A DNA stretch of 64,000 nt from Chromohalobacter moromii (GTDB lineage Bacteria; Pseudomonadota; Gammaproteobacteria; Pseudomonadales; Halomonadaceae): positions 310,001 through 374,000 of the forward strand of contig NZ_JAHXDI010000001.1 in the NCBI RefSeq assembly GCF_023091865.1, in the 5' to 3' direction. How positions within the stretch are numbered: the first letter of the stretch is position 1; the number at the start of each line of letters is the position of its first letter. Made by a program: the position numbers and the translations under genes. Positions 1 through 64,000 of this stretch are shown piece by piece. The notes below the pieces were generated by a model. That model searched no databases. It had not been told where the DNA came from and saw only the letters and a program-made list of their open reading frames with translations.

Positions 1-1
1 G

Positions 2-331
2 GAAGCGATCATTCAGGTTCTGGGCGGCGACCCGATGGCCGATGCGCCTCCTGCCGGATCGGCGTCCGGGCAAGATAAATCGCGCGATGTCGGCGGCGCC
101 TCGGTGGCGTTCTTCGTCATGCTGATGATCGTCATGGGCATCGTACGCGGCATCGGTGGTGGCGGACGCGGCGGGCGTCGTCGCGGACGCGGTGGCGGCT
201 TGCTCGGCGGTATCCTGCTCGGCGGCGCCATGGGCGGCGGTTTCGGAGGCGGCGGTGGCGGCCTCGGAGGCGGCGGCTTTGGCGGCGGCGGTGGTGGTTT
301 CGGCGGGGGCGGTGCCTCCGGTGGCTGGTAG
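2..331 (+). CDS. TPM-domain (YgcG-like) protein, 3' part only
   Basis: The reading frame is already open at the window edge, so the N-terminus lies upstream; the first internal ATG at 35 is unlikely to be the start. The visible part has a short linker, one hydrophobic segment (AFFVMLMIVMGIVRGI), a basic RGGRRRGRGG stretch and a long Gly-only tail ending in GGASGGW. This matches the C-terminal half of YgcG/TPM-domain proteins, whose periplasmic TPM domain precedes a membrane segment and a glycine-rich tail. A second TPM protein follows after 21 bp, so the two are probably co-transcribed. In many proteobacteria such pairs lie behind lemA, which would be just outside the window (inference). The function of the family is not firmly known. 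Confidence 0.75.
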   Translation, partial: EAIIQVLGGDPMADAPPAGSASGQDKSRDVGGASVAFFVMLMIVMGIVRGIGGGGRGGRRRGRGGGLLGGILLGGAMGGGFGGGGGGLGGGGFGGGGGGFGGGGASGGW

Positions 332-352
332 ATCAACGCAAGGGACATCACC

Positions 353-970
353 ATGGCATTATTGAGCGACAGCGAGCAGCAGCAGGTGCGCGATGCGATC
401 ACGCACATCGAGCGCGATACCGACGCCGAACTGGTGACCGTGCTCGCGCCGCAGGCCGACGATTACACTTACATCCCATTGCTCTGGGCAGGGATTCTGT
501 CCCTGCTTATTCCGGGGGCGATCAATTACTTTCCCCAATGGTTGGGGGCCTCGGAGCTTTTGATCGTGCAGTGGGCGTGTTTCGCGGTGCTCGCAATCGT
601 GTTTCGGCTGCCGGCGGTGACGACGCGGCTGATCCCGCGCCGCGTGCGCTTCTGGCGGGCCGCTAATCTAGCAAGGCGGCAGTTTCTCGAGCAGAACCTG
701 CATCACACCCAGGCTGGCACCGGCATGTTGATCTTCGTCTCCGAAGCCGAGCGCTACGTGGAGATCCTGGTCGATCGCGGGATTTCCAGCCGACTCGACG
801 ACGAGACCTGGCAGAGCATCGTCTCGACCTTCACCCAGCAGGTGAAGCAAGGTCAGACGTTGCAGGGCTTTCTCTCATGTATCGAAGCATGCGGTGAGCA
901 CCTCCGAGAGCACGTGCCCGCCACTCACGAGCGCAATGAACTCCCCAATCGTCTGATCGTGCTGGAATGA
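353..970 (+). CDS. TPM-domain membrane protein
   Basis: This 205-residue protein has a TPM-like N-terminus (SEQQQVRDAITHIERDTDAELVTVLA), two hydrophobic segments at about residues 43-60 and 68-88, and a C-terminal half with the TPM-type core GTGMLIFVSEAERYVEILVDRGI. It has no signal peptide. It starts 21 bp after the Gly-rich TPM protein, and the pair probably works together at the inner membrane. The molecular role is unknown; the domain was named after TLP18.3/Psb32/MOLO-1, and some relatives have phosphatase activity. The ATG follows AGGGACATCACC, which contains a usable ribosome-binding site. Confidence 0.75.
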   Translation: MALLSDSEQQQVRDAITHIERDTDAELVTVLAPQADDYTYIPLLWAGILSLLIPGAINYFPQWLGASELLIVQWACFAVLAIVFRLPAVTTRLIPRRVRFWRAANLARRQFLEQNLHHTQAGTGMLIFVSEAERYVEILVDRGISSRLDDETWQSIVSTFTQQVKQGQTLQGFLSCIEACGEHLREHVPATHERNELPNRLIVLE

Positions 971-1004
971 AAAGCCCGACGGCACGCCTCATGGCGTGTC
1001 GTCG
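970..1004 (-). terminator. Intrinsic terminator of the cupin gene
   Basis: A 12-bp stem with one G-U pair (977-988 against 993-1004) has loop TCAT. Read on the minus strand it is followed by GGGCTTTTC. The cupin stop codon lies in the loop. It could also reduce read-through from the TPM genes on the plus strand, although no T-run is present on that side. Confidence 0.6.
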
Positions 1005-1510
1005 CCGGTTTCCCCCTCCCAGTAGGCGACCGAATCACCGCGCGACATGAATCGGGTAAGCGTTCGCTTATCGGCATCACCGCCCGGAGCGCTGCCAGTG
1101 AAAACCCCGAGCTTGTCGGAATCGGGATATTCGAGGATATCCGGCTCGCGCATCGAACTCACGGCCAGGTAGCGAAGCGATACCGGGCTGTCCGCCGATG
1201 CGATCAGTTGGTGCGCGCTTGCCTCGCCGCCCGCGGGGCAGACCACGACGTCACCAGTAGTGACGGGATATCGATCCTCTCCCATGCGCAATTCCCCTTG
1301 ACCGGCGAGAACCACGAAGAGTTCGTCATTGGCGTGGTGAGCGTGATAAGGCCAGGCACGCTTGCCGGGCGGCACCTCGACTACTCGTGCTCCAAGATGC
1401 TTGGCGCCGGCAGGGCCCGCGACGGCGGCATGGGCGGCCTCGAAATGCGCGCCATGGGTGTGCCGTTCGAGCACCAGTTGATCGAGGGGGATGACCGGAG
1501 AAAGAGGCAT
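989..1510 (-). CDS. Cupin-domain protein
   Basis: This 173-residue single-domain cupin has motif 1 around residues 56-63 (HAHHANDE), then the glycine-rich turn GQGELRMGEDRY, TTGDVVVCPAGG, and a late His at about residue 100. These are the likely metal ligands. The start ATG at 1510 was preferred over an upstream extension because AGGA lies about 8 bases before it and the extra N-terminus would be unusual in composition. The gene faces the MDR oxidoreductase across about 218 bp, so the two may share a regulatory region. The small-molecule ligand or reaction cannot be told from sequence; it could be a sugar-binding or isomerase-like cupin. Confidence 0.8.
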   Translation of the reverse strand: MPLSPVIPLDQLVLERHTHGAHFEAAHAAVAGPAGAKHLGARVVEVPPGKRAWPYHAHHANDELFVVLAGQGELRMGEDRYPVTTGDVVVCPAGGEASAHQLIASADSPVSLRYLAVSSMREPDILEYPDSDKLGVFTGSAPGGDADKRTLTRFMSRGDSVAYWEGETGDDTP

Positions 1511-1728
1511 TGGCGTGTCCTGATGAACGCAGAACAGAGCACTATGCCTCGATGGTATGGTCCCGGCAATCCCTCGTCGGGTTGATCGCAGCGCCGCCAG
1601 AGACGTACTGCCTGACAGGGTGGCCCTTGCCTCCCGGCGATTCGTCACCATCATCTAGGAAGGACCCTGCGGGGCGCGTCATGTCGGATGTATCCCGCAA
1701 GCATAGGATGACAGCACAGGAGAGCACG

Positions 1729-2736
1729 ATGAACGTCGTCACATTACGTAGTCCGGGCGGGCTGGATAAGCTCGATATCCACGAATGCGAAGCGCCGGGT
1801 GAGCCGGGGCCTGGCGAGGTGCGCGTGCGCGTGCATGCCAGCTCGCTCAATTATCATGACTACGGTGTCGTTGCCGGCGCCATGTCGACCGAAGACGGCC
1901 GTATCCCTATGTCGGATGGGGCCGGTGTCGTCGAAGCCGTGGGTGAAGGCGTCGAGGAATTCACCGTGGGTGATCGGGTGGTATCGACGTTCTTTCCCGA
2001 GTGGCTCGAAGGGCCGGCACGCATCGGTGACTTCAGCACCACGCCCGGTGATGGCGTCGATGGCTATGCCCGTGAGCAGGTCGTGCGTCCGACGACGTGG
2101 TTTACTCACGCGCCGCGCAATTACGACCATGCCGAAGCCGCTACCCTGACCACGGCCGGGTTGACCGCTTGGCGCGCGCTGGTAGTGAATGGCAATCTCA
2201 AGGCGGGTGACACGGTGCTGGTGCTGGGCACCGGCGGTGTCTCGATCTTCGCCTTGCAGTTCGCCAAGCTGATGGGCGCCACGGTGATTGCGACCTCGTC
2301 CTCGGACGAGAAGATCGCACGGTTACGCGAACTAGGCGCCGATCACACGCTCAACTATAAGACCGAGCCGGAATGGGGCAAGCGCGTCAAGGCGCTCACC
2401 AACGGTCAGGGCGTCGATCATGTCATCGAAGTGGGTGGTCCCGCCACGCTGCCGCAATCCATCGACGCCGTGCGCATCGGCGGACACATCTCATTGATTG
2501 GCGTGCTCACCGGACGCGGCGGCGAAATTCCTACCGCCAAGCTGATGGCCAAGCAGGCGCGTCTGCAGGGCTTGATCGTGGGTAGTCGGCGCGATCAGAT
2601 CGAGATGATCCGCGCCATCGACGCTAGCGACCTACACCCGGTCATCGACCGCCGGTTCGCCCTCGACGAGATCGCCGACGCGTTTCGCCATCAGGAAGCA
2701 GGGCGCCACTTCGGCAAGATCTGCCTGGAATTCTGA
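1729..2736 (+). CDS. Zinc-independent MDR-family NAD(P)-dependent oxidoreductase
   Basis: This 335-residue medium-chain dehydrogenase/reductase has a GroES-like N-terminal half (EVRVRVHASSLNYHDYGVV) and a Rossmann half with GTGGVSIFALQFAKLMGA near residue 170. The position that holds the catalytic zinc cysteine in alcohol dehydrogenases reads SSLNYHD, and there is no four-cysteine structural zinc loop. It is therefore closer to quinone-oxidoreductase or enoyl-reductase-like MDRs than to true zinc alcohol dehydrogenases. The start at 1729 is chosen because AGGAG lies about 9 bases upstream and the N-terminus (MNVVTLRSPGG) is typical. It ends in front of a strong terminator. The substrate is unknown. 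Confidence 0.85.
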   Translation: MNVVTLRSPGGLDKLDIHECEAPGEPGPGEVRVRVHASSLNYHDYGVVAGAMSTEDGRIPMSDGAGVVEAVGEGVEEFTVGDRVVSTFFPEWLEGPARIGDFSTTPGDGVDGYAREQVVRPTTWFTHAPRNYDHAEAATLTTAGLTAWRALVVNGNLKAGDTVLVLGTGGVSIFALQFAKLMGATVIATSSSDEKIARLRELGADHTLNYKTEPEWGKRVKALTNGQGVDHVIEVGGPATLPQSIDAVRIGGHISLIGVLTGRGGEIPTAKLMAKQARLQGLIVGSRRDQIEMIRAIDASDLHPVIDRRFALDEIADAFRHQEAGRHFGKICLEF

Positions 2737-2756
2737 GTGCTAGTAAATGAGATGCT

Positions 2757-2790
2757 AAAATGCCGCCGGATAACTTCCGGCGGCATTTTT
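2757..2790. terminator. Bidirectional intrinsic terminator
   Basis: A perfect 10-bp GC-rich stem (2761-2770 with 2776-2785) has a 5-nt loop. It is flanked by AAAA on the left and a T-run on the right. It lies between the convergent MDR oxidoreductase and solute-binding protein genes, so it can end both transcripts. Confidence 0.9.
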
Positions 2791-3648
2791 TTATTTCCGC
2801 GAAGCGGGCCGCAGGTCGTAGTCGAAGTACTGTTCCATCAGCTCGATGAAAGTGCCGTCGGCGTAGACGCTGTCCAGCGCTTGATTGAAAGTGGCAGCCA
2901 GGTCCTTGTCGCGTGGTCGCACGGCGATGGCGTTACCCTTGCCGAAGATCGACTCAGGACTGTTGATGCGGGGCCCGACTTGGACAAAATCGCTGTTGGT
3001 GTCATCGACGTCCAACGTATCCAAAGCGACGGGATAGTTGATGAATGCCAAATCGAGGCGCTGTGACTGTAGGTCGAGTGCCACATCTGCTGCTGTGGCA
3101 TATCGCTGGATATCAAGAGTATCTGCGTAGCGCTCGGTGACATAGTTATCTTGTGTCGTCCCGCGTTGCACGCCAACGGATAAGCCTTTCAGTGTCTCCA
3201 TGTCGTCGATATCGATGTCGCTGCCACGTCGCGCCACCCACACTTTGGGTGACATGGCGTAGGGGGCGGTGAAGCGTACCTGCTTCTCGCGGGCGGGGGT
3301 GATGCGCATCGACGATAAAATGGCATCGTACTTGCGCGATAGCAGTCCGGGGATGATGCCATCCCAACCTTGTACCACCCATTCGCAGTCCAGCTTGGCG
3401 CGCTGACAGAGCGCGTTGCCCAAGTCGATCTCGAAGCCTGCGAGTTCGCCGTCGGCATTGCGATATTCGAACGGTGGATAAGGTACGTCGACGGCGATGC
3501 GTACGTGCTGTCTATCCTTGTTGGAAGTGTCGCTGGCCTGTGCGGAAAGGGTGCCGGTCAGGCTAGGGGCAACAAGCAGCACGGCGATGACCAGCTTGAA
3601 CGGTACGGCCACGGGTGGATGAAAGTCCAGCAAGCGGGAAGGTGACAT
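2791..3648 (-). CDS. Family-3 periplasmic amino-acid-type solute-binding protein (orphan)
   Basis: This 285-residue SBP_bac_3 protein has a hydrophobic export signal (residues about 15-38, ending LSAQA) and the family opening VRIAVDVPYPPFEYRNADGELAGFEIDLGNAL. Later come WDGIIPGLLSRKYDAILSSM and VGVQRGTT. Relatives bind basic or polar amino acids for ABC importers, yet no ABC permease or ATPase is adjacent. It follows tctA after 57 bp that contain a strong hairpin, and has its own AAGGAATT ribosome-binding site, so it looks like the last gene of the GGT-CHR-Tct unit. Ligand unknown; a glutamate- or gamma-glutamyl-type ligand is speculation from context. Confidence 0.85.
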   Translation of the reverse strand: MSPSRLLDFHPPVAVPFKLVIAVLLVAPSLTGTLSAQASDTSNKDRQHVRIAVDVPYPPFEYRNADGELAGFEIDLGNALCQRAKLDCEWVVQGWDGIIPGLLSRKYDAILSSMRITPAREKQVRFTAPYAMSPKVWVARRGSDIDIDDMETLKGLSVGVQRGTTQDNYVTERYADTLDIQRYATAADVALDLQSQRLDLAFINYPVALDTLDVDDTNSDFVQVGPRINSPESIFGKGNAIAVRPRDKDLAATFNQALDSVYADGTFIELMEQYFDYDLRPASRK

Positions 3649-3685
3649 GGGCTAATTCCTTGTTGTCATCGATGAGGTTTCGAAG

Positions 3686-3703
3686 CGGCCCCCGAGGGGG
3701 CCG
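3686..3703 (-). other. Intercistronic GC hairpin
   Basis: On the transcribed strand this reads as a 7-bp stem CGGCCCC/GGGGCCG with loop CTCG, immediately after the tctA stop. It has no following T-run. It may stabilise the upstream mRNA or attenuate transcription so that the binding-protein gene is expressed at a different level. Confidence 0.55.
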
Positions 3704-3705
3704 GG

Positions 3706-5208
3706 TCAGGCAGGTTTCGCGGCGTGGCGCTGGCGCAGCCGATGACGAATTGCCAAGGCCACTGACACCACGGCAAGGATCAATAGCGTCAGGGAGATCG
3801 GCCGGGTGAAAAACAGTGTCCAGTTCTCGTCGGTCATCAGTGCGCGGCGCAGGTTGGTTTCGGCAATCGGACCGAGGATGACGCCGAGCACTAACGGGGC
3901 CAGAGGGTAGTCCAGCTTACTGAGAATATAGCCGAAGACTCCCACCCCTAGCAGCAGGTAGATATCAGTGACGCGGTTGTTGAGGGCGAATGCGCCGACG
4001 ACACAGCACACCAGAACCACTGGGACGATAACCGAACGCGGAACGTCGGTAACACGCAGGAAGAAACGCATGCTGAACAGGCACACTACCAGCACCATGA
4101 ACGCGGCGAGCAGCATGGCCATGAACATGCCATAGACCAGATCGCCGTGATCGAGAATTAGTCGCGGGCCGATGCCGATGCCGTGAACCATCAGCGAGGC
4201 CATCAGTACGGCGTCGACGGCGCTGCCAGGAATACCGAGTGCGATCATCGGAATCAACCCGCCGCCGGAGGTCGCCGAGTTGCCGGATTCCGAAGCGATC
4301 ACACCCTCGGGCGTGCCGGTGCCAAACTTCTCTGGTGTTTTGGAAGCACGCTTGGCCTGGTCGTAAGCCAGCAAGTTGGCGATGCTGCCGCCAGCGCCGG
4401 GAACCGCGCCGATGAACACCCCGACCAGCGACGAACGGATCAAGTTGACCGGGTAGGTCAGCGTTTCGCGCAGCGCATCCAGTGGCTTGAAGGCTACGTT
4501 GGTAGGAATCAACTGCTTGCCGTGCTTGGTCTGTTCGGCGTCCTCGACTTCCTGGAGCAACTGGCTGACGGCGAAAATGCCGATCAGCACCACCAGGAAA
4601 GGGAAGCCGTTGGCGAGCAGGTCAAAGTCGAAGGTGAAGCGCGCCACGCCCATCATCGGGTCGGCGCCCACGGTGGCGATGAAAAGTCCCAACAGGCCGG
4701 TCATCAGCCCCTTGAGCATCGATTTTCCGACCAGGCTGGCGACCACCGTCATGGCGAAGATGATCAGCGAGAAATACTCCCAGGCACCTAGCTTGACGGC
4801 GATCATTGCTAACGGCGGAGCGGCGATGATCAGCACGATTGCGCTGACCAGGGCGCCGAAGAACGATGACCAGATCCCCAGCGCCAGGGCGCGACCTGGC
4901 TGGCCGCTGCGCGCCATGGGGAAGGCGTCGAAGGTGGTGGCCACCGACGATGGCGTGCCGGGGATACCCAACAGGGCGGCGCTGATCAGCCCGCCCGAAT
5001 AGCCGCCGACATAGACAGCGAGCATGGTCGCCACGCCCTGCAGAGGGGCCATGGTGAAGGTCAGCGGTAGGGTCAGCACGATGGCCATGGTGATAGTGAA
5101 GCCGGGGATCGCCGAGGCGATGACGCCAGCGACCACGCCGAGCAGCATGGTGGCCATGGTCGGCAGCGTGAACAACTGATCCATGCCGGCGAACAGCGCT
5201 TCCGTCAT
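3706..5208 (-). CDS. tctA: Tripartite tricarboxylate transporter, large membrane subunit TctA
   Basis: This 500-residue polytopic protein has the TctA hallmarks: GVVAGVIASAIPGFTITMA near residue 25, a second glycine/proline-rich repeat GAVPGAGGSIANLLAYDQAKRAS, then GVIASESGNSATSGGGLIPM and LGIPGSAVDAVLM. It forms the large channel subunit of a TTT-family secondary importer, which works with TctB and the periplasmic TctC. The tctB stop lies 42 bp upstream, and AAGGAG precedes the start. Family substrates include citrate, other carboxylates, glutamate and aromatic acids. The substrate here is unknown, although co-location with a gamma-glutamyltransferase hints at a glutamyl or carboxylate compound. 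Confidence 0.93.
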   Translation of the reverse strand: MTEALFAGMDQLFTLPTMATMLLGVVAGVIASAIPGFTITMAIVLTLPLTFTMAPLQGVATMLAVYVGGYSGGLISAALLGIPGTPSSVATTFDAFPMARSGQPGRALALGIWSSFFGALVSAIVLIIAAPPLAMIAVKLGAWEYFSLIIFAMTVVASLVGKSMLKGLMTGLLGLFIATVGADPMMGVARFTFDFDLLANGFPFLVVLIGIFAVSQLLQEVEDAEQTKHGKQLIPTNVAFKPLDALRETLTYPVNLIRSSLVGVFIGAVPGAGGSIANLLAYDQAKRASKTPEKFGTGTPEGVIASESGNSATSGGGLIPMIALGIPGSAVDAVLMASLMVHGIGIGPRLILDHGDLVYGMFMAMLLAAFMVLVVCLFSMRFFLRVTDVPRSVIVPVVLVCCVVGAFALNNRVTDIYLLLGVGVFGYILSKLDYPLAPLVLGVILGPIAETNLRRALMTDENWTLFFTRPISLTLLILAVVSVALAIRHRLRQRHAAKPA

Positions 5209-5250
5209 ATTGTGTCTCCTTTCGAAGGCAGCCGCGAAGCCGTGGTGTGT

Positions 5251-5796
5251 TCAGCCGAAGGGGCCGCGCGGAAGGCTGATGATGAAGACATCTCGGAACA
5301 GCCAGTCGATGCCGAACGAGAACGTCACGGCGATGATTGCGGCGATGGCCAGGCTACGGGGGCGACGCACACCAAGCGTGAGCTGGACCAGGGTTAGGAA
5401 AAGCAGCGAGGCCAGGCGAAAGCCCAGCATCGGCACGCCGACGATGTACAGGGCGAACAGCGCCAACACGCCGAGCGCCAGTCGGTGCTGCCACAGCCAG
5501 CGCGTGACAAGCCCCGCTGAGGCGCGCGGCGCACCGCGATAGCGTCGCCACTCCTGGGCCATGATGCCTAGGTTGATCACCATCAGGACGGCCAGTACCA
5601 GACGCGGAAAGCTGCCCGAACCGAGGGGTTCCCACATCGACGCGGGCAACGCCCCGGCTTGGACGAACAGCGCGCCGAACAGCACCACCAGCGCGCCGTT
5701 CAGCAGCAAATGGGCGAGCGCATTGGCGCGCCGGGTATCGGGGGCGGCGGCCCGATCTGACGATCGGGTCTGCTGCGAAGAAGACTGCGAACTCAT
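5251..5796 (-). CDS. tctB: Tripartite tricarboxylate transporter, small membrane subunit TctB
   Basis: This 181-residue protein has about four membrane segments (near residues 29-45, 65-80, 106-122 and 126-160) and ends in a short FGIDWLFRDVFIISLPRGPFG tail, typical of TctB. It is the small integral subunit of the TTT transporter. Its ATG overlaps the tctC stop by 4 bp (ATGA), indicating translational coupling. The first 25 residues are hydrophilic and Ser/Gln-rich. Confidence 0.9.
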   Translation of the reverse strand: MSSQSSSQQTRSSDRAAAPDTRRANALAHLLLNGALVVLFGALFVQAGALPASMWEPLGSGSFPRLVLAVLMVINLGIMAQEWRRYRGAPRASAGLVTRWLWQHRLALGVLALFALYIVGVPMLGFRLASLLFLTLVQLTLGVRRPRSLAIAAIIAVTFSFGIDWLFRDVFIISLPRGPFG

Positions 5797-6812
5797 TTGG
5801 CTAGCTTCCCGGATAGCCGTTCGATGGTCTCGTCGGTGGTCTTGAGGTAGTCAGCGAATGTCTCAGGACCTTCGAAATGTACTTGGGCGCCGGCGTTATG
5901 TACCGCCTGGATGAACTGCTCATCCTCGGAGAGTTCCCGCATGGCATCGGCGAGTACTTTGATCTTATCCTCTGGAGTACCCTTGGGAGCGATCAGGCCG
6001 CGCACGATGTTGAGGCTGAGCGAGTCGTAGCCGAGTTCCTTGAAGGTCGGCACGTCTGGTGTCTCTTCCTGACGCTCAGCGCTGCCCACCGCCAGGAAAC
6101 GCAGATCGCCATTCTTGACGAACTCGCCACTCGAGGCGATATCACCAATCGCAGCGTCGATATGCCCGCCAACAAGCGCACGAATGCGAGCACCGGTGCC
6201 CTCGAAACCGACATAGCGGAACGATAGATTCGCAGCATCTTCCATCATCGCCGCGTGGACATGGGGAATCCCGCCAAGCGTCACGCCGACACGGATCTCG
6301 CCGGGATTGTCCTGGGCGTAGTCGACGAATTCGTCGAAGGTCTGCCATGGGCTATCGGCGTTGACCGTCAGATATTGTGGTGAGGCGGTCATGGCCGCGA
6401 CCGGGGTGAAGTCGTCCCAGTTGAGTTGGGTCATTTGGGTATGGTTGGCGACTAGTAGCCCCTCGTGGATCTGGCCTACCGTGTAGCCGTCGGGGTCGCG
6501 CTTGGAAAGCTCTTTGAGGCCAGTGGTGCCGCTGACGCCGGGCATGTTGATGACCGGCATGGGCTGACCTAGGTACTCTTCGACATTATTGGAGATCACT
6601 CGCATCAAGGTGTCGCTGCCACCGCCCGGTGACCATGGAACGATGAATTCTACCGGCTTGTTGGGATAGTCCCCGGATTGGGCCAGTGATGCGGTGCTAG
6701 CACCTAATGCTGTACCCAGCACTAGCCCCCCGATAATTAGCTTGAAACGGAGGGAGCGGGTTGCTTGGGGCCGACCTTGGATAGTGTTGCTCTGCTGAGA
6801 AGTAAATGACAT
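5793..6812 (-). CDS. tctC: Tripartite tricarboxylate transporter, periplasmic binding protein TctC
   Basis: This 339-residue Bug/TctC-family receptor has an export signal at residues 20-45 (FKLIIGGLVLGTALGASTASLAQS). The mature start YPNKPVEFIVPWSPGGGSDTLMR is the classic TctC beginning. Further motifs are INMPGVSGTTGLKELSKRDPDGYTVG and LRFLAVGSAERQ. I chose the ATG at 6812 rather than 6845 because AAGGA lies 10 bases before it. It captures the substrate for TctA/TctB. The gene starts 120 bp after the second CHR gene, a gap containing small inverted repeats, so it may also have its own promoter or processing site. Confidence 0.92.
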   Translation of the reverse strand: MSFTSQQSNTIQGRPQATRSLRFKLIIGGLVLGTALGASTASLAQSGDYPNKPVEFIVPWSPGGGSDTLMRVISNNVEEYLGQPMPVINMPGVSGTTGLKELSKRDPDGYTVGQIHEGLLVANHTQMTQLNWDDFTPVAAMTASPQYLTVNADSPWQTFDEFVDYAQDNPGEIRVGVTLGGIPHVHAAMMEDAANLSFRYVGFEGTGARIRALVGGHIDAAIGDIASSGEFVKNGDLRFLAVGSAERQEETPDVPTFKELGYDSLSLNIVRGLIAPKGTPEDKIKVLADAMRELSEDEQFIQAVHNAGAQVHFEGPETFADYLKTTDETIERLSGKLAK

Positions 6813-6932
6813 GGCTATATTGTCCTTGTTGGTCATTGTATTCATGCATTGCTTGATTACCGGCTCGTAAGAGCCTTATGGGATTCGCGCGGTATATCGC
6901 CGAATCCGCGAACGGGCAGATCCCGACGACCA

Positions 6933-7463
6933 CTAACCGAGCAGCAGGGCGCCGTAGACGAGTCCGAAACACACGACGAACGCCGGGTGAACCCGGGTCG
7001 CCAGGAGTGATACGCCGGCCACGCCACCGATGATCGCGGTGTGCACGGCGCCGGCGGTCGTCACACTTTCGGTGAGAAATCTCCAGGTTAGATAGGCCAT
7101 GAGCGTCATCACCACTGGGCGGACCCACTGGCTCATCGACTTGACCTTGATCGAGTCGCGGTAGCGATACAGCGTGCCCAGCGCGATTAGCATCAGCAGC
7201 AGCGACGGCGCGACGGTGGCGAAGGTGGCGATCAGCGATCCGGGCACGCCGGCGACGTCGTAGCCGATGTAGCCGGCCATCTTGGTAGCGATCGGGCTGG
7301 GCAGCGCGTTGCCTAGCGCCAAGGTCTCGGCGAAAGCCTGTGAACTCATCCACCCATAGCGGCCGACCACCTCGTTCTCGATCAGCGGGATGATCGCCGG
7401 GCCGCCGCCGTAACCGACGATGTTGGGGATGAAGAACGCCAGGAACAGGTGCCAATAGATCAT
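6933..7463 (-). CDS. CHR-family (chromate transporter-like) half-size subunit 2
   Basis: This 176-residue hydrophobic protein has the CHR domain signature near its N-terminus (GYGGGPAIIPLIENEVV), then LALGNALPSPIATKMAGYIGY, followed by several membrane segments. It is a short-chain CHR protein; such proteins normally act as an adjacent pair of opposite topology. It overlaps the partner gene by 4 bp (ATGA). The family is named after chromate efflux, but many members have other or unknown anions as substrates, and no chrB/chrR-like gene is nearby. Together with the adjacent GGT this recalls B. subtilis ywrA/ywrB/ywrD. Confidence 0.88.
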   Translation of the reverse strand: MIYWHLFLAFFIPNIVGYGGGPAIIPLIENEVVGRYGWMSSQAFAETLALGNALPSPIATKMAGYIGYDVAGVPGSLIATFATVAPSLLLMLIALGTLYRYRDSIKVKSMSQWVRPVVMTLMAYLTWRFLTESVTTAGAVHTAIIGGVAGVSLLATRVHPAFVVCFGLVYGALLLG

Positions 7464-8032
7464 TTGTTCGTCTCGCTGGTCGCTTGCTGCGATTCGGGGC
7501 GCAGTAACGCTGCGATCAAGATCGCGCCGATGACCAGCCCCGGGTGCACATCGAGCCAGTAGATCAGCCCACCGGCGATGGCCCCCATCACCAGCGTCAC
7601 AAGCCAGCCAAGGCTGGCCCGCGACTTGGTGAAAAAATCCCAGGTCAACTTGGCCATCATCACCATGACGACGGGGACCACGCCCTGGCCCATGCCCTGC
7701 ACCCAGCGCTGGTCGCCGTGACGGGCGTAGAGTCCGAGTAGCGCGATCATTGCAATGATTATTGGCCCGATTACCGCGATGACGGCATTGAGCGCGCCCA
7801 GACTGCCTCCGACTCGGTAACCGATGTAGCCGGCCATCTTGGTGGCGATTGGGCCGGGCAGTGTATTGCCGATTGCCAGCACGTCGGCGAATGCCTCGTC
7901 GTCCATCCAGGCGTGGCGTTTGACTACTTCTTGATGAACGAGAGGGATCATCGACGGGCCGCCACCGAAGCCGAACAGGCCGATGCGCAGGAAGGCCATG
8001 AATAGCTGGGCTTGAGTACGCAGCATGATCAC
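7460..8032 (-). CDS. CHR-family (chromate transporter-like) half-size subunit 1
   Basis: This 190-residue paralogue of the downstream protein has the signature FLRIGLFGFGGGPSMIPLVHQEVV, then LAIGNTLPGPIATKMAGYIGY. It is the first member of a short-chain CHR pair. The start is GTG at 8032, overlapping the GGT stop by 4 bp, or ATG at 8026; neither has a strong ribosome-binding site, which fits translational coupling to the GGT gene. Substrate is unknown. Confidence 0.88.
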   Translation of the reverse strand: MIMLRTQAQLFMAFLRIGLFGFGGGPSMIPLVHQEVVKRHAWMDDEAFADVLAIGNTLPGPIATKMAGYIGYRVGGSLGALNAVIAVIGPIIIAMIALLGLYARHGDQRWVQGMGQGVVPVVMVMMAKLTWDFFTKSRASLGWLVTLVMGAIAGGLIYWLDVHPGLVIGAILIAALLRPESQQATSETNK

Positions 8033-9663
8033 AGTACCGCGATGCTGGCGTCGGTGCGCGGCTCGGTGCCGCCGCAGTAGATGCCGCTGTCTGGGTCGCG
8101 GATGATCATCTGCCCGCGGCCGAAGCCGCGTGGATCGTGGTCGATCTGCATGTCGTGACCGCGCTCAGCCATGGCTCGTATGAGTGGGGCCGGGTAGTCG
8201 TGCTCGATGCCGATGCGCTTGCCACCCATCCACTGCCAGCGTGGTGCGTCCAACGCGGCTTGAGGGTTGAGGCCGAAGTCGATCAGGTTCATCACTACCT
8301 GGACGTGTCCCTGGGGCTGCATGAAACCGCCCATCACGCCGAATGGCCCGAGTGGCGTGCCGTCGTCGCGGGTCAAAAAGCCGGGAATGATGGTATGGAA
8401 GGTCTTCTTGCCCGGGGCGAGAACGTTGTCGTGGCTCGGGTCGAGACTGAAATTGTGGCCGCGGTTTTGCAGTGCGATGCCGGTGCCGGGCACCACTACA
8501 CCGGAGCCGAAGCCGTGATAATTGCTCTGTATGAACGACACCATATTGCCGTCGCTGTCGGCGGTCGCCAGGTAGACGGTGCCGCCGGCCTGCGGGGTGC
8601 CTGGGGTCGGCTCGAGCGCCGATTCGCCGATCAGCGCGCGGCGCTCTCGCGTATAGGCGTCGCCGAGTAGCGCCTCGACGCTATGTGTCATGGACTCGGG
8701 TTGGGTGATATAGGCCTGCCCGTCGCTGAATGCCAGTTTCATCGCCTCGAGCTGGCGGTGCAGTACCTCGGGATTGTCGCGGCTGTCGATCTCGAAGCCC
8801 TCGAGCATGCGCAGCGCCATCAGCGCGACCAGCCCCTGGCCGTTGGGCGGAATCTCCCATACTTGATGACCACGGTAGTCTGCCGCGATCGGCTTGACCC
8901 ATTCCGGCTGATAACCGGCAAGATCTTCTGCACGCAGATAGCCACCGGTCTCGCGGGAGAAGGCGTCGATGCGCTCGGCCAGCTCGCCGCGATAAAAACT
9001 CTCGCTGTGGCTTGCGGCGATGGCTTCCAGGGTCTGCGCCTGGTCCTCGCAGCGGTGCCACTCGCCGGCGCGCGGGGCATGCCCGGTCGGCGCGAAGGTC
9101 TCGAACCAGCCTGCGGTAGCGGTATCCGTTAGATGTTGGCGGAAGGTCATCTCGGCGCGTTGCCACAGGCTGGCGATGACCGGTGAGACCGGAAAACCCT
9201 CTCGGGCCAGGCGGGTCGCTGGGGCGAGTAGCGTCTGAAAATCGAGCTTTCCGAAGCGCCGCGATAGTTCGGCCCATGCGGCGGGAATGCCGGGCACGGT
9301 CACCGGCGTCCAGCCGTAAAGCGGCATGGACTCGAAGCCGGCCTCGGCGACAGCCTGCGGAGTCAATGCGGCGGGGGCGGTGCCGCTGGCATTGAGACCG
9401 TGAAGTTCTCCGTTGCCTGCATTGTCGTCGGCTATCCAGACCAGCGCGAAAGCGTCACCGCCGATCCCGCAACCGGTGGGTTCGACCACGGTCAGCGCCG
9501 CCGCGGTGGCGATGGCGGCGTCCACTGCGTTGCCGCCCTGCGCGAGGATGTCACGGCCAACCTGGCTGGCCTGGGGCTGGGACGCGGCGACCATGCCGTG
9601 TTTGGCGTAGGTGGCGCTGCGTTGGGAAGCGTAGGGCGTCGCCTGGGAAAAGGGCGTCAACAT
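8029..9663 (-). CDS. Gamma-glutamyltransferase-family protein, cytosolic (YwrD-like)
   Basis: This 544-residue Ntn-hydrolase of the GGT family should self-cleave before a threonine; the best candidate is Thr362 in GGTVYLATADSDGN, aligned with the TTHYSVVD region of E. coli Ggt. Other landmarks are AVDAAIATAAALTVVEPTGCGIGGDAF near residue 48, SNYHGFGSGVVVP and GGFMQPQGHVQVVMNL. No signal peptide is visible, whereas classical Ggt is periplasmic. It is therefore expected to act in the cytosol on imported gamma-glutamyl compounds, or as an acylase. GGAG precedes the ATG. It is the first gene of the minus-strand unit with the CHR pair and TctCBA. Confidence 0.9.
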   Translation of the reverse strand: MLTPFSQATPYASQRSATYAKHGMVAASQPQASQVGRDILAQGGNAVDAAIATAAALTVVEPTGCGIGGDAFALVWIADDNAGNGELHGLNASGTAPAALTPQAVAEAGFESMPLYGWTPVTVPGIPAAWAELSRRFGKLDFQTLLAPATRLAREGFPVSPVIASLWQRAEMTFRQHLTDTATAGWFETFAPTGHAPRAGEWHRCEDQAQTLEAIAASHSESFYRGELAERIDAFSRETGGYLRAEDLAGYQPEWVKPIAADYRGHQVWEIPPNGQGLVALMALRMLEGFEIDSRDNPEVLHRQLEAMKLAFSDGQAYITQPESMTHSVEALLGDAYTRERRALIGESALEPTPGTPQAGGTVYLATADSDGNMVSFIQSNYHGFGSGVVVPGTGIALQNRGHNFSLDPSHDNVLAPGKKTFHTIIPGFLTRDDGTPLGPFGVMGGFMQPQGHVQVVMNLIDFGLNPQAALDAPRWQWMGGKRIGIEHDYPAPLIRAMAERGHDMQIDHDPRGFGRGQMIIRDPDSGIYCGGTEPRTDASIAVL

Positions 9664-9707
9664 GCCGTCTCCGATCGATTGTTGTGTTATAAATCGTTTT
9701 GAATAAA

Positions 9708-9719
9708 AAAATCGATTTT
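9708..9719. promoter_or_regulatory. Candidate operator, perfect palindrome
   Basis: AAAATCGATTTT is a 12-bp perfect palindrome just downstream of the predicted GGT transcription start. Related half-sites occur at 9674-9680 (ATCGATT) and 9691-9696 (AAATCG). The neighbouring divergent GntR/FCD protein is the obvious candidate binder. This is inferred from position and symmetry only. Confidence 0.5.
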
Positions 9720-9728
9720 ATTGAGATG

Positions 9729-9757
9729 ACTATGGCGCGCGATTTGATTAACGTCAA
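9729..9757 (-). promoter_or_regulatory. Candidate sigma-70 promoter of the GGT operon
   Basis: On the minus strand, TTGACG (9752-9757) and CATAGT (9729-9734) are separated by 17 bp. The transcript would start near 9722 and run through the palindrome at 9708-9719, a classic place for repressor control. Confidence 0.5.
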
Positions 9758-9863
9758 TATAGGATTTAGCAAAGCGTCCCCTGGACAGAGGCAAAACCTG
9801 TTTGCCGAGTCGGAAATACTCTTCGCCGGCCATCACCTTTGAACTTGATAAGAGAATCACGCC

Positions 9864-10547
9864 ATGACCGCATCGCCATCCGCCAGTAGCGACATGGCTT
9901 CGAGCCGCATCTTCGAGACACTCAAGCAGGACTTGATTCGCGGACGTTTCGCGGCGGGTGAGAAGCTCGCCATCAGCGCCCTCAAGGACCATTACCGAGT
10001 GGGGCTCAGCCCGCTGCGTGAGGCTCTCAACCGGCTGGCGGCTTATGGCCTGCTCGAGCAGGTCAACCAGCGGGGGTTTCGAGTCCCAGCAATGGAGCTT
10101 GAGGAGCTAGATGACATCGCAGGGCTACGCGCTCAGCTTGAATGCATGGCGTTGACGCAGGCTTTTCAGGCGGGAGATTCAGAATGGGAGTCCCAGGTAT
10201 TGGCGGCGCATCATCGGTTGCGCCGTGCCGACGAGCATCCTGAGCAAGTGGAGGAATGGGAGCAAGCACATCTGCGCTTTCATAGGGCGTTGCTAGCGTC
10301 GTGCGGTTCGCACTGGTTGTTACGCTTCATCGAACAATTACACGACCAGTTCGACCGCTACCGGCGCCTGGCGCCGCCCAATCCGGCGGTGCGAAAGGCG
10401 CTTGATCGCCAACATGGCGAGCTGGTCGAACTGGCACTGAGTCGAGACATTCGCGCCGCGCGGGCATTGCTCGATGATCACATCCGGCTGTCTCACAGTG
10501 TTGCCCGCGGTTGTTGCGAGTCACCGGCATCCGACGACGATACGTGA
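9864..10547 (+). CDS. GntR-family transcriptional regulator, FCD subfamily
   Basis: This 227-residue protein has an N-terminal winged helix (about residues 14-75: IFETLKQDLIRGRFAAGEKL, then SPLREALNRLAAYGLLEQVNQRGFRV). A C-terminal FCD ligand domain follows, with likely metal-binding residues in HLRFHRALLASCGS and DRQHGELVELAL plus a late DDHIRLS. Such regulators bind small carboxylates or metabolites and usually repress a neighbouring operon. It is divergent from the GGT-CHR-Tct unit across 200 bp with a palindrome at the predicted promoter, so it is the likely local regulator. The effector is unknown. Confidence 0.9.
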   Translation: MTASPSASSDMASSRIFETLKQDLIRGRFAAGEKLAISALKDHYRVGLSPLREALNRLAAYGLLEQVNQRGFRVPAMELEELDDIAGLRAQLECMALTQAFQAGDSEWESQVLAAHHRLRRADEHPEQVEEWEQAHLRFHRALLASCGSHWLLRFIEQLHDQFDRYRRLAPPNPAVRKALDRQHGELVELALSRDIRAARALLDDHIRLSHSVARGCCESPASDDDT

Positions 10548-10588
10548 GCCGTTGGCGCCGTAGCACCACGACTCACGATTGACGTGAC

Positions 10589-11944
10589 TTATGCCCCGCC
10601 TTGGGTGCCGTTACCGCGACCTCGTCCGCCACGACGGCGGCGCGGGCGGTTTTCGCCGCCATTGCGATCGCGGGATGCATTGCTGTTGCGTGAGTCGTTA
10701 CCGCCTGAGTTGCCACCGCGACGTTGGCCGTTGTCGCGTCCGTTACCGTTGCGCTGGCCTCCACCGTTGCCACCGCGCGGCGGGCTGGTGCCCTGGCCGC
10801 TGACGAGTGCTTCGCTGGGTTCGAAGCCGGCGATGGTTTGGCGTTCCAGCGTCTGGCGGGTCAGTCGCTCGATGCCCGCGAGTTCCTTGCCTTCTTCGGG
10901 GCTGACCAGCGACACCGCGTGGCCGCTAGCACCGGCACGTCCGGTACGTCCGATACGGTGGACGTAGTCCTCGGCGACATTGGGTAGCTCGAAGTTGACC
11001 ACTTGCGGGAGCTGATCGATGTCGAGGCCGCGCGCGGCGATATCGGTGGCCACCAGTACACGAATATCGCCGCTCTTGAAGCCGTCGAGGGCCTTGGTGC
11101 GCGCATTCTGGCTCTTGTTGCCGTGAATCGCAGCCGCCTCGATACCGGCGTCTTCGAGCTGGCGACTCAGGCGGTTAGCGCCATGCTTGGTACGCATGAA
11201 GACCAGCACCTGCTGCCACTGATTCTCGTGGATCAGGTGCGTGAGCAGTGCCGGCTTGCGGGTCTTGTCCACCGGGTGGATCCACTGCGTGACCGTCTCG
11301 GCGGTCGTGTTGCGCGGCGTGACCGAGATTTCTACCGGATCGTTGACCATGCCCTTGGCGAGCGTGCGGATCTCCTGCGAGAAAGTCGCCGAGAACATCA
11401 GGTTCTGACGCTTGGCGGGCAGTGCTTTGAGGATCCGACGGATATCGTGGATGAAGCCCATGTCGAGCATGCGGTCGGCTTCGTCCATCACCAGTACTTC
11501 CAGCGCATCGAAACTGACGGCCTTCTGGCTATACAGATCCAGCAGTCGACCCGGCGTTGCCACCAGGATATCGACCCCGCCGCGTAGCTTGGCGATCTGC
11601 GGGTTGACCTTCACGCCGCCGAAGACCACGGCGCTGCGCAGCGGCAGATGCTTGCCGTATGCCTCGATATTGGCGCCGATCTGGGCGGCCAGCTCGCGGG
11701 TCGGCGTGAGAATCAGCGCGCGCACTTGCTTGGCGGGCGCGCGCGTGCCGGTAGACAGGCGCTCGAGGATCGGCAGCGTGAAACCGGCGGTCTTGCCGGT
11801 GCCGGTCTGCGCGGCGGCCATGACGTCGCGTCCGTCGAGAACGGCGGGGATCGCCTTGGCTTGAATCGGTGAGGGTGTCTCGTAGCCTTGCTCGGCCACG
11901 GCATCCAGAATCGGAGCGGAAAGCCCCAAGGAGGTAAAGCTCAT
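10589..11944 (-). CDS. rhlE: DEAD-box ATP-dependent RNA helicase, RhlE-like
   Basis: This 451-residue helicase has the motifs in order: Q motif (GYETPSPIQ), motif I AQTGTGKT at about residue 47, [19 protein letters not shown] (DEAD box), SATFS, and [12 protein letters not shown]. The C-terminal 85 residues are a low-complexity tail rich in Gly, Asn and Arg that ends in [16 protein letters not shown], as in RhlE proteins, where it helps RNA binding. It acts in RNA remodelling and ribosome assembly or decay. It stands alone, convergent with the GntR gene (41 bp gap). The N-terminus MSFTSLGL is a typical RhlE start. Confidence 0.93.
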
Positions 11945-12053
11945 GAAGTCGTCTCGGTGGCTGCGAAGTGGGCCAGAGTAGGCGGGCAGCGGGCGTGCAG
12001 CTTACCGGATATGAACCAGGCTTGCCACTTTAGGCGTATAGCGCAGGCGCTTC

Positions 12054-12983
12054 TCAAGCCGTGTTCAGTACCCAGGCACGGAATGCGCGCATGGGCTCGG
12101 TCAGGTGGCGATGTTGCGGGGTGAGCAGTGACAGACACCCCCGACTGGGCAGCGTATGCGGCAGTGCTTGCACCAAGTTGCGCTGTGCCAGGTCCGCGGC
12201 GAGCAGTCGCGTCCACCCCAGGGTCACGCCTTGGCCGGCCAGGGTCGCGTTCATGAGCAACTGGAAACTGTTGGCGCGCAGGCTGTGCTCCGGCGTGCGC
12301 CAGGCCAGGTTCTGGGCCTGATACCAGCCTTCCCAGGTTAGCCAGTCATGATAATGATCTTCGACGACCATCAACGTGTGACGAGCGAGCAGGTCATCGG
12401 CATCGCGGATGTCATCATGACGAGCCAGGTAGGCCGGGCTGCATACCGCGGCGACCTCCTCGTGGGAGAAGATCGCCTCGGCGTCGAGGCCGGTGGGGTC
12501 GACCTCGTGAGGAACGTGATAGTAGATGCCCAGATCGAACTCGGCGAGGTCCAGGCGGTGAGGGTCCTCGACCGTCAGGATGCGGATCTCGATATGCGGA
12601 TGCGCACGCTGGAAGTCGGGAAGCTGCCGCGCCAGCCAGATCGAGGCAATGGTGGGGCTGGAGGCCAACGTGAGCTGACGGTCGTCGCCGCGACGCCGCA
12701 GGCGCGCCGTTTCGTCGCGCAGGTCACGCAACAGGCGCTGCACCACGCGAAAGTAGTGTTCGCCGGCGGGCGTTAAACGTAGGCCTTCGTAATGACGTTC
12801 GAACAGTGGCCGACCCAGGTCGTCCTCGAGCCGCTTGATCTGGCGGCTGACCGCGCTCTGGGTCAGGTGCAGTTCGCTGCCGGCCTGCGTGAAACTGGCA
12901 TGTCGCGCGGCCGCCTCGAAGGCACGCAAGCACGCCAACGGTGGTAACGCATCACGGGAAGACATAGACGTATCCGGGGCCAT
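12054..12983 (-). CDS. LysR-family regulator, GcvA-like
   Basis: This protein of about 309 residues has an N-terminal LysR helix-turn-helix (LACLRAFEAAARHASFTQAGSEL with LTQSAVSRQIKRLEDDLGRPLFER) and a C-terminal LysR substrate domain. The GcvA-like wording (PPLACLRAFEAAARH) is strong. The start could also be ATG 12965; no ribosome-binding site clearly decides. It follows the CocE/NonD hydrolase gene by 35 bp on the same strand and is probably the dedicated regulator of the BCCT-hydrolase pair. Effector unknown. Confidence 0.85.
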   Translation of the reverse strand: MAPDTSMSSRDALPPLACLRAFEAAARHASFTQAGSELHLTQSAVSRQIKRLEDDLGRPLFERHYEGLRLTPAGEHYFRVVQRLLRDLRDETARLRRRGDDRQLTLASSPTIASIWLARQLPDFQRAHPHIEIRILTVEDPHRLDLAEFDLGIYYHVPHEVDPTGLDAEAIFSHEEVAAVCSPAYLARHDDIRDADDLLARHTLMVVEDHYHDWLTWEGWYQAQNLAWRTPEHSLRANSFQLLMNATLAGQGVTLGWTRLLAADLAQRNLVQALPHTLPSRGCLSLLTPQHRHLTEPMRAFRAWVLNTA

Positions 12984-13018
12984 GAAACGACCCCGGAGCA
13001 TAACATGCACGCCGCCGG

Positions 13019-15055
13019 TCAGATGGCCGTGCGTGGAATCTCGCGCTGCCATGACTTCTCGCTGACCAGTGTCTCGCCCTCGTGGGCGATTTGCTCGGCG
13101 CTGAGGTAGAAGGTGTCTGTGTCGCAATGCAGGTGATAGCGACTGGTCACCTCGACGGCGAACTGACCGTCGCCTTCATCGCGGCTGGCACGATAGACCC
13201 ATTCGATATCGGCACGTGTCCGTGTGGCGTCGGTCGGGTGACTGCTGTAGACCTCTTTTGCTTTTTGCTCGACACGTAAGCCGTGATCCTCGAAGCGAAT
13301 GTCGCCCATGTCGTCTTCCACGGTTACGGTTACCTCGCCACTGCCGACGTCTTCGCTGAGAGTGCGCTTGGGTTGTCCACCGCGAAGCGTTTCGACGCGA
13401 CACGGCGCGGCGCTCTCCGGTGCTTCGAATGGCATCGAGATGTAAGCCGCTTTTGAACATGGCAGCTCGAGTGTCGGCATGCCCGACTGAAGCGTCAGGT
13501 CAGCGCGCTTTTGGGGCGACCACACAAGCGGAAAACTGGCGCTGGAGAGCGCCACGCGCAGGCGGTGTCCCGGGGGGAGGCGATAGCCGATCAGATCCAG
13601 CGGTACGCGAACGTCCATCGGCTCGCCCGGTACCGGTGGCGTAATCGTGCCCGGGTCATCGCGTAGATTGAGATTGAGTGTGCCGTAGGTGATCAGCGCG
13701 CTCTCGCCGCTGGGGGCCACGTCGCACAAGCGCACGTGCAGTTGGCCGCACGCTGCGGTGCTGGTGACCGACACCGCAAGTCTCGGTTGGCCGAGAATGT
13801 CGAGCCCCTCGAGGTACGGGGCGGAATCGAAGGTCAGCGACAGGCCATCGTCACGACGCTGGTCCGGCGGAAAGTCGGCGCCGAACCACAGTGGAATGTA
13901 TTCGCCCTGCAGCGCGCCGGCGGTCAATGGCGAGGCGATCTGCCGATCGTTGCTCAAGCGGCCGTTGGCCGCCAATCCCTGGTCGCCGAGCACCAGGGAT
14001 TGCGTCTCGACCTCGTCACTGGGCGCGGGCCAGCCGTGGGTACGGACCCACTTCCCCGGGCGCTCGAGGTACTTCGGCGCGGGCGGCACGCCATCCTGCA
14101 GATAGAAGGTGCACGCGGGCTCGTCCATGATGCCGGTGTCGGTATCCTTGAGCCAGTAGTCCCACCAGCGCAGCGCCTCCTGCAGAAAGCCGATGGCCGG
14201 GTCGGGGATCGCAAAGTGCGGGTACTTGTGCATCCACGGCCCGATCAGCGCCTTCTTGGGGCACGACAGGTGCTCCATCATTCGCGGAATGGCGTCGATG
14301 TACGAATCCGCCCAGCCGCTGACCATATAGACAGCCGCTTCGATGCCGCCTAGCGCTTGGTGATAGCCCTCGCAGATCGAACCATGTTTCCAGTAGTCGT
14401 CACGATGCTGATGCTCGAGCCAGGTGTCCGCCAGCAGCGGCATGTTGTCGAGGCGATGCTTCCACATCTCGCGCCATCGATCGCCGACCAGCGCCGGGTC
14501 GGGCACGGCGGCGGAGAAGCTCAGCATGGTCGCCGCCCAGCCGAGGTTCTCCAGCAGCATGTTGCCGCCCTTGTAGTGGATGTCATCGGCGTAGCGGTCG
14601 TCGGTGGAGCACAGCGTGATGATCGCCTTGAGCGGTTCGGGACGCAGCGCGGCGAGTTGCAGGCTGTTGAAGCCGCCCCAGGAGATGCCCATCATTCCGA
14701 GCTTGCCGTCGCACCAGGGCTGGCCGGCGATCCAGTCGATCACCTCCAGCGCATCACGCTGTTCCTGGGGAGCATACTCGTCCTCCATCAGCCCATCGGA
14801 CTCGCCATTGCCGCGCATATCGACCCGGATGCAGGCGTAACCGTGGCCGGCGAACCAGGGGTGGGTCAGCTCGTCGCGCACCGCCGTGCCGTCGCGTTTG
14901 CGATAGGGCAGGTATTCGAGGATCGCCGGCACTGGCTTCGACTCGGCATCCTCGGGCAACCAGATACGGGCCGCTAGCCGCGTGCCATCGGCGAGCACGA
15001 TCCATTGGTTCTCGATCTCGCGCACGCGGTGTGGAAAGTCGTGCTTGATGTTCAT
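13019..15055 (-). CDS. CocE/NonD-family alpha/beta hydrolase
   Basis: This protein of about 678 residues has an X-Pro dipeptidyl-peptidase-type catalytic domain followed by a C-terminal jelly-roll domain. The early segment reads TRLAARIWLPEDAESKPVPAILEYLPYRKRDG, followed by RVDMRGNGESDG. The nucleophile serine is in GISWGG. Relatives include cocaine esterase, amide hydrolases and glutaryl-7-ACA acylases. The start at 15055 overlaps the BCCT stop by 4 bp (ATGA) and has AAGGA in front, so it is translationally coupled to the transporter. No signal peptide is seen, so it should act in the cytosol on something imported. A choline- or betaine-type ester is a plausible but untested substrate. Confidence 0.88.
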   Translation of the reverse strand: MNIKHDFPHRVREIENQWIVLADGTRLAARIWLPEDAESKPVPAILEYLPYRKRDGTAVRDELTHPWFAGHGYACIRVDMRGNGESDGLMEDEYAPQEQRDALEVIDWIAGQPWCDGKLGMMGISWGGFNSLQLAALRPEPLKAIITLCSTDDRYADDIHYKGGNMLLENLGWAATMLSFSAAVPDPALVGDRWREMWKHRLDNMPLLADTWLEHQHRDDYWKHGSICEGYHQALGGIEAAVYMVSGWADSYIDAIPRMMEHLSCPKKALIGPWMHKYPHFAIPDPAIGFLQEALRWWDYWLKDTDTGIMDEPACTFYLQDGVPPAPKYLERPGKWVRTHGWPAPSDEVETQSLVLGDQGLAANGRLSNDRQIASPLTAGALQGEYIPLWFGADFPPDQRRDDGLSLTFDSAPYLEGLDILGQPRLAVSVTSTAACGQLHVRLCDVAPSGESALITYGTLNLNLRDDPGTITPPVPGEPMDVRVPLDLIGYRLPPGHRLRVALSSASFPLVWSPQKRADLTLQSGMPTLELPCSKAAYISMPFEAPESAAPCRVETLRGGQPKRTLSEDVGSGEVTVTVEDDMGDIRFEDHGLRVEQKAKEVYSSHPTDATRTRADIEWVYRASRDEGDGQFAVEVTSRYHLHCDTDTFYLSAEQIAHEGETLVSEKSWQREIPRTAI

Positions 15056-16602
15056 GCGTCGTCCTTGGAAGCGTGAGAAGAAGAAGGCGGTCTCGCGAGG
15101 CGCTCGGGGTGTTTCAGCCAACGCCATAGCGAACCCGTGGCGAGTAGCACGACGATCAGCGCGGGCAGACCGCCGAGATTGGAGAGCATCTTGATACCGT
15201 CGATCCCCACGAAACTGACCATGACCCAGGACACGATGCCGACGATGACGCCCCATAGGACCTTCATCGACACGCCGGTGTTGAGATCCGAGTCGGCGGT
15301 CAGACCGCGTGTGCAAAGGTTGCCGATGGCATCGGTTTGCGAGTCCGCCGCCGTGACGTAGGAGATGTAGGCGATGAACAGCAGCAAGGGAATCCAGACA
15401 CCAGCGAACGGCATTTGCCGGAAGAGTTCATAGAGCACGTTCTCCACGCCGCGATCGTTGAGAATGGCATGCAGGTCGATACCGGTATGGGCCTGAAAAT
15501 AAAGCGCCGCGCCGGAGAAGATGATGACCCAAGCGGAGGCGAAAAGGGCTGGGTAGAACAGATTGACCCGCAGGAATTCGCGTACCGTGTAGCCGCGTGA
15601 AATCTTGCCCAGGAACAGCGCCGCCATGGGCGCCCAGGCGAACCATACCGCCCAGTAGAAGATCGACCACCACTGTGGCCACTGGTCCTCGCCGGCGGCG
15701 CCGGTGAACAGGCTCTTGGTGAAGAAGTTGTCGAGATAGACGCCGAAGGATTCCACGCCCAGCGAGAGCATGAAGCTCGTCGGCCCCACCACGAAGATGA
15801 ACACGCCCAGAATCAACAGCAATATAGCGTTCAGCGACGATAGCCGTGCGATGCCTTTCTGAAGACCGCTAGCCGCCGAGATCACGAAGGTCACCACGAT
15901 CAGGGCGATGACCACGCCCAGGCGCAGGGGGCTGGTCTCGCCGCCCAGGTACTGGCCCGCGCCGCCGGCCAGCGTCAGCGCGCCGGTGCCCAGCGATGAG
16001 GCCATGCCGGCCACCAGAGCGTAGAGCGACACGGCGTCGATCAAACCGCCGAAGCGCTTGACCTTGGGCCCGAAGAGCGGTTCCAGCATGCTCGAGATCG
16101 AGAAGCGCAGGCGCAGATTGTAGAAGGCCAGCGCAAAGATCAGCGCGGGAACGGCATAGATGGCGTAGGGCGTGAACGACCAGTGCAGGAACATGGTCGA
16201 CATCGCGAACAGCATGGCATCGCTGGAACCGGCTTCTAAACCTAGCGACTCGGGCGGCCCCATGAAGTGATAAAGCGGTTCGGCGGTGGTCCAGAACAAC
16301 ACCCCCACGGCCAGCGTGGTGCACAAGGTGATCGAGAACCAGCGCAGCCGCGACAGCATGGGCGTTGCCTGCTCGCCGCCGATACGTAGTTGACCCAGCG
16401 GCGAGAAATAAACGATGACGGCCAGCACCAGCAGGTACAGGCTCCCCAGGCTGAATAGCCACGCAAAGTTATCCAGGATGGCATCGTTGAGGGCGCTGGC
16501 GGTGGCCAGGAAGGCATCGAGATTGACGTAGCTGGCGATCACCGCCGCCAGTAGCACCAGGAAGGTTGGCCAGAAAACCAAGGGCCGTAGCGATGTTTGC
16601 AT
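15052..16602 (-). CDS. BCCT-family transporter (betaine/choline/carnitine type)
   Basis: This 516-residue polytopic protein has BCCT landmarks: FWTTAEPLYHFMGPP, the glycine-rich segment GMASSLGTGALTLAGG and the signature WAVWFAWAPMAALFLGKISRGYTVREF. It imports a quaternary-ammonium-like solute using an ion gradient. The start at 16602 has GGAG about 9 bases upstream. It lacks the long C-terminal osmosensory tail of BetP-like members, ending soon after the last membrane segment with SSSHASKDDA. This and its coupling to a hydrolase gene suggest nutrient uptake rather than osmoprotection (inference). Confidence 0.92.
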   Translation of the reverse strand: MQTSLRPLVFWPTFLVLLAAVIASYVNLDAFLATASALNDAILDNFAWLFSLGSLYLLVLAVIVYFSPLGQLRIGGEQATPMLSRLRWFSITLCTTLAVGVLFWTTAEPLYHFMGPPESLGLEAGSSDAMLFAMSTMFLHWSFTPYAIYAVPALIFALAFYNLRLRFSISSMLEPLFGPKVKRFGGLIDAVSLYALVAGMASSLGTGALTLAGGAGQYLGGETSPLRLGVVIALIVVTFVISAASGLQKGIARLSSLNAILLLILGVFIFVVGPTSFMLSLGVESFGVYLDNFFTKSLFTGAAGEDQWPQWWSIFYWAVWFAWAPMAALFLGKISRGYTVREFLRVNLFYPALFASAWVIIFSGAALYFQAHTGIDLHAILNDRGVENVLYELFRQMPFAGVWIPLLLFIAYISYVTAADSQTDAIGNLCTRGLTADSDLNTGVSMKVLWGVIVGIVSWVMVSFVGIDGIKMLSNLGGLPALIVVLLATGSLWRWLKHPERLARPPSSSHASKDDA

Positions 16603-16805
16603 CACCCAGTCTCCGTTTGTCGTTATCGTGTGGCGCCATGCGCCGATAGCATGGCATGCCACTCTACCGGCACACGGGACGCTACGCTCAAACGCTACTT
16701 GGTAATGGGGGTATGCATATGACGCATGGCATGCGCGCCATGGCGACGTGCGCCGACGCGTCCGCTAGCATGGTCACTTACGACCGTTATGCGAGAAGCG
16801 CCTCG

Positions 16806-17033
16806 ATGAACCCTGAAGACTTGCAAAAGCTCGCCACGCGACAGATGCCTTTCGGCAAATACGCAGGCCGGCTGATCGCCGATCTTCCCGGCCCCTATCT
16901 TGCCTGGTTTGCCCGGGAGGGCTTCCCGCAAGGGGAAATCGGGCGACTGCTCGCCCTGATGCATGAAATCGACCACAACGGCCTTAACGCGCTGCTCGAG
17001 CCGCTGCGTGCGTCATCACGGCGTCATGAATAG
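16806..17033 (+). CDS. DUF3820-family small protein
   Basis: This 75-residue protein has the family core MPFGKYAGRLIADLPGPYLAWFAREGFPQGEIGRLLALMHEIDHNGL. DUF3820 is a widespread small domain; one member was described as a quorum-sensing-regulated virulence factor in Pseudomonas, but the biochemical role is unknown. Longer in-frame starts exist upstream, but homologues begin close to MNPEDLQKLA. It converges with cdd, 28 bp apart. Confidence 0.8.
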   Translation: MNPEDLQKLATRQMPFGKYAGRLIADLPGPYLAWFAREGFPQGEIGRLLALMHEIDHNGLNALLEPLRASSRRHE

Positions 17034-17061
17034 CCGTCGAGCGTAAGGTGAGGCGCCTACA

Positions 17062-17484
17062 TCACGCCGGTGGCAGATTCTCCGGCCCGAAGGAGTCAGG
17101 CAGTAACTGCTCCATGGTGTAGCGTTTGAGCGGCGTACCGTCGCCGTCGAGAACGACGATCACGGTGTCCGGCGTGGCGAATTCTCGAATGCGCTGGCGG
17201 CAATCGCCACAGGGCGTGCAGAGATGCTCGCCGGGGCCGATGACGTACAGCGTGACGATCTCGCGCTCGCCTTGGGCGATCATCGCGCCGATGGCACCGG
17301 CTTCGGCGCAGAGCCCCTTGAAGTTGGCGCTTTCCACGTTGCAGCCCAGGTAATACCGGCCGCTCTCGGCGATCAGCAGGGCCCCCACCGGATGGCGGGA
17401 ATAGGGCGCATAAGCGCGCTCGCGCGTCTCGATCAACGCTTGGCGCAGCGCATCGGAAAGCGGCGCGGGGGACGTCTCAGCCAT
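17062..17484 (-). CDS. cdd: Cytidine deaminase
   Basis: This 140-residue protein deaminates cytidine and deoxycytidine to (deoxy)uridine. The zinc site is of the tetrameric class: Cys59-Ala-Glu61 and PCGDC with Cys92 and Cys95. The length fits the short homotetrameric type rather than the about 290-residue E. coli dimeric enzyme. It overlaps the deoD end by 8 bp and is the last gene of the deo operon, feeding uridines into the phosphorylase route. Confidence 0.95.
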
Positions 17485-18208
17485 GGGTGGTTTCCCTCGC
17501 GTCGCGGAGCAGGCCCTCGAGGGTGATCGCCATCATCTCGTGAAAGCCGGTTTGGCGCGTCTGCGCGTCGAGGGCCTCACCCTTCAGGATATGATCGGAC
17601 ACCGTGCACACGGTCAGCGCACGAGCTTGGAGCTCGGCGGCGACGCCGTATAGGCCGGCGGCTTCCATCTCGACGCCGAGAATGCCATGGCGCTTCATGA
17701 CGTCGAACATGGCGTCGTCGGGCGAATAGAAAAGATCCGCCGAGAACAGGTTGCCGACCTTGGCCTGGATGCCACGCGCGCGTGCAGCGTCGACGGCGTG
17801 ACGTGTCAGGTCGAAGTCGGCGATGGCGGCGAAGTCATGCCCTTTGAAGCGGGTGCGGTTGACGCCGGAATCGGTACACGCGCCCATTCCCACGACGATG
17901 TCGTTGACCGCCACGTCGTCGCGTACCGCACCGCAGGAGCCCACACGCACCAGGCGCTTGACACCGTACTCGGTGATCAACTCCTTGGCATAGATCGAGA
18001 TCGAGGGAATGCCCATGCCGCTGCCCATCACTGAGATGCGCTGGCCTTGGTAGGTACCGGTGAAACCGAGCATGTTGCGCACCTGATTGACGCACTCGAC
18101 GTCGTCCAGAAAGGTCTCGGCAATGAATTGGGCGCGCAGCGGATCGCCGGGCATGAGCACGGTATCGGCGAAGGCGCCTGCGGGGGCATCGATATGCGGC
18201 GTCGACAT
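17477..18208 (-). CDS. deoD: Purine-nucleoside phosphorylase, DeoD type
   Basis: This 243-residue enzyme cleaves purine (deoxy)nucleosides with phosphate into base and (deoxy)ribose-1-phosphate. Landmarks are [54 protein letters not shown] and the late [10 protein letters not shown] and TVSDHI. The start at 18208 is chosen for the family-like N-terminus and the AGGAG before it; the longer open frame has an arginine/proline-rich unrelated extension. It sits 4 bp after deoB. Confidence 0.96.
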
Positions 18209-18212
18209 GGCA

Positions 18213-19481
18213 TCAGTCTCCTGTTGTCGTCGTGGTGGAGGCGGCGGGCGCCGCGCCCAGGAAGTCGCTGCCGTGGGCCATGGGCGCGAGACCGAAATGC
18301 GTCGCCAGACTCTGGCCGATATCGGCGAAGGTCGCCAGACGACCGGCCTCGTCGCCCAACGGCCCTGGCGCCAAGTTCGCGCCGCTGGCAAGCACGGGGA
18401 CTTGTTCGCGCGTATGGTCGGTCCCCGTCCAGGTCGGATCGTTACCGTGATCGGCGGTGAGGATCAGCAGGTCGTCGGGGCCGAGGGCCGCGAGTATTTC
18501 CGGCAAGCACCGGTCGAAGGCCTCCAGGGCTGCGGCGTAGCCGTCAGGGTCGCGCCGGTGACCGTAGAGCGTGTCGAAGTCGACGAAGTTGGTCATCACC
18601 AGCGTCTGCTTATTCTCCCGTGAACGCTCGCCGGCCTCATCGATGGCCTTGAGCGTCGCGTCGAACAGCGCGTCATGGCCGTGGGCCTTGAGCACTTTCG
18701 AAACGCCGCAATGGGCATAGATATCGCCGATCTTGCCCACGCCCAATACCGTCCCGCCGCCGTCGTGCAGCTTTTGGAGTACGGTCGGCGTGGGCGGTTC
18801 GATGGCGTAGTCGCGGCGATTGCCGGTGCGCTCGAAGGCGTCCAGCGTCTCGCCGACGAAGGGGCGAGCGATGACGCGACCGATGTTGTAGGGCATCAGT
18901 AGCTCACGGGCGATTTCGCACAGCGCGTACAAGCGGTCGAGACCGAAATGGGTCTCGTGGGCGGCGATCTGGAACACTGAGTCCGCCGAGGTATAGACGA
19001 TGGGCTTGCCAGTGGCGATATGTTCTTCGCCAAGTGCCTCGAGGATCGGCATGCCGGACGCATGGCAGTTGCCCAAAACACCGGGCAGGTCGGCGCGCTC
19101 GATCAACGCTTCCAAAAGATCGGGCGGGAAGCTCTGTGTCTTGTCGAGAAAGTAACCCCATTCGAACAGCGCCGGCACGCCGGCGATCTCCCAATGCCCG
19201 GAGGGCGTGTCCTTGCCCGAGGAGATCTCGGATGCCGCCGCGTAGGCGCCGTCGAGCGTATCGGGTGGGGTGATGCCTGCTGCCCACTCGCCGGTGGCAA
19301 GGTGATGCGCGTGATAGAGCCCCAGCTTTGCCAGGTTGGGCAACGCGAGCGGTCGTCCGGCAGCGGCACGGTGACGCGCGATATGGCCTAGCGTATCCGC
19401 CCCTGCATCGCCGAAGGCGTCGGCATCCGGGGCGTTGCCGATGCCGAAGGAGTCGAGGACGAGCAGAACGGCGCGGGTCAT
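18213..19481 (-). CDS. deoB: Phosphopentomutase
   Basis: This 422-residue metalloenzyme of the alkaline-phosphatase superfamily interconverts (deoxy)ribose-1-phosphate and 5-phosphate. Metal-site motifs are [22 protein letters not shown] at the N-terminus, the catalytic-threonine region [12 protein letters not shown], and [22 protein letters not shown] near the C-terminus. AGGAGG precedes the ATG, which overlaps the deoA stop by 4 bp. It links the phosphorylases (deoA, deoD) to the aldolase (deoC). Confidence 0.96.
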
Positions 19482-20812
19482 GATAGATCCTCCTGGCGCA
19501 GGGTGGCGTGGATCGGCGACGTCGGCTCGACGCTACTTGTCTCGCCGAGGGTGAAGGCTGTGCTCAATTGGGATGCGATAGCCTCGGCATCGGCTTGGCT
19601 GGCGGCGTGGAGGCGCAACAGTGGTTGCCCGGCGTCGACGCGCTCGCCGAGCTGGGCGATATGCGAGAGGCCGACACGATGATCGATGGCATCCCCAGCG
19701 TTACGACGCCCGCCGCCTAGTTCGACGACGCCGAGACCAAGCGCACGGGTGTCGATGGCGTGGATGGTGCCGGCCCGAGGCGAGACGACATCGGTCGTGA
19801 AGGGCGCTGGCGCTAAATAGTGCGCGGGGCGTTCGGCCAGATCGCTCGGGCCCCCTAGACCATGCACCATGCGCGAGAAGCGTTCCAGCGCCTCGCCGGA
19901 GGCCAGGGTTTTCTCCAGGCGCATTGCGGCGTCGTCGGCATTGGTGGCTATACCGGCTTGCACGAGCATTTCCGTGGCCAAGGCATGGGTGACCTGATAG
20001 AGACGGCTATCGCGACCTTCCCCTCTCAGCAGGCGCAGCGCCTCGTGCACTTCCAAGGCATTGCCGGCGCAGTCGGCGAGCGGCTGATTCATGTCGGTCA
20101 ACAGCACGCTGGTGGGCGTGCCGGCGCCGCTGCCGATGGTGACGATGGCTTCGGCCAGTTCTCGGGAGGCCTCGGCGGTGGGCATGAAGGCGCCGTTGCC
20201 GACCTTGACGTCCATGACCAGTGTGTCGAGCCCGCAGGCCAGCTTCTTGCCCAGAATCGAGGCCACGATCAGCGGCAGCGACTCGACCGTGGCGGTCACA
20301 TCGCGCACACCGTACAGGCGCTTGTCGGCAGGGGCGAGGGTGCCGGTCTGCCCGATGATCGCCACGCCGACGTCTTTGACCAGGCGGCGGAAGCGAGCGT
20401 CGTCGGGCGTGACGTCATAGCCAGGAATCGCTTCGAGTTTGTCCAGCGTGCCACCGGTGTGGCCGAGTCCACGCCCGGAAATCATGGGCACGTGGCCGCC
20501 GCAGGCAGCGATCCACGGGCCCAGTACCAGTGACACGAGATCGCCTACGCCGCCGGTGGAATGCTTGTCCAGCACCGGACCGTCGAGGTTCAGGTCGTGC
20601 CAGCGCAGGATCTGGCCCGATTCGCGGGTGGCCTCGGTGAGCGCGATGGCCTCCTCGCGGTTCATGCCATTGAGCACGACCGCCATGGCGAAAGCGCCGA
20701 TCTGGGCGTCGCCCACGCTGCCGTCGGCGACGCCGCGCATGAAAGTGTGGATGGCGTCGGCGTCGAGGGCTTCGGCGTCACGCTTACGACGGAGGATGTC
20801 TTGAATCAGCAT
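19478..20812 (-). CDS. deoA: Thymidine phosphorylase
   Basis: This 444-residue enzyme splits thymidine or deoxyuridine into base and deoxyribose-1-phosphate. Signatures are [37 protein letters not shown] and the phosphate-site region near [16 protein letters not shown]. The length is as in E. coli DeoA. It is the second gene in the operon, 64 bp after deoC, and overlaps deoB. Confidence 0.96.
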
Positions 20813-20876
20813 GGCGATAACCGTGTCGTTATTTGTCGTTGTTTGTCATTGATGGTCGATGGCTGCCGGTGCGTGC

Positions 20877-21650
20877 TCAGTAACCGTCGTGGGGCGCCTT
20901 GGTGTCACCGACTTCCAAAGTGGCGAGCAATGCGTCGAGTAACCCCGAGGCGCCAAAACGGAAGTGCGCGGGGCTGATCCAGTCCTCGCCCATGATTCGC
21001 GCGGCCAGGTCGAGATAAGCCTTGGCATCCTCGGTGGTACGAATCCCGCCGGCGGCCTTGAAGCCCACGTCGCGACCGCTGTCACGAATCGTTTCGAGCA
21101 TGATCTCGGCGGATTCGAGGGTGGCGTTGACGGCAACCTTGCCGGTGGAGGTCTTGATGAAGTCGGCACCGGCGGCAATGGCGATTTCTGCGGCCTGGCG
21201 GATCAGGGCGGGGTCCTTGAGTTCGCCGCTCTCGAGGATGACCTTCAAGGTCGCACCACCGCAGGCTTCACGGCACGCTTCGACGAGTAGGCGCCCGACA
21301 TCGGGCGCGCCGTCGAGCAGGGCCCGATAGGGAAAGACCACGTCGACTTCGTCGGCGCTGGCGGCCACGGCGAGACGTGTCTCGCGCGCTGCGCGCTCGG
21401 CATTGGGGGCGCCGCCGGGAAAATTGGTCACCGTGGCGATGCGCACGCGCCGGGTCAGGCCGAGGGTGTCGAGTTCGCGCTGGGCGTCCTCGATGAAGGC
21501 CGGATAAAGGCACAATGCGGCGGGATGACCGACGGGCGTGTCGGCACGGCGGCAGAGTGCCTGAATATGGGCACTGTCGTCATCGTTGTTGAGCGAGGTC
21601 AGATCCATCAGGCTGAGCGCCTGACGAGCGGTGGACGTGAGGTCGGTCAT
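20877..21650 (-). CDS. deoC: Deoxyribose-phosphate aldolase
   Basis: This 257-residue class I aldolase cleaves 2-deoxyribose-5-phosphate to acetaldehyde and glyceraldehyde-3-phosphate. The Schiff-base lysine is in [15 protein letters not shown] and the second active-site lysine in [10 protein letters not shown], both intact. The start at 21650 gives [21 protein letters not shown], as in relatives. It is the first gene of deoC-deoA-deoB-deoD-cdd. The acetaldehyde it makes is normally oxidised to acetate or acetyl-CoA. Confidence 0.96.
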
Positions 21651-21795
21651 GGGCGTGAGTCCCCGAGTGGTATGCATGCGCCTGGCGCCGGTGCATGGGT
21701 CGATGAGTCGGTCGCGCGGTCGGCGAATGCGCCGGACGACACGCAAAAAGACGCTGGCATGGTAATGTCCTTGTCTTTATTGTTGAGATGCCTTT

Positions 21796-21811
21796 GTTAT
21801 TTTTTTAACAG
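21796..21811. promoter_or_regulatory. Candidate DeoR operator
   Basis: TGTTA-N6-TAACA is a 16-bp site with arms and spacing identical to the E. coli DeoR operator, known to be a 16-bp palindrome with arms TGTTA and TAACA. It lies between the divergent deoC and deoR-like genes, 145 bp from the deoC start and 83 bp from the regulator start. Confidence 0.65.
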
Positions 21812-21814
21812 AAA

Positions 21815-21838
21815 TTTTGTGGCTAAGCTAACAAAATG
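21815..21838. promoter_or_regulatory. Second inverted repeat in deo regulatory region
   Basis: ATTTTGT-N10-ACAAAAT is a perfect 7-bp inverted repeat three bases right of the candidate DeoR operator. It is in an AT-rich part of an otherwise GC-rich window. It could be a second regulator site or a part of the promoters; the binder is unknown. Confidence 0.45.
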
Positions 21839-21894
21839 TGCCGGAGGATGGCGAGCAACGCTCGTTGACCGGCGTGTCGACGGAGATATGTCAA

Positions 21895-22680
21895 ATGAAT
21901 AGCCGCAGTGCGGCACGCCTTCAATGGCTACAGGACACCTTGCGCGCGGAAGGCATGCTGCCGATCGCCGAGGCCGCTCAGCGCTGCCAGGTCTCGGAAA
22001 TGACCATACGCCGCGACATCGCCGCCAGCCAGGACACCATCGTCTCGCTGGGCGGGCGCTTGCTGTTGGCCGAGCATCCACAGGTTGCCACCGGATACGA
22101 CTTCGCCACTCAGCAGGACAGTTTCGCCCAGGCCAAGCAGCGCATGTGCGAAGAGGCGGCACGCATGGTCGAGGCCGATGACACGATCTTCGTGGATTGC
22201 GGCACGACGCTGATTCCGCTGTTCGCTCAACTCGATCCCGACATGCCGCTGACGGTGGTGACGTACGCGCTCAACGTTGCCAATGCCATCGAGAAAATGG
22301 CGCTGCCCCACGTCCGTCTGGTGTTGCTGGGCGGTCTCTATTATCCAGTATCGCAGTCCTTCGGCGGTGAGGAGCTGGTCACCGCGATTCGTCGCTTGGG
22401 TATCAACAAGGCATTCATTTCCGCCGCCGGCGTACATGCCGATAAAGGCGTGAGCTGCTTTCACTTCCATGAGGTGATGCCCAAGCAAGTGGCCCTGGAG
22501 ACTGCTGTGCAGCGCATTCTCGTCGCCGACGAGAGCAAACTCGATTTGGTGCGCCCGGCGTTTTTCGCCGACCTCGAGACCTTCGATGTGATGCTGACTA
22601 GCGGGGCGGCGGGTGAGGCACTGCGTGACACCCTGGTGGCACGGCCGGGATGCGCTTGGCCGACGCTCAAGGTGCTGTGA
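21895..22680 (+). CDS. deoR: DeoR-family transcriptional repressor
   Basis: This 261-residue protein has an N-terminal DeoR helix-turn-helix (LPIAEAAQRCQVSEMTIRRDI) and a C-terminal sugar-phosphate sensor domain with IFVDCGTTLIPLF and VLLGGLYYP. E. coli DeoR (252 residues) responds to deoxyribose-5-phosphate and represses deo genes. Divergence from deoCABD-cdd and the TGTTA-N6-TAACA site support the same role here. The start at 21895 has GGAGAT in front, and the longer frame adds a non-homologous leader. Confidence 0.88.
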   Translation: MNSRSAARLQWLQDTLRAEGMLPIAEAAQRCQVSEMTIRRDIAASQDTIVSLGGRLLLAEHPQVATGYDFATQQDSFAQAKQRMCEEAARMVEADDTIFVDCGTTLIPLFAQLDPDMPLTVVTYALNVANAIEKMALPHVRLVLLGGLYYPVSQSFGGEELVTAIRRLGINKAFISAAGVHADKGVSCFHFHEVMPKQVALETAVQRILVADESKLDLVRPAFFADLETFDVMLTSGAAGEALRDTLVARPGCAWPTLKVL

Positions 22681-22735
22681 GGGTGCGTGAATGCGTGCTG
22701 CTTAATAGGCGCTACGGCGGCGGTTGGGGACAGAC

Positions 22736-23473
22736 ATGACGTTTCCGCTTTCTCTGGTGTTTCTCGGCGTGGTGTTTTTTGCCTCGGCACTATCCGGCGT
22801 CTTCGGTATGGCGGGCGGCTTGATCCTGATGGGCTTTCTGCTGGTGTGGATGCCGGCGACCACGGCCATCGCCGTGCACGGGATCATCCAAATGGGCTCC
22901 AACGCCTCGCGTGCCTTGCTCTCACGGCATTACATCGATTGGCGCATCGTGGCGTGGATCGTGCTGGGTGTCGTGATCGCGGCGCTGATGCTAGCAAGCG
23001 TTCGTTACACTCCCAGTGAAAATGTGGTGTTGCTTTTGATCGGGATCATGCCGGTCCTGGTATGGTTGCCGCGTCGCTGGTTTCGGTTCGATGTATCGCG
23101 TCCCGCCGATGCCATCCTGTGTGGCTTGGTGGCCGGTGGCTTGACCATCGCCGCCGGGGTGTCGGGGCCGACCATTGATATCGGCTTCGTGCGTACGCGG
23201 CTCGATCGGCGCACGGTCGTGGCCTCCAAGGCGGCGATTCAAGTCATCGCGCATACCATCAAGGTAGTGTTTTATTTCCAGGCGGTGTTGGCACTGGAGC
23301 AGGGACAGTGGGGATGGATCGCCCTGGCGATTCCCTTGAGTTTCCTGGGGACGCGTTCGGGAAACGCCATCCTGAAGCGGCTCACCGATGCTAGCTTCCG
23401 CGGCTGGACACGCTGGTTGGTCACTTTGGTGGGCGGGTACTACGCCGTGCGTGGCGTGATGGGGCTTATTTGA
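22736..23473 (+). CDS. TauE/SafE-family sulfite-exporter-like membrane protein
   Basis: This 245-residue protein has about eight membrane segments and the family opening FFASALSGVFGMAGGLILMGFLLVWMP, followed by the repeated half near GLVAGGLTIAAGVSGPTIDIGF. TauE/SafE proteins export sulfite, sulfoacetate or other organic anions. GGGGA lies before the ATG. It follows the deoR-like gene by 55 bp, so it may be co-transcribed, although a link to nucleoside use is not obvious. Its last 8 bp overlap the convergent MHYT gene. Confidence 0.85.
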   Translation: MTFPLSLVFLGVVFFASALSGVFGMAGGLILMGFLLVWMPATTAIAVHGIIQMGSNASRALLSRHYIDWRIVAWIVLGVVIAALMLASVRYTPSENVVLLLIGIMPVLVWLPRRWFRFDVSRPADAILCGLVAGGLTIAAGVSGPTIDIGFVRTRLDRRTVVASKAAIQVIAHTIKVVFYFQAVLALEQGQWGWIALAIPLSFLGTRSGNAILKRLTDASFRGWTRWLVTLVGGYYAVRGVMGLI

Positions 23474-25985
23474 GTGTCGTGCGCTGTGCAGAGAGCGGCG
23501 TGACATATGCTTCGAAGGCCTCGACTGGGATGGGGCGCCCATAGTAATAGCCTTGGTAATGGTGACAGCCGAGCCGCGCGAGGAAATCGCGTTGGGGCAG
23601 GGTCTCTACACCTTCGGCTACGGTCTTGAGCTGCAGGCTGTCGGCAAGGGCGATGATGGTCTTGACGATAGCGGCATCGTTGGCCTCGATCAGGACATCC
23701 CGCACGAAGGAAACATCGATCTTCAAGGCATTGAACGGCAGGCGCTTCAAATAGGCCAGTGATGAATAGCCAGTGCCGAAGTCATCCAAAGAAAAACTCA
23801 CGCCATGGTGCTTGAGCTGCATCATCTTCTCGATGACGCCCTCGACGTTGGCGAGCAGCAGGCTTTCGGTTAGCTCCAGCGTTAGGCGTTCGGGCGGTGC
23901 TTTATGATCGGCGAGCGTGGCCAGCACCTGGGCGACGAAGTCGTGCTTTTGAAACTGGTGCACGCTGACATTGACGGACAGCTGCAAGTGGGCCAAAGCC
24001 GGATCGGTGGACCAGCGAGCCAGCCGCTCGCATGCTTTGGCCAGCACCCATTGTCCGATGGGCACGATCAAGCCGGTTTCTTCGGCGAGGGGAATGAATG
24101 CGCCTGGGGAAATGACGCCACGTTCGGGATGCTGCCAACGGATCAACGTCTCGGCCCCGATGATGGTACCGTCGGCATCGACCTGGGGTTGGTAGTACAA
24201 GCGCATTTGCTCGTTCTGGATAGCCTGGCGCAGCTCGGCTTCAAGCAACAGGCGATCCTGGAGGGCGGCTTCCATGTCGGGATGGAAGACGCGACTCACG
24301 TTGCCACCGTCCTGCTTGGCTCGCGAGAGCGCCAGGCTGGCGCGTTTGACCAGCTCGCCCGTTGCTACGTCGTCGTCACCGAACCACACCCCACCCAGGC
24401 TATGCGTCGTAGTGTGCGAATGATCGTCGAGCTCGTACACGCCGCCGATGACCTGTCGCACGGTGGTCATGTGGTGTTGCAATTCGGCAATGGCTGCGCC
24501 GCGATCGGATGGCAAGCCGGTCACCACCAGGGCGAATTCGTTGCCGCCCAGGCGTGCCAGGTCATGCTCGTGACGTGCGAAACGTTTGAGACGGCGTGCC
24601 ACATGGCGCAGCAGCATATCGCCGGCGGCATTGCCCCGTGAGTCGTTGAGTGCCTTGAAATTGTCGATGTCGAGCAAGATCAGCGCCCCGCTTTGTTGCC
24701 GCGTGTGACTCGCGGCTTGCACGGCATCGAGGCGCGTATAAAGGGTCTGGCGATTGGGCAGGTCGGTCAAAGTGTCGTGATGGGCGAGGCGATGGATTTT
24801 TGCCTCCGCCTCGCGACGCGCGCTTAGATCGTGGAGCGTGGCGACATAATGGCGGGTGGCGCTGTGGCTGTATTCGACGCAGCTAACGCTAAGGCGCGCG
24901 GGAAACGCCTGACCGTCCTTGCGTCGCGCTTTGATCTCACCTTGCCATTGTCCGCTGTCGACGATGTGACGGCGGATATCGTGATAGATCCGGGCGCTTT
25001 CATGGGAGTGCTCGAGCACTGACAGCGGCTTGCCCTGAATGTCGGTGGAGGTGTAGCCGGTCATGGCCGTGAAAGCTCGGTTGCTGAGTACGATCCGGCC
25101 CCGGTGATCGAACAGTAGGAAGGCGTCATTGATCGCGGCGATGACTTCCATCAACTGCTCGCGCGACATCGTCGACTGACGGGCATGGCGCTGCAGGCGA
25201 CGGTCGATGGCGACACTCAGCGCGGCGACCAGCAATAATAGTGTCACGACACCGCTGACACTGATGGCGAGCCACGAGGCCGATGTTTCCATCATGTGGT
25301 GAGGCGCGGGCGCCGGGAGATAATACGTGGCGGACATGGCCACGTAATGCATGCCGCTGATGGCCAATGCGATGCAGGCGGCGATCCCGAATAGTCGGCG
25401 ATCGAGATGTGTCAGGCGTCGATAGCGCACACAGTAGCGATGGGCCAGCATTGCCACCATGCCGAGTACGAGCGCGACGCCGATCGACATGAAGAAAAGA
25501 GGCGCGTCGTAGCGCACGGTGACGGGCATGAGCATGGCTTCCATGCCCAAATAGTGCATGGTGCCGATTCCCGCACCTAACACCAGTCCACCCAATATGG
25601 AGTAGCGCGGCGTTGCGACGGGCCGGGCCATGATGCGCAGTGCATAGCCACTGCCGAGCACGGCGGGGAGTAGCGACAGGAGTGTCAGCTTCACGTCGTA
25701 TTGCATGGGTAGCGGCAGGCGCAGGGCCAGCATACCGGTGAAATGCATGCTCCACACGCCAAGCCCCATCATACCGGCACCGGCGCTCAACCAGATTCCG
25801 CGGCGTAGGTGACTATCGGCTTCTTGCATGCGCTCGCCGATCAACAAGCCGAGCCCGGCGGCGAGCCACGCCACCAAGCATGACAGCACGATCAAGCCGG
25901 GCTCCCATTGGCCCTGGATGACATTGTCTAAGGAGGCGGAAGAGACGAAATGAATCATGCGTTCAGCGCTTTCCAAGTCAGGCAT
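23466..25985 (-). CDS. MHYT-PAS-GGDEF-EAL membrane signalling protein
   Basis: This 839-residue protein has an MHYT sensor with seven membrane segments (residues about 28-260), with MHFTGM at 80, MHYLGM at 143 and MHYVAM at 212. A PAS domain (about 276-390), a GGDEF domain (about 395-565) and an EAL domain (about 575-830) follow. The GGDEF site reads GGNEF (480-484) and an upstream loop looks shortened, so cyclase activity is doubtful. The EAL site is ETL (612-614), but LDDFGTGYSS and other metal residues are present, so c-di-GMP phosphodiesterase activity is plausible. MHYT domains are proposed to sense O2, CO or NO via copper. ATG 25958 is an alternative start. Confidence 0.92.
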   Translation of the reverse strand: MPDLESAERMIHFVSSASLDNVIQGQWEPGLIVLSCLVAWLAAGLGLLIGERMQEADSHLRRGIWLSAGAGMMGLGVWSMHFTGMLALRLPLPMQYDVKLTLLSLLPAVLGSGYALRIMARPVATPRYSILGGLVLGAGIGTMHYLGMEAMLMPVTVRYDAPLFFMSIGVALVLGMVAMLAHRYCVRYRRLTHLDRRLFGIAACIALAISGMHYVAMSATYYLPAPAPHHMMETSASWLAISVSGVVTLLLLVAALSVAIDRRLQRHARQSTMSREQLMEVIAAINDAFLLFDHRGRIVLSNRAFTAMTGYTSTDIQGKPLSVLEHSHESARIYHDIRRHIVDSGQWQGEIKARRKDGQAFPARLSVSCVEYSHSATRHYVATLHDLSARREAEAKIHRLAHHDTLTDLPNRQTLYTRLDAVQAASHTRQQSGALILLDIDNFKALNDSRGNAAGDMLLRHVARRLKRFARHEHDLARLGGNEFALVVTGLPSDRGAAIAELQHHMTTVRQVIGGVYELDDHSHTTTHSLGGVWFGDDDVATGELVKRASLALSRAKQDGGNVSRVFHPDMEAALQDRLLLEAELRQAIQNEQMRLYYQPQVDADGTIIGAETLIRWQHPERGVISPGAFIPLAEETGLIVPIGQWVLAKACERLARWSTDPALAHLQLSVNVSVHQFQKHDFVAQVLATLADHKAPPERLTLELTESLLLANVEGVIEKMMQLKHHGVSFSLDDFGTGYSSLAYLKRLPFNALKIDVSFVRDVLIEANDAAIVKTIIALADSLQLKTVAEGVETLPQRDFLARLGCHHYQGYYYGRPIPVEAFEAYVTPLSAQRTTLK

Positions 25986-26106
25986 CTTACGACCACGAGC
26001 GGCACCGTGCCGTGATGCATCGATGAATGGCGTGCAGTAGCAAGCAAGCGCCGTGCAGGCCCCCTCAGAATAACGTTATCGGCTATTGGCGTCGCCACTT
26101 GAGATA

Positions 26107-27036
26107 TCAAGATGCGGCGGGGGTGGCGCGTTGTCGGTCCTCAAGCGGACTGCGACCGAAATAGCGTTTGTAATCGCGGCTGAACTGCGACGCACTTTGA
26201 TAACCCACCTGAGTGGCCGCCTGCGCGACCTGGTGCCCCTGCTGGGTGAGCAGAGCGCGCGCCTTGAGCAGGCGCAGGCGCTTGAGGTACTGCATCGGCG
26301 CGAGTTGTGTGGTGCGTTTGAAGTGATGATGGAAATGCGAGGCGCTCATGTTGACGCGTTGCGCGAGGGCGTCAACGTTCAAGGTCCGGGTGTAGTGACG
26401 GTGCAGGAACGTTAGCGCCTCGGCGATGCGCGAATATTGGCCATGATAGGCAACCAGTTGACGCAATGAGGCGCCCTGCGGCCCACGCAGCGCGGTGAAC
26501 AGGACTTCACGAATGCGCCCATCGCCAAGCGCGGCGGCTCGATCGGGATCGTCGAGGCAATCGATGAGCCGTGACACGTTTTCTTCCATGTCGGCGTCCA
26601 TGGATACGGCGGCCATGGGAGCGGGCATGCGCGTAGACGTCGTCGATGGCAGGCGCGCCACCAAGTCGCTGAGCATGGCCATATCGAGGCTCACCGATAA
26701 GCCCAGCAAAGGCTTGGTATCGGAAGCGTGCGTCTCGCACTCGAACGGCAGCGGCATGGCCTGGATCAGATAGTGGCCGGCGCCGTAGTGAATGATGCGT
26801 TCGCCAAGATACCCGGTCTTGTTGCCCTGGACGATGATCACCAGGCTAGGCTCATACATGAGGGGCGTGCGCGGGTGGCCGCAATGCGAGGCGATCAGTT
26901 GTACGCCGGGCAGTGTGGTGGACGTGAAGCCATCCCGAGTGGTCAGCGACGCCAAGCGCGCAGCCAGCCGAGTCTCCGAGGAAGGCTCGGTGCTGGCCCC
27001 AATGGTGGTCAAGTGAGGGGGCAATGGGTGGGTCAT
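26107..27036 (-). CDS. AraC-family transcriptional regulator
   Basis: This 309-residue protein has an N-terminal cupin-like sensor (PSLVIIVQGNKTGYLGERIIHYGAGHYLI) and a C-terminal double helix-turn-helix (LNVDALAQRVNMSASHFHHHFKRTT and VAQAATQVGYQSASQFSRDYKRYFGRSP). The start at 27036 has GAGGAG upstream. It is divergent from a YahK-like dehydrogenase with a 21-bp-phased direct repeat between them, the usual layout for an AraC-type activator and its target. The inducer is unknown, perhaps an aldehyde. Confidence 0.9.
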   Translation of the reverse strand: MTHPLPPHLTTIGASTEPSSETRLAARLASLTTRDGFTSTTLPGVQLIASHCGHPRTPLMYEPSLVIIVQGNKTGYLGERIIHYGAGHYLIQAMPLPFECETHASDTKPLLGLSVSLDMAMLSDLVARLPSTTSTRMPAPMAAVSMDADMEENVSRLIDCLDDPDRAAALGDGRIREVLFTALRGPQGASLRQLVAYHGQYSRIAEALTFLHRHYTRTLNVDALAQRVNMSASHFHHHFKRTTQLAPMQYLKRLRLLKARALLTQQGHQVAQAATQVGYQSASQFSRDYKRYFGRSPLEDRQRATPAAS

Positions 27037-27131
27037 TAGATGGCTCCTCGGCAATAGCGAACACTCATAAGGATAACATCGTGCATGAAAAGCGCCGTCT
27101 ATTCTGTGGTTGAGGGTGCGCTACAAGAGCT

Positions 27132-27159
27132 TTGGGCAAATATCACACAGAATTGGGCA
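27132..27159. promoter_or_regulatory. Direct repeat, candidate AraC-type activator site
   Basis: TTGGGCA occurs at 27132-27138 and again at 27153-27159, a centre-to-centre period of 21 bp or two DNA turns. AraC-family regulators commonly bind two half-sites in direct repeat with such phasing. It lies 107 bp before the dehydrogenase start. Confidence 0.5.
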
Positions 27160-27265
27160 TGGAGGAAATCGCCGGCGGCGCCCACACTATTGGCGTTCGC
27201 GACCCAGGCTGGGTAACTCTCCTAGCCGGTACGCGGTTGCACTCACCCTTCATAGGATATTCGCT

Positions 27266-28321
27266 ATGCCACAAGCTACGGGCTATGCAATGCACTCTGC
27301 GGAGTCGGCACTCGAGCCGTTTTCCTTCGAGCGCCGCACGCCGCGCCCCGACGATGTCGCCATCGAGATTCTCTACTGCGGCGTGTGCCACAGCGATCTG
27401 CACTTCGCACGCGACGACTGGGGAATGGCGCAGTATCCGATCGTGCCGGGTCACGAGATCGTCGGTCGGGTCACCTCCGTCGGCAGCGATGTCGCCAATT
27501 TCAAGGAAGGCGATGTGGTCGGCGTGGGTTGCATGGTCGATTCTTGCCGTCATTGTCAGGCATGCGGCGATGGTCTGGAGCAGTATTGTGCCGAAGGTTT
27601 TACCATGACCTACGGTAGCCCCGACCGCCACGACGGCAGCCTGACTCAGGGCGGTTATTCAGATCGGGTCACGGTCAGCGAGCGTTTCGTACTGCGCATG
27701 CCGGAAGGCATCGACCTTAAATCTGCCGCGCCGCTGTTGTGCGCCGGTATTACCACCTATTCGCCGCTCAAGCATTACGGCGTCAAGCCGGGCCATAAGG
27801 TCGGCGTCATCGGTATGGGCGGTCTCGGCCACATGGGCGTCAAGCTGGCCCAGGCGCTGGGCGCCGAGGTCACGCTGTTCACGCGTTCCGAGAGCAAGGT
27901 CGCCGAGGCCAAGTCCAACGGCGCCGATCACGTTGTGGTCTCCACCGACGAGGCGCAGATGGCGGCGGTCACCGAGACCTTCGACTTCATGCTCGATACC
28001 GTGCCGAACGAGCACGACCTGAATCCGTACCTGCAAGCCTTGAAGTACGACGGTACGCACATTCTGGTTGGCCAGATGCAACCATTGGAGCCTGGCGTGG
28101 CGGGCGCCAACCTGATCTTCCGGCGCCGTGTGCTGGCCGGTTCGCTGATCGGTGGAATTCCCGAGACTCAGGAGCTTCTGGATTTCTGCGCCGAGAAGGG
28201 CATCACCTGCGATGTCGAGATGATCGATATCCAGAACATCAATGAAGCCTGGGATCGCATGCAGAAAGGCGACGTGCGTTATCGCTTCGTCATCGACATG
28301 GCATCGATGCAGAACGGCTGA
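27266..28321 (+). CDS. Zinc-dependent NADP alcohol/aldehyde dehydrogenase, YahK/CAD-like
   Basis: This 351-residue enzyme has the catalytic zinc motifs CGVCHSD and GHEIVG, a four-cysteine structural zinc loop (SCRHCQACGDGLEQYC) and the Rossmann motif GMGGLGHMGVKLAQALGA. The sequence TRSESK after strand 2 favours NADP(H). Relatives such as E. coli YahK reduce a broad range of aldehydes. The start at 27266 has AGGATATTC before it; the longer open frame adds a non-homologous leader. It ends before a strong terminator and is probably controlled by the divergent AraC protein. Confidence 0.92.
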   Translation: MPQATGYAMHSAESALEPFSFERRTPRPDDVAIEILYCGVCHSDLHFARDDWGMAQYPIVPGHEIVGRVTSVGSDVANFKEGDVVGVGCMVDSCRHCQACGDGLEQYCAEGFTMTYGSPDRHDGSLTQGGYSDRVTVSERFVLRMPEGIDLKSAAPLLCAGITTYSPLKHYGVKPGHKVGVIGMGGLGHMGVKLAQALGAEVTLFTRSESKVAEAKSNGADHVVVSTDEAQMAAVTETFDFMLDTVPNEHDLNPYLQALKYDGTHILVGQMQPLEPGVAGANLIFRRRVLAGSLIGGIPETQELLDFCAEKGITCDVEMIDIQNINEAWDRMQKGDVRYRFVIDMASMQNG

Positions 28322-28355
28322 GCAAGTCGCGACGGCTTACCCAGTGATCGTGTCA

Positions 28356-28382
28356 GGCGCGGGCTATGTCCCGCGCCTTTTT
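28356..28382 (+). terminator. Intrinsic terminator of the dehydrogenase gene
   Basis: An 8-bp stem GGCGCGGG/CCCGCGCC (28356-28363 with 28370-28377) has a 6-nt loop and is followed by TTTTT. It lies 34 bp after the stop codon. Confidence 0.9.
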
Positions 28383-28468
28383 CGGTTCTGGCAGGTTGCA
28401 GAATGGGCCATGAAGGGCGGGTGCCGTAAGAGCACCAGGGCACTTTCGGGCGCTCTAGCCAAGCGGCA

Positions 28469-30172
28469 TTACTGCTGCCAGTCGATACGGTTGTCGATGA
28501 CCAGGCCGTCGTCTTCCATACGCATGCGCATTACGACGTTGTCGATGCGCTCGAACTGGTCCCGCATGGCCTCGAGCTGCTCCTCGATGGCGTCGTCGTC
28601 GCCCGCGAGGCTGCCGAAAGCGTCGGCCAACCGAAGCCACTTGGCGTACATGTCACCGGAAAGCTTGAGGTGCATCAGTTCGCCGGCCTCGCCGGTGTCT
28701 TCCTTCATCAGGGTCTTGAGCGTCGCCTGCTCACCTTCGCCCGTTGCTACGCCGAGTGCCTTGTCTGTCATGGCCAGCCAGGCCGGCGTGTCGCCAAGCA
28801 TCGCGGTGAGTTGTGGCGGCAGCGCTTGGGGTTCTCCGTCGCTGGAAAGCGAGAGTGTTGCCAAGCCGGGCAGCATGCTCTGACCGATCGCCAGGAGGCC
28901 GTTGGGATCGTTGGAAGCTACCAGCAAGGAGCCCTTGATGGCGGGCTGACGGCTATCTTCGGGCATCGCGAACTCATCGATTACCAATCGCATACCGCGC
29001 AGGCTACCTAAGGGGGGCATGGCCAGCATATTGGCCTGACGGCCGAATTCGTCCAGGCCGCTATTGAGTTCGGCAAGTGCTGGGCAGTCGAACGGCGTGG
29101 TGCGTATGTGCTGGATCTGTTGGCTCAGTAGATCACGCAGATCGTTCATGGGCAGCGCGATTGCTAGGTCGAAGGGAGACTCGAGCGAGTCCTTGCCCAG
29201 GCCCGGCAGCGTTGAGGTGAGCGCGGCAAACGGGGCGGCAATGTCTTCGGCCAATGCCACATCGACGCGTTGCTCGGTGCGTTCGGCGTCGAGCGTGGTA
29301 TAGCCGGCACTTAGTTGAGGCATGCGTGAGGCTAGGCGCGCCGCGTCCTCGCGGCAGCTCGCCGACACTGGCTCTGGGGCTTGGCCTTGCGTCTGTTCGG
29401 CGAAGCTGCGAAAGGACTGAAGCATCGGGTCTTGGCTGCCGGTGAGCAAGGTCGCCAAGCGTGTCGTATCGACATAGCCCAGGCCGTAGGGCAGATAGCC
29501 CTTGGCGTCGGCCAGCTCGTTGAGTCGTTGGGTATCCTGCACGCTGTTGTCGGGCAGGCTCGTGCCTAACAGTTGCTGAAGAGCGTCGTCATCCAGGTCG
29601 ACGGGGGCCACTGCCAGCACTGCCTGGCCGTCATGAACGGCGCTCAGAAGTTGCAGTGGCGACTCGCCGAGGCGTGCCTGGCGGTATTTCAGCTCGCCTT
29701 GTGTATGGGATCCCAGCGGCTGGCCGGCAGCATCGGCAAGACGTTGCAGGAAGGCCTGGTAACGCTCGGCATCGCTGATGCTCAGGCGCAATACGGGGGT
29801 CAGGCCTAGACCATAGAGCGCGCTGCGACCTCCCAGGTCGACGCCGATCTGTTCAGCGACCTGCTGATAGTTCGATTTGTCAGCAAGTTCCTCGGTGAGT
29901 GCATCGAGCACATTGGCGAGGGACTCGGCCCCGCCGTCGCGGCGCAGTTCCTCTGCAAATTGGTGCAGGTCGACACGCTGTTGCGGGAGTGAGGCATTCG
30001 ATGACGCCAGCGCGGCATCGAGCGTCGTGTCGTCGAGGGTGTCGAGATTGGCGAAGAGGAAGGGGGTATCAGCCGGAACATGCGCCAGCGGTGCGTCTGC
30101 CGAATCTTGTCCGCAACCCGCCAGCAGCACGCTGCCAGCCACTACGCAGGCAAGTGAGATACGTCGTAACAT
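28469..30172 (-). CDS. Large predicted lipoprotein of unknown function
   Basis: This 567-residue protein starts MLRRISLACVVAGSVLLAGC, a clear lipoprotein signal with the lipidated cysteine at 20. After this come GQDSADAP and a long acidic soluble body. Asp is not at +2, so outer-membrane sorting is likely. The body has repeated features: PADTPFLFANLDTLDD early, and several ALAVAP or VALAED-type strands followed by Leu/Gln-rich helices, suggesting two similar halves as in DUF3352-type proteins. I do not recognise a function. It has only one internal Cys pair (residues near 272 and 370), perhaps a disulfide. It follows tesB on the same strand after 217 bp. Confidence 0.8.
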   Translation of the reverse strand: MLRRISLACVVAGSVLLAGCGQDSADAPLAHVPADTPFLFANLDTLDDTTLDAALASSNASLPQQRVDLHQFAEELRRDGGAESLANVLDALTEELADKSNYQQVAEQIGVDLGGRSALYGLGLTPVLRLSISDAERYQAFLQRLADAAGQPLGSHTQGELKYRQARLGESPLQLLSAVHDGQAVLAVAPVDLDDDALQQLLGTSLPDNSVQDTQRLNELADAKGYLPYGLGYVDTTRLATLLTGSQDPMLQSFRSFAEQTQGQAPEPVSASCREDAARLASRMPQLSAGYTTLDAERTEQRVDVALAEDIAAPFAALTSTLPGLGKDSLESPFDLAIALPMNDLRDLLSQQIQHIRTTPFDCPALAELNSGLDEFGRQANMLAMPPLGSLRGMRLVIDEFAMPEDSRQPAIKGSLLVASNDPNGLLAIGQSMLPGLATLSLSSDGEPQALPPQLTAMLGDTPAWLAMTDKALGVATGEGEQATLKTLMKEDTGEAGELMHLKLSGDMYAKWLRLADAFGSLAGDDDAIEEQLEAMRDQFERIDNVVMRMRMEDDGLVIDNRIDWQQ

Positions 30173-30389
30173 GGTGTTCCCTTGTGTTCATTGATGATCC
30201 CCGGGCCTGGGCCGGGCGATACCGGTACCGCGGCGATTGGCAGGAATAGGCGTGTATCACGCTATGCCGCGCCACTCTTGAGGTGGTGGCTATATCGCTT
30301 GAGTGTCGTCGATACCGGTGCATGGCTCATATTAATCGTTTTTTATGTAGCATGCTCGCCATGCAGATAGACGCTACGGTACGCATCGC

Positions 30390-31196
30390 TCAGTCCCGCA
30401 GACGCGTCAGCCCTTCCTGGGCCACCGATGCGACCAGCCGTCCGGTTCGGTCATAGACGCTGCCGCGTGCAAATCCGCGTGCCCCACCGGCCCACGGGCT
30501 CTCCATGTCATACAGCAGCCAGTCGTTGATGGTCACCTCATCGTGGAACCACAGGGCGTGATCGAGACTCGCGATCTGCAGCCGTGGGTCGCCGAAAAAA
30601 GTGTCGTGCGAGACGAGGCTGGTGGTCAGCAGATTGAAATCTGAGCTATAGGCAAGAAGATAGCGATGCAGGGAGCCGTCCTCGGGCAGTTCGCCAGCGA
30701 GGCGGAACCACAGGCGCTTGCGCGGCATGTCGGTGATGGTATCCGGGAAATGCAGAAACTCGATGGGATGGCCGTCGAAGCGCTGTACCTCGGCGCCGGC
30801 TTCGATCAGCGCCTGGGGTGACTCGAGGTCGGGCATTTCGCGCTGATGGCCAAAGCCCGGTTCCTCGCCCTGGAACGAGGCGCTGCAGAAGAAAATGGTC
30901 TTGCCGTTCTGGATGGCGCTGATACGCCGGGTGGTGAAACTCCCACCGTCGCGTACGCGATCGACCTGATACACTACCGGGCGTTTGGCGTCGCCGGGAC
31001 GTAGAAAGTAGCCGTGCAGCGAGTGGGCGCGGCGCGTCGCATCGACCGTGCGGGTGGCAGCAGAAAGCGCTTGGCCGAGCACCTGGCCGCCAAACAATTG
31101 AGGAAGGCCGAGATCTTGGCTACGACCGCGAAACAGGTCCTCCTCCAAGGATTCCAGACCCAATAGATCGACGAGGGTGGCGAGTGGTTGCGTCAT
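30390..31196 (-). CDS. tesB: Acyl-CoA thioesterase II
   Basis: This 268-residue protein is built of two hot-dog domains. Recognisable segments are LFGGQVLGQALSAATRTV, HSLHGYFLRPGDAKRPVVYQVDRVRDGGSF and the C-terminal ASLDHALWFH with DWLLYDMESPWAGGARGFARGSVY. The active-site Asp is in SLDHALWFH. It hydrolyses acyl-CoAs in the cytosol. AAGGAT precedes the start at 31196. It is divergent from tadA, 72 bp apart. Confidence 0.94.
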   Translation of the reverse strand: MTQPLATLVDLLGLESLEEDLFRGRSQDLGLPQLFGGQVLGQALSAATRTVDATRRAHSLHGYFLRPGDAKRPVVYQVDRVRDGGSFTTRRISAIQNGKTIFFCSASFQGEEPGFGHQREMPDLESPQALIEAGAEVQRFDGHPIEFLHFPDTITDMPRKRLWFRLAGELPEDGSLHRYLLAYSSDFNLLTTSLVSHDTFFGDPRLQIASLDHALWFHDEVTINDWLLYDMESPWAGGARGFARGSVYDRTGRLVASVAQEGLTRLRD

Positions 31197-31268
31197 GCCG
31201 GCATCCTTCTGATGGCTCGTTTTCATACGGTTGTTCCAATTCTACCAGCATACCGGAGTGCCCCTGTC

Positions 31269-31724
31269 ATGCGCAGCGATACCTTCTACATGCACCGTGC
31301 GCTAGATCAAGCGCGCATGGGGTTGGAAGCAGGCGAGGTGCCGGTGGGCGCGGTGGTGGTCGAGCCGAGTGGCGAGATCGTGGGCGCGAGCTTCAATGCT
31401 CCGGTGTCGTGCCATGATCCGAGTGGGCATGCCGAGGTGCGCGCCTTGCGCGACGCCGCCGCGCATCTGGGCAACTATCGGCTGGATAGCTGCACGCTCT
31501 TCGTCACCTTGGAACCTTGCATGATGTGCGCCGGGGCGATCATTCATGCGCGCGTGACTCGGGTCGTGTACGGCGCTGCCGAACCCAAGAGTGGCATGGT
31601 CGAATCACGGGCCAACTTGTTTGCCCAGCCTTGGTTCAATCATCGCGTGCAAGTGGAAGGCGGGCTGTTGGCTACGCGCGCGACGCGACTCCTTCAGGCC
31701 TTTTTCGCCGCGCGGCGCGAGTGA
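31269..31724 (+). CDS. tadA: tRNA-specific adenosine deaminase
   Basis: This 151-residue zinc deaminase makes inosine at position 34 of tRNA-Arg(ACG), an essential step for decoding CGN codons. The zinc motifs are GHAEVRAL and PCMMCAGAI, both intact. The start at 31269 (MRSDTFYMHRAL) matches the usual length; GGAG lies about 11 bases upstream. It converges with mltF, with only one base between the two stop codons. Confidence 0.95.
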   Translation: MRSDTFYMHRALDQARMGLEAGEVPVGAVVVEPSGEIVGASFNAPVSCHDPSGHAEVRALRDAAAHLGNYRLDSCTLFVTLEPCMMCAGAIIHARVTRVVYGAAEPKSGMVESRANLFAQPWFNHRVQVEGGLLATRATRLLQAFFAARRE

Positions 31725-31725
31725 G

Positions 31726-33183
31726 TTAGAGCACCGGGGGGACGGTGTCGAAAGGCGTTCCCTGAAGCATCGGATCCTCGCGTTCGCCGAGCTGGTGGAA
31801 TTGGCGCCGACTGCGATCCACGTAGTTGAGAATTTCGTAATAGCGACGAATGTTGCGCACGTAAATCACCGGTTCGCCGCCACGCGCGTAACCATGATGG
31901 ACCTTGCTGTACCACTGGCGCTTCTGTAGCAGGGGCAATGCCTTGCGTACGTCTGCCCAGTTGTACGGGTCGCCGCCCTGCATCTCGGCGATCTTCTGTG
32001 CATCGTAGAGATGTCCCAGGCCGACGTTGTAGGCTGCAAGTGCCATCCAGGTACGATCCGGCTCGGTGATCTCTTCCTGTAGACGACCCTTCACATGGCC
32101 GAGATAGATCGCGCCTCCCTCGATGCTCTGTTCGGGATCGAGCCGGTTGCTTACGCCGACTTCGGCGGCGGTGGCGTTAGTCAGCATCATCAGGCCGCGC
32201 ACGCCGGTTGGTGAGGTTGCACGCGGCTTCCAATGCGATTCCTGATAGCCCAGTGCCGCCAACAGTTTCCAGTCGAAGCCGGAATCGCGCGCCGCTTGCT
32301 TGAAAGCGTCTTCATAGCGGGGTAGGCGGTTCTGGGCATGACGGATGAAAAGGCTTGCACCCACGTATTCGAGGTAGTTGTCATGACCGAAGTAGCGTGC
32401 GGTCAAATCCGCCAAGTCACCGTGCTCCCTAAGACGCGCGATAAACTGGTTGGCGGCTCGCAGCAGTGCCACGCCACTGTTCTTGGGTAGCGCCCACACG
32501 AGGCTTTGCGGCTCGCCCAGAGGAAAGCCGCTCTCGACGTCGGGAAAGAACAACCGGTTGAGCTTGAACTGATGGGCATAGACGACGGCGGCATCGAGTT
32601 CGCCATTCTCGACCATTTCGATGAGGTCGGTGACTTCCAACTCGTCGGTTTCCCGCCAGGTCAATTTAGGGAGGGATTCCTGCAGGTCGCGTAACGCGTG
32701 GCCGGTTCCCGAGCCACGTAGCGCAGCGATATCCAATCCCAGGAGGTCTTCCGGTGCCTTGGGCGGGGTGATGCCGTGGTGATAGATGACGATGGGCTGC
32801 ATCGACATGATCGGGCGGGTGTAATTCACTCCGGGTACGGCGGGGTCGAGCGTGAGAGTGGCGGCACCGACGTCGGCGCGGCCATCGCGCACGGCACTGA
32901 GTACCCCGCCGATGCTGCCCTGGCTATCGATCGACAGGCTGACATCCAGCGCCTCGGCGAATTGCCGTGCCAACTCGTATTCGAACCCCGTCGGACCGTG
33001 GCGCCCTTCGTAATAGGTCGACGGCGTATTGCGGGTGAATACCTGGATAAAATCACGCGAGATGACCTCCGACAACGCGGCGTCCCGAACTGGGAGCGTG
33101 CGGCCATCGGGAATCAGTAGCGCCAGCAGGGCGACGAGTGTGGTCGCGGCTGGCCGCATGTAGTGTAAGAGAGCATCAAACAT
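31726..33183 (-). CDS. mltF: Membrane-bound lytic murein transglycosylase F
   Basis: This 485-residue protein has an N-terminal hydrophobic signal (residues 10-24), a family-3 solute-binding-like regulatory domain (about 45-275) and a C-terminal SLT lysozyme-like domain. The catalytic Glu is in [27 protein letters not shown], and [10 protein letters not shown] follows. This arrangement is diagnostic of MltF, which cleaves peptidoglycan glycan strands to 1,6-anhydromuropeptides. The ampD gene in the same window would process such products. It is divergent from purL. Confidence 0.94.
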
Positions 33184-33374
33184 GCCAGTTCGAGTCAGCG
33201 ATGAGAGGAGCCACCTTAGCGGGCGTTACGCCTTGTGTCACCTGACGGCGATTCCACGCAATGGGTAAGGGCATGAAGGCGTCTTCGCCCGTCGGGGCCT
33301 TTTCCAGTATCATGATCGCTCATTGGCCGCCGCCCGCGGCATCGTCTACTTGCTGTCCCAGAGGCCCATTCGAC

Positions 33375-36300
33375 ATGCTCGAACTGCGAGGAGCGCCCGC
33401 CCTTTCCGCCTTCCGTCATGCCAAGCTGCTAGCTGCGTTACGTGATGCCGTGCCCGAGGTCGAGGCACTGCATGCCGATTACGTTCATTTCGTCGATCAC
33501 CAGGAGGCGCTCGATGATGCGGCACAAGAGGTGTTGGCTCAGCTGCTGAGCTATGGCCCCGTTCGTGATGGTGGAAATGCCGATCACGAAGGGCACCTGT
33601 TGTTGGTCGTGCCGCGCCTAGGCACGCTCTCGCCGTGGTCATCGAAGGCCACCGATATCGCCCACAACTGCGGCTTGACGCAGGTGCGCCGGATCGAGCG
33701 CGGCATTGCTTACCGTGTGACACTCAACGGTTCGCTCGACGAGTCGGCCTTCGCGAGCCTGGTGGCGGCGCTTCACGATCCGATGACGGAAACGGTGCTG
33801 GCCAATGCGAGCGATGCGGCCAAGCTCTTCGAGCGCCATGAGCCGGCGCCGTTGGGGCGTGTCGATGTGCTCGAAGGCGGGCGCGACGCGCTGGTCGACG
33901 CCAATGACGCGCTGGGACTGGCGCTGGCCGAGGATGAGATCGACTATCTGCTCGATGCCTTCCAGGAGCTCGATCGCAATCCCACCGATGTCGAACTGAT
34001 GATGTTCGCGCAGGCCAATTCCGAGCATTGCCGGCATAAGATTTTCAATGCCGATTGGCATGTCGACGACGAGGCGCAGCCGCACTCGCTGTTCAAGATG
34101 ATCAAGAACACCTATGCGTGTTCCAGCGACGGGATCCTTTCCGCGTATAGCGATAACGCCGCCGTGATTCGTGGTACCGAGGCCGGACGCTTCTTCGCCG
34201 CGCCCTGGCTACCGGACCGCGAGCAGGAAACGCGCTACGCGGCGACGCAGGAGCCAATCCACATCTTGATGAAGGTGGAAACCCATAACCATCCGACGGC
34301 CATCGCACCCTATCCCGGTGCGGCGACGGGGGCCGGCGGCGAGATTCGCGATGAAGGCGCCACCGGCGTCGGCGGCAAGCCCAAGGCGGGGCTCACCGGG
34401 TTCGCGGTGTCCAACCTGCGTATCCCCGAATTCGTGCAGCCCTGGGAAGCCTTCGACTACGGCAAGCCCGCGCGCATTCAGTCGGCACTGGACATCATGC
34501 TGAAGGCGCCCATCGGCGGGGCGGCGTTCAACAACGAGTTCGGACGTCCCAACCTGAGCGGCTTTTTCCGTACCTACGAACAGGATGCGGTCGGTGCGGC
34601 CGGGATCGAGCGGCGCGGCTATCACAAGCCGGTAATGCTCGCCGGCGGCTACGGCAATATTCGCGAAGGTCATGTCGCCAAGGGCGATATACCGGTCGGT
34701 GGCAAGCTGATCGTGATGGGCGGTCCGTCGATGAAAATCGGCCTCGGCGGCGGGGCGGCATCGAGCATGGCCTCGGGCGCATCCAGCGAGGATCTCGATT
34801 TCGCCTCCGTGCAGCGTGACAACGCGGAGATCGAGCGGCGCGCCCAGGAAGTCATCGATCGGTGCTGGGCGCTGGGCGACGACAATCCCATCTGCTTCAT
34901 TCACGACGTGGGCGCCGGCGGGCTTTCCAATGCGCTGCCGGAACTGGTCAAGGACGGCGATCGGGGCGGGCGTTTCGAGCTGCGCGACATTCCCAATGCC
35001 GAGCCGGGCATGAGCCCGCTGGCCATCTGGTGCAACGAGGCCCAGGAGCGCTATGTGCTGGCGGTGGCGCCGGACGACCTGGAGGCCTTCGACGCGCTGT
35101 GCCGGCGCGAGCGTTGCCCCTATGCCGTGGTCGGCGAGGCGACCGAGGCCCACCATCTGTCGGTCCACGATGGTCACTTCGATACGCGTCCCGTCGACCT
35201 GCCGATGAGCGTGCTGTTCGGCAAGCCGCCCAAGATGTCGCGTGCCTTCGAGCGACGCACGCTGACGATGCCCAGCCTGGGGCTCGACAATCTCGATCTG
35301 CGCGAGGCGCTGGATCGGGTGCTGCGCCTGCCGGCCGTGGCGTCCAAGAGCTTTCTGATCACCATCGGCGACCGTTCGATCACCGGGCAGGTGGCGCGTG
35401 ACCAGATGGTCGGGCCCTGGCAGGTGCCCGTGGCGGACTGCGCGGTGACCACGGCCAGTTTCGATACGCATGCCGGCGAGGCCATGGCCCTCGGCGAGCG
35501 TCCGCCGGTGGCACTGGTCGACCCGGCGGCCAGCGCCCGCCTGGCGGTGGCCGAGGCCATCACCAACCTGGCGGCGGCGCCGATTGCCAAGCTCTCCGAC
35601 ATCAAGCTCTCCGCCAACTGGATGAGCGCCGCCGAGCATGAAGGCGAGAACCAGGCCCTGTATGACGCCGTGCATGCCGTGGGCATGGAACTCTGCCCGC
35701 AGCTGGGCATCGCCATTCCGGTGGGCAAGGACTCGATGTCCATGCGCACCGCCTGGCAGGAAGAGACCGCCGAGGGCGAGCATGAAGACAAGAGCGTGAC
35801 AGCGCCGCTGACGCTCAATATCACCGGTTTCGCACCGGTCACCGATGCCATGCGCACCCTGACCCCGCAGTTGCGCCTGGACCAGGACGAGAGCGACTTG
35901 ATTCTCATCGACCTGGGCCAGGGGCAGAACCGGCTGGGGGGCTCGGCGCTGGCGCAGGTATACGGCCAGGTCGGGGATGCATGCCCCGACCTCGAGGACG
36001 CCGAGGACCTCAAGGCGTTCTTCTCGGTCATTCAAGGCCTCAATGCCGACGGCAAGCTGCTCGCCTACCACGATCGCAGTGACGGTGGCCTGCTGGTGAC
36101 CCTGCTGGAAATGGCCTTTGCGGCGCGCGGGGGGCTGGAGATCAAGCTCGACTGGTTGATCGACGACGCCTACGAGGCCTTCGATGCCTTGTTCGCCGAA
36201 GAACTGGGGGCGGTGATTCAGGTCAATCGCCGCGACACCGAGTTCGTGCTCGCCCAGCTGGCCGCGGCCGGCCTCGAGACCTGCGGTGTGGTGGCACGGC

Positions 36301-37316
36301 CGCGCTACGACGATCAGGTCCGTGTCACGCTGTTCGAAGAACCGCTGCTGGAAACCACGCGGGCCATCGCCCAGCGCACCTGGACCGAGACCAGCTATCG
36401 CATGCAGGCGCTGCGCGATAATCCGGACTGCGCGAAGTCCGAATTCGACGCTTTGCTCGACCTGCGCGATCCGGGCCTTTCGGCGCAGCCTAGCTTCGAT
36501 GTCGACGAGGACATTACCGCGCCCTATGTTGGGCGTGGCGAGAAGCCACGCGTGGCGGTGCTGCGCGAGCAGGGTGTCAACGGCCATGTCGAGATGGCGG
36601 CGGCCTTTGATCGCGCCGGTTTCGCGGCCATCGACGTGCATATGAGCGATATCCTCGAGGGGCGTGTCGATCTGGAAACCATGAAAGGGCTGATCGCCTG
36701 TGGCGGCTTCTCGTACGGCGACGTGCTCGGCGCCGGCGGCGGCTGGGCCAAGTCGGTGCTCTTCAACAGTCGCGCGCGCGACGCCTTCGAAGGCTTCTTC
36801 CAGCGTGATGACAGCTTCTCGCTGGGCGTGTGCAACGGCTGCCAGATGCTCTCGCAGCTCAAGTCGTTGATCCCCGGGGCCGAGAACTGGCCGCGTTTCG
36901 TGCGCAACGAGTCCGAGCAGTTTGAAGCGCGCGTGAGCATGGTGCAGGTCGAGAAGAGTCCCTCGATCCTGCTCGCCGGCATGGAAGGATCGCGCCTGCC
37001 GATCGCCGTGGCCCACGGTGAAGGGCGCGCCGAATTCCGCGATAGCGGTCATTTGCGCAGCATGCAGACCAGCGATCAGATCGCCATGCGCTACGTGGAC
37101 AACTATGGCCAGGTCACCACGCGCTATCCCGCCAACCCCAATGGCTCATCCTCGGGGATCACGGGGCTGACCACGCCGGACGGCCGCGTGACGATCATGA
37201 TGCCGCACCCCGAGCGCGTGGCCCGCGCGGTCACCAACTCCTGGCGTCCCGACGAATGGCAGGAAGACGGCGCCTGGATGCGCCTTTTCCGCAACGCGCG
37301 CGGATGGGTGGATTGA
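33375..37316 (+). CDS. purL: Phosphoribosylformylglycinamidine synthase
   Basis: This 1313-residue large-type PurL converts FGAR, glutamine and ATP to FGAM in purine synthesis. It has an N-terminal PurS-like part, two AIRS-type ATP-binding halves ([38 protein letters not shown]-type region [12 protein letters not shown]) and a C-terminal glutamine amidotransferase. The amidotransferase Cys is in GVCNGCQML and its His/Glu in MPHPERV. The start at 33375 gives the family N-terminus [14 protein letters not shown] with GAGG about 9 bases upstream. It is a monocistronic unit closed by a strong terminator. Confidence 0.97.
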
Positions 37317-37338
37317 TGTAAGTGTGCTTATGAAGACG

Positions 37339-37374
37339 AAAGCCGGCTTGCCTCAGGGCAAGCCGGCTTTTTAT
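37339..37374 (+). terminator. Intrinsic terminator of purL
   Basis: A perfect 14-bp stem (37339-37352 with 37357-37370) has loop TCAG and is followed by TTTTATTT. It lies 22 bp after the purL stop. Confidence 0.95.
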
Positions 37375-37468
37375 TTCGTCCTGACGCCGGCACCGTTACC
37401 TTTAGAGAGATGATTTATTCGACGAGCCAAGTCAGGTGAGCCAAGCCGCTGAGTCGGGCGAGGCGGCA

Positions 37469-37495
37469 AGACCGCGGCGTTCGGTGTCGCGGTCT
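37469..37495. other. Perfect 8-bp inverted repeat
   Basis: AGACCGCG (37469-37476) pairs with CGCGGTCT (37488-37495) around an 11-nt loop. It lies downstream of the ABM gene on its transcribed strand, but no T-run follows. It may be a weak terminator or a 3' mRNA stabiliser. Confidence 0.4.
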
Positions 37496-37519
37496 CGTGC
37501 TTGCCCGGCGAGGAGCGCG

Positions 37520-37837
37520 TTATTCGGGACGGATGGCCGTATAGAAAAAGCGTCCCGATGGCTCGTCGGCGAGCAGCGGTGCACTGCCTTCCTTGAAAGG
37601 CGCGTAGTGGGGCATCTGCATGTGGTGCTCGAAGGCGTCGCGGTCGCGATAGACTTCGTGCAGCACGACGACATTGTCGCTACCTTCCGGCGTCAGCACG
37701 TCGAACGCCAGGCAGCCTTCCTCATTGGCCAGTGATTCGTTGGCGTCGTTGTGCGCCAAGGCGAGAAATGCGGGTATTTGGCCTTCCTTGAGACGGAATT
37801 CGGCGAGCACCACGAAATAGGGTTGAGTCGAGGACAT
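37520..37837 (-). CDS. Antibiotic-biosynthesis-monooxygenase (ABM) domain protein
   Basis: This 105-residue single ABM domain shows FVVLAEFRLKEGQIPAFLALA, NEEGCLAFDVL, VVVLHEVYRDRDAFEHHMQMPHY and FKEGSAPLL. The fold is a dimeric ferredoxin-like barrel. Relatives include quinol monooxygenase YgiN and many proteins of unknown role. GGAG precedes the ATG. It is a lone gene convergent with purL; the reaction cannot be assigned. Confidence 0.85.
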   Translation of the reverse strand: MSSTQPYFVVLAEFRLKEGQIPAFLALAHNDANESLANEEGCLAFDVLTPEGSDNVVVLHEVYRDRDAFEHHMQMPHYAPFKEGSAPLLADEPSGRFFYTAIRPE

Positions 37838-37885
37838 GAAGGATCTCCGAATAACGGATGTCAGTGAAAAGTGCCGATAACAATC

Positions 37886-38095
37886 TCAGATGTCGCGTGG
37901 CGCGTTGTCCGAGGTTCCGAGATGGGCTTCCAAGTCGTCAAGCAGATGACGGTAGTCGGCGACGAGGCGGTCGTAACGCCCGAAGTCATGGTCGCATTTT
38001 TTGCAAAAAACATGATATTGCCCCTCGCGACCGGGAGGGAAACGCTTGGCGCGACTACCGCATTCAGGACAATCGGGACTGCTGGGTGCTTGCAT
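37886..38095 (-). CDS. Small zinc-ribbon protein
   Basis: This 69-residue protein has CPEC (residues 9-12) and CKKC (residues 31-34), a four-cysteine zinc ribbon, followed by a short helical segment DRLVADYRHLLDDLEAHL. AGGAG lies about 5 bases before the ATG, supporting a real gene. It stands between the ABM gene and radD, read away from radD. Function unknown; the motif suits nucleic-acid or protein contacts. Confidence 0.75.
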   Translation of the reverse strand: MQAPSSPDCPECGSRAKRFPPGREGQYHVFCKKCDHDFGRYDRLVADYRHLLDDLEAHLGTSDNAPRDI

Positions 38096-38262
38096 GGGGA
38101 CTCCTGGTTGGAAACATTAATGCGATACGGGGTGATCGTTGTCATCTGTGCCTCACTCATGAGGTCGGGGCGCGGGGTAGCGAGATCAAGGTCCGTATTG
38201 CCATCTGGCCGATCTTGTCGCCGGTGGTAGGATGCGCTTTTTGATTCGATTGGAAGTTTGCC

Positions 38263-40077
38263 ATGAGCGCGCCCTCGCTTCGTCCTTATCAGCACCAGGC
38301 CGTGTCCCGGGTCGTCGAGCACTTTCGCGAGAGCGACGACCCGGCCGTGGTGGTGTTACCGACCGGGAGTGGCAAGTCGTTGGTGATCGCCGAGTTGGCG
38401 CGTCTGGCACGCGGCCGGGTCCTCGTGCTGGCCCACGTGCGCGAGCTGGTCGAGCAGAACCATGCCAAGTACCTAGCTTACGGCCTGGAGGCGGATTTAT
38501 TCAGCGCTGGCTTAGGGCGTAAGGAGAGCGAGCGTCAGGTGGTCTTCGGCTCGGTGCAGTCCGTCGTCAATAGCCTGGCGCGTTTCGAGGCACACGACGA
38601 GTGGGGGGCATTCACGCTGCTGGTCATCGACGAATGTCACCGCATTCCCCCGCCTGCCAGTGACGACGCCCGCCAGAGCAAGGCGCCGTCGAGCTATCAT
38701 CGCGTGATCGCGCATCTGCGCAAGCACAATCCGCGTCTCAAGGTGCTGGGGCTGACCGCGACGCCGTATCGCCTGGGGCAAGGCTTCATTTATCACCGCC
38801 ATCATCATGGCATGGTGCGTGGCGAGGCCGAGAGTTTCTTCCAGGATTGTGTGTTCGAGCAGCCGCTGCGGCTGATGGTCAAGCAGGGCTATCTGGTCGC
38901 GCCCAAGCGCGTGGATGCAGCGCTCTACGCCGAGGATGGTCGGCAGACTCGTTACGATTTCTCGCGCCTGGTGCCAGGACGCGATGGCGGCTTCGAGGAA
39001 GCCGAGTTGAATCGCGTCGTTCAGGGGCATCGAGCGACGCCGGGTATCATCGCCGAGGTCGTCGAGCAGGCGCGCGAGCGGTGTGGCGTGATGATCTTCG
39101 CGGCCACCGTGACTCACGCCGAGGAAATCGTCGGTTACCTGCCGGCCGAGCAGGCGGCGTTGATCGTCGGCTCGACGCCCACGAAGGAGCGCGAGCGCTT
39201 GATTGCGGCCTTCAAAGCGCGCGATATCAAGTATCTCGTCAACGTGGCGGTGCTGACCACTGGGTTCGACGCGCCGCACGTGGATTTGATCGCCATCCTG
39301 CGACCTACGGAGTCCGTCAGCCTGTATCAACAGATCGTCGGGCGCGGGTTGCGCTTGTCGCCTGGCAAGGAAGACTGTCTGATCCTCGATTACGCGGGCA
39401 ATCCCTGGGGTTTATACGCGCCGGAAGTCGGCGAGCCGCGCCCCGATTCAGACGCTGAACCGGTTCAGGTGGAATGCCCGGCGTGCGGGCACGCCAATCT
39501 GTTCTGGGGCAAGCGTGATGGCGATCTGGTCATCGAGCATCACGGCCGCCGCTGTCAAGGCCTGGTGGAAGATGCGGACGGCCATCGCCATCAGTGCGAC
39601 TTTCGCTATCGCTTCAAGGTCTGCGATCAGTGCGGCGCGGAAAACGACATCGCCGCGCGGGCTTGCCATCAATGCGGTGAGCGCATGGTCGATCCCGATG
39701 ACAAACTCAAGGCGGCCCTAAGACTCAAGGAGGCAAAGGTGCTGCGCGTGTCGGGCATGCAGCTGCAATCGGTGCTCAACGGTCGGGGGCTGCCACGCTT
39801 GAAGGTGACCTATCACGATGAGGACGGCGCCACGCTCGATGAATGGTTTGCGCTGGAAACGCCTGTGCAGCGTCGCGCCTTCACGCTGGCGTTCTTGCGC
39901 TACCACCTGCGTGCACCGGGCAGCGATTGGCAGCCACGCTCGGCGGATGAGGTCATCGCCGACGAGCATCGACTCAAGGCCCCGGATTTCGTCGTAGGAC
40001 GCAAGGTCGGGCGTTACTGGCAGATTCGCGACAAGCTTTTCGACTACGCGGGGCGCTATCGCAAAGCCGATGGGTGA
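38263..40077 (+). CDS. radD: DEAD/DEAH-family helicase, RadD-like
   Basis: This 604-residue superfamily-2 protein has motif I PTGSGKS at residue about 33, DECH in [31 protein letters not shown] and a C-terminal helicase half ([37 protein letters not shown]). A multi-cysteine zinc-finger region ([34 protein letters not shown]) follows. This is the RadD/YejH layout; RadD helps repair double-strand breaks and stimulates RecA-mediated exchange. It stands alone upstream of the pqq operon. Confidence 0.92.
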
Positions 40078-40099
40078 TGGTCACCAATATGCGCATTCT

Positions 40100-40129
40100 T
40101 TGTAATTGCTAATGCGATAGTGCTATCAA
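40100..40129 (+). promoter_or_regulatory. Candidate promoter and palindromes of the pqq operon
   Basis: TTGTAA (40100-40105) and TATCAA (40124-40129) are 18 bp apart. The region overlaps two symmetric elements: CGCATT-N13-AATGCG (40092-40116) and GATAG-TG-CTATC (40116-40127). Either may be an operator. The match to consensus is moderate. Confidence 0.4.
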
Positions 40130-40171
40130 GGGGTTATGATGAGAAGGCAAACCCACTAGCGGAGAAACGAC

Positions 40172-40249
40172 ATGACTTGGACCACTCCGGCAGTCAAAGA
40201 GATCTGCATCGCGCTGGAAATCAACGATTACATGCCCGCCGAATTCTGA
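40172..40249 (+). CDS. pqqA: PQQ precursor peptide PqqA
   Basis: This 25-residue peptide is the ribosomal precursor of pyrroloquinoline quinone. It starts MTWTTPAVKEICIALE and carries the two residues that become PQQ at the expected places: Glu16 and Tyr20 with three residues between. Five residues follow Tyr20. GGAG lies about 8 bases upstream of the ATG. It is directly followed by pqqB after 7 bp. PqqD presents it to the radical SAM enzyme PqqE, which links Glu16 to Tyr20. Confidence 0.95.
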   Translation: MTWTTPAVKEICIALEINDYMPAEF

Positions 40250-40256
40250 GGCGGCT

Positions 40257-41156
40257 TTGTATATTCGTGTACTCGGGGCGGCCGCCGGTGGCGGTCTGCC
40301 CCAATGGAATTGCCGTTGTGAAGTATGCCGGCTGGCATGGGCGGGCGACCCGCGCGTCACGCCGCGAACCCAATCCTCCATTGCCGTTAGTGCCGATGGT
40401 CGCTCGTGGGCCCTGATCAATTGCGCACCTGAAGTGCTGACCCAGATACGCCGAACGCCCGCGCTGTTTCCCCAGCAGGGACAACGCCACACCCCGATTG
40501 CTTCGGTATTGCTGACCAACGGCGACGTCGACCATGTCGGTGGTTTGTTGAGCTTGCGTGAAAGTTCGCCCTACCGATTGTATGCCACGGCGGAGATCCA
40601 GGCCGTGTTGCGTGACAGCCCGATTTTCAATGTGCTCAATCCGGATTACGTCGAGCGTGTCTCGGTGGCGCTGGAGCAGCCCCTGACGCTTGCCGAGGGG
40701 CTCGAGGCGCGCATGTTTGCGGTGCCGGGCAAGACGGCGTTGTATCTGGAAGGCGAGCAGGTAGACATTGGCGTGGAAGGAGAAGCGACCGTGGGCATCG
40801 AGTTCCGCGCCGCGGGTCGCCGTACGTATTACATTCCCGGTTGCGCCGCGCTGAACGAACGCCTAGCGGCACGTCTCGAGGGCGCCGATCTGGTGCTGTT
40901 CGACGGTACGCTGTGGCGTGATGACGAGATGATTCGCGCCGGTGTCGGCCACAAGACGGGGAGCCGCATGGGGCACATGTCGATGTCCGGCGAGACGGGC
41001 AGTATGGCCGCGTTGTCGTCGCTGAACATCGGGCGGCGTGTCTTCGTTCATATCAACAACACCAATCCGGTCTTGATCGACGATTCCTCGGAGCGCCGGG
41101 AGGCCACGCGTCACGGGTGGGAGATCGCCCACGATGGCATGGAACTGGAATGCTGA
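40257..41156 (+). CDS. pqqB: PQQ biosynthesis protein PqqB
   Basis: This 299-residue metallo-beta-lactamase-fold protein starts at a TTG. The N-terminus (M)YIRVLGAAAGGGLPQWNCRCEVCR fits PqqB exactly, and no in-frame ATG is suitable. GAGG lies 5 bases before the TTG. Other landmarks are LLTNGDVDHVGGLLSLRE and DGTLWRDDEM. PqqB hydroxylates the tyrosine-derived part of the excised Glu-Tyr intermediate. The TTG start just after pqqA probably keeps PqqB well below the precursor peptide in amount (inference). Confidence 0.95.
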   Translation: MYIRVLGAAAGGGLPQWNCRCEVCRLAWAGDPRVTPRTQSSIAVSADGRSWALINCAPEVLTQIRRTPALFPQQGQRHTPIASVLLTNGDVDHVGGLLSLRESSPYRLYATAEIQAVLRDSPIFNVLNPDYVERVSVALEQPLTLAEGLEARMFAVPGKTALYLEGEQVDIGVEGEATVGIEFRAAGRRTYYIPGCAALNERLAARLEGADLVLFDGTLWRDDEMIRAGVGHKTGSRMGHMSMSGETGSMAALSSLNIGRRVFVHINNTNPVLIDDSSERREATRHGWEIAHDGMELEC

Positions 41157-41923
41157 TGAGTGATATTGAAACCCCGATCCACGAGGCGCTGAACGCGGAC
41201 GCACTGGAAGCACGTTTACGAGCGATCGGCGAGCAGCGTTACCATCATCGCCATCCCTTTCAGCTCATGCTGCAAAACGGCGAACTGAATCGCCGCCAGG
41301 TACGGGCCTGGGCGCTCAACCGCTATTACTACCAGTCGATGATTCCGCTCAAGGACGCTTCGCTGATCGCGCGCCTCGACGACCCGGCGCTGCGCCGCGA
41401 GTGGCGCGCCCGGCTGGTGGATCACGACGGTGAAGCCGAGGGCGAGGGCGGTATCGCGCGCTGGCTGAAGCTCACCGACGGGCTGGGGTTGGATCGCGAG
41501 ATGGTGGTCTCGACCCGGCGGATTCTGCCGGCCACGCGCTTTGCGGTGGAGGCCTATCTGCATTTCGTGCGCGAGCGCAGCGTGCTGGAAGCCATCGCCT
41601 CGTCGCTGACCGAGCTGTTTTCGCCCTTGGTGATCGGCCAGCGGGTCAGCGGCATGCTCGAGCACTACGATTTCGTTTCCGCCGAGACGCTGGCCTATTT
41701 CGAACCGCGTTTGACCCAGGCGCCGCGGGATGCGGAGATGGCGCTCGATTACGTCAAGCGCCATGCCGAACGTCCGGATCAGCAGCAGGCGGTGCTTGAG
41801 GCATTGATATTCAAATGCCAGGTGCTATGGACCCAACTGGATGCCTTGCATCACGCCTATGTCGCACCCGGTCATGTGCCGCCCGGGGCCTGGGATGGCG
41901 AAGTGCAAACAGGGACGTTATGA
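41156..41923 (+). CDS. pqqC: Pyrroloquinoline-quinone synthase PqqC
   Basis: This 255-residue, all-helical cofactor-free oxidase performs the last ring closure and oxidation to PQQ. Landmarks are HHRHPFQLMLQNGELNRRQVRAWALNRYYYQSMIPLKD and LVDHDGEAEGEGGIARWLKL. The ATG overlaps the pqqB stop by one base (TGATG). It overlaps pqqD by 4 bp. Confidence 0.96.
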   Translation: MSDIETPIHEALNADALEARLRAIGEQRYHHRHPFQLMLQNGELNRRQVRAWALNRYYYQSMIPLKDASLIARLDDPALRREWRARLVDHDGEAEGEGGIARWLKLTDGLGLDREMVVSTRRILPATRFAVEAYLHFVRERSVLEAIASSLTELFSPLVIGQRVSGMLEHYDFVSAETLAYFEPRLTQAPRDAEMALDYVKRHAERPDQQQAVLEALIFKCQVLWTQLDALHHAYVAPGHVPPGAWDGEVQTGTL

Positions 41924-42201
41924 CGACAATTCAGGAAAGCGACATCGTGCGCCTACCGCGCGGCGTCAGGCTACGCGAAGATAAACGGCGGGGCGGCTGG
42001 GTACTGCTGGCCCCTGAGCGCGTCTTCCAGCTCGATGGCATCGCGCAGGCCGTGGTCGGTCATGTGGACGGCGAGCGCAGCGTCGGCGCGATCATCGATG
42101 GGCTGTGCGAGACCTATCAGGCGCCGCGCGAGCGTATCGCCGAGGACGTGACGGCCATGTTCGCTGGGTTGGTCGAGAAACGTGTCCTGGAGGTTGCATG
42201 A
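41920..42201 (+). CDS. pqqD: PQQ peptide chaperone PqqD
   Basis: This 93-residue RRE-fold protein binds PqqA and delivers it to PqqE. Landmarks are [45 protein letters not shown]. It overlaps both pqqC and pqqE by 4 bp (ATGA), so the operon is tightly coupled. It is a separate protein, not fused to PqqC or PqqE. Confidence 0.95.
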
Positions 42202-43313
42202 CACATTCGCAGGCGCATGACGTGCAGCCGCCTATGGGGATGCTGGCGGAGTTGACGCACCGTTGCCCGCTGCAGTGCCCGTACTGCTCTAATCCCGTGG
42301 CGCTGGAGCGCCGCCGCCAAGAGCTGGATACCGCGACCTGGCAGCGCGTCTTCGCCGAAGCCGCCGAGCTTGGCGTGCTGCAGGTCCATCTCTCGGGCGG
42401 CGAGCCTGCGCTGCGTCCCGACTTGCCCGAGCTGGTGACGGCCTGCGTGGACGCGGGCTTGTATTCCAACCTGATTACCGCCGGCGTCAACATCGACCGT
42501 GTCCGGTTGGAGACCCTGGCGGACGCGGGCCTCGATCACGTTCAACTGTCGTTTCAGGGCGCGACGCCCGAGGTGACCGATCACGTCGCCAACATGACCG
42601 GCGCCCATGCGCGCAAGCGTGCCTTCGCCGCCGAGGTGACGGACGTCGGGCTGCCATTGACGTTGAACGCGGTGATCCACCGCGCCAACCTGCATCAGAT
42701 CGATGAGTTCGTGGATCTGGCCGTAGAATTAGGTGCGCGGCGGCTGGAGATTGCCCATGCGCAGTACTATGGTTGGGCGCTGGTCAATCGCGCGGCCCTG
42801 ATGCCGAGTCGCGAGCAGGTCATGGAAGCTGTCGAGCGAGTGGAGGCCGCGCGTGAGCGCCTGCAAGGGCGCCTGGTCATCGATGCCGTGGTCCCGGATT
42901 ACCATGCGCGGCTGCCCAAGCCCTGCATGAATGGCTGGGGACGCCAGTCCCTCAACGTGACGCCCTCGGGCAAGGTGCTGCCGTGCCATGCGGCGGAGAC
43001 GATTCCGCATCTGGAGTTCTGGAATGTCGCGGATCATGGGCTGCGGGAAATCTGGTACGACAGCCCGGCCTTCAACGCCTATCGCGGTACGGATTGGATG
43101 CCCGAGACTTGCCAGAGCTGCGAGCGCAAGGAAATCGACTGGGGCGGCTGCCGTTGTCAGGCGCTGATGCTCACCGGCGATGCAACACAGATGGACCCGG
43201 TGTGCGAAAAGTCTCCGTATCACGACGAGGTCCAAACCTTGGCGGTGCGCGATGCCTCGGGTGCGTCCGAGTTCACTTATCGGCGCTTTGCGCGGACGAC
43301 CGAGAGCGCCTGA
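42198..43313 (+). CDS. pqqE: PqqA peptide cyclase PqqE (radical SAM)
   Basis: This 371-residue radical SAM/SPASM enzyme has the SAM [4Fe-4S] motif CPLQCPYC near residue 24 and the glycine-rich [15 protein letters not shown]-terminal auxiliary-cluster cysteines occur in [18 protein letters not shown] and [10 protein letters not shown]. It forms the carbon-carbon bond between Glu16 and Tyr20 of PqqA. GGAGG lies before the start. It ends the operon; no pqqF/pqqG protease gene and no PQQ-dependent dehydrogenase are in this window. Confidence 0.96.
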
Positions 43314-43427
43314 CGGCCCATCGACACGTCTTGCATGACGCGGGCGTGTTCGCCTCCCAGCAGCCTTGCTACACTGCGCGTTTGTCGAAGGTCGCGCCGT
43401 GAGGCGCAATCGAGGAGAGCGTCACGC

Positions 43428-44339
43428 GTGAGTGATACCGCCGAGCCCGTCAGTGCCGATACCGCCTTGGCCGCGTCCCAAGCGGCGGTATTGGCGCGCC
43501 TGCACGATCAGCCCATCACCGAGCTGCCGGAAGATCTCTACATTCCGCCCGAGGCGTTGCGTGTCTTTCTCGAAACCTTCGAAGGGCCGCTCGATTTATT
43601 GCTGTACCTGATCCGGCGTCAGAACCTCGATATCCTGGGTATCGACGTAGCGGCGATCACGCATCAGTACATCGAATACGTCGAGCTGATGCGTGCGCTG
43701 GAGATCGACCTGGCCGGCGAGTATTTGCTGATGGCGGCGATGCTGGCGGAGATCAAGTCGCGCACGTTGTTACCGCGTCCACCCAAGGGGGAGGACGAAG
43801 ACGCCGAAGACCCGCGCGCCGAACTGATCCGCCGCTTGCAGGAATACGAGCAGTTGAAGCTGGCCGCCGAGGGATTGGATGAATTGCCGCGCGAAGGGCG
43901 TGATTGGGTAACGGCGCAGGCTGCACTGCCCACGCTCGAGACCCGAGTGGTTCACCCCCAGGTCGAGCTGGATGAGCTTCTGCACGCCCTGTCGGGACTG
44001 CTCAAGCGGGCCGAGTTTCAGCAGTCTCACCAGATCAGCCGCGAGGTACTATCCACCCGCGAGCGTATGCTACGTGTCATGGAACAGTTGGACGGCCAAC
44101 GTTATACCCCGTTCGAGGCGTTGTTCACGCTCGAGGAGGGGCGCGCGGGCGTGGTGGTGACTTTCATGGCGATTCTCGAGCTGGCCAAAGAGGCGATGAT
44201 CGAGATCGCGCAGAACGCGCCGCTGTCGCCGATTCATGTGCGTGCCCGGCTGGTGGCTGAAGCGGTCGACGACAGCCCCGCGACGGACGATGACGATGGC
44301 GGAGAAAGCGCCTTCGCCAATGCCGAAGAGGAACCCTGA
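43428..44339 (+). CDS. scpA: Segregation and condensation protein A
   Basis: This protein of about 303 residues is the kleisin subunit of the Smc-ScpAB condensin. Landmarks are FEGPLDLLLYLIRRQNLDILGIDVAAITHQYIEYVELM and MAAMLAEIKSRTLLPRP. The likely start is GTG at 43428 (VSDTAEPV) with GAGGAG upstream; the longer ATG frame adds an Arg/Ser-rich leader. It overlaps scpB by one base. The pqqE stop lies 114 bp before, so a separate promoter is expected. Confidence 0.93.
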   Translation: MSDTAEPVSADTALAASQAAVLARLHDQPITELPEDLYIPPEALRVFLETFEGPLDLLLYLIRRQNLDILGIDVAAITHQYIEYVELMRALEIDLAGEYLLMAAMLAEIKSRTLLPRPPKGEDEDAEDPRAELIRRLQEYEQLKLAAEGLDELPREGRDWVTAQAALPTLETRVVHPQVELDELLHALSGLLKRAEFQQSHQISREVLSTRERMLRVMEQLDGQRYTPFEALFTLEEGRAGVVVTFMAILELAKEAMIEIAQNAPLSPIHVRARLVAEAVDDSPATDDDDGGESAFANAEEEP

Positions 44340-45250
44340 TGAACGAGGCGACGACGTCTCTCGACGAAGTCTGCGAAGCGGCGTTGTTGGCCGCCGGCGA
44401 ACCGCTGACTTCCGAACGCCTGGAGAGTCTGTTCGATGAGCGTGAGCGCCCATCGCGTGGTGAGCTGCGTGATGCCTTGGCGCGTCTCGGCGAGCGCCTC
44501 GAGCATAGCGCTCTGGAACTCATCGAGACCGCCTCGGGGTTTCAAGTCCGCATTCGTGCACGTTTTTCGCCTTGGATATCGCGGCTGTGGGATGAAAAGC
44601 CGCAGCGTTATTCGCGCGCGTTGCTGGAGACCTTGGCGCTGATCGCCTATCGTCAACCCGTCACCCGTGGCGATATCGAGGAAGTTCGCGGGGTCTCGGT
44701 GAGCAGCTCGATCATGCGTACCCTGACCGAGCGGGGATGGATTCGCGTCGTGGGACAGCGTGACGTGCCGGGGCGGCCCTCGGTTTACGCCACTACGCGT
44801 GCCTTTCTCGATGACTTCGGCCTCAAGACCCTCGATGCCCTGCCGCCGATGCATGAACTCAAGGAATTCGAGACGCGTTTCGAGGAGGCTCTGGGGCATG
44901 ATAAGGAGACGTTGGGGCCGGATGAGGTGGATAATCCATCGGCGCGTGACAGTCACGCCGACAACACCGAAAATACGACACCGGTAGAGGAGGCGTCGCA
45001 GACAGTGTCGCCATCCGAGGCCGAGCCAGACACGACAGATACGACGACGGCCGGGACGGCCGACGATCAGCACGCCGGGACGGCGTCCGAGCGGTCGGGA
45101 GTGAGTTTCGCCGAACTCGAAGCTCGCCTGGCCGAACGCGCCCGCCGACGGGAAGAGGAAGCCGGAGCATCGCCTGCTGAGGGTGACGCCAACACTTCCG
45201 ACGCGGCGGACGCGGAACATTCAACAGACGAGACAACGTTCGATTCATGA
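44339..45250 (+). CDS. scpB: Segregation and condensation protein B
   Basis: This 303-residue protein has two winged-helix domains in the first about 190 residues. Recognisable parts are [55 protein letters not shown] and [18 protein letters not shown]. The last about 100 residues are an acidic, Thr/Asp/Glu-rich low-complexity tail, common in halophiles. ScpB dimers bind ScpA within the condensin complex. Its start overlaps the scpA stop (TGATG) and its end overlaps rluB by 4 bp. Confidence 0.94.
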
Positions 45251-46107
45251 ACACGCCTACCGAAAAATTGCAGAAGGTACTGGCGCGCGCGGGCTTCGGC
45301 TCGCGTCGTGAGATGGAAACCGCCATCACCGACGGCCGCGTCAAGGTCAATGGCCAGGTCGCCACGCTGGGCGATCGCATCGAGACGCGTGACCGGGTCA
45401 CCCTCGACGAGCGCCCCGTCAACCTACGCGATGCCGAGGAAGTGCCGCGACGCGTCATCATGTACAACAAGCCCGAGGGCGAGTTGTGCACGCGACGCGA
45501 TCCCGAGGGACGTCGGACTGTCTTCGATCGCTTGCCGCGCCTCAAAGGAGAGCGTTGGATCGCCATTGGTCGCCTGGATATCAACACCAGTGGTCTGTTG
45601 CTATTTACCACTGACGGCGAACTCGCCAACCGTTTGATGCATCCTTCCACGCAGGTCGAGCGCGAATACGCGGTACGCGTGATGGGCGGCGTTCGCCCGG
45701 AAAACGTGACTGCCATGACCGAGGGGGTGATGCTCGAAGATGGTCCGGCGCGTTTCACCGATGTCCAGGAGTTTGGCGGCGAAGGCATCAATACGTGGTT
45801 CCACGTGGTGATTCTCGAAGGGCGAAATCGCGAGGTGCGCCGGCTCTGGGAGTCGCAAGAGCTCACTGTGAGCCGCCTCAAGCGCGTTCGTTACGGCAAT
45901 ATCTTCCTCGATAAACGCGCCAAGGCAGGTGAATGGGTCGAACTTTCACAGGAAGAGGTAGACGACTTGGCGCAATTGGCGGGCCTGTCGGCACGCAAGG
46001 TACCCGCGTTGACGCCCGACGAGAAGAACCGTTGGAGCCGCGATAAGAACAAGCGTCGCCCGGTCAATGCCATGCGCAAGCCGAAGAGCTCGCGGCGCTC
46101 GCGGTGA
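45247..46107 (+). CDS. rluB: 23S rRNA pseudouridine-2605 synthase
   Basis: This 286-residue protein has an N-terminal S4 RNA-binding domain ([22 protein letters not shown]) and an RsuA-type pseudouridine synthase domain with the catalytic Asp in [14 protein letters not shown]. The C-terminal tail is basic ([17 protein letters not shown]). scpA-scpB-rluB is a well-known conserved order. The start overlaps scpB by 4 bp. Confidence 0.95.
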
Positions 46108-46129
46108 GCGGCTTTTCAGCAAAAAAATC

Positions 46130-46158
46130 TTGTCAATGTCGAGTGTTATCAGTACTAT
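46130..46158 (+). promoter_or_regulatory. Sigma-70 promoter of the tRNA-Lys cluster
   Basis: TTGTCA (46130-46135) and TACTAT (46153-46158) are exactly 17 bp apart, followed by the GC-rich discriminator GTGCGCCC, as expected for stringently controlled stable-RNA promoters. The transcript would start near 46165, about 11 bp before the first tRNA. An A-run precedes the -35 box and may act as an UP-element. Confidence 0.8.
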
Positions 46159-46175
46159 GTGCGCCCTATCGGGAC

Positions 46176-46250
46176 GGGTCGTTAGCTCAGTGGTAGAGCA
46201 GTTGGCTTTTAACCAATTGGTCGTAGGTTCGAATCCTACACGACCCACCA
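46176..46250 (+). tRNA. tRNA-Lys (anticodon TTT), copy 1
   Basis: This 75-base gene has an encoded CCA end. The acceptor arms GGGTCGT/ACGACCC pair, the D-arm is TTAGCTCAGTGGTAGAGCA, the anticodon loop is CTTTTAA giving anticodon TTT, and the T-arm contains GGTTCGAATCC. Confidence 0.97.
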
Positions 46251-46305
46251 TTGTCCAGCGCCTCTGAATGGCGTGACGCAATGTACGTTTCGAAGACCCG
46301 GCGGC

Positions 46306-46380
46306 GGGTCGTTAGCTCAGTGGTAGAGCAGTTGGCTTTTAACCAATTGGTCGTAGGTTCGAATCCTACACGACCCACCA
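46306..46380 (+). tRNA. tRNA-Lys (anticodon TTT), copy 2
   Basis: Identical over all 75 bases to copy 1, including the CCA end. The 55-bp spacer before it is unrelated to the next spacer. No separate promoter is evident, so it is probably cut from one precursor. Confidence 0.97.
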
Positions 46381-46414
46381 TTGCCGCCGAAAACTGTCTG
46401 AATGGGCAGGTTAT

Positions 46415-46489
46415 GGGTCGTTAGCTCAGTGGTAGAGCAGTTGGCTTTTAACCAATTGGTCGTAGGTTCGAATCCTACACGACCCACCA
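46415..46489 (+). tRNA. tRNA-Lys (anticodon TTT), copy 3
   Basis: Identical to the other two copies and separated from copy 2 by 34 bp. It is followed within 7 bp by the terminator stem that closes the cluster. Confidence 0.97.
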
Positions 46490-46495
46490 GCATTC

Positions 46496-46524
46496 AACCC
46501 CGTCTCGCATGAGGCGGGGTTTTT
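46496..46524 (+). terminator. Intrinsic terminator of the tRNA-Lys cluster
   Basis: A 9-bp stem with one G-U pair (46498-46506 with 46511-46519) has loop GCAT and is followed by TTTTT. Confidence 0.9.
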
Positions 46525-46693
46525 GCGTTCTGGTGCCATGCGCCGGTGGCGATGTTCGTGTGAACACGATGCTGGCGAGCCGACATCGACGGGCAGTATC
46601 ATGAAACCGGGTGCGGTGCGTCCGCGAAGAGATCGCGGCGCTACGCTTCTCGTTATGCAGGGGGAGTCCCTGCCAGTCACAGTGGTAGACACG

Positions 46694-47725
46694 ATGACGA
46701 TCATGACACCGAAAGCGCCTGAGGCAGCCTCGTCGCTGGCCCGTGCGTACTGCCCGATCGCGCCGAGTGCACAGGCGCGTGCGCAGACCGAAACGATCAA
46801 GCGTTTGTTGAGCGAGCGTAATGCCACCTTGGTGGCACATTACTACACCGACGATGCCATTCAGCAGCTGGCCGAGGAAAGCGGCGGCTGTGTGGCCGAC
46901 TCCCTGGAGATGGCGCGCTTCGGCGCCCGGCACTCGGCCACGACCCTGGTAGTGGCGGGTGTCCGCTTCATGGGCGAGACCGCCAAGATCCTGTCCCCTG
47001 AGAAAACCGTTTTGATGCCCACGCTGGAGGCGACCTGCTCGCTGGACGACGGCTGCCCGGCGGATGAGTTTGCGGCCTTCTGCGATGCGCATCCCGACCG
47101 CACGGTCGTGGTCTATGCCAATACGTCGGCGGCGGTCAAGGCGCGCGCGGATTGGGTGGTGACCTCGTCGATCGCGGTCGAGGTCATCGAGGATCTCCAG
47201 GCCCGTGGCGAAAAGATCCTGTGGGCACCGGACAAGCACCTGGGGCGTTATATCCGCGAGCGTACTGGCGCCGACATGCTGCTCTGGGATGGCGCCTGCA
47301 TCGTGCACGAGGAGTTCAAGGCTCAGGGAGTACTGGATCTCAAGAAGGTCTATCCTGATGCCGCTTTACTGGTGCATCCCGAGTCGCCGATGGGAGTCGT
47401 CGAACTGGCCGACGTGGTGGGCTCGACCTCGCAACTGATCAAGGCCGCACGCGAACTCGACCAGCAACGCCTGATCGTGGCCACCGACCGCGGTATTTTC
47501 TACAAGATGCAGCAGGCGGTGCCGGACAAGACGCTGTTCGAGGCGCCCACGGCAGGCGACGGCGCGACCTGCCGGAGTTGCGCGCACTGCCCGTGGATGG
47601 CAATGAATGACCTGGATCGCCTCGAGCGCGCCCTCAGAGAAGGCGGTGACGAGATTCACATCGAGGCGGCGCTGCGTCAGCGAGCGCTCAAGCCCTTGGA
47701 GCGGATGCTGGCGTTCGGTCGCTGA
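46694..47725 (+). CDS. nadA: Quinolinate synthase A
   Basis: This protein of about 343 residues condenses iminoaspartate with dihydroxyacetone phosphate to quinolinate in NAD synthesis. It uses a [4Fe-4S] cluster. The expected cysteines lie in [20 protein letters not shown] and [11 protein letters not shown]. Other segments are [20 protein letters not shown] and [17 protein letters not shown]. The start at 46694 ([11 protein letters not shown]) is uncertain: the nearest strong GGGGGAG is about 25 bases upstream, inside a small hairpin. ATG 46655 would add 13 residues. Confidence 0.93.
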
Positions 47726-47761
47726 GCCCGCTAGACAACGGCAATGGCCACACAAGAATCG

Positions 47762-48682
<921 letters not shown>

Positions 48683-48701
48683 GGGTACGCTGGTCATTCG
48701 G

Positions 48702-48756
48702 GTGCGTCCTGCAAGTACGTCCTGAGAGGTACGTTTCGAGAAGTACGTCCCGAGAA
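48702..48756. repeat. 14-bp tandem repeat upstream of ampD
   Basis: Three consecutive 14-bp units, GTACGTCCTGAGAG (48715), GTACGTTTCGAGAA (48729) and GTACGTCCCGAGAA (48743), follow a degenerate 13-bp unit (48702-48714). The array ends 13 bp before the ampD ATG, so it is in the 5' untranslated region or promoter of ampD. Confidence 0.8.
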
Positions 48757-48769
48757 GATAGGAGCAGGC

Positions 48770-49345
48770 ATGCGGGTCGACAATCACTGGCTCACCACGG
48801 CGCGGCACGTCGTCTCGCCCAACCATAACGCGCGCCCCGAGGGGGAAGTATCGGCATTGGTGTTGCATGCCATCAGCCTGCCACCGGGACGCTTCGGTGG
48901 CGATGCCATCGAGCGTTTGTTCACCAATCGTCTCGATCCCACTGCGCACCCTTACTTTGCCACGATTCACGCCTTGCGGGTCTCGGCGCATGTGCTGATC
49001 CGTCGCGATGGTGAAGCGGTGCAGTTCGTGGGGTTCGATCGGCGCGCCTGGCATGCCGGCCGCTCGCGCTGGTGGGATGGTCAGCGTGAACGCCGTGAAC
49101 TCAACGACTTCAGCATCGGTATCGAGCTGGAGGGCGACGATATTCATGCCTATCGCGACGCGCAGTATCGCTGTCTGGTGCGTGTATTGACCGCCTTGCA
49201 GGCACAATATCCTGCTTTGAGTGTCGAGCGGATGACCAGTCACGCGCATATTGCGCCGTTGCGCAAGACCGACCCCGGCCCGGCCTTCGACTGGGCCTAT
49301 TTTCATCGTTGTCTCGAGGAGATGGTGGACACAGCGTCCTGCTGA
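48770..49345 (+). CDS. ampD: 1,6-anhydro-N-acetylmuramyl-L-alanine amidase
   Basis: This 191-residue cytosolic zinc amidase removes peptides from anhydromuropeptides during murein recycling. It thereby lowers beta-lactamase inducer levels in species with AmpR/AmpC. Zinc ligands are His33 (LVLHAISLPPG), His158 and Asp168 (TSHAHIAPLRKTDPGPAFDW). The start at 48770 has AGGAG in front. It is not followed by ampE. Confidence 0.95.
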   Translation: MRVDNHWLTTARHVVSPNHNARPEGEVSALVLHAISLPPGRFGGDAIERLFTNRLDPTAHPYFATIHALRVSAHVLIRRDGEAVQFVGFDRRAWHAGRSRWWDGQRERRELNDFSIGIELEGDDIHAYRDAQYRCLVRVLTALQAQYPALSVERMTSHAHIAPLRKTDPGPAFDWAYFHRCLEEMVDTASC

Positions 49346-49657
49346 ACTGCATGCGTGTAAATTCACTACATCGCGTAAGACTTTGTTGTACCCCTGCGAT
49401 ATGTCCTAAGCGGGCAGGGGCAATAAGTATTTTGCAGGTCGCTTGCGGCCTATCGAATTGGCAGCAGACGGCGTTTGCGGTATCGTCGTGCCCTGAATTC
49501 GTGCGTCTTGCACGCCCCGCTGTAAGGAAATTACAGAAAGTTTTCTCGGAGACACGACCCAAAGAAGGTCGCGCCCGCACTGAAGAGCGCCACAGGCCCC
49601 ATCGCGATGCGTAGACGGGCCATGACCGACATACAATCTTCATTCGGAGAGACGTCT
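49346..49657. promoter_or_regulatory. Intergenic region before aceE
   Basis: These 312 bases hold no convincing gene. Visible symmetric elements are CCCCTGC-N16-GCAGGGG (49391-49420) and CTGTAA-GGAAA-TTACAG (49520-49536). They may be regulatory sites for the pyruvate dehydrogenase genes, or the first may be a weak ampD terminator. No E. coli-like PdhR box was seen, and I could not choose a clear -35/-10 pair. Confidence 0.4.
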
Positions 49658-52348
49658 ATGAGTCTGGAGGCAAGAAACGATCTCGATCCGATCGAAACCA
49701 CGGAATGGCTGGATTCCTTGGCCTCGGTCATCGAGCATGAGGGCGAAGAGCGCGCTCGTTACATCATGAGCCGCTTGGCGGATCGTCTGCGTCGCGATGG
49801 CTCTTCACCTCCCTTTTCCGGGACCACGCCGCATCGCAATACCATTCCGATGCATCGCGAAGCCAAGATGCCCGGTGACATGTTCATCGAGCGCAAGATT
49901 CGTTCGGCCATCCGCTGGAATGCGATGGTTCAGGTATTGCGCGCCAACAAGAAGCACAAGGGTCTGGGCGGTCACATCGCCAGTTATCAGTCCAGTGCCA
50001 CGCTTTACGAAGTGGGGTTCAATCACTTCTTCCGTGCTGACAATGGCGACCACAAGGGTGACCTGCTGTATATCCAGGGGCACGTCACGCCGGGTATCTA
50101 TGCACGTTCGTTTCTGGAAGGTCGTCTGACGCAGGAGCAGATGGATAACTTCCGTCAGGAAGTCGACGGCGAAGCGCTGCCGTCCTATCCGCACCCGTAC
50201 CTGATGCCGGATTACTGGCAGTTCCCCACGGTCTCCATGGGACTGGGGCCGATCCAGGCGATCTATCAGGCCCACGTGATGAAGTATCTGCATTCGCGTG
50301 AGCTCGAGGACATGCAGGACCGCAAGGTCTGGGCCTTCCTCGGTGACGGTGAGTGCGACGAGCCGGAATCGCTGGGCGCACTCCATCTGGCCAGCCGCGA
50401 GAAGCTCGACAACCTGATCTTCGTCATCAACTGCAACCTGCAGCGTCTCGACGGGCCGGTGCGCGGCAACTCGCGCGTCATCGACGAGCTCGAAGGGGTC
50501 TTCCGCGGTGCCGGTTGGAACGTGATCAAGGTCGTCTGGGGCGGTCAGTGGGACCCGCTGTTCGAACAGGACACCAAGGGCATGCTGCAAAAGCGCATGG
50601 ACGAGGCGGTCGACGGCGAGTACCAGAACTACAAAGCCCAGGGCGGCAAGTACACCCGCGAGCATTTCTTCGGTAAATACGATGAAACGGCGGAGATGGT
50701 CAAGGACTACTCCGACGAGCAGATCTTCCGTCTCAACCGTGGCGGTCACGATCCGCAGAAGGTCTACGCGGCCTACCATGAAGCAGTCAACAACGCCGAC
50801 AATCGTCCCACCGTCATCCTGGCGCATACCGTCAAGGGCTATGGCATGGGCGGCGGCAGCGGCGAAGCCGACATGGAGGCTCACCAGATCAAGTCGATGG
50901 ATACCGACGCTCTCAAGGCGTTTCGTGATCGTTTCGGCGTACCGATCTCTGACGAGCAGATCGAAAGCGGTGACATCCCGTACTACAAGCCCGACGACGA
51001 TAGCCCGGAGATGAAGTATCTGCATCTCCAGCGCGAAAAACTCGGTGGCTTTTTGCCGGCCCGCAAGAACGATTTCGAGGCACTCGAGATCCCTGGGCTC
51101 GACGACAAGATGTTCGCCAGTCAGCTCAAGGGCTCCGGCGACCGTGAAGTGTCTAGCACGATGTCCTTCGTGCGTGTGCTCAATGGCTTGGTCAAGAACA
51201 AGCAGTTGGGTGCTCGCGTGGTGCCGATCATTCCCGACGAAGCGCGTACTTTCGGAATGGAGGGCATGTTCCGCCAGTTGGGTATCTACGCCGCCGAAGG
51301 GCAGAAGTACGAGCCCATGGATGCCGGCCAGATCATGTACTACCGCGAGGACCAGAAGGGTCAGATCCTCGAGGAAGGCATCACCGAAGCCGGTTCCATC
51401 TCCGCGTGGATCGCGGCGGCGACGGCCTACGCCAACCATCACCTGCCGCTGATCCCGTTCTACGTTTACTACTCGATGTTTGGCTATCAGCGCGTCGGCG
51501 ACCTGATCTGGGCCGCCGGGGATCTGCAGGCGCGCGGTTTCATGATCGGCGGTACCGCCGGGCGCACGACCATCAATGGCGAGGGTTTGCAGCACCAGGA
51601 TGGCCATAGCCATATTCTGATGTCGACCGTACCGTCGTGCCGTGCCTACGACCCGTGCTATGGCCACGAGGTCGCGGTGATCCTGCAAGATGGTCTGAAG
51701 CGGATGTTCCAGGACAAGGAAAACTGCTTCTATTACCTGACCGTGATGAACGAGAACTACCCGCACCCGGAGATGCCGAAGGGCAGCGAGGAAGGCATCG
51801 TTCGCGGCATGTATCTGCTTCAGGAAGGCAAGAAGGACGGTCGTAAGAAGCAGCCGCGCGTGCAGCTCATGGGCAGCGGGACGATTCTCCGTGAGGTCGA
51901 AGCCGCCGCTGAGATGCTGGCGAACGATCACGATGTCGTCGCCGATGTGTGGAGTGTGACCAGCTTCAACGAACTGCGTCGCGAAGCGCTCGAATACGAC
52001 CGGCTGCAGTTCCTCGACTACGATGAGAAGCGTGAGAAGCCGTGGGTGTCACAGCAGCTGAAAGATGTCGAGGGGCCGGTCATCGCCTCGACCGACTACA
52101 TGAAGCTCTACGCCGATCAGATTCGTGCTTGGGTACCGAGTGACTTCCATGTGCTGGGGACCGATGGTTTCGGGCGTTCCGACACGCGTGAAGCGCTGCG
52201 TCGTTTCTTCGAAGTTGATCGCTACTACGTGACCATTCAGGCGCTGCGTGCGCTGGCCAGTCGCGGTGAAATCGACGCCAAGGTCGTCAATGATGCCATG
52301 AAGAAATACGGCATCGACCCTGCCAAGCCCAGCCCGCTGGTGTCTTGA
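49658..52348 (+). CDS. aceE: Pyruvate dehydrogenase E1 component, homodimeric
   Basis: This 896-residue TPP enzyme decarboxylates pyruvate and passes the acetyl unit to AceF lipoyl groups. The TPP motif runs from GDGECDEPES to FVINCNLQRLDGPVRG. Other parts are FSGTTPHRNTIP, GLGGHIASYQSSATLYEVGFNHFFR and the late MNENYPHPEMPKG. The length matches E. coli AceE (887). The start at 49658 (MSLEARNDLD) has CGGAGAG in front; ATG 49622 would add 12 residues. It precedes aceF by 156 bp; no lpd (E3) gene is adjacent. Confidence 0.97.
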   Translation: MSLEARNDLDPIETTEWLDSLASVIEHEGEERARYIMSRLADRLRRDGSSPPFSGTTPHRNTIPMHREAKMPGDMFIERKIRSAIRWNAMVQVLRANKKHKGLGGHIASYQSSATLYEVGFNHFFRADNGDHKGDLLYIQGHVTPGIYARSFLEGRLTQEQMDNFRQEVDGEALPSYPHPYLMPDYWQFPTVSMGLGPIQAIYQAHVMKYLHSRELEDMQDRKVWAFLGDGECDEPESLGALHLASREKLDNLIFVINCNLQRLDGPVRGNSRVIDELEGVFRGAGWNVIKVVWGGQWDPLFEQDTKGMLQKRMDEAVDGEYQNYKAQGGKYTREHFFGKYDETAEMVKDYSDEQIFRLNRGGHDPQKVYAAYHEAVNNADNRPTVILAHTVKGYGMGGGSGEADMEAHQIKSMDTDALKAFRDRFGVPISDEQIESGDIPYYKPDDDSPEMKYLHLQREKLGGFLPARKNDFEALEIPGLDDKMFASQLKGSGDREVSSTMSFVRVLNGLVKNKQLGARVVPIIPDEARTFGMEGMFRQLGIYAAEGQKYEPMDAGQIMYYREDQKGQILEEGITEAGSISAWIAAATAYANHHLPLIPFYVYYSMFGYQRVGDLIWAAGDLQARGFMIGGTAGRTTINGEGLQHQDGHSHILMSTVPSCRAYDPCYGHEVAVILQDGLKRMFQDKENCFYYLTVMNENYPHPEMPKGSEEGIVRGMYLLQEGKKDGRKKQPRVQLMGSGTILREVEAAAEMLANDHDVVADVWSVTSFNELRREALEYDRLQFLDYDEKREKPWVSQQLKDVEGPVIASTDYMKLYADQIRAWVPSDFHVLGTDGFGRSDTREALRRFFEVDRYYVTIQALRALASRGEIDAKVVNDAMKKYGIDPAKPSPLVS

Positions 52349-52387
52349 GCCCCGTTGATGTCATGGACTGAAGTGTCCCATCAAGGT

Positions 52388-52415
52388 GCCGCCATCGCCT
52401 GAGTGCGGTGGCGGC
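52388..52415 (+). other. Strong hairpin in the aceE-aceF spacer
   Basis: An 11-bp stem (52388-52398 with 52405-52415, one G-U pair) has a 6-nt loop and no T-run. It is 39 bases after the aceE stop and may protect the aceE mRNA 3' end or cause partial termination. Confidence 0.6.
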
Positions 52416-52434
52416 CATGGCCAGATTGCATGGT

Positions 52435-52477
52435 CTGATCGCGTCATCCGGTCGGTATTGAGGACCGGAGCGATCAG
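52435..52477 (+). other. Compound hairpin before the aceF ribosome-binding site
   Basis: An outer stem CTGATCG/CGATCAG (52435-52441 with 52471-52477) encloses a perfect 7-bp inner stem (52447-52453 with 52463-52469). It ends about 14 bases before AAGGAG of aceF and so could control access to that site. Confidence 0.6.
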
Positions 52478-52504
52478 GCCACCAGATTGGAAAGGAGCGC
52501 GACC

Positions 52505-54580
52505 TTGAGTAGCGAAATCATCAAAGTTCCCGATATCGGCGGCAGCGAAGGCGTCGAGATCATCGAGGTGGCGGTATCTGAGGGCGATGTCATCGCGCCC
52601 GAAGACACCATGATCACGCTGGAATCCGACAAGGCCAGCATGGATGTCCCTGCGCCCAAGGGGGGCAAGGTCGTCAAAGTGCTGGTCAAAGAAGGCGACA
52701 GCGTCTCCGAGGGTGACGATATTCTCGAGCTCGAAGCGGAAGGCGGTGGCGACGATGCCGGTGACACGTCCTCGCAGGACGAGGATCAGTCACAGGACGA
52801 GAGCGCCGAGAAGCAGGAAACGGCTGAGCCCGAAAAGGCGGCACCGAAGAAGAAATCCACCGGTGGCGGCAAACGCACCGTCGAAATCAAGGTGCCGGAT
52901 ATCGGCGGCAGCGAAGGCGTCGAAATCATCGAGGTGCCGGTCAGTGAAGGCGATGAGGTCAGCGCGGAAGACTCGCTGATCACGCTGGAATCCGACAAGG
53001 CATCGATGGACGTGCCGAGCCCCTACAGTGGCAAGCTCGTCTCGCTGGCGGTCAAGGAGGGCGACAGCGTCTCCGAGGGTGACCTGATCGGCAGCATGGA
53101 GATCGCCGGCGAAGGTGACGACGCAGACGACGATACCGACGAAGCGCCGGCGGAAGGCGACTCTGACAGTGCCGAGTCGGACGCGGACACCGAGGATCAA
53201 GACGCCGGCGAGGATACCGAAGAAGGCGGCGACGAGGGAGGCCGCAAGGAACTCCGTGTCCCGGATATCGGCGGCAGCGAGAACGTGCCGATCATCGAAT
53301 TGGCGATCAGCGAAGGCGACGAGATCGACGCGGAAGACACGTTGATCACGCTGGAATCCGACAAGGCTTCCATGGACGTGCCCAGCCCCTACAAGGGTAA
53401 GGTGGTCGAGGTCTCGGTCAAGGAAGGCGACAGCGTCTCCGAGGGCGACCTGATCGGCTATATAGAAGTGGCCGGTAGCAAGAAGCCGGCCAAGAAAGCC
53501 GATACCGGCAAGAAGCCCGACGCTGGCAAGGCGGACCAGAAGGCCGATGCCGGTCAGCAAAAGGCCAGCACTGCCAAGTCGACGTCATCTGCCAAGCAGC
53601 CCACGGGCGAGCCGAGCCCCGAGGCGCGTCACAAGCAAGGCGACGACAAGACGGCGGGTGCTCATGTGCATGCGGGGCCGGCGGTGCGTATGCTGGCGCG
53701 CGAGCTGGGCGTCGACCTGGCTCAGGTCACACCCACCGGGCCCAAGAACCGCGTGCTGAAGGAAGACGTGCAAGGCTACGTCAAAAACGCCCTTCAGCAG
53801 CGTTCCAGCGGGGCTGGGAGCAGTGCCGCGCCAGCGGGCGGTGCGGGTATCCCGGCGGTGCCGGACATCGACTTCAGCCAGTTCGGCGAGGTCGAGGAAA
53901 AGCCCATGGGCCGCCTGATGAAGGCGGGCGCGGCCAACCTGCATCGCAGCTGGCTCAACGTGCCGCACGTCACCCAGTTCGACGAAGCGGACATCACCGA
54001 GCTCGAAGCCTTCCGCAAGTCGATGAAGGACGAGGCCGCCAAGCAGGACGCCAAGCTCACGCCGCTGCCGTTCATGATCAAGGCCTGTGCCTACGCCTTG
54101 CAGAAGTTCCCGCAGTTCAACGTCAGCCTGAAGAGCGACGGCGAAACGCTGGTGCAGAAGCATTACGTGCACATCGGCATCGCCGTGGATACGCCGGACG
54201 GCTTGATGGTGCCGGTAATCCGTAACGCCGACCAGAAGTCGCTGATCGAGCTGGCCAAGGAGTCGGTCGAACTGGCCGGCAAGGCGCAGTCGAAAAAGCT
54301 CAAGCGCGAGGAGATGACCGGTGGCTGCTTCACCATCTCCAGCCTGGGCTCCATCGGCGGCACCGCCTTCACGCCCATCGTCAACGCCCCGGAAGTCGCC
54401 ATCCTCGGCGTTTCCAAGGCGCAGACGAAACCGGTGTGGGACGGCGCCGAGTTCGCCCCAAGGCTGATGATGCCGCTATCGCTGTCCTACGATCACCGTG
54501 CGGTCAACGGCGCGGATGCGGCGCGCTTCACGGCCTTTTTGGCCCAGGCACTGAGCGATATTCGTCGCCTGCTGATGTAA
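52505..54580 (+). CDS. aceF: Pyruvate dehydrogenase E2, dihydrolipoamide acetyltransferase
   Basis: This 691-residue E2 has three lipoyl domains (about 1-78, 125-202 and 247-324) with lipoyl lysines at 43, 165 and 287, each in ESDKASMDVP. Acidic or Ala/Lys-rich linkers follow, then a peripheral-subunit-binding domain (about 386-430, GPAVRMLARELGVDLAQVTPTGPKNRVLKEDV) and the acetyltransferase core, with the active-site His at about 664 in SYDHRAVNGAD. The start is TTG at 52505, preceded by AAGGAG at ideal distance; (M)SSEIIKVPDIGG is the usual N-terminus. Asn replaces the DG of the E. coli DHRxxDG, as in some relatives. Confidence 0.96.
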   Translation: MSSEIIKVPDIGGSEGVEIIEVAVSEGDVIAPEDTMITLESDKASMDVPAPKGGKVVKVLVKEGDSVSEGDDILELEAEGGGDDAGDTSSQDEDQSQDESAEKQETAEPEKAAPKKKSTGGGKRTVEIKVPDIGGSEGVEIIEVPVSEGDEVSAEDSLITLESDKASMDVPSPYSGKLVSLAVKEGDSVSEGDLIGSMEIAGEGDDADDDTDEAPAEGDSDSAESDADTEDQDAGEDTEEGGDEGGRKELRVPDIGGSENVPIIELAISEGDEIDAEDTLITLESDKASMDVPSPYKGKVVEVSVKEGDSVSEGDLIGYIEVAGSKKPAKKADTGKKPDAGKADQKADAGQQKASTAKSTSSAKQPTGEPSPEARHKQGDDKTAGAHVHAGPAVRMLARELGVDLAQVTPTGPKNRVLKEDVQGYVKNALQQRSSGAGSSAAPAGGAGIPAVPDIDFSQFGEVEEKPMGRLMKAGAANLHRSWLNVPHVTQFDEADITELEAFRKSMKDEAAKQDAKLTPLPFMIKACAYALQKFPQFNVSLKSDGETLVQKHYVHIGIAVDTPDGLMVPVIRNADQKSLIELAKESVELAGKAQSKKLKREEMTGGCFTISSLGSIGGTAFTPIVNAPEVAILGVSKAQTKPVWDGAEFAPRLMMPLSLSYDHRAVNGADAARFTAFLAQALSDIRRLLM

Positions 54581-54605
54581 TCCGAGCATAGCGGTGACGT
54601 GATAG

Positions 54606-54633
54606 AAGCGGCCTCCTCGGGGGCCGCTTTTTT
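54606..54633 (+). terminator. Intrinsic terminator after aceF
   Basis: An 8-bp stem AAGCGGCC/GGCCGCTT (54606-54613 with 54622-54629) is followed by a run of T to 54633. It lies 25 bases after the stop. Confidence 0.9.
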
Positions 54634-54851
54634 ATGTCACGACAAACGGAGCCACTGTCACGCGCGCGACGAAAGTACAACGCTCGAGGCAACTCCATGA
54701 AAAAAGGCGAATTATAGCGCTTAGAGCAGGCCGAGCCCGGGGCGGGCGTGCTTGTGCCGCTTGAGCCGTGCAGGTATCGTCATGGGCCATTCTCACTGCG
54801 ATGGCGTGTGCTTCATGGAACATGCCATGGCTAATAACGAACATGTGATGA

Positions 54852-55529
<678 letters not shown>

Positions 55530-55544
55530 GTATCTGTTCCTACC

Positions 55545-55567
55545 GCGCGGCGTCCCTGGCGCCGCGC
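55545..55567 (+). other. GC-rich hairpin after adk
   Basis: A perfect 8-bp stem GCGCGGCG/CGCCGCGC with a 7-nt loop lies 15 bases after the adk stop, with no T-run. It is probably an mRNA 3' stabiliser or a Rho-dependent end. Confidence 0.5.
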
Positions 55568-55613
55568 AATGACGACCTGCGTCAAGATTGCATCGGGCGG
55601 TGCGCCGGGCGTT

Positions 55614-55642
55614 TTGCCAATGACCGATGGCACGTTTATAGT
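55614..55642 (+). promoter_or_regulatory. Sigma-70 promoter of tsaB
   Basis: TTGCCA (55614-55619) and TATAGT (55637-55642) are separated by exactly 17 bp. Transcription would begin near 55649, about 24 bases before the tsaB start. Confidence 0.7.
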
Positions 55643-55672
55643 GCGGGCTCACCCGTTGCTCGATGATCGCCG

Positions 55673-56359
55673 ATGCCCACTTTGTTGGCCCTGGATGCCT
55701 CTACTAGCGCCTGTTCCTGCGCCTTGTGGCGCGATGGCCATGTCGTTTCCCGTTATCGTGACGCCCCACGTCAACACACTCAGCTCCTGATGCCGATGGT
55801 CGATGAGGTGCTGGCCGAGGCGGGCGTAGGGCTCTCCGATCTCGATGCGTTGGCATACGGTCGTGGGCCGGGCTCGTTCACCGGTTTGCGCATCGCTGCC
55901 GGGACGGCGCAGGGGCTGGCTTTCGCGCTCGAATGTCCCTTGATCGGCGTATCCACTTTGGAAGCCCTGGCGCTTGCTGCGCATCGGCGTCTCCACGCGC
56001 GCTATGTGGTGGTGGCAATGGACGCGCGCATGAACGAGGTCTATGCCGCTTCCTATCGCTGTCACGATGGCATGCTTGAGCCGCTCATGCAGGAAGCCGT
56101 GTTGGCACCGGAGCGACTGCGTCTACCTGTGGCTTCCCACGATGTCGACTGGGTGGGCATCGGTTCGGGTTGGGCCCTACGTGAGCGGATGCCTGCCGAT
56201 GTTCAGGCCGCGCTAGGCCAGATCCTGAGCGAGCCGCAACCGGCCGCCGAGGACATGGCACGGCTGGCGGTACAGGCCTGGGAAGCGGGAGAGCGTCCCG
56301 CCGCCGACGAGACGGTTCCGGTGTATCTACGCAATGAGGTGGCGTGGCAGCGCGCCTAA
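55673..56359 (+). CDS. tsaB: tRNA threonylcarbamoyladenosine modification protein TsaB
   Basis: This 228-residue ASKHA-fold protein starts LLALDASTSACSCALWRDG and has LDALAYGRGPGSFTGLRIAAGTAQGLAFAL, typical of TsaB/YeaZ. It pairs with TsaD and TsaE to make t6A37 in ANN-decoding tRNAs, which include the Lys tRNAs in this window. The ribosome-binding site is weak. It is followed by uppP after 86 bp. Confidence 0.95.
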   Translation: MPTLLALDASTSACSCALWRDGHVVSRYRDAPRQHTQLLMPMVDEVLAEAGVGLSDLDALAYGRGPGSFTGLRIAAGTAQGLAFALECPLIGVSTLEALALAAHRRLHARYVVVAMDARMNEVYAASYRCHDGMLEPLMQEAVLAPERLRLPVASHDVDWVGIGSGWALRERMPADVQAALGQILSEPQPAAEDMARLAVQAWEAGERPAADETVPVYLRNEVAWQRA

Positions 56360-56445
56360 GCGTTTCTTAAGCCCTCGAGAATAATAATGGCGTGCTCGCA
56401 CGCCCGTACGCAGCGTCATGTTTTTCGTTGCTTCAAGGACATTTC

Positions 56446-57243
56446 ATGGATTGGTTGCACGTCGTTGCGCTGGCCATCATTCAAGGCCTTACCGAATTCC
56501 TGCCCATTTCGTCATCCGCTCACCTGATTCTCCCGTCGCAGTTGCTGGGCTGGCCCGATCAGGGGTTGGCCTTCGATGTTGCCGTACATGTCGGCTCGCT
56601 AGCCGCGGTGATGCTGGTCTTCCACCGTGAAGTGACGCGCATCGTGCGTGATTGGGTGGCGCAGTGTCGCGGCGCGCCAGCGACACCGGAAAGCCGCCTG
56701 GGCTGGGCGGTGATCATCGGCACTCTGCCTGCCGTCATCATCGGTTTTCTGCTGGAAAGTGTCATCGAGTCATATCTTCGCGCCTCATTGGTGATTGCCA
56801 TCACCACCTTGGTTTTTGGGTTGCTGCTGTGGTGGGCGGATGTGCGAGGTAGCCGTCGGCATGCGTTGACCGCGATGTCGCTGCGCAATGCGCTGATCAT
56901 CGGGCTCGCCCAGGCCTTGGCATTGATTCCCGGGACGTCGCGTTCGGGCATCACGATCACGGCGGCCTTGCTGCTGGGCTTCACCCGCCAGGCCGCCGCG
57001 CGTTTCTCGTTCTTGCTGTCGATTCCACTGATTCTCGCCGCCGGTTCGCTCAAAGGCATTGAGCTTGTCGAAGCGGGCGAGGGGGTGGCCTGGGGGACGA
57101 TCGTCGCGGGAACGCTGATGTCATTCGTCGCGGCGTGGCTGTGTATCAAGTTGTTCCTGGCCGCGTTGGATCGCATCGGCATGCTGCCGTTCGTCATCTA
57201 CCGCTTGATTCTAGGCGTGGTGCTGCTGGTTTGGGTGACATGA
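56446..57243 (+). CDS. uppP: Undecaprenyl-diphosphate phosphatase
   Basis: This 265-residue membrane enzyme (BacA type) regenerates undecaprenyl phosphate for cell-wall synthesis. Active-site segments are [21 protein letters not shown] and [44 protein letters not shown] precedes the ATG at 56446. A small GC hairpin (56389-56404) lies in its leader. Its stop overlaps rsmJ by 4 bp. Confidence 0.96.
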
Positions 57244-58013
57244 GTCAACCGGTCACGGCCATCGGTGAGCCGGTACGCGCGCTGGCAGCGCGGCTTGGGT
57301 TGCCCTGGCAACCCGAGGCGGATGCCGACACCATCTTGTGCTTGGCCATGCGCGATGAGGGCTTAGCGCTGTCGGGCGATACGCGTCGCTATGGCGCGGC
57401 GCCGATTCGGGTCGACTTCACCGCCGGCAAAGTGGCGCACCGGCGTCGCTTCGGCGGCGGGCGTGGGCAATTGATCGCCAAGGCATGCGGACTGGCGCAT
57501 GGCGTGACGCCGAGCATCGTCGATGCCACGGCGGGGCTGGGGCGCGATGCCTTCGTGCTGGCGAGCCTCGGTGCCCAAGTGTTGCTGATCGAGCGTGTGG
57601 CGGCGATTTACGCTTTGCTCGGAGATGGCGTGCGGCGTGCCCGAGCGGATGAAGAGGCCGCCGAGATCGTGGCGCGCATGCGGGTGGCGAATGGCGATGC
57701 CGCGCGTGAGCTGGCGACGCTGGTGGCGCGTCACGACGTTGCGCCGCAGGTGGTGCATCTCGACCCCATGTTTCCACACCGTGACAAGAGCGCGTTGGTC
57801 AAGAAAGAGATGCGCGTCTTCCGCGAACTGGCCGGTGACGATGACGACGCGCCGCGTCTGCTGGAAGCCGCTCTGGAGGTCGCTACGCACCGGGTAGTGG
57901 TCAAGCGTCCCCGCCGCGCGCCACCGCTTGAGGGCCCCTCGCCCGATCACGTACTCGAGGGCAAGACCAGCCGCTATGACCTCTATGTGCATCGCAGCCT
58001 GAAACCTGCGTGA
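57240..58013 (+). CDS. rsmJ: 16S rRNA (guanine-1516-N2)-methyltransferase
   Basis: This 257-residue SAM methyltransferase has the RsmJ/YhiQ landmarks [72 protein letters not shown] (DPMFP catalytic motif) and [11 protein letters not shown]. It methylates G1516 of 16S rRNA. It is translationally coupled to uppP through ATGA. Confidence 0.94.
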
Positions 58014-58040
58014 TCGTCATCATCTCGCGCCCGACACTAC

Positions 58041-60476
58041 CTATGATGGCCGGCGATGTACCAACTGGGTCAGGCGGTGGCGCAGGCTGGGATCGAAGAG
58101 CGCCTGCCCACGCCGCTGAGCGCTTTCGAGCGAGCTGTCATAGCATAGCGTGTCGTTTTCCTGCCATAACCAGCCCTGTGCCTCGAGAGTGTCGAGCAAG
58201 CCGCTGAAGAGGCGTTTGTCGAAGAACTCCGGCGCGTTGAGCCCGGAGAGCAGGGTGAGACGTTCAGCCAACTGACGGCTTTGTTCCTCCAACGCCTCGC
58301 GGTTCAGGGTGCCGCTTCCTTCGCGCAGCAGTACGGCCAATAGCAGATAACCGCGCTCCAGAGTCGGTTGCACCAGCCGGCCCAGCAGGCGCAGATGTTC
58401 GCTACTGGCCAGGTGCCCCGCCGGGCGCTCCCAGCCGTGATCGGTCTCGATCAGCAAGTCTTCCGACACTAGTGCCGCCAGAGCGCGTTCCAGACGCGGC
58501 GCAAAGGCATCAGCGGGCAGGTGAAATTCATGCGCGAGCACTGGCCAGGCGGGGCCCAGCAGCGTGAGCAACTCCTCCGTATTAAAGCGGGCGTTATGCC
58601 GGTATGCGAAGGCGACCAGTGCCATGTCGATGAACAGGTGCAAGACGTTGTTGCGATACCAGGTCAGCAGCGTGGCTTGTTCCGGCGTGGCGAGCACCAG
58701 TTCGCCGAGTGCCTGTTGGCGGCGTTCGATGAACTCCAATTGAGCGGTATGGGCGATCCAGTCCCGAGGCTCGCCCTCGGGCAGCGTGATGCGCTCGCCG
58801 CCTGACAGATGCCGCCTCAGATCCACGAGCAAGCGCATGTGACGCTCGAGCAAATCGGCCTCGATGGCGTGGTGCGAATTGGCCAGAAGCCCCAGGGCGA
58901 CCAGCGAGACCGGGGTGATGGCCGCTGCCGCGTTGATGCGTTGGCTCAGGGTGGCGCCCAGCGCGGGCACGGCCTGGTTCAGCCAGTCGGGGCGTGTTTG
59001 GCGACGGTTGTCTCGCCAATCGGGCACCTGACGGTCGAGAAAGCCGCTGAGCATGAGCGGTTCGCCGACATTGACCGTGACATGCCCGTATGACTGTCGC
59101 AGCCGGCGTACGATGCGCAACAGGTCGAAGGGCGACTCCTTCTTCTTGTGCCCGCCACGCAATTCCTTGAGGTAGCTACCGCTTTCCAGCACCTTCTCGT
59201 AGCCGACATAGACCGGCACGAAGGCGACCTCGCGGCGGGGGTCGCGGGCGAATGAGCGAAGGGTCATGGCGAGCATGCCAGGGCGCGGCGCCAGCATGCG
59301 CCCGGTGCGCGAGCGTCCGCCCTCGATGAAGTATTCCAGTGGGTGCCCGCGCGAAATCAGACGATGCACGTATTCGTTGAATACCGCCGCGTAGAGGCGA
59401 TTGTCACGAAAGCTGCGGCGCAGGAAGAACGCCCCTCCTCGACGTAGCAGCGCGCCGATCACCGGCATGTCGAGGTTGCGGCCTGCCGCGATGTGCGGCG
59501 GCATCAATCCCTCGCGAAATAGTGCGTAGGACAACAAAAGATAGTCGATATGGCTGCGATGACAGGGCACGTAGATCAATTCGTGATCGCCGGCCAGCGC
59601 CTTGACGTCATCGAGCCCGTTGACGGTGACGCCGTCGTAGAGACGATTCCAGAGCCGGCGCAGCAGTTGGTAGAGGAAACGCAGTACCGGGTAGGAGGTG
59701 TTGGAAGCGATTTCGCGGCCATAACGCAGTGCCCGGCGTGTTTCACGTTCGGGGCTGGTGCCACGGGCGGTGGCCGCGTCGGAGATCGCCTGGCGCACTT
59801 GTGGGCTGTCGACCACGCCGCGGATCAACGTATTGCGGTGCGAGAGGTCGGGACCCAGCACACGGGCGCGTACACGACGAAAGTGAACGCGCAGCACGCG
59901 TGCCGTCTTGCGCTGGGCGACCGGTAACGGACGTGTCTCGATCAACGTGCGTAGTTGCAACGGGGCGCCGATATGTACCTGCACGTGCTTGCCATTGACC
60001 GCCATCGACAAGAGTCGGCGCAGGCGTCCGCTCCACTGCCAGCTATCCGCCGCGAGCAGTTTCCAGAAGCCGAAGTCCTTGCCCGGGGCGCGTCCCCAGA
60101 ACACGCTTACCGGTACTAGCTGGACATCTCGATTGGGCGCGTCGGCTAGCTCTGCCAGCAAGGTGTCGAGGTGCAGCGAGCGTCGTCCGTGTATCTGCGT
60201 CAGCCCGCGACTGAGCCGGGGTAGGGCGATACAAGCGGGAAGGCGTGTCTCGCCGAGCACGACACTGCCTCGGGCACTGGGAAGGCCCTCGCGGCGTGTC
60301 ATCAGTTCGAGTGCCAGCCTGTCCGAGAAGGCGGGGTGCGGCAACACGTAGAGGGTGGGCCGCATGGCATCGAGTGTGGGCTGCTGCGCTTCGACATGAT
60401 GGTAGTCGAGCCAGTGGTCGAGCAGCCTGCGGCACAGGGCGCGCAAGGGAGCGAGGAACGTGCGTAGAACAGCCAT
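58041..60476 (-). CDS. plsB: Glycerol-3-phosphate acyltransferase PlsB
   Basis: This 811-residue inner-membrane enzyme acylates sn-glycerol-3-phosphate at position 1, the first step of phospholipid synthesis. The HX4D motif is His306-Asp311 in PCHRSHIDYLLL. Further blocks are GGAFFLRRSFRDN, YFIEGGRSRTGRML and VAFVPVYVGYEKV. The length is as in E. coli PlsB (807). It is divergent from clsB, another phospholipid gene, across 145 bp. Confidence 0.96.
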   Translation of the reverse strand: MAVLRTFLAPLRALCRRLLDHWLDYHHVEAQQPTLDAMRPTLYVLPHPAFSDRLALELMTRREGLPSARGSVVLGETRLPACIALPRLSRGLTQIHGRRSLHLDTLLAELADAPNRDVQLVPVSVFWGRAPGKDFGFWKLLAADSWQWSGRLRRLLSMAVNGKHVQVHIGAPLQLRTLIETRPLPVAQRKTARVLRVHFRRVRARVLGPDLSHRNTLIRGVVDSPQVRQAISDAATARGTSPERETRRALRYGREIASNTSYPVLRFLYQLLRRLWNRLYDGVTVNGLDDVKALAGDHELIYVPCHRSHIDYLLLSYALFREGLMPPHIAAGRNLDMPVIGALLRRGGAFFLRRSFRDNRLYAAVFNEYVHRLISRGHPLEYFIEGGRSRTGRMLAPRPGMLAMTLRSFARDPRREVAFVPVYVGYEKVLESGSYLKELRGGHKKKESPFDLLRIVRRLRQSYGHVTVNVGEPLMLSGFLDRQVPDWRDNRRQTRPDWLNQAVPALGATLSQRINAAAAITPVSLVALGLLANSHHAIEADLLERHMRLLVDLRRHLSGGERITLPEGEPRDWIAHTAQLEFIERRQQALGELVLATPEQATLLTWYRNNVLHLFIDMALVAFAYRHNARFNTEELLTLLGPAWPVLAHEFHLPADAFAPRLERALAALVSEDLLIETDHGWERPAGHLASSEHLRLLGRLVQPTLERGYLLLAVLLREGSGTLNREALEEQSRQLAERLTLLSGLNAPEFFDKRLFSGLLDTLEAQGWLWQENDTLCYDSSLESAQRRGQALFDPSLRHRLTQLVHRRPS

Positions 60477-60621
60477 CCATTAGCCTTGAAGGAACGCGAT
60501 GAAGCAGTATAGCCAGTCAGGCCGGGTAGGCCCAAGGCTGGCGCTTTTCAGCGACGTTGCAAACATGCGTCAATGATGCATGATCAAGCCGCCGCGCAGG
60601 CGGCGAATTCAAGGAGACACC

Positions 60622-61734
60622 ATGCGCGGACGTTGGCAGGTAGGCAATCGTTTCACCTTGTTGCCGGAAGGCAAACGCTTTCTTCCCGCCTTGTTTACAG
60701 CCATCGATGAAGCGCGCGCCACGCTTTATCTCGAATTGTACCTGATGGAATCGGGAACGCTCGCCACACGCGTGATCGATGCCTTGTGTGCAGCGGCCGG
60801 GCGCGGTGTCACGGTGCTGGTACTGCTCGATGGTTATGGTTCGATGAAGCTCGCGCATGCTGACCGCGAGCGTTTGCGTCAGGCCGGCGTGGCGCTACGT
60901 TTCTTCAATCCGCTGGCCTGGCATCAACTGGGCAAGAATCTGTCGCGCGATCATCGCAAGCTGCTGATCGTCGACGAGAAGCTGGCTTTTACCGGTGGTT
61001 TCGGCGCCGTCGATTCCTTCGTCGAGGCGTGGTATGAAGTCGCCGTACGTATCGAGGGGCCGGTCGTCGCGGATTGGGTCGGCCTGTTCGCGCAACTCTG
61101 GGAGTCGCCATTGACGCGCCGCAAGGCGGCGCCGCGTCACTGGCCTTCCTCGCGCTCCATCGCACCACTCACGGAGAATATGCGCGGACGGATGATCAGT
61201 GGGCGTGGGCATCGTTACCAGGCGATCCGGCATTCGCTGCATCAGCGTATTGCCACTGCCGAGCGGCGGTTGTGGCTGTGCACGCCCTACTTCGTGCCGA
61301 CCTTCAGCCTGCGCCGGCGCCTGATCCGCGCCGCGCGCCTGGGCCTTGACGTGCGGCTATTGCTGCCGGGCTCGCGCCACGACCATCCGAGCATTCGCTA
61401 TGCCGGGCAACGTTTCTATGCGCGACTTTTGCGGGCCGGGGTACGCATCTACGAGTTTCAGCCGACCTTCATTCACGCCAAGTTCGTGCTGGTCGACGAT
61501 TGGGCGTCGATCGGCTCGTGCAACTTCGATCACTGGAGCCTGCAGTGGAATCTCGAGGCTAACCAGGAAGTCGAGGATACGAGATTCGCCCGCGACGTGG
61601 CGGCTCTGTTCGAGCGTAACTTCGCCGCCAGCGAGGAAATCCATTGGGAGCAGTGGCGCTATCGCCCCTGGACTCAGCGCTGCCGTGAGTGGATTTTCGG
61701 CACCCTCAACGGGTGGATGACACGGCTGCGCTGA
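60622..61734 (+). CDS. clsB: Cardiolipin synthase B-type phospholipase-D family protein
   Basis: This 370-residue protein has two HKD active sites: His111-x-Lys113-x4-Asp118 (DHRKLLIVDEKLAFTGG) and His285-x-Lys287-x4-Asp292 (HAKFVLVDDWASIGSCNFD). There is no N-terminal membrane segment pair, which fits ClsB rather than ClsA. The N-terminus NRFTLLPEGKRFLPALFTAIDEARATLYLELYL is ClsB-like. It makes cardiolipin, and in E. coli also phosphatidylglycerol. AAGGAG precedes the ATG, and a GC hairpin (60588-60604) sits just before it. Confidence 0.92.
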   Translation: MRGRWQVGNRFTLLPEGKRFLPALFTAIDEARATLYLELYLMESGTLATRVIDALCAAAGRGVTVLVLLDGYGSMKLAHADRERLRQAGVALRFFNPLAWHQLGKNLSRDHRKLLIVDEKLAFTGGFGAVDSFVEAWYEVAVRIEGPVVADWVGLFAQLWESPLTRRKAAPRHWPSSRSIAPLTENMRGRMISGRGHRYQAIRHSLHQRIATAERRLWLCTPYFVPTFSLRRRLIRAARLGLDVRLLLPGSRHDHPSIRYAGQRFYARLLRAGVRIYEFQPTFIHAKFVLVDDWASIGSCNFDHWSLQWNLEANQEVEDTRFARDVAALFERNFAASEEIHWEQWRYRPWTQRCREWIFGTLNGWMTRLR

Positions 61735-61742
61735 ATGCGTGT

Positions 61743-62393
61743 CTAGCGGCGACCCTTGCCTCCTGGGCGTCCGGCGGGTTTCTTCTTGCGCGGTGTGGGC
61801 TTGGGTTTTTCCTCGGGGACCCGGTAGTGCAGATAGAGATCCAGGATCAGCTCGGGTAGCTGCTTGACGAGCGCCTCGGCTCGGGGGCCGTCAGCAATCA
61901 GTTCGTGCATGTCGGGTTCGTCGTCGAATAGCCCCGACAAAGCCATGAAGGGGAGCAGCAGCTCGGCGACCCGGGCTTCATCGTGCTCGAACCAGGCGAC
62001 TTCATTGAGAAACACACCTTCCATGAAGCCCGCGCACCAATCGCCGATGGGCGTTTCCTCGGGGGCGATGTCGCCGAGCTCGAGATCGAACGGCAGTTCG
62101 GGTAGATGACCGTGCTCGAGGGCTTCGATGGCGTTTTGCTTGAGCGTCTCGCAGAGGCCGAGAATCTGTTCGCGCTGCGCGGCGTCGGTGAACTGCGGCT
62201 CGCCATGGTAAAGCTCGGCGACCCAGGTCGTGGCCGGTGTCTCGATCGGCGCGATCGCCAGCGCGACGAGGAAGCCGTGCGTGCCGATCAAGTCGAGCGC
62301 TTCAGGGTCGACTTGGTCGGATTCAAGGAAATCGTCGAGAGTCTCGAGCGCTTCGTCGTCGAGCAGGGGCATGGGGGGCGACGTCTCGGACAT
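61743..62393 (-). CDS. YecA/UPF0149-family protein
   Basis: This 216-residue acidic protein has LDDFLESDQVDPEALDLIGTHGFLVALAIAP and GDWCAGFMEGVFLNEVAWF, the UPF0149/YecA core. The C-terminal 25 residues are Lys/Pro/Arg-rich (KPKPTPRKKKPAGRPGGKGRR). It lacks the C-terminal SEC-C zinc motif seen in some YecA proteins. E. coli YecA binds ribosomes and SecA; the role here is unproven. AAGAGG precedes the start. It converges with clsB (8 bp gap). Confidence 0.85.
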   Translation of the reverse strand: MSETSPPMPLLDDEALETLDDFLESDQVDPEALDLIGTHGFLVALAIAPIETPATTWVAELYHGEPQFTDAAQREQILGLCETLKQNAIEALEHGHLPELPFDLELGDIAPEETPIGDWCAGFMEGVFLNEVAWFEHDEARVAELLLPFMALSGLFDDEPDMHELIADGPRAEALVKQLPELILDLYLHYRVPEEKPKPTPRKKKPAGRPGGKGRR

Positions 62394-62464
62394 GATGGGC
62401 CTCTTGCAGGGAGCGGTCGGTGAATGGTGGACGCCTGTCGCGTTGCGCGGCATTCTAGCATCCC

Positions 62465-63031
62465 ATGATGTCTGTCACCTTGCCCTCTCCCGATAACGAT
62501 TGGTTAGTGTCGCTCGACGAGCCGGCTCTCCACGAGGCGCTGCTCGCGCGCGTCGAAGCGGCCTGGTGTGTCGCCCTCGAGGTCCATCCCTCACTGCCGC
62601 GCCCCAAGGTATGGCTGGATCTACGCGGCAAGGGCGCCGGTCAGGCACACTTCGCCCGTGGCGGGCTGCGCTTCAATCCGGTCCTGCTGAGCGAGAATCG
62701 CCAGGCGTTCATGGAAGACGTCGTGCCGCACGAAATGGCGCATTGGGTGGTCTTTCATCTCGAGGGGCCACCGGCGCGTCCGCACGGCCACGAATGGCGT
62801 ACCGTCATGCAGAAGCTCTACGGTTTGCCGCCACGTACCACGCACCGTTTCGATGTCTCTCGGGCGAGTCCCGCGCCTTATCGTTATCGCTGTGACTGTG
62901 ACACCGAGCATCGTTTCTCCGCGCGGCGCCACGCTCGGGCCCGACGCGGAACGGCGTACCGCTGTCGATATTGTCGACAGCGACTTCGCTTCGTTGCGCA
63001 AAAAGCTTGTGATAATGACGTAACTCAATGA
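62465..63031 (+). CDS. SprT-like zinc metalloprotease-domain protein
   Basis: This 188-residue protein has HEMAH (residues 89-93), the HExxH zinc protease motif, with a further GHEW at 108-111. A C-terminal zinc ribbon follows: CDC at 143-145 and CRYC at 167-170. This is the bacterial SprT layout, related to Spartan DNA-protein crosslink proteases. The bacterial function is not well defined. Starts at 62465 or 62468 cannot be told apart. It is divergent from the YecA-like gene. Confidence 0.88.
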   Translation: MMSVTLPSPDNDWLVSLDEPALHEALLARVEAAWCVALEVHPSLPRPKVWLDLRGKGAGQAHFARGGLRFNPVLLSENRQAFMEDVVPHEMAHWVVFHLEGPPARPHGHEWRTVMQKLYGLPPRTTHRFDVSRASPAPYRYRCDCDTEHRFSARRHARARRGTAYRCRYCRQRLRFVAQKACDNDVTQ

Positions 63032-63171
63032 ATTAAAAAGGAAATTTGTTAATACCAAGGTCTAATAGGGAGCCAGGGGGGCTAGGGGTATATGCTGGTG
63101 GCACATTCTTGGACGGTCACGTTGGCAAGCGTGTGGCCGATCATCCATTTCTCGACCTTTGCGAGGAAGCC

Positions 63172-64000
63172 ATGACCGAACAGCAGAAAGTCTACCCGGT
63201 GGCGGAGGAGTTCGCCGCCAATGCCTGGGCGGATAACGAGGCGTATCTGAGCCTTTATCAGCGCTCCGTCGACGATCCCGAAGGCTTCTGGGCGGAACAG
63301 GCCGAGTCGCTGGATTGGTTCAAGGCGCCGACCAAGATCAAGAACACTTCATTCGCCGCCTCCAACGTGGATATTCGCTGGTTCGAAGATGGCGAACTCA
63401 ACGCCGCCTACAACTGCCTCGATCGCCATCTCGAGACCCGCGGCGATCAGCCGGCGATCATCTGGGAAGGCGACGATCCGGGGCAGGACAAGACCATTAC
63501 CTACCGTGAGCTGCATGCTGAGGTGTGCCGCTTGAGCAACGCACTCAAGGAAATGGGGGTTACCAAGGGCGACACCGTGACGCTCTACATGCCAATGATC
63601 CCCGAGGCGTCGGTGGCGATGCTGGCATGTGCGCGTATCGGGGCGATCCATTCGGTGGTTTTCGGTGGCTTCTCGCCAGATGCGCTGGCACAACGCGTGG
63701 TCGATGCTCAGTCACGCGTGGTGATCACGGCCGACGAGTCAGTACGCGGTGGCAAGCACGTACCGCTCAAGGACAACGTCGACGCCGCGATGACACGTGA
63801 CGGCACCGATATCGTCGACAAAGTGCTGGTCGTGCGCCGCACCGGTGGCGAGATCGAATGGCACGACGACCGCGACGCCTGGTACCACGAGTGGGTCGAT
63901 CGCCAGTCCAGCGAATGCCCGGCGGAGAAGATGAACGCCGAGGATGCGCTGTTCATCCTCTATACCTCCGGCTCCACTGGGCGTCCCAAGGGGCTCAAGC
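63172..64000 (+). CDS. acs: Acetyl-CoA synthetase, 5' part (cut by window end)
   Basis: The first about 276 residues are present and the frame stays open to the window end. The opening is [34 protein letters not shown]. The family blocks [33 protein letters not shown] and [32 protein letters not shown] follow, and the AMP-forming P-loop-like motif [11 protein letters not shown] comes near residue 265. The enzyme activates acetate with ATP and CoA. GAGGAAG precedes the ATG. The 140-bp leader contains a G-rich stretch (63070-63089), perhaps an activator site. Confidence 0.95.

What the first reader, a model, noticed from the sequence alone, without database searches (positions are those of the whole stretch)
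2791..10547. GGT - CHR pair - TctCBA - orphan binding protein unit: a possible undescribed uptake and gamma-glutamyl processing system
Seen: on one strand, GGT, two half-size CHR genes and tctC-tctB-tctA follow each other, with 4-bp overlaps at GGT/CHR1, CHR1/CHR2 and tctC/tctB. A family-3 binding protein follows and a GntR/FCD regulator is divergent. The GGT has no signal peptide, so it should act on imported substrate. Established, from memory: B. subtilis ywrA-ywrB (CHR pair) lies with ywrD (cytosolic GGT-like), with an Lrp-type regulator ywrC. Inference: CHR pairs and cytosolic GGT form a conserved partnership across phyla, here joined to a second importer. The true substrate may be a gamma-glutamyl or N-acyl carboxylate and need not be chromate.
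Basis: partly seen in the sequence, partly recalled or inferred. Interest (0 to 1): 0.72.

Follow-up and report, generated by a model that had tools for sequence, protein, structure and literature searches.

The report
GGT-like amidase paired with CHR transporters
A salt-loving bacterium carries a single gene unit in which an amide-cutting enzyme, two small 'chromate' transporters and an importer sit together; the enzyme and the small transporters are found side by side far too often in distantly related bacteria to be chance, which suggests that these 'chromate pumps' may normally handle an organic acid made by the enzyme.

Summary
The genes are real and at the stated places: a Chromohalobacter-like unit GGT-CHR-CHR-tctCBA-SBP3 with one promoter-like site, an inverted-repeat operator beside a divergent GntR/FCD gene, and a terminator-like stem after the last gene. 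The claimed GGT-CHR partnership is strong: in 200 Bacilli genomes, 50 of 100 CHR loci (from the 150 best listed hits) lie within 3 kb of a GGT-family gene, about 0.3 expected. It was gained or lost repeatedly, and CHR lineages were re-paired with different GGT clades. The importer is exchangeable: TctCBA, Opp-type ABC or none seen. The gamma-glutamyl part is weakened: canonical substrate-binding residues are replaced, while the genome's other GGT keeps them; the enzyme belongs with 2NLZ, YwrD and HpxW. Of 13 CHR-linked distant relatives fetched, 6 sit with urate/allantoin genes, where the known HpxW reaction makes oxalate. Best reading, inferred: imported amide is hydrolysed in the cytosol and the CHR pair exports the dianionic acid. 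Substrate and direction are untested. My library searches showed no paper on the pairing (mostly listings).

The parts
8029..9663 (-). GGT-family Ntn amidohydrolase, 544 aa, no signal peptide seen by eye; predicted nucleophile Thr362
   Evidence: PF01019 517.9 bits; nearest solved chain 2nlz; small subunit next nearest to 5hft_B; residues
7460..8032 (-). CHR1, short chromate-transporter-family protein, first of the pair
   Evidence: PF02417 151 bits
6933..7463 (-). CHR2, second of the pair; its PGP motif reads PSP
   Evidence: PF02417 135.4 bits; sequence
5793..6845 (-). TctC substrate-binding protein
   Evidence: PF03401
5251..5796 (-). TctB small membrane subunit
   Evidence: PF07331
3706..5208 (-). 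TctA large membrane subunit
   Evidence: PF01970
2791..3648 (-). Orphan family-3 solute-binding protein, 60% identical to one in an ABC operon elsewhere in this genome (L247)
   Evidence: PF00497
9864..10547 (+). Divergent GntR/FCD regulator; nearest NCBIfam model CsiR, 158.3 bits, below its cut-off 218
9691..9719 (.). Predicted operator: AAAATCGATTTT (9708-9719) plus half-site AAATCGTTTT (9691-9700)
   Evidence: only match in the window, 0.02 expected with one mismatch allowed; AATCGATT beside the regulator in 18 of 18 Halomonadaceae loci with this GntR, 21 loci examined
9729..9757 (-). Promoter-like -35/-10 (TTGACG-17-CATAGT) reading into GGT
   Evidence: only promoter-like site in 2600-10700; 2.2 expected in shuffles, so the support is its place just upstream of the operator
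2757..2789 (.). 14-pair terminator-like stem between the convergent SBP3 and ADH genes, predicted end of the unit
   Evidence: 6 terminator-like sites found, 5.0 expected; this one is the longest stem; listed on the + strand, the stem is an inverted repeat

Best explanation
Shown: a probable transcription unit coding for a GGT-family protein of the HpxW/YwrD/2NLZ type, a short CHR pair and an exchangeable importer (TctCBA here), with a conserved operator-like site beside a local GntR/FCD gene. Inferred: TctCBA brings in an amide of a small dicarboxylic acid (an oxamate- or glutaramate-like or N-acyl compound without an alpha-amino group). The cytosolic hydrolase splits it to an amine or ammonia plus the dicarboxylate, the cell uses the nitrogen, and the CHR1-CHR2 pair exports the surplus dianion. 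Chromate would then be an accidental substrate.
For: Adjacency far above chance. 21 changes of the CHR label on a 121-row GGT tree, at least 10 forced by starred branches. CHR lineages re-paired with different GGT clades: L224/L225 and L110/L215 are crossed. Canonical gamma-Glu contacts replaced, catalytic Thr and first oxyanion Gly kept in 123 of 123 clade-A rows; the genome's other GGT, L002, keeps the canonical set. D433N gives E. coli GGT acylase activity (PMC8062742, passages). Best solved relatives of the small subunit are 2nlz, 5hft (HpxW by recall) and 2i3o. 6 of 13 clade-B (under 43% identity) CHR-linked loci carry urate/allantoin-degradation genes; the CHR pair of L152 among them passes NCBIfam's 'chromate efflux ChrA/ChrB' cut-offs. 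CHR genes without GGT stand by other amidohydrolases in six Pfam-checked loci. Efflux direction from YwrBA genetics. C. beijerinckii keeps GGT-CHR-CHR but shows no tctCBA-SBP3 in its locus.
Against: No substrate or direction measured. The purine link fails in 7 of 13 clade-B loci (L153-L156, L223, L226; L225 has only a weak PucR-like match), and L152 and L228 are 98% identical. In the named loci of the window's own clade an allantoinase-type match appears in 1 of 80 (L062), and the genome has no allantoinase over the cut-off, so the oxamate analogy is indirect. GtGGT, which shares the Ser and His-Thr residues, is reported to have GGT hydrolytic activity (PMC8062742, passages). Among Pseudomonadota loci fetched by GGT similarity only 2 of 40 have a CHR within 8 kb. 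In the Bacillota-wide sample the link is rarer than in Bacilli. CHR pairs could be importers.
Confidence: 0.4

Rival explanations
1. A glutathione or gamma-glutamyl-peptide (or gamma-glutamyl-amine) salvage system: importer, cytosolic gamma-glutamyl hydrolase, and a CHR pair exporting excess sulfur oxyanion or other product.
For: The two Opp binding proteins tested from Bacillota operons score best with GsiB, below its cut-off (242.1 and 284.7 against 594). GtGGT, with the same residue pattern, is described as having GGT hydrolytic activity. In L114 the GGT is followed by a class-III aminotransferase and a glutamine-synthetase-like ligase.
Against: Alpha-carboxylate Arg and alpha-amino Asp not kept, whereas the genome's other GGT keeps them; TIGR00066 cut-off not met; a 2004 paper by Minami and others says in its title that GGT, but not YwrD, matters for use of extracellular glutathione in B. 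subtilis (title seen in a reference list); 6 of 13 clade-B CHR-linked loci have urate/allantoin genes.
Confidence: 0.21
2. The CHR pair is a second importer of the same amide rather than an exporter; TctCBA and Opp are alternatives to it.
For: Many loci have GGT-CHR-CHR with no Tct or Opp found nearby: 26 of the 63 CHR-linked named loci; ywrDCBA in L223 has none.
Against: YwrBA loss sensitises B. subtilis to chromate, which fits efflux; CHR and a Tct or Opp importer occur together in 37 of 80 named loci (17 Tct, 20 Opp).
Confidence: 0.2
3. A chromate-resistance unit in which the GGT-like enzyme supplies thiol precursors or glutamate, with tct unrelated.
For: CHR family name; a ChrS-type Lrp regulator beside a CHR pair (L176, which has no GGT).
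Against: Window CHRs fail the curated chromate-efflux cut-offs (193.8 and 169.2 against 250); a GntR-linked operator-like site heads the unit; purine and amidohydrolase contexts.
Confidence: 0.1
4. Chance neighbours or one old inherited block without functional link.
For: Within Halomonadaceae the block is inherited largely as a whole.
Against: 50 of 100 CHR loci by GGT, 0.27 expected; repeated gain or loss and re-pairing; order changes with CHR before or after GGT, or separated by tct in L119.
Confidence: 0.03

Closest known systems
B. subtilis ywrDCBA (YwrD GGT-like; ChrS; short CHR pair Chr3N/Chr3C)
   Same: GGT-family protein without signal peptide next to a short CHR pair; same arrangement seen in L223
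   Different: Window GGT is about 36% identical to L223's; GntR/FCD instead of Lrp/ChrS; TctCBA and SBP3 added; window CHRs below the ChrA/ChrB cut-offs, L223's over them
Oxamate amidohydrolase HpxW (PDB 5hft by recall)
   Same: Small-subunit pattern QNRG..FSLD, FHT, MGG..QPQ
   Different: Substrate of the window enzyme unknown; no purine-gene match in the four Chromohalobacter loci; D433 position Asn, Ala in 5hft
2NLZ, deposited as cephalosporin acylase (BhGGT in PMC8062742)
   Same: 746.7 bits over nearly the whole length
   Different: No physiological role known to me; its gene context was not examined here
E. coli GsiABCD glutathione importer with IaaA (recalled)
   Same: Importer plus cytosolic Thr-type Ntn hydrolase as one unit, as in the Bacillota Opp-GGT operons
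   Different: No CHR pair (recalled); SBPs below the GsiB cut-off; the window uses TctCBA

Membership tests
Canonical gamma-glutamyltranspeptidase | PF01019 domain and N-terminal-nucleophile Thr | tested here: met
   Thr in 123 of 123 clade-A rows
Canonical gamma-glutamyltranspeptidase | Arg (EcGGT R114) and Asp (D433) that bind the gamma-glutamyl alpha-carboxylate and alpha-amino groups; Ser-Ser 462/463 | tested here: not met
   Window Ser, Asn and His-Thr; clade A: Ser 121/123, Asp 8/123, His 121/123, Thr 123/123; control L002 in the same genome: Arg, Asp, Ser-Ser
Canonical gamma-glutamyltranspeptidase | NCBIfam TIGR00066 curated cut-off | tested here: not met
   331.1 against 357.85; relatives L223, L224 and L230 pass it, so the model is not specific for canonical residues
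HpxW/YwrD/2NLZ-type GGT-like amidohydrolase | Ser/Tyr/Arg/His-Thr pocket pattern, no signal peptide | tested here: met
   absence of signal peptide by eye only
HpxW oxamate amidohydrolase | Hydrolysis of oxamate | not testable with these tools
   needs assay
HpxW oxamate amidohydrolase | Purine/allantoin-degradation gene context | tested here: not met
   no match in the Chromohalobacter loci L032, L033, L057, L070; an allantoinase match in 1 of 80 named loci (L062); met for 6 of 13 clade-B CHR-linked loci
Short CHR (Chr3N/Chr3C) pair | Two adjacent single-domain PF02417 genes | tested here: met
Chromate efflux ChrA/ChrB equivalogs | NCBIfam NF053760 / NF053759 cut-off 250 | tested here: not met
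   193.8 and 169.2
Tripartite tricarboxylate transporter | TctC, TctB and TctA all present and contiguous | tested here: met
   PF03401, PF07331, PF01970
Lysine/arginine/ornithine ABC importer | SBP with its permease and ATPase | tested here: inconclusive
   SBP3 alone here, TIGR01096 225.8 below 256.35; a 60% paralogue lies by two permease-like and one ATPase-like gene in L247 (those names by eye)

The most novel reading that the evidence does not exclude
Short CHR transporter pairs, known as chromate efflux pumps, are natively exporters of small organic dianions (oxalate- or dicarboxylate-like) that work with cytosolic amidohydrolases, above all HpxW/YwrD/2NLZ-type GGT relatives; the importer is a swappable part (TctCBA, Opp-type or amino-acid-type ABC). 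Chromate efflux by YwrBA is a side activity.
Probability: 0.33. Interest if true: 0.76.

Novelty: new variant of a known kind. Interest (0 to 1): 0.62.

Why it matters
Why organisms keep chromate pumps with no chromate around has no settled answer that I know of. A physical and evolutionary tie between CHR pairs and one type of amidohydrolase makes the question directly testable in B. subtilis (ywrD, ywrBA) and in Chromohalobacter. It also gives a concrete lead on the YwrD and 2NLZ enzymes (for YwrD, the review PMC8062742 says that no role has been assigned; passages), and argues against annotating such genes as glutathione metabolism or metal resistance.

Tried and rejected
Chance adjacency: rejected. 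Purine degradation as the setting of the window gene itself: rejected for this genome (no allantoinase over the cut-off; best 234 bits against 357.85) and for its named clade (1 of 80 loci), though it holds for some relatives. CHR motif as a separator of GGT-linked from other CHRs: no clear difference (41 of 191 GGT-linked and 3 of 31 other CHR hits lacked a PGP match). Literature: 0 papers hold chromate transporter, GGT and operon together; of the two papers one names the two genes in separate tables (PMC8745256, passages) and the other was not opened; PMC10991351 lists ywrC, ywrB and ywrA as chromate genes without glutamyl (passages); of the 4 papers one (PMC9605947) was not opened; of the 11 papers two were opened in passages (PMC8062742, PMC4568574); one search gave two papers, not opened; one search listed 12 of 176, none of the 12 with chromate transporter; one search gave one. 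Hicks and Ealick on HpxW is not held, so the HpxW activity rests on its citation in PMC5270733 (passages). No structure prediction was run, because 2NLZ is a close solved relative. The amidohydrolase neighbours of CHR genes without GGT were picked by eye among 19 loci (L172-L190) and six were run through Pfam, so that trend is weak. Random expectation assumes uniform placement in 3.9-Mb genomes; the CHR list was cut at its 150 best hits; genomes are related, so the counts are not of independent events. In the CHR tree the L112 rows, identical to L003, were labelled 'noGGT' by the script although L112 has a GGT.
Full report
Observation. GGT/CHR1, CHR1/CHR2 and TctC/TctB overlap by 4 bp; 87 nt separate CHR2 from tctC. 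The only promoter-like site in 2600-10700 reads into GGT (9757-9729, minus strand; shuffles give 2.2 on average, so the site counts only through its position). A 14-pair terminator-like stem follows the last gene, SBP3 (2757-2789; 6 terminator-like sites were found and 5.0 expected, this being the longest stem; none was listed in the 87-nt gap). The organism is Chromohalobacter-like: nearest named loci are C. canadensis and C. beijerinckii at 96-97% GGT identity.

Regulation, not in the first report. Downstream of the promoter-like site lies AAAATCGATTTT with a half-site (9691-9719), the only copy in 64 kb. AATCGATT lies beside the regulator in 18 of 18 Halomonadaceae loci that carry this GntR, of 21 loci examined; the 3 without it are L045 and L046 (no such GntR found) and L047 (a more distant GntR and a different palindrome) (start codons of the GntR and antiporter genes in L036 and L037 were placed by eye). 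In L119 the gene order is GntR | CHR CHR tctC tctB tctA GGT and the site sits in front of CHR1, not GGT (tctB by eye). In L035-L037 an antiporter-like gene (NhaC family by Pfam in L035) stands first, between regulator and GGT, and the site is again next to the regulator. This supports one regulated unit; binding itself is not shown.

The partnership. The named-genome scan was made with the GGT alone (592 candidates, best 80 kept). 63 of its 80 loci have a CHR gene within 3 kb, 17 of them also with Tct and 20 with an Opp-type ABC transporter nearby. 17 of 80 show no CHR; several of these contigs end near the gene. In an even sample of 200 Bacilli genomes, 50 of 142 GGT hits (41 of 102 at 53% identity or more, 9 of 35 at 35-44%, 0 of 5 below 35%) lie within 3 kb of a CHR locus, and 50 of the 100 CHR loci from the 150 best listed hits lie by a GGT; uniform placement predicts 0.27. 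In the 249-genome Bacillota sample the association looks rarer: of the 19 GGT loci I fetched, chosen partly because a CHR was near, 6 have one within 3 kb. In Pseudomonadota I saw it in Halomonadaceae and one Oceanospirillaceae MAG (L047): 2 of 40 loci fetched from the 299-genome sample have a CHR within 8 kb (L112, L119), while 15 of 40 have Tct genes beside the GGT (the CHR list was cut). So Tct-GGT and CHR-GGT are two separate recurring links, joined in Halomonadaceae. C. beijerinckii (L033) shows no tctCBA-SBP3 in its 21.6-kb locus but keeps GGT-CHR-CHR, and Virgibacillus litoralis (L085) has tctCBA-GGT-CHR-CHR with an Lrp-like gene. SBP3 after TctA occurs in 4 of the 80 named loci (L032, L037, L057, L070).

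History. On a tree of 121 GGT rows the CHR label needs 21 changes, at least 10 forced by starred branches; shuffled labels need about 28, so the label is also clustered (35 rows with short flanks not counted; quick method, some long rows meet). On a tree of 110 CHR rows, the pairs of GGT-clade-B loci L224 and L225 fall inside the lineage used by clade A, window included (97 starred for the second gene), while the pairs of clade-A loci L110 and L215 fall inside the ywrAB lineage (99 and 100 starred); a Brevibacillus-type set forms a third lineage. GGT relatives and CHR pairs have therefore been put together more than once.

What the enzyme is. The nearest solved chain is 2nlz, deposited as cephalosporin acylase (746.7 bits); canonical GGTs are far behind. 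For the small subunit the next nearest are 5hft, which I recall to be HpxW, and 2i3o. Mapped through B. subtilis GGT, the window has Tyr for Glu423, Arg for Glu442, Asn for Asp445 and His-Thr for Ser-Ser. In the alignment of 181 GGT rows the column of the canonical Arg holds Ser in the window; the genome's second GGT, L002, serves as a built-in control and has Arg, Asp and Ser-Ser in these columns. A review states that D433N gives E. coli GGT cephalosporin acylase activity, that the E423Y/E442Q/D445N mutant of B. subtilis GGT has 963-fold acylase activity, and that extremophile GGTs carry Ser and His-Thr at these places (PMC8062742, passages). The Asn is not strict: 84 of 123 in clade A, the rest Gly, Asp, Glu, Thr or Ser; Gly in 18 of 28 of the 43-53% group and Phe in 20 of 30 of the rows under 43%. 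Against this, the same review describes GtGGT, with the same pattern, as having GGT hydrolytic activity. Another paper's reference list carries the title of Minami and others 2004, that GGT but not YwrD is important for use of extracellular glutathione in B. subtilis (PMC4568574, passage).

Context of relatives. Of 13 fetched clade-B loci (under 43% identity) with a CHR within 3 kb, 6 carry urate/allantoin genes (L152, L222, L224, L227, L228, L229; L152 and L228 are 98% identical), L225 has only a weak PucR-like match, and L153-L156, L223 and L226 have none; L153-L156 stand by Opp-type transporters. L224 has amidase, GGT, CHR, CHR, an FAD enzyme, HIU hydrolase, OHCU decarboxylase and a PucR-like gene (amidase, HIUase and OHCU by Pfam); L222 has an allantoinase over the TIGR03178 cut-off. 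L161, L163 and L230-L232 have the GGT in purine clusters without CHR. The CHR pair of L152 passes the curated 'chromate efflux' ChrA and ChrB cut-offs (281.7 and 305.6 against 250). Danchin notes that YwrD resembles HpxW and co-evolves with purine catabolism (PMC5270733, passages). CHR genes without GGT stand by an amidase (L173), asparaginase II (L179, L182), creatininase plus TctCBA (L189) and M20 hydrolases (L181, L186); by eye about 7 of 19 such loci, a weak count.

Mechanism. An importer brings in an amide; the GGT-like enzyme hydrolyses it in the cytosol; the anionic product leaves through the CHR pair. The shared property of oxalate and chromate is a small divalent oxyanion. Efflux direction rests on the chromate sensitivity of a B. 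subtilis strain lacking ywrBA (PMC8940164, passages). The chemistry of the window's substrate is open: its clade is hardly ever in purine clusters, and the genome has no allantoinase over the cut-off. The FCD regulator is nearest to CsiR, below that model's cut-off, which by recall senses glutarate; this is only a hint. The orphan SBP3 is 60% identical to one in an amino-acid-type ABC operon that also holds an AstE/AspA-type deacylase (L247) and may feed that complex.

Verdict. The unit and the GGT-CHR partnership are well supported, the exchangeable importer likewise; the gamma-glutamyl idea is weakened; export of a dicarboxylate-like product is my best guess at about 0.40.

Noticed in passing
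L189:3159-7507: TctC-TctB-TctA-creatininase-CHR in a row in a Bacillota genome (TctB by eye): a second amidohydrolase joined to TctCBA and a CHR gene.
   Followed up: partly
L179:5868-7621 and L182:6890-8624: Asparaginase II gene directly beside a short CHR gene.
   Followed up: partly
L035:8457-9932, L036, L037: NhaC-type Na+/H+ antiporter gene inserted between GntR and GGT as first gene of the unit (Pfam run on L035 only).
   Followed up: partly
L033:12201-13745: C. beijerinckii shows no tctCBA and SBP3; the CHR2 gene is followed at once by the ADH gene.
   Followed up: partly
L052:7008-7676 and 13031-13948: Two related genes, the first confirmed as DUF1028, in and after the Opp-GGT-CHR operon of a Bacillota MAG.
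   Followed up: no
L114:944-8605: Pseudomonadota GGT followed by two SDR-like genes, a class-III aminotransferase and a glutamine-synthetase-like ligase, with an amino-acid-type ABC transporter upstream.
   Followed up: partly
L226:3769-10398: Divergent GGT with a CHR pair near a Rieske oxygenase gene of LigXa type, with no purine-gene match.
   Followed up: no
window 46176-46489: Three tRNA-Lys(ttt) genes in tandem.
   Followed up: no
L247:4642-12280: Amino-acid-type ABC operon with two family-3 SBPs and an AstE/AspA-type deacylase in the window's genome; possible host of the orphan SBP3.
   Followed up: partly
L002 (own genome, contig C4:81518-83113): A second, canonical-residue GGT in the same genome (Arg, Asp, Ser-Ser kept), used here as control.
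   Followed up: partly
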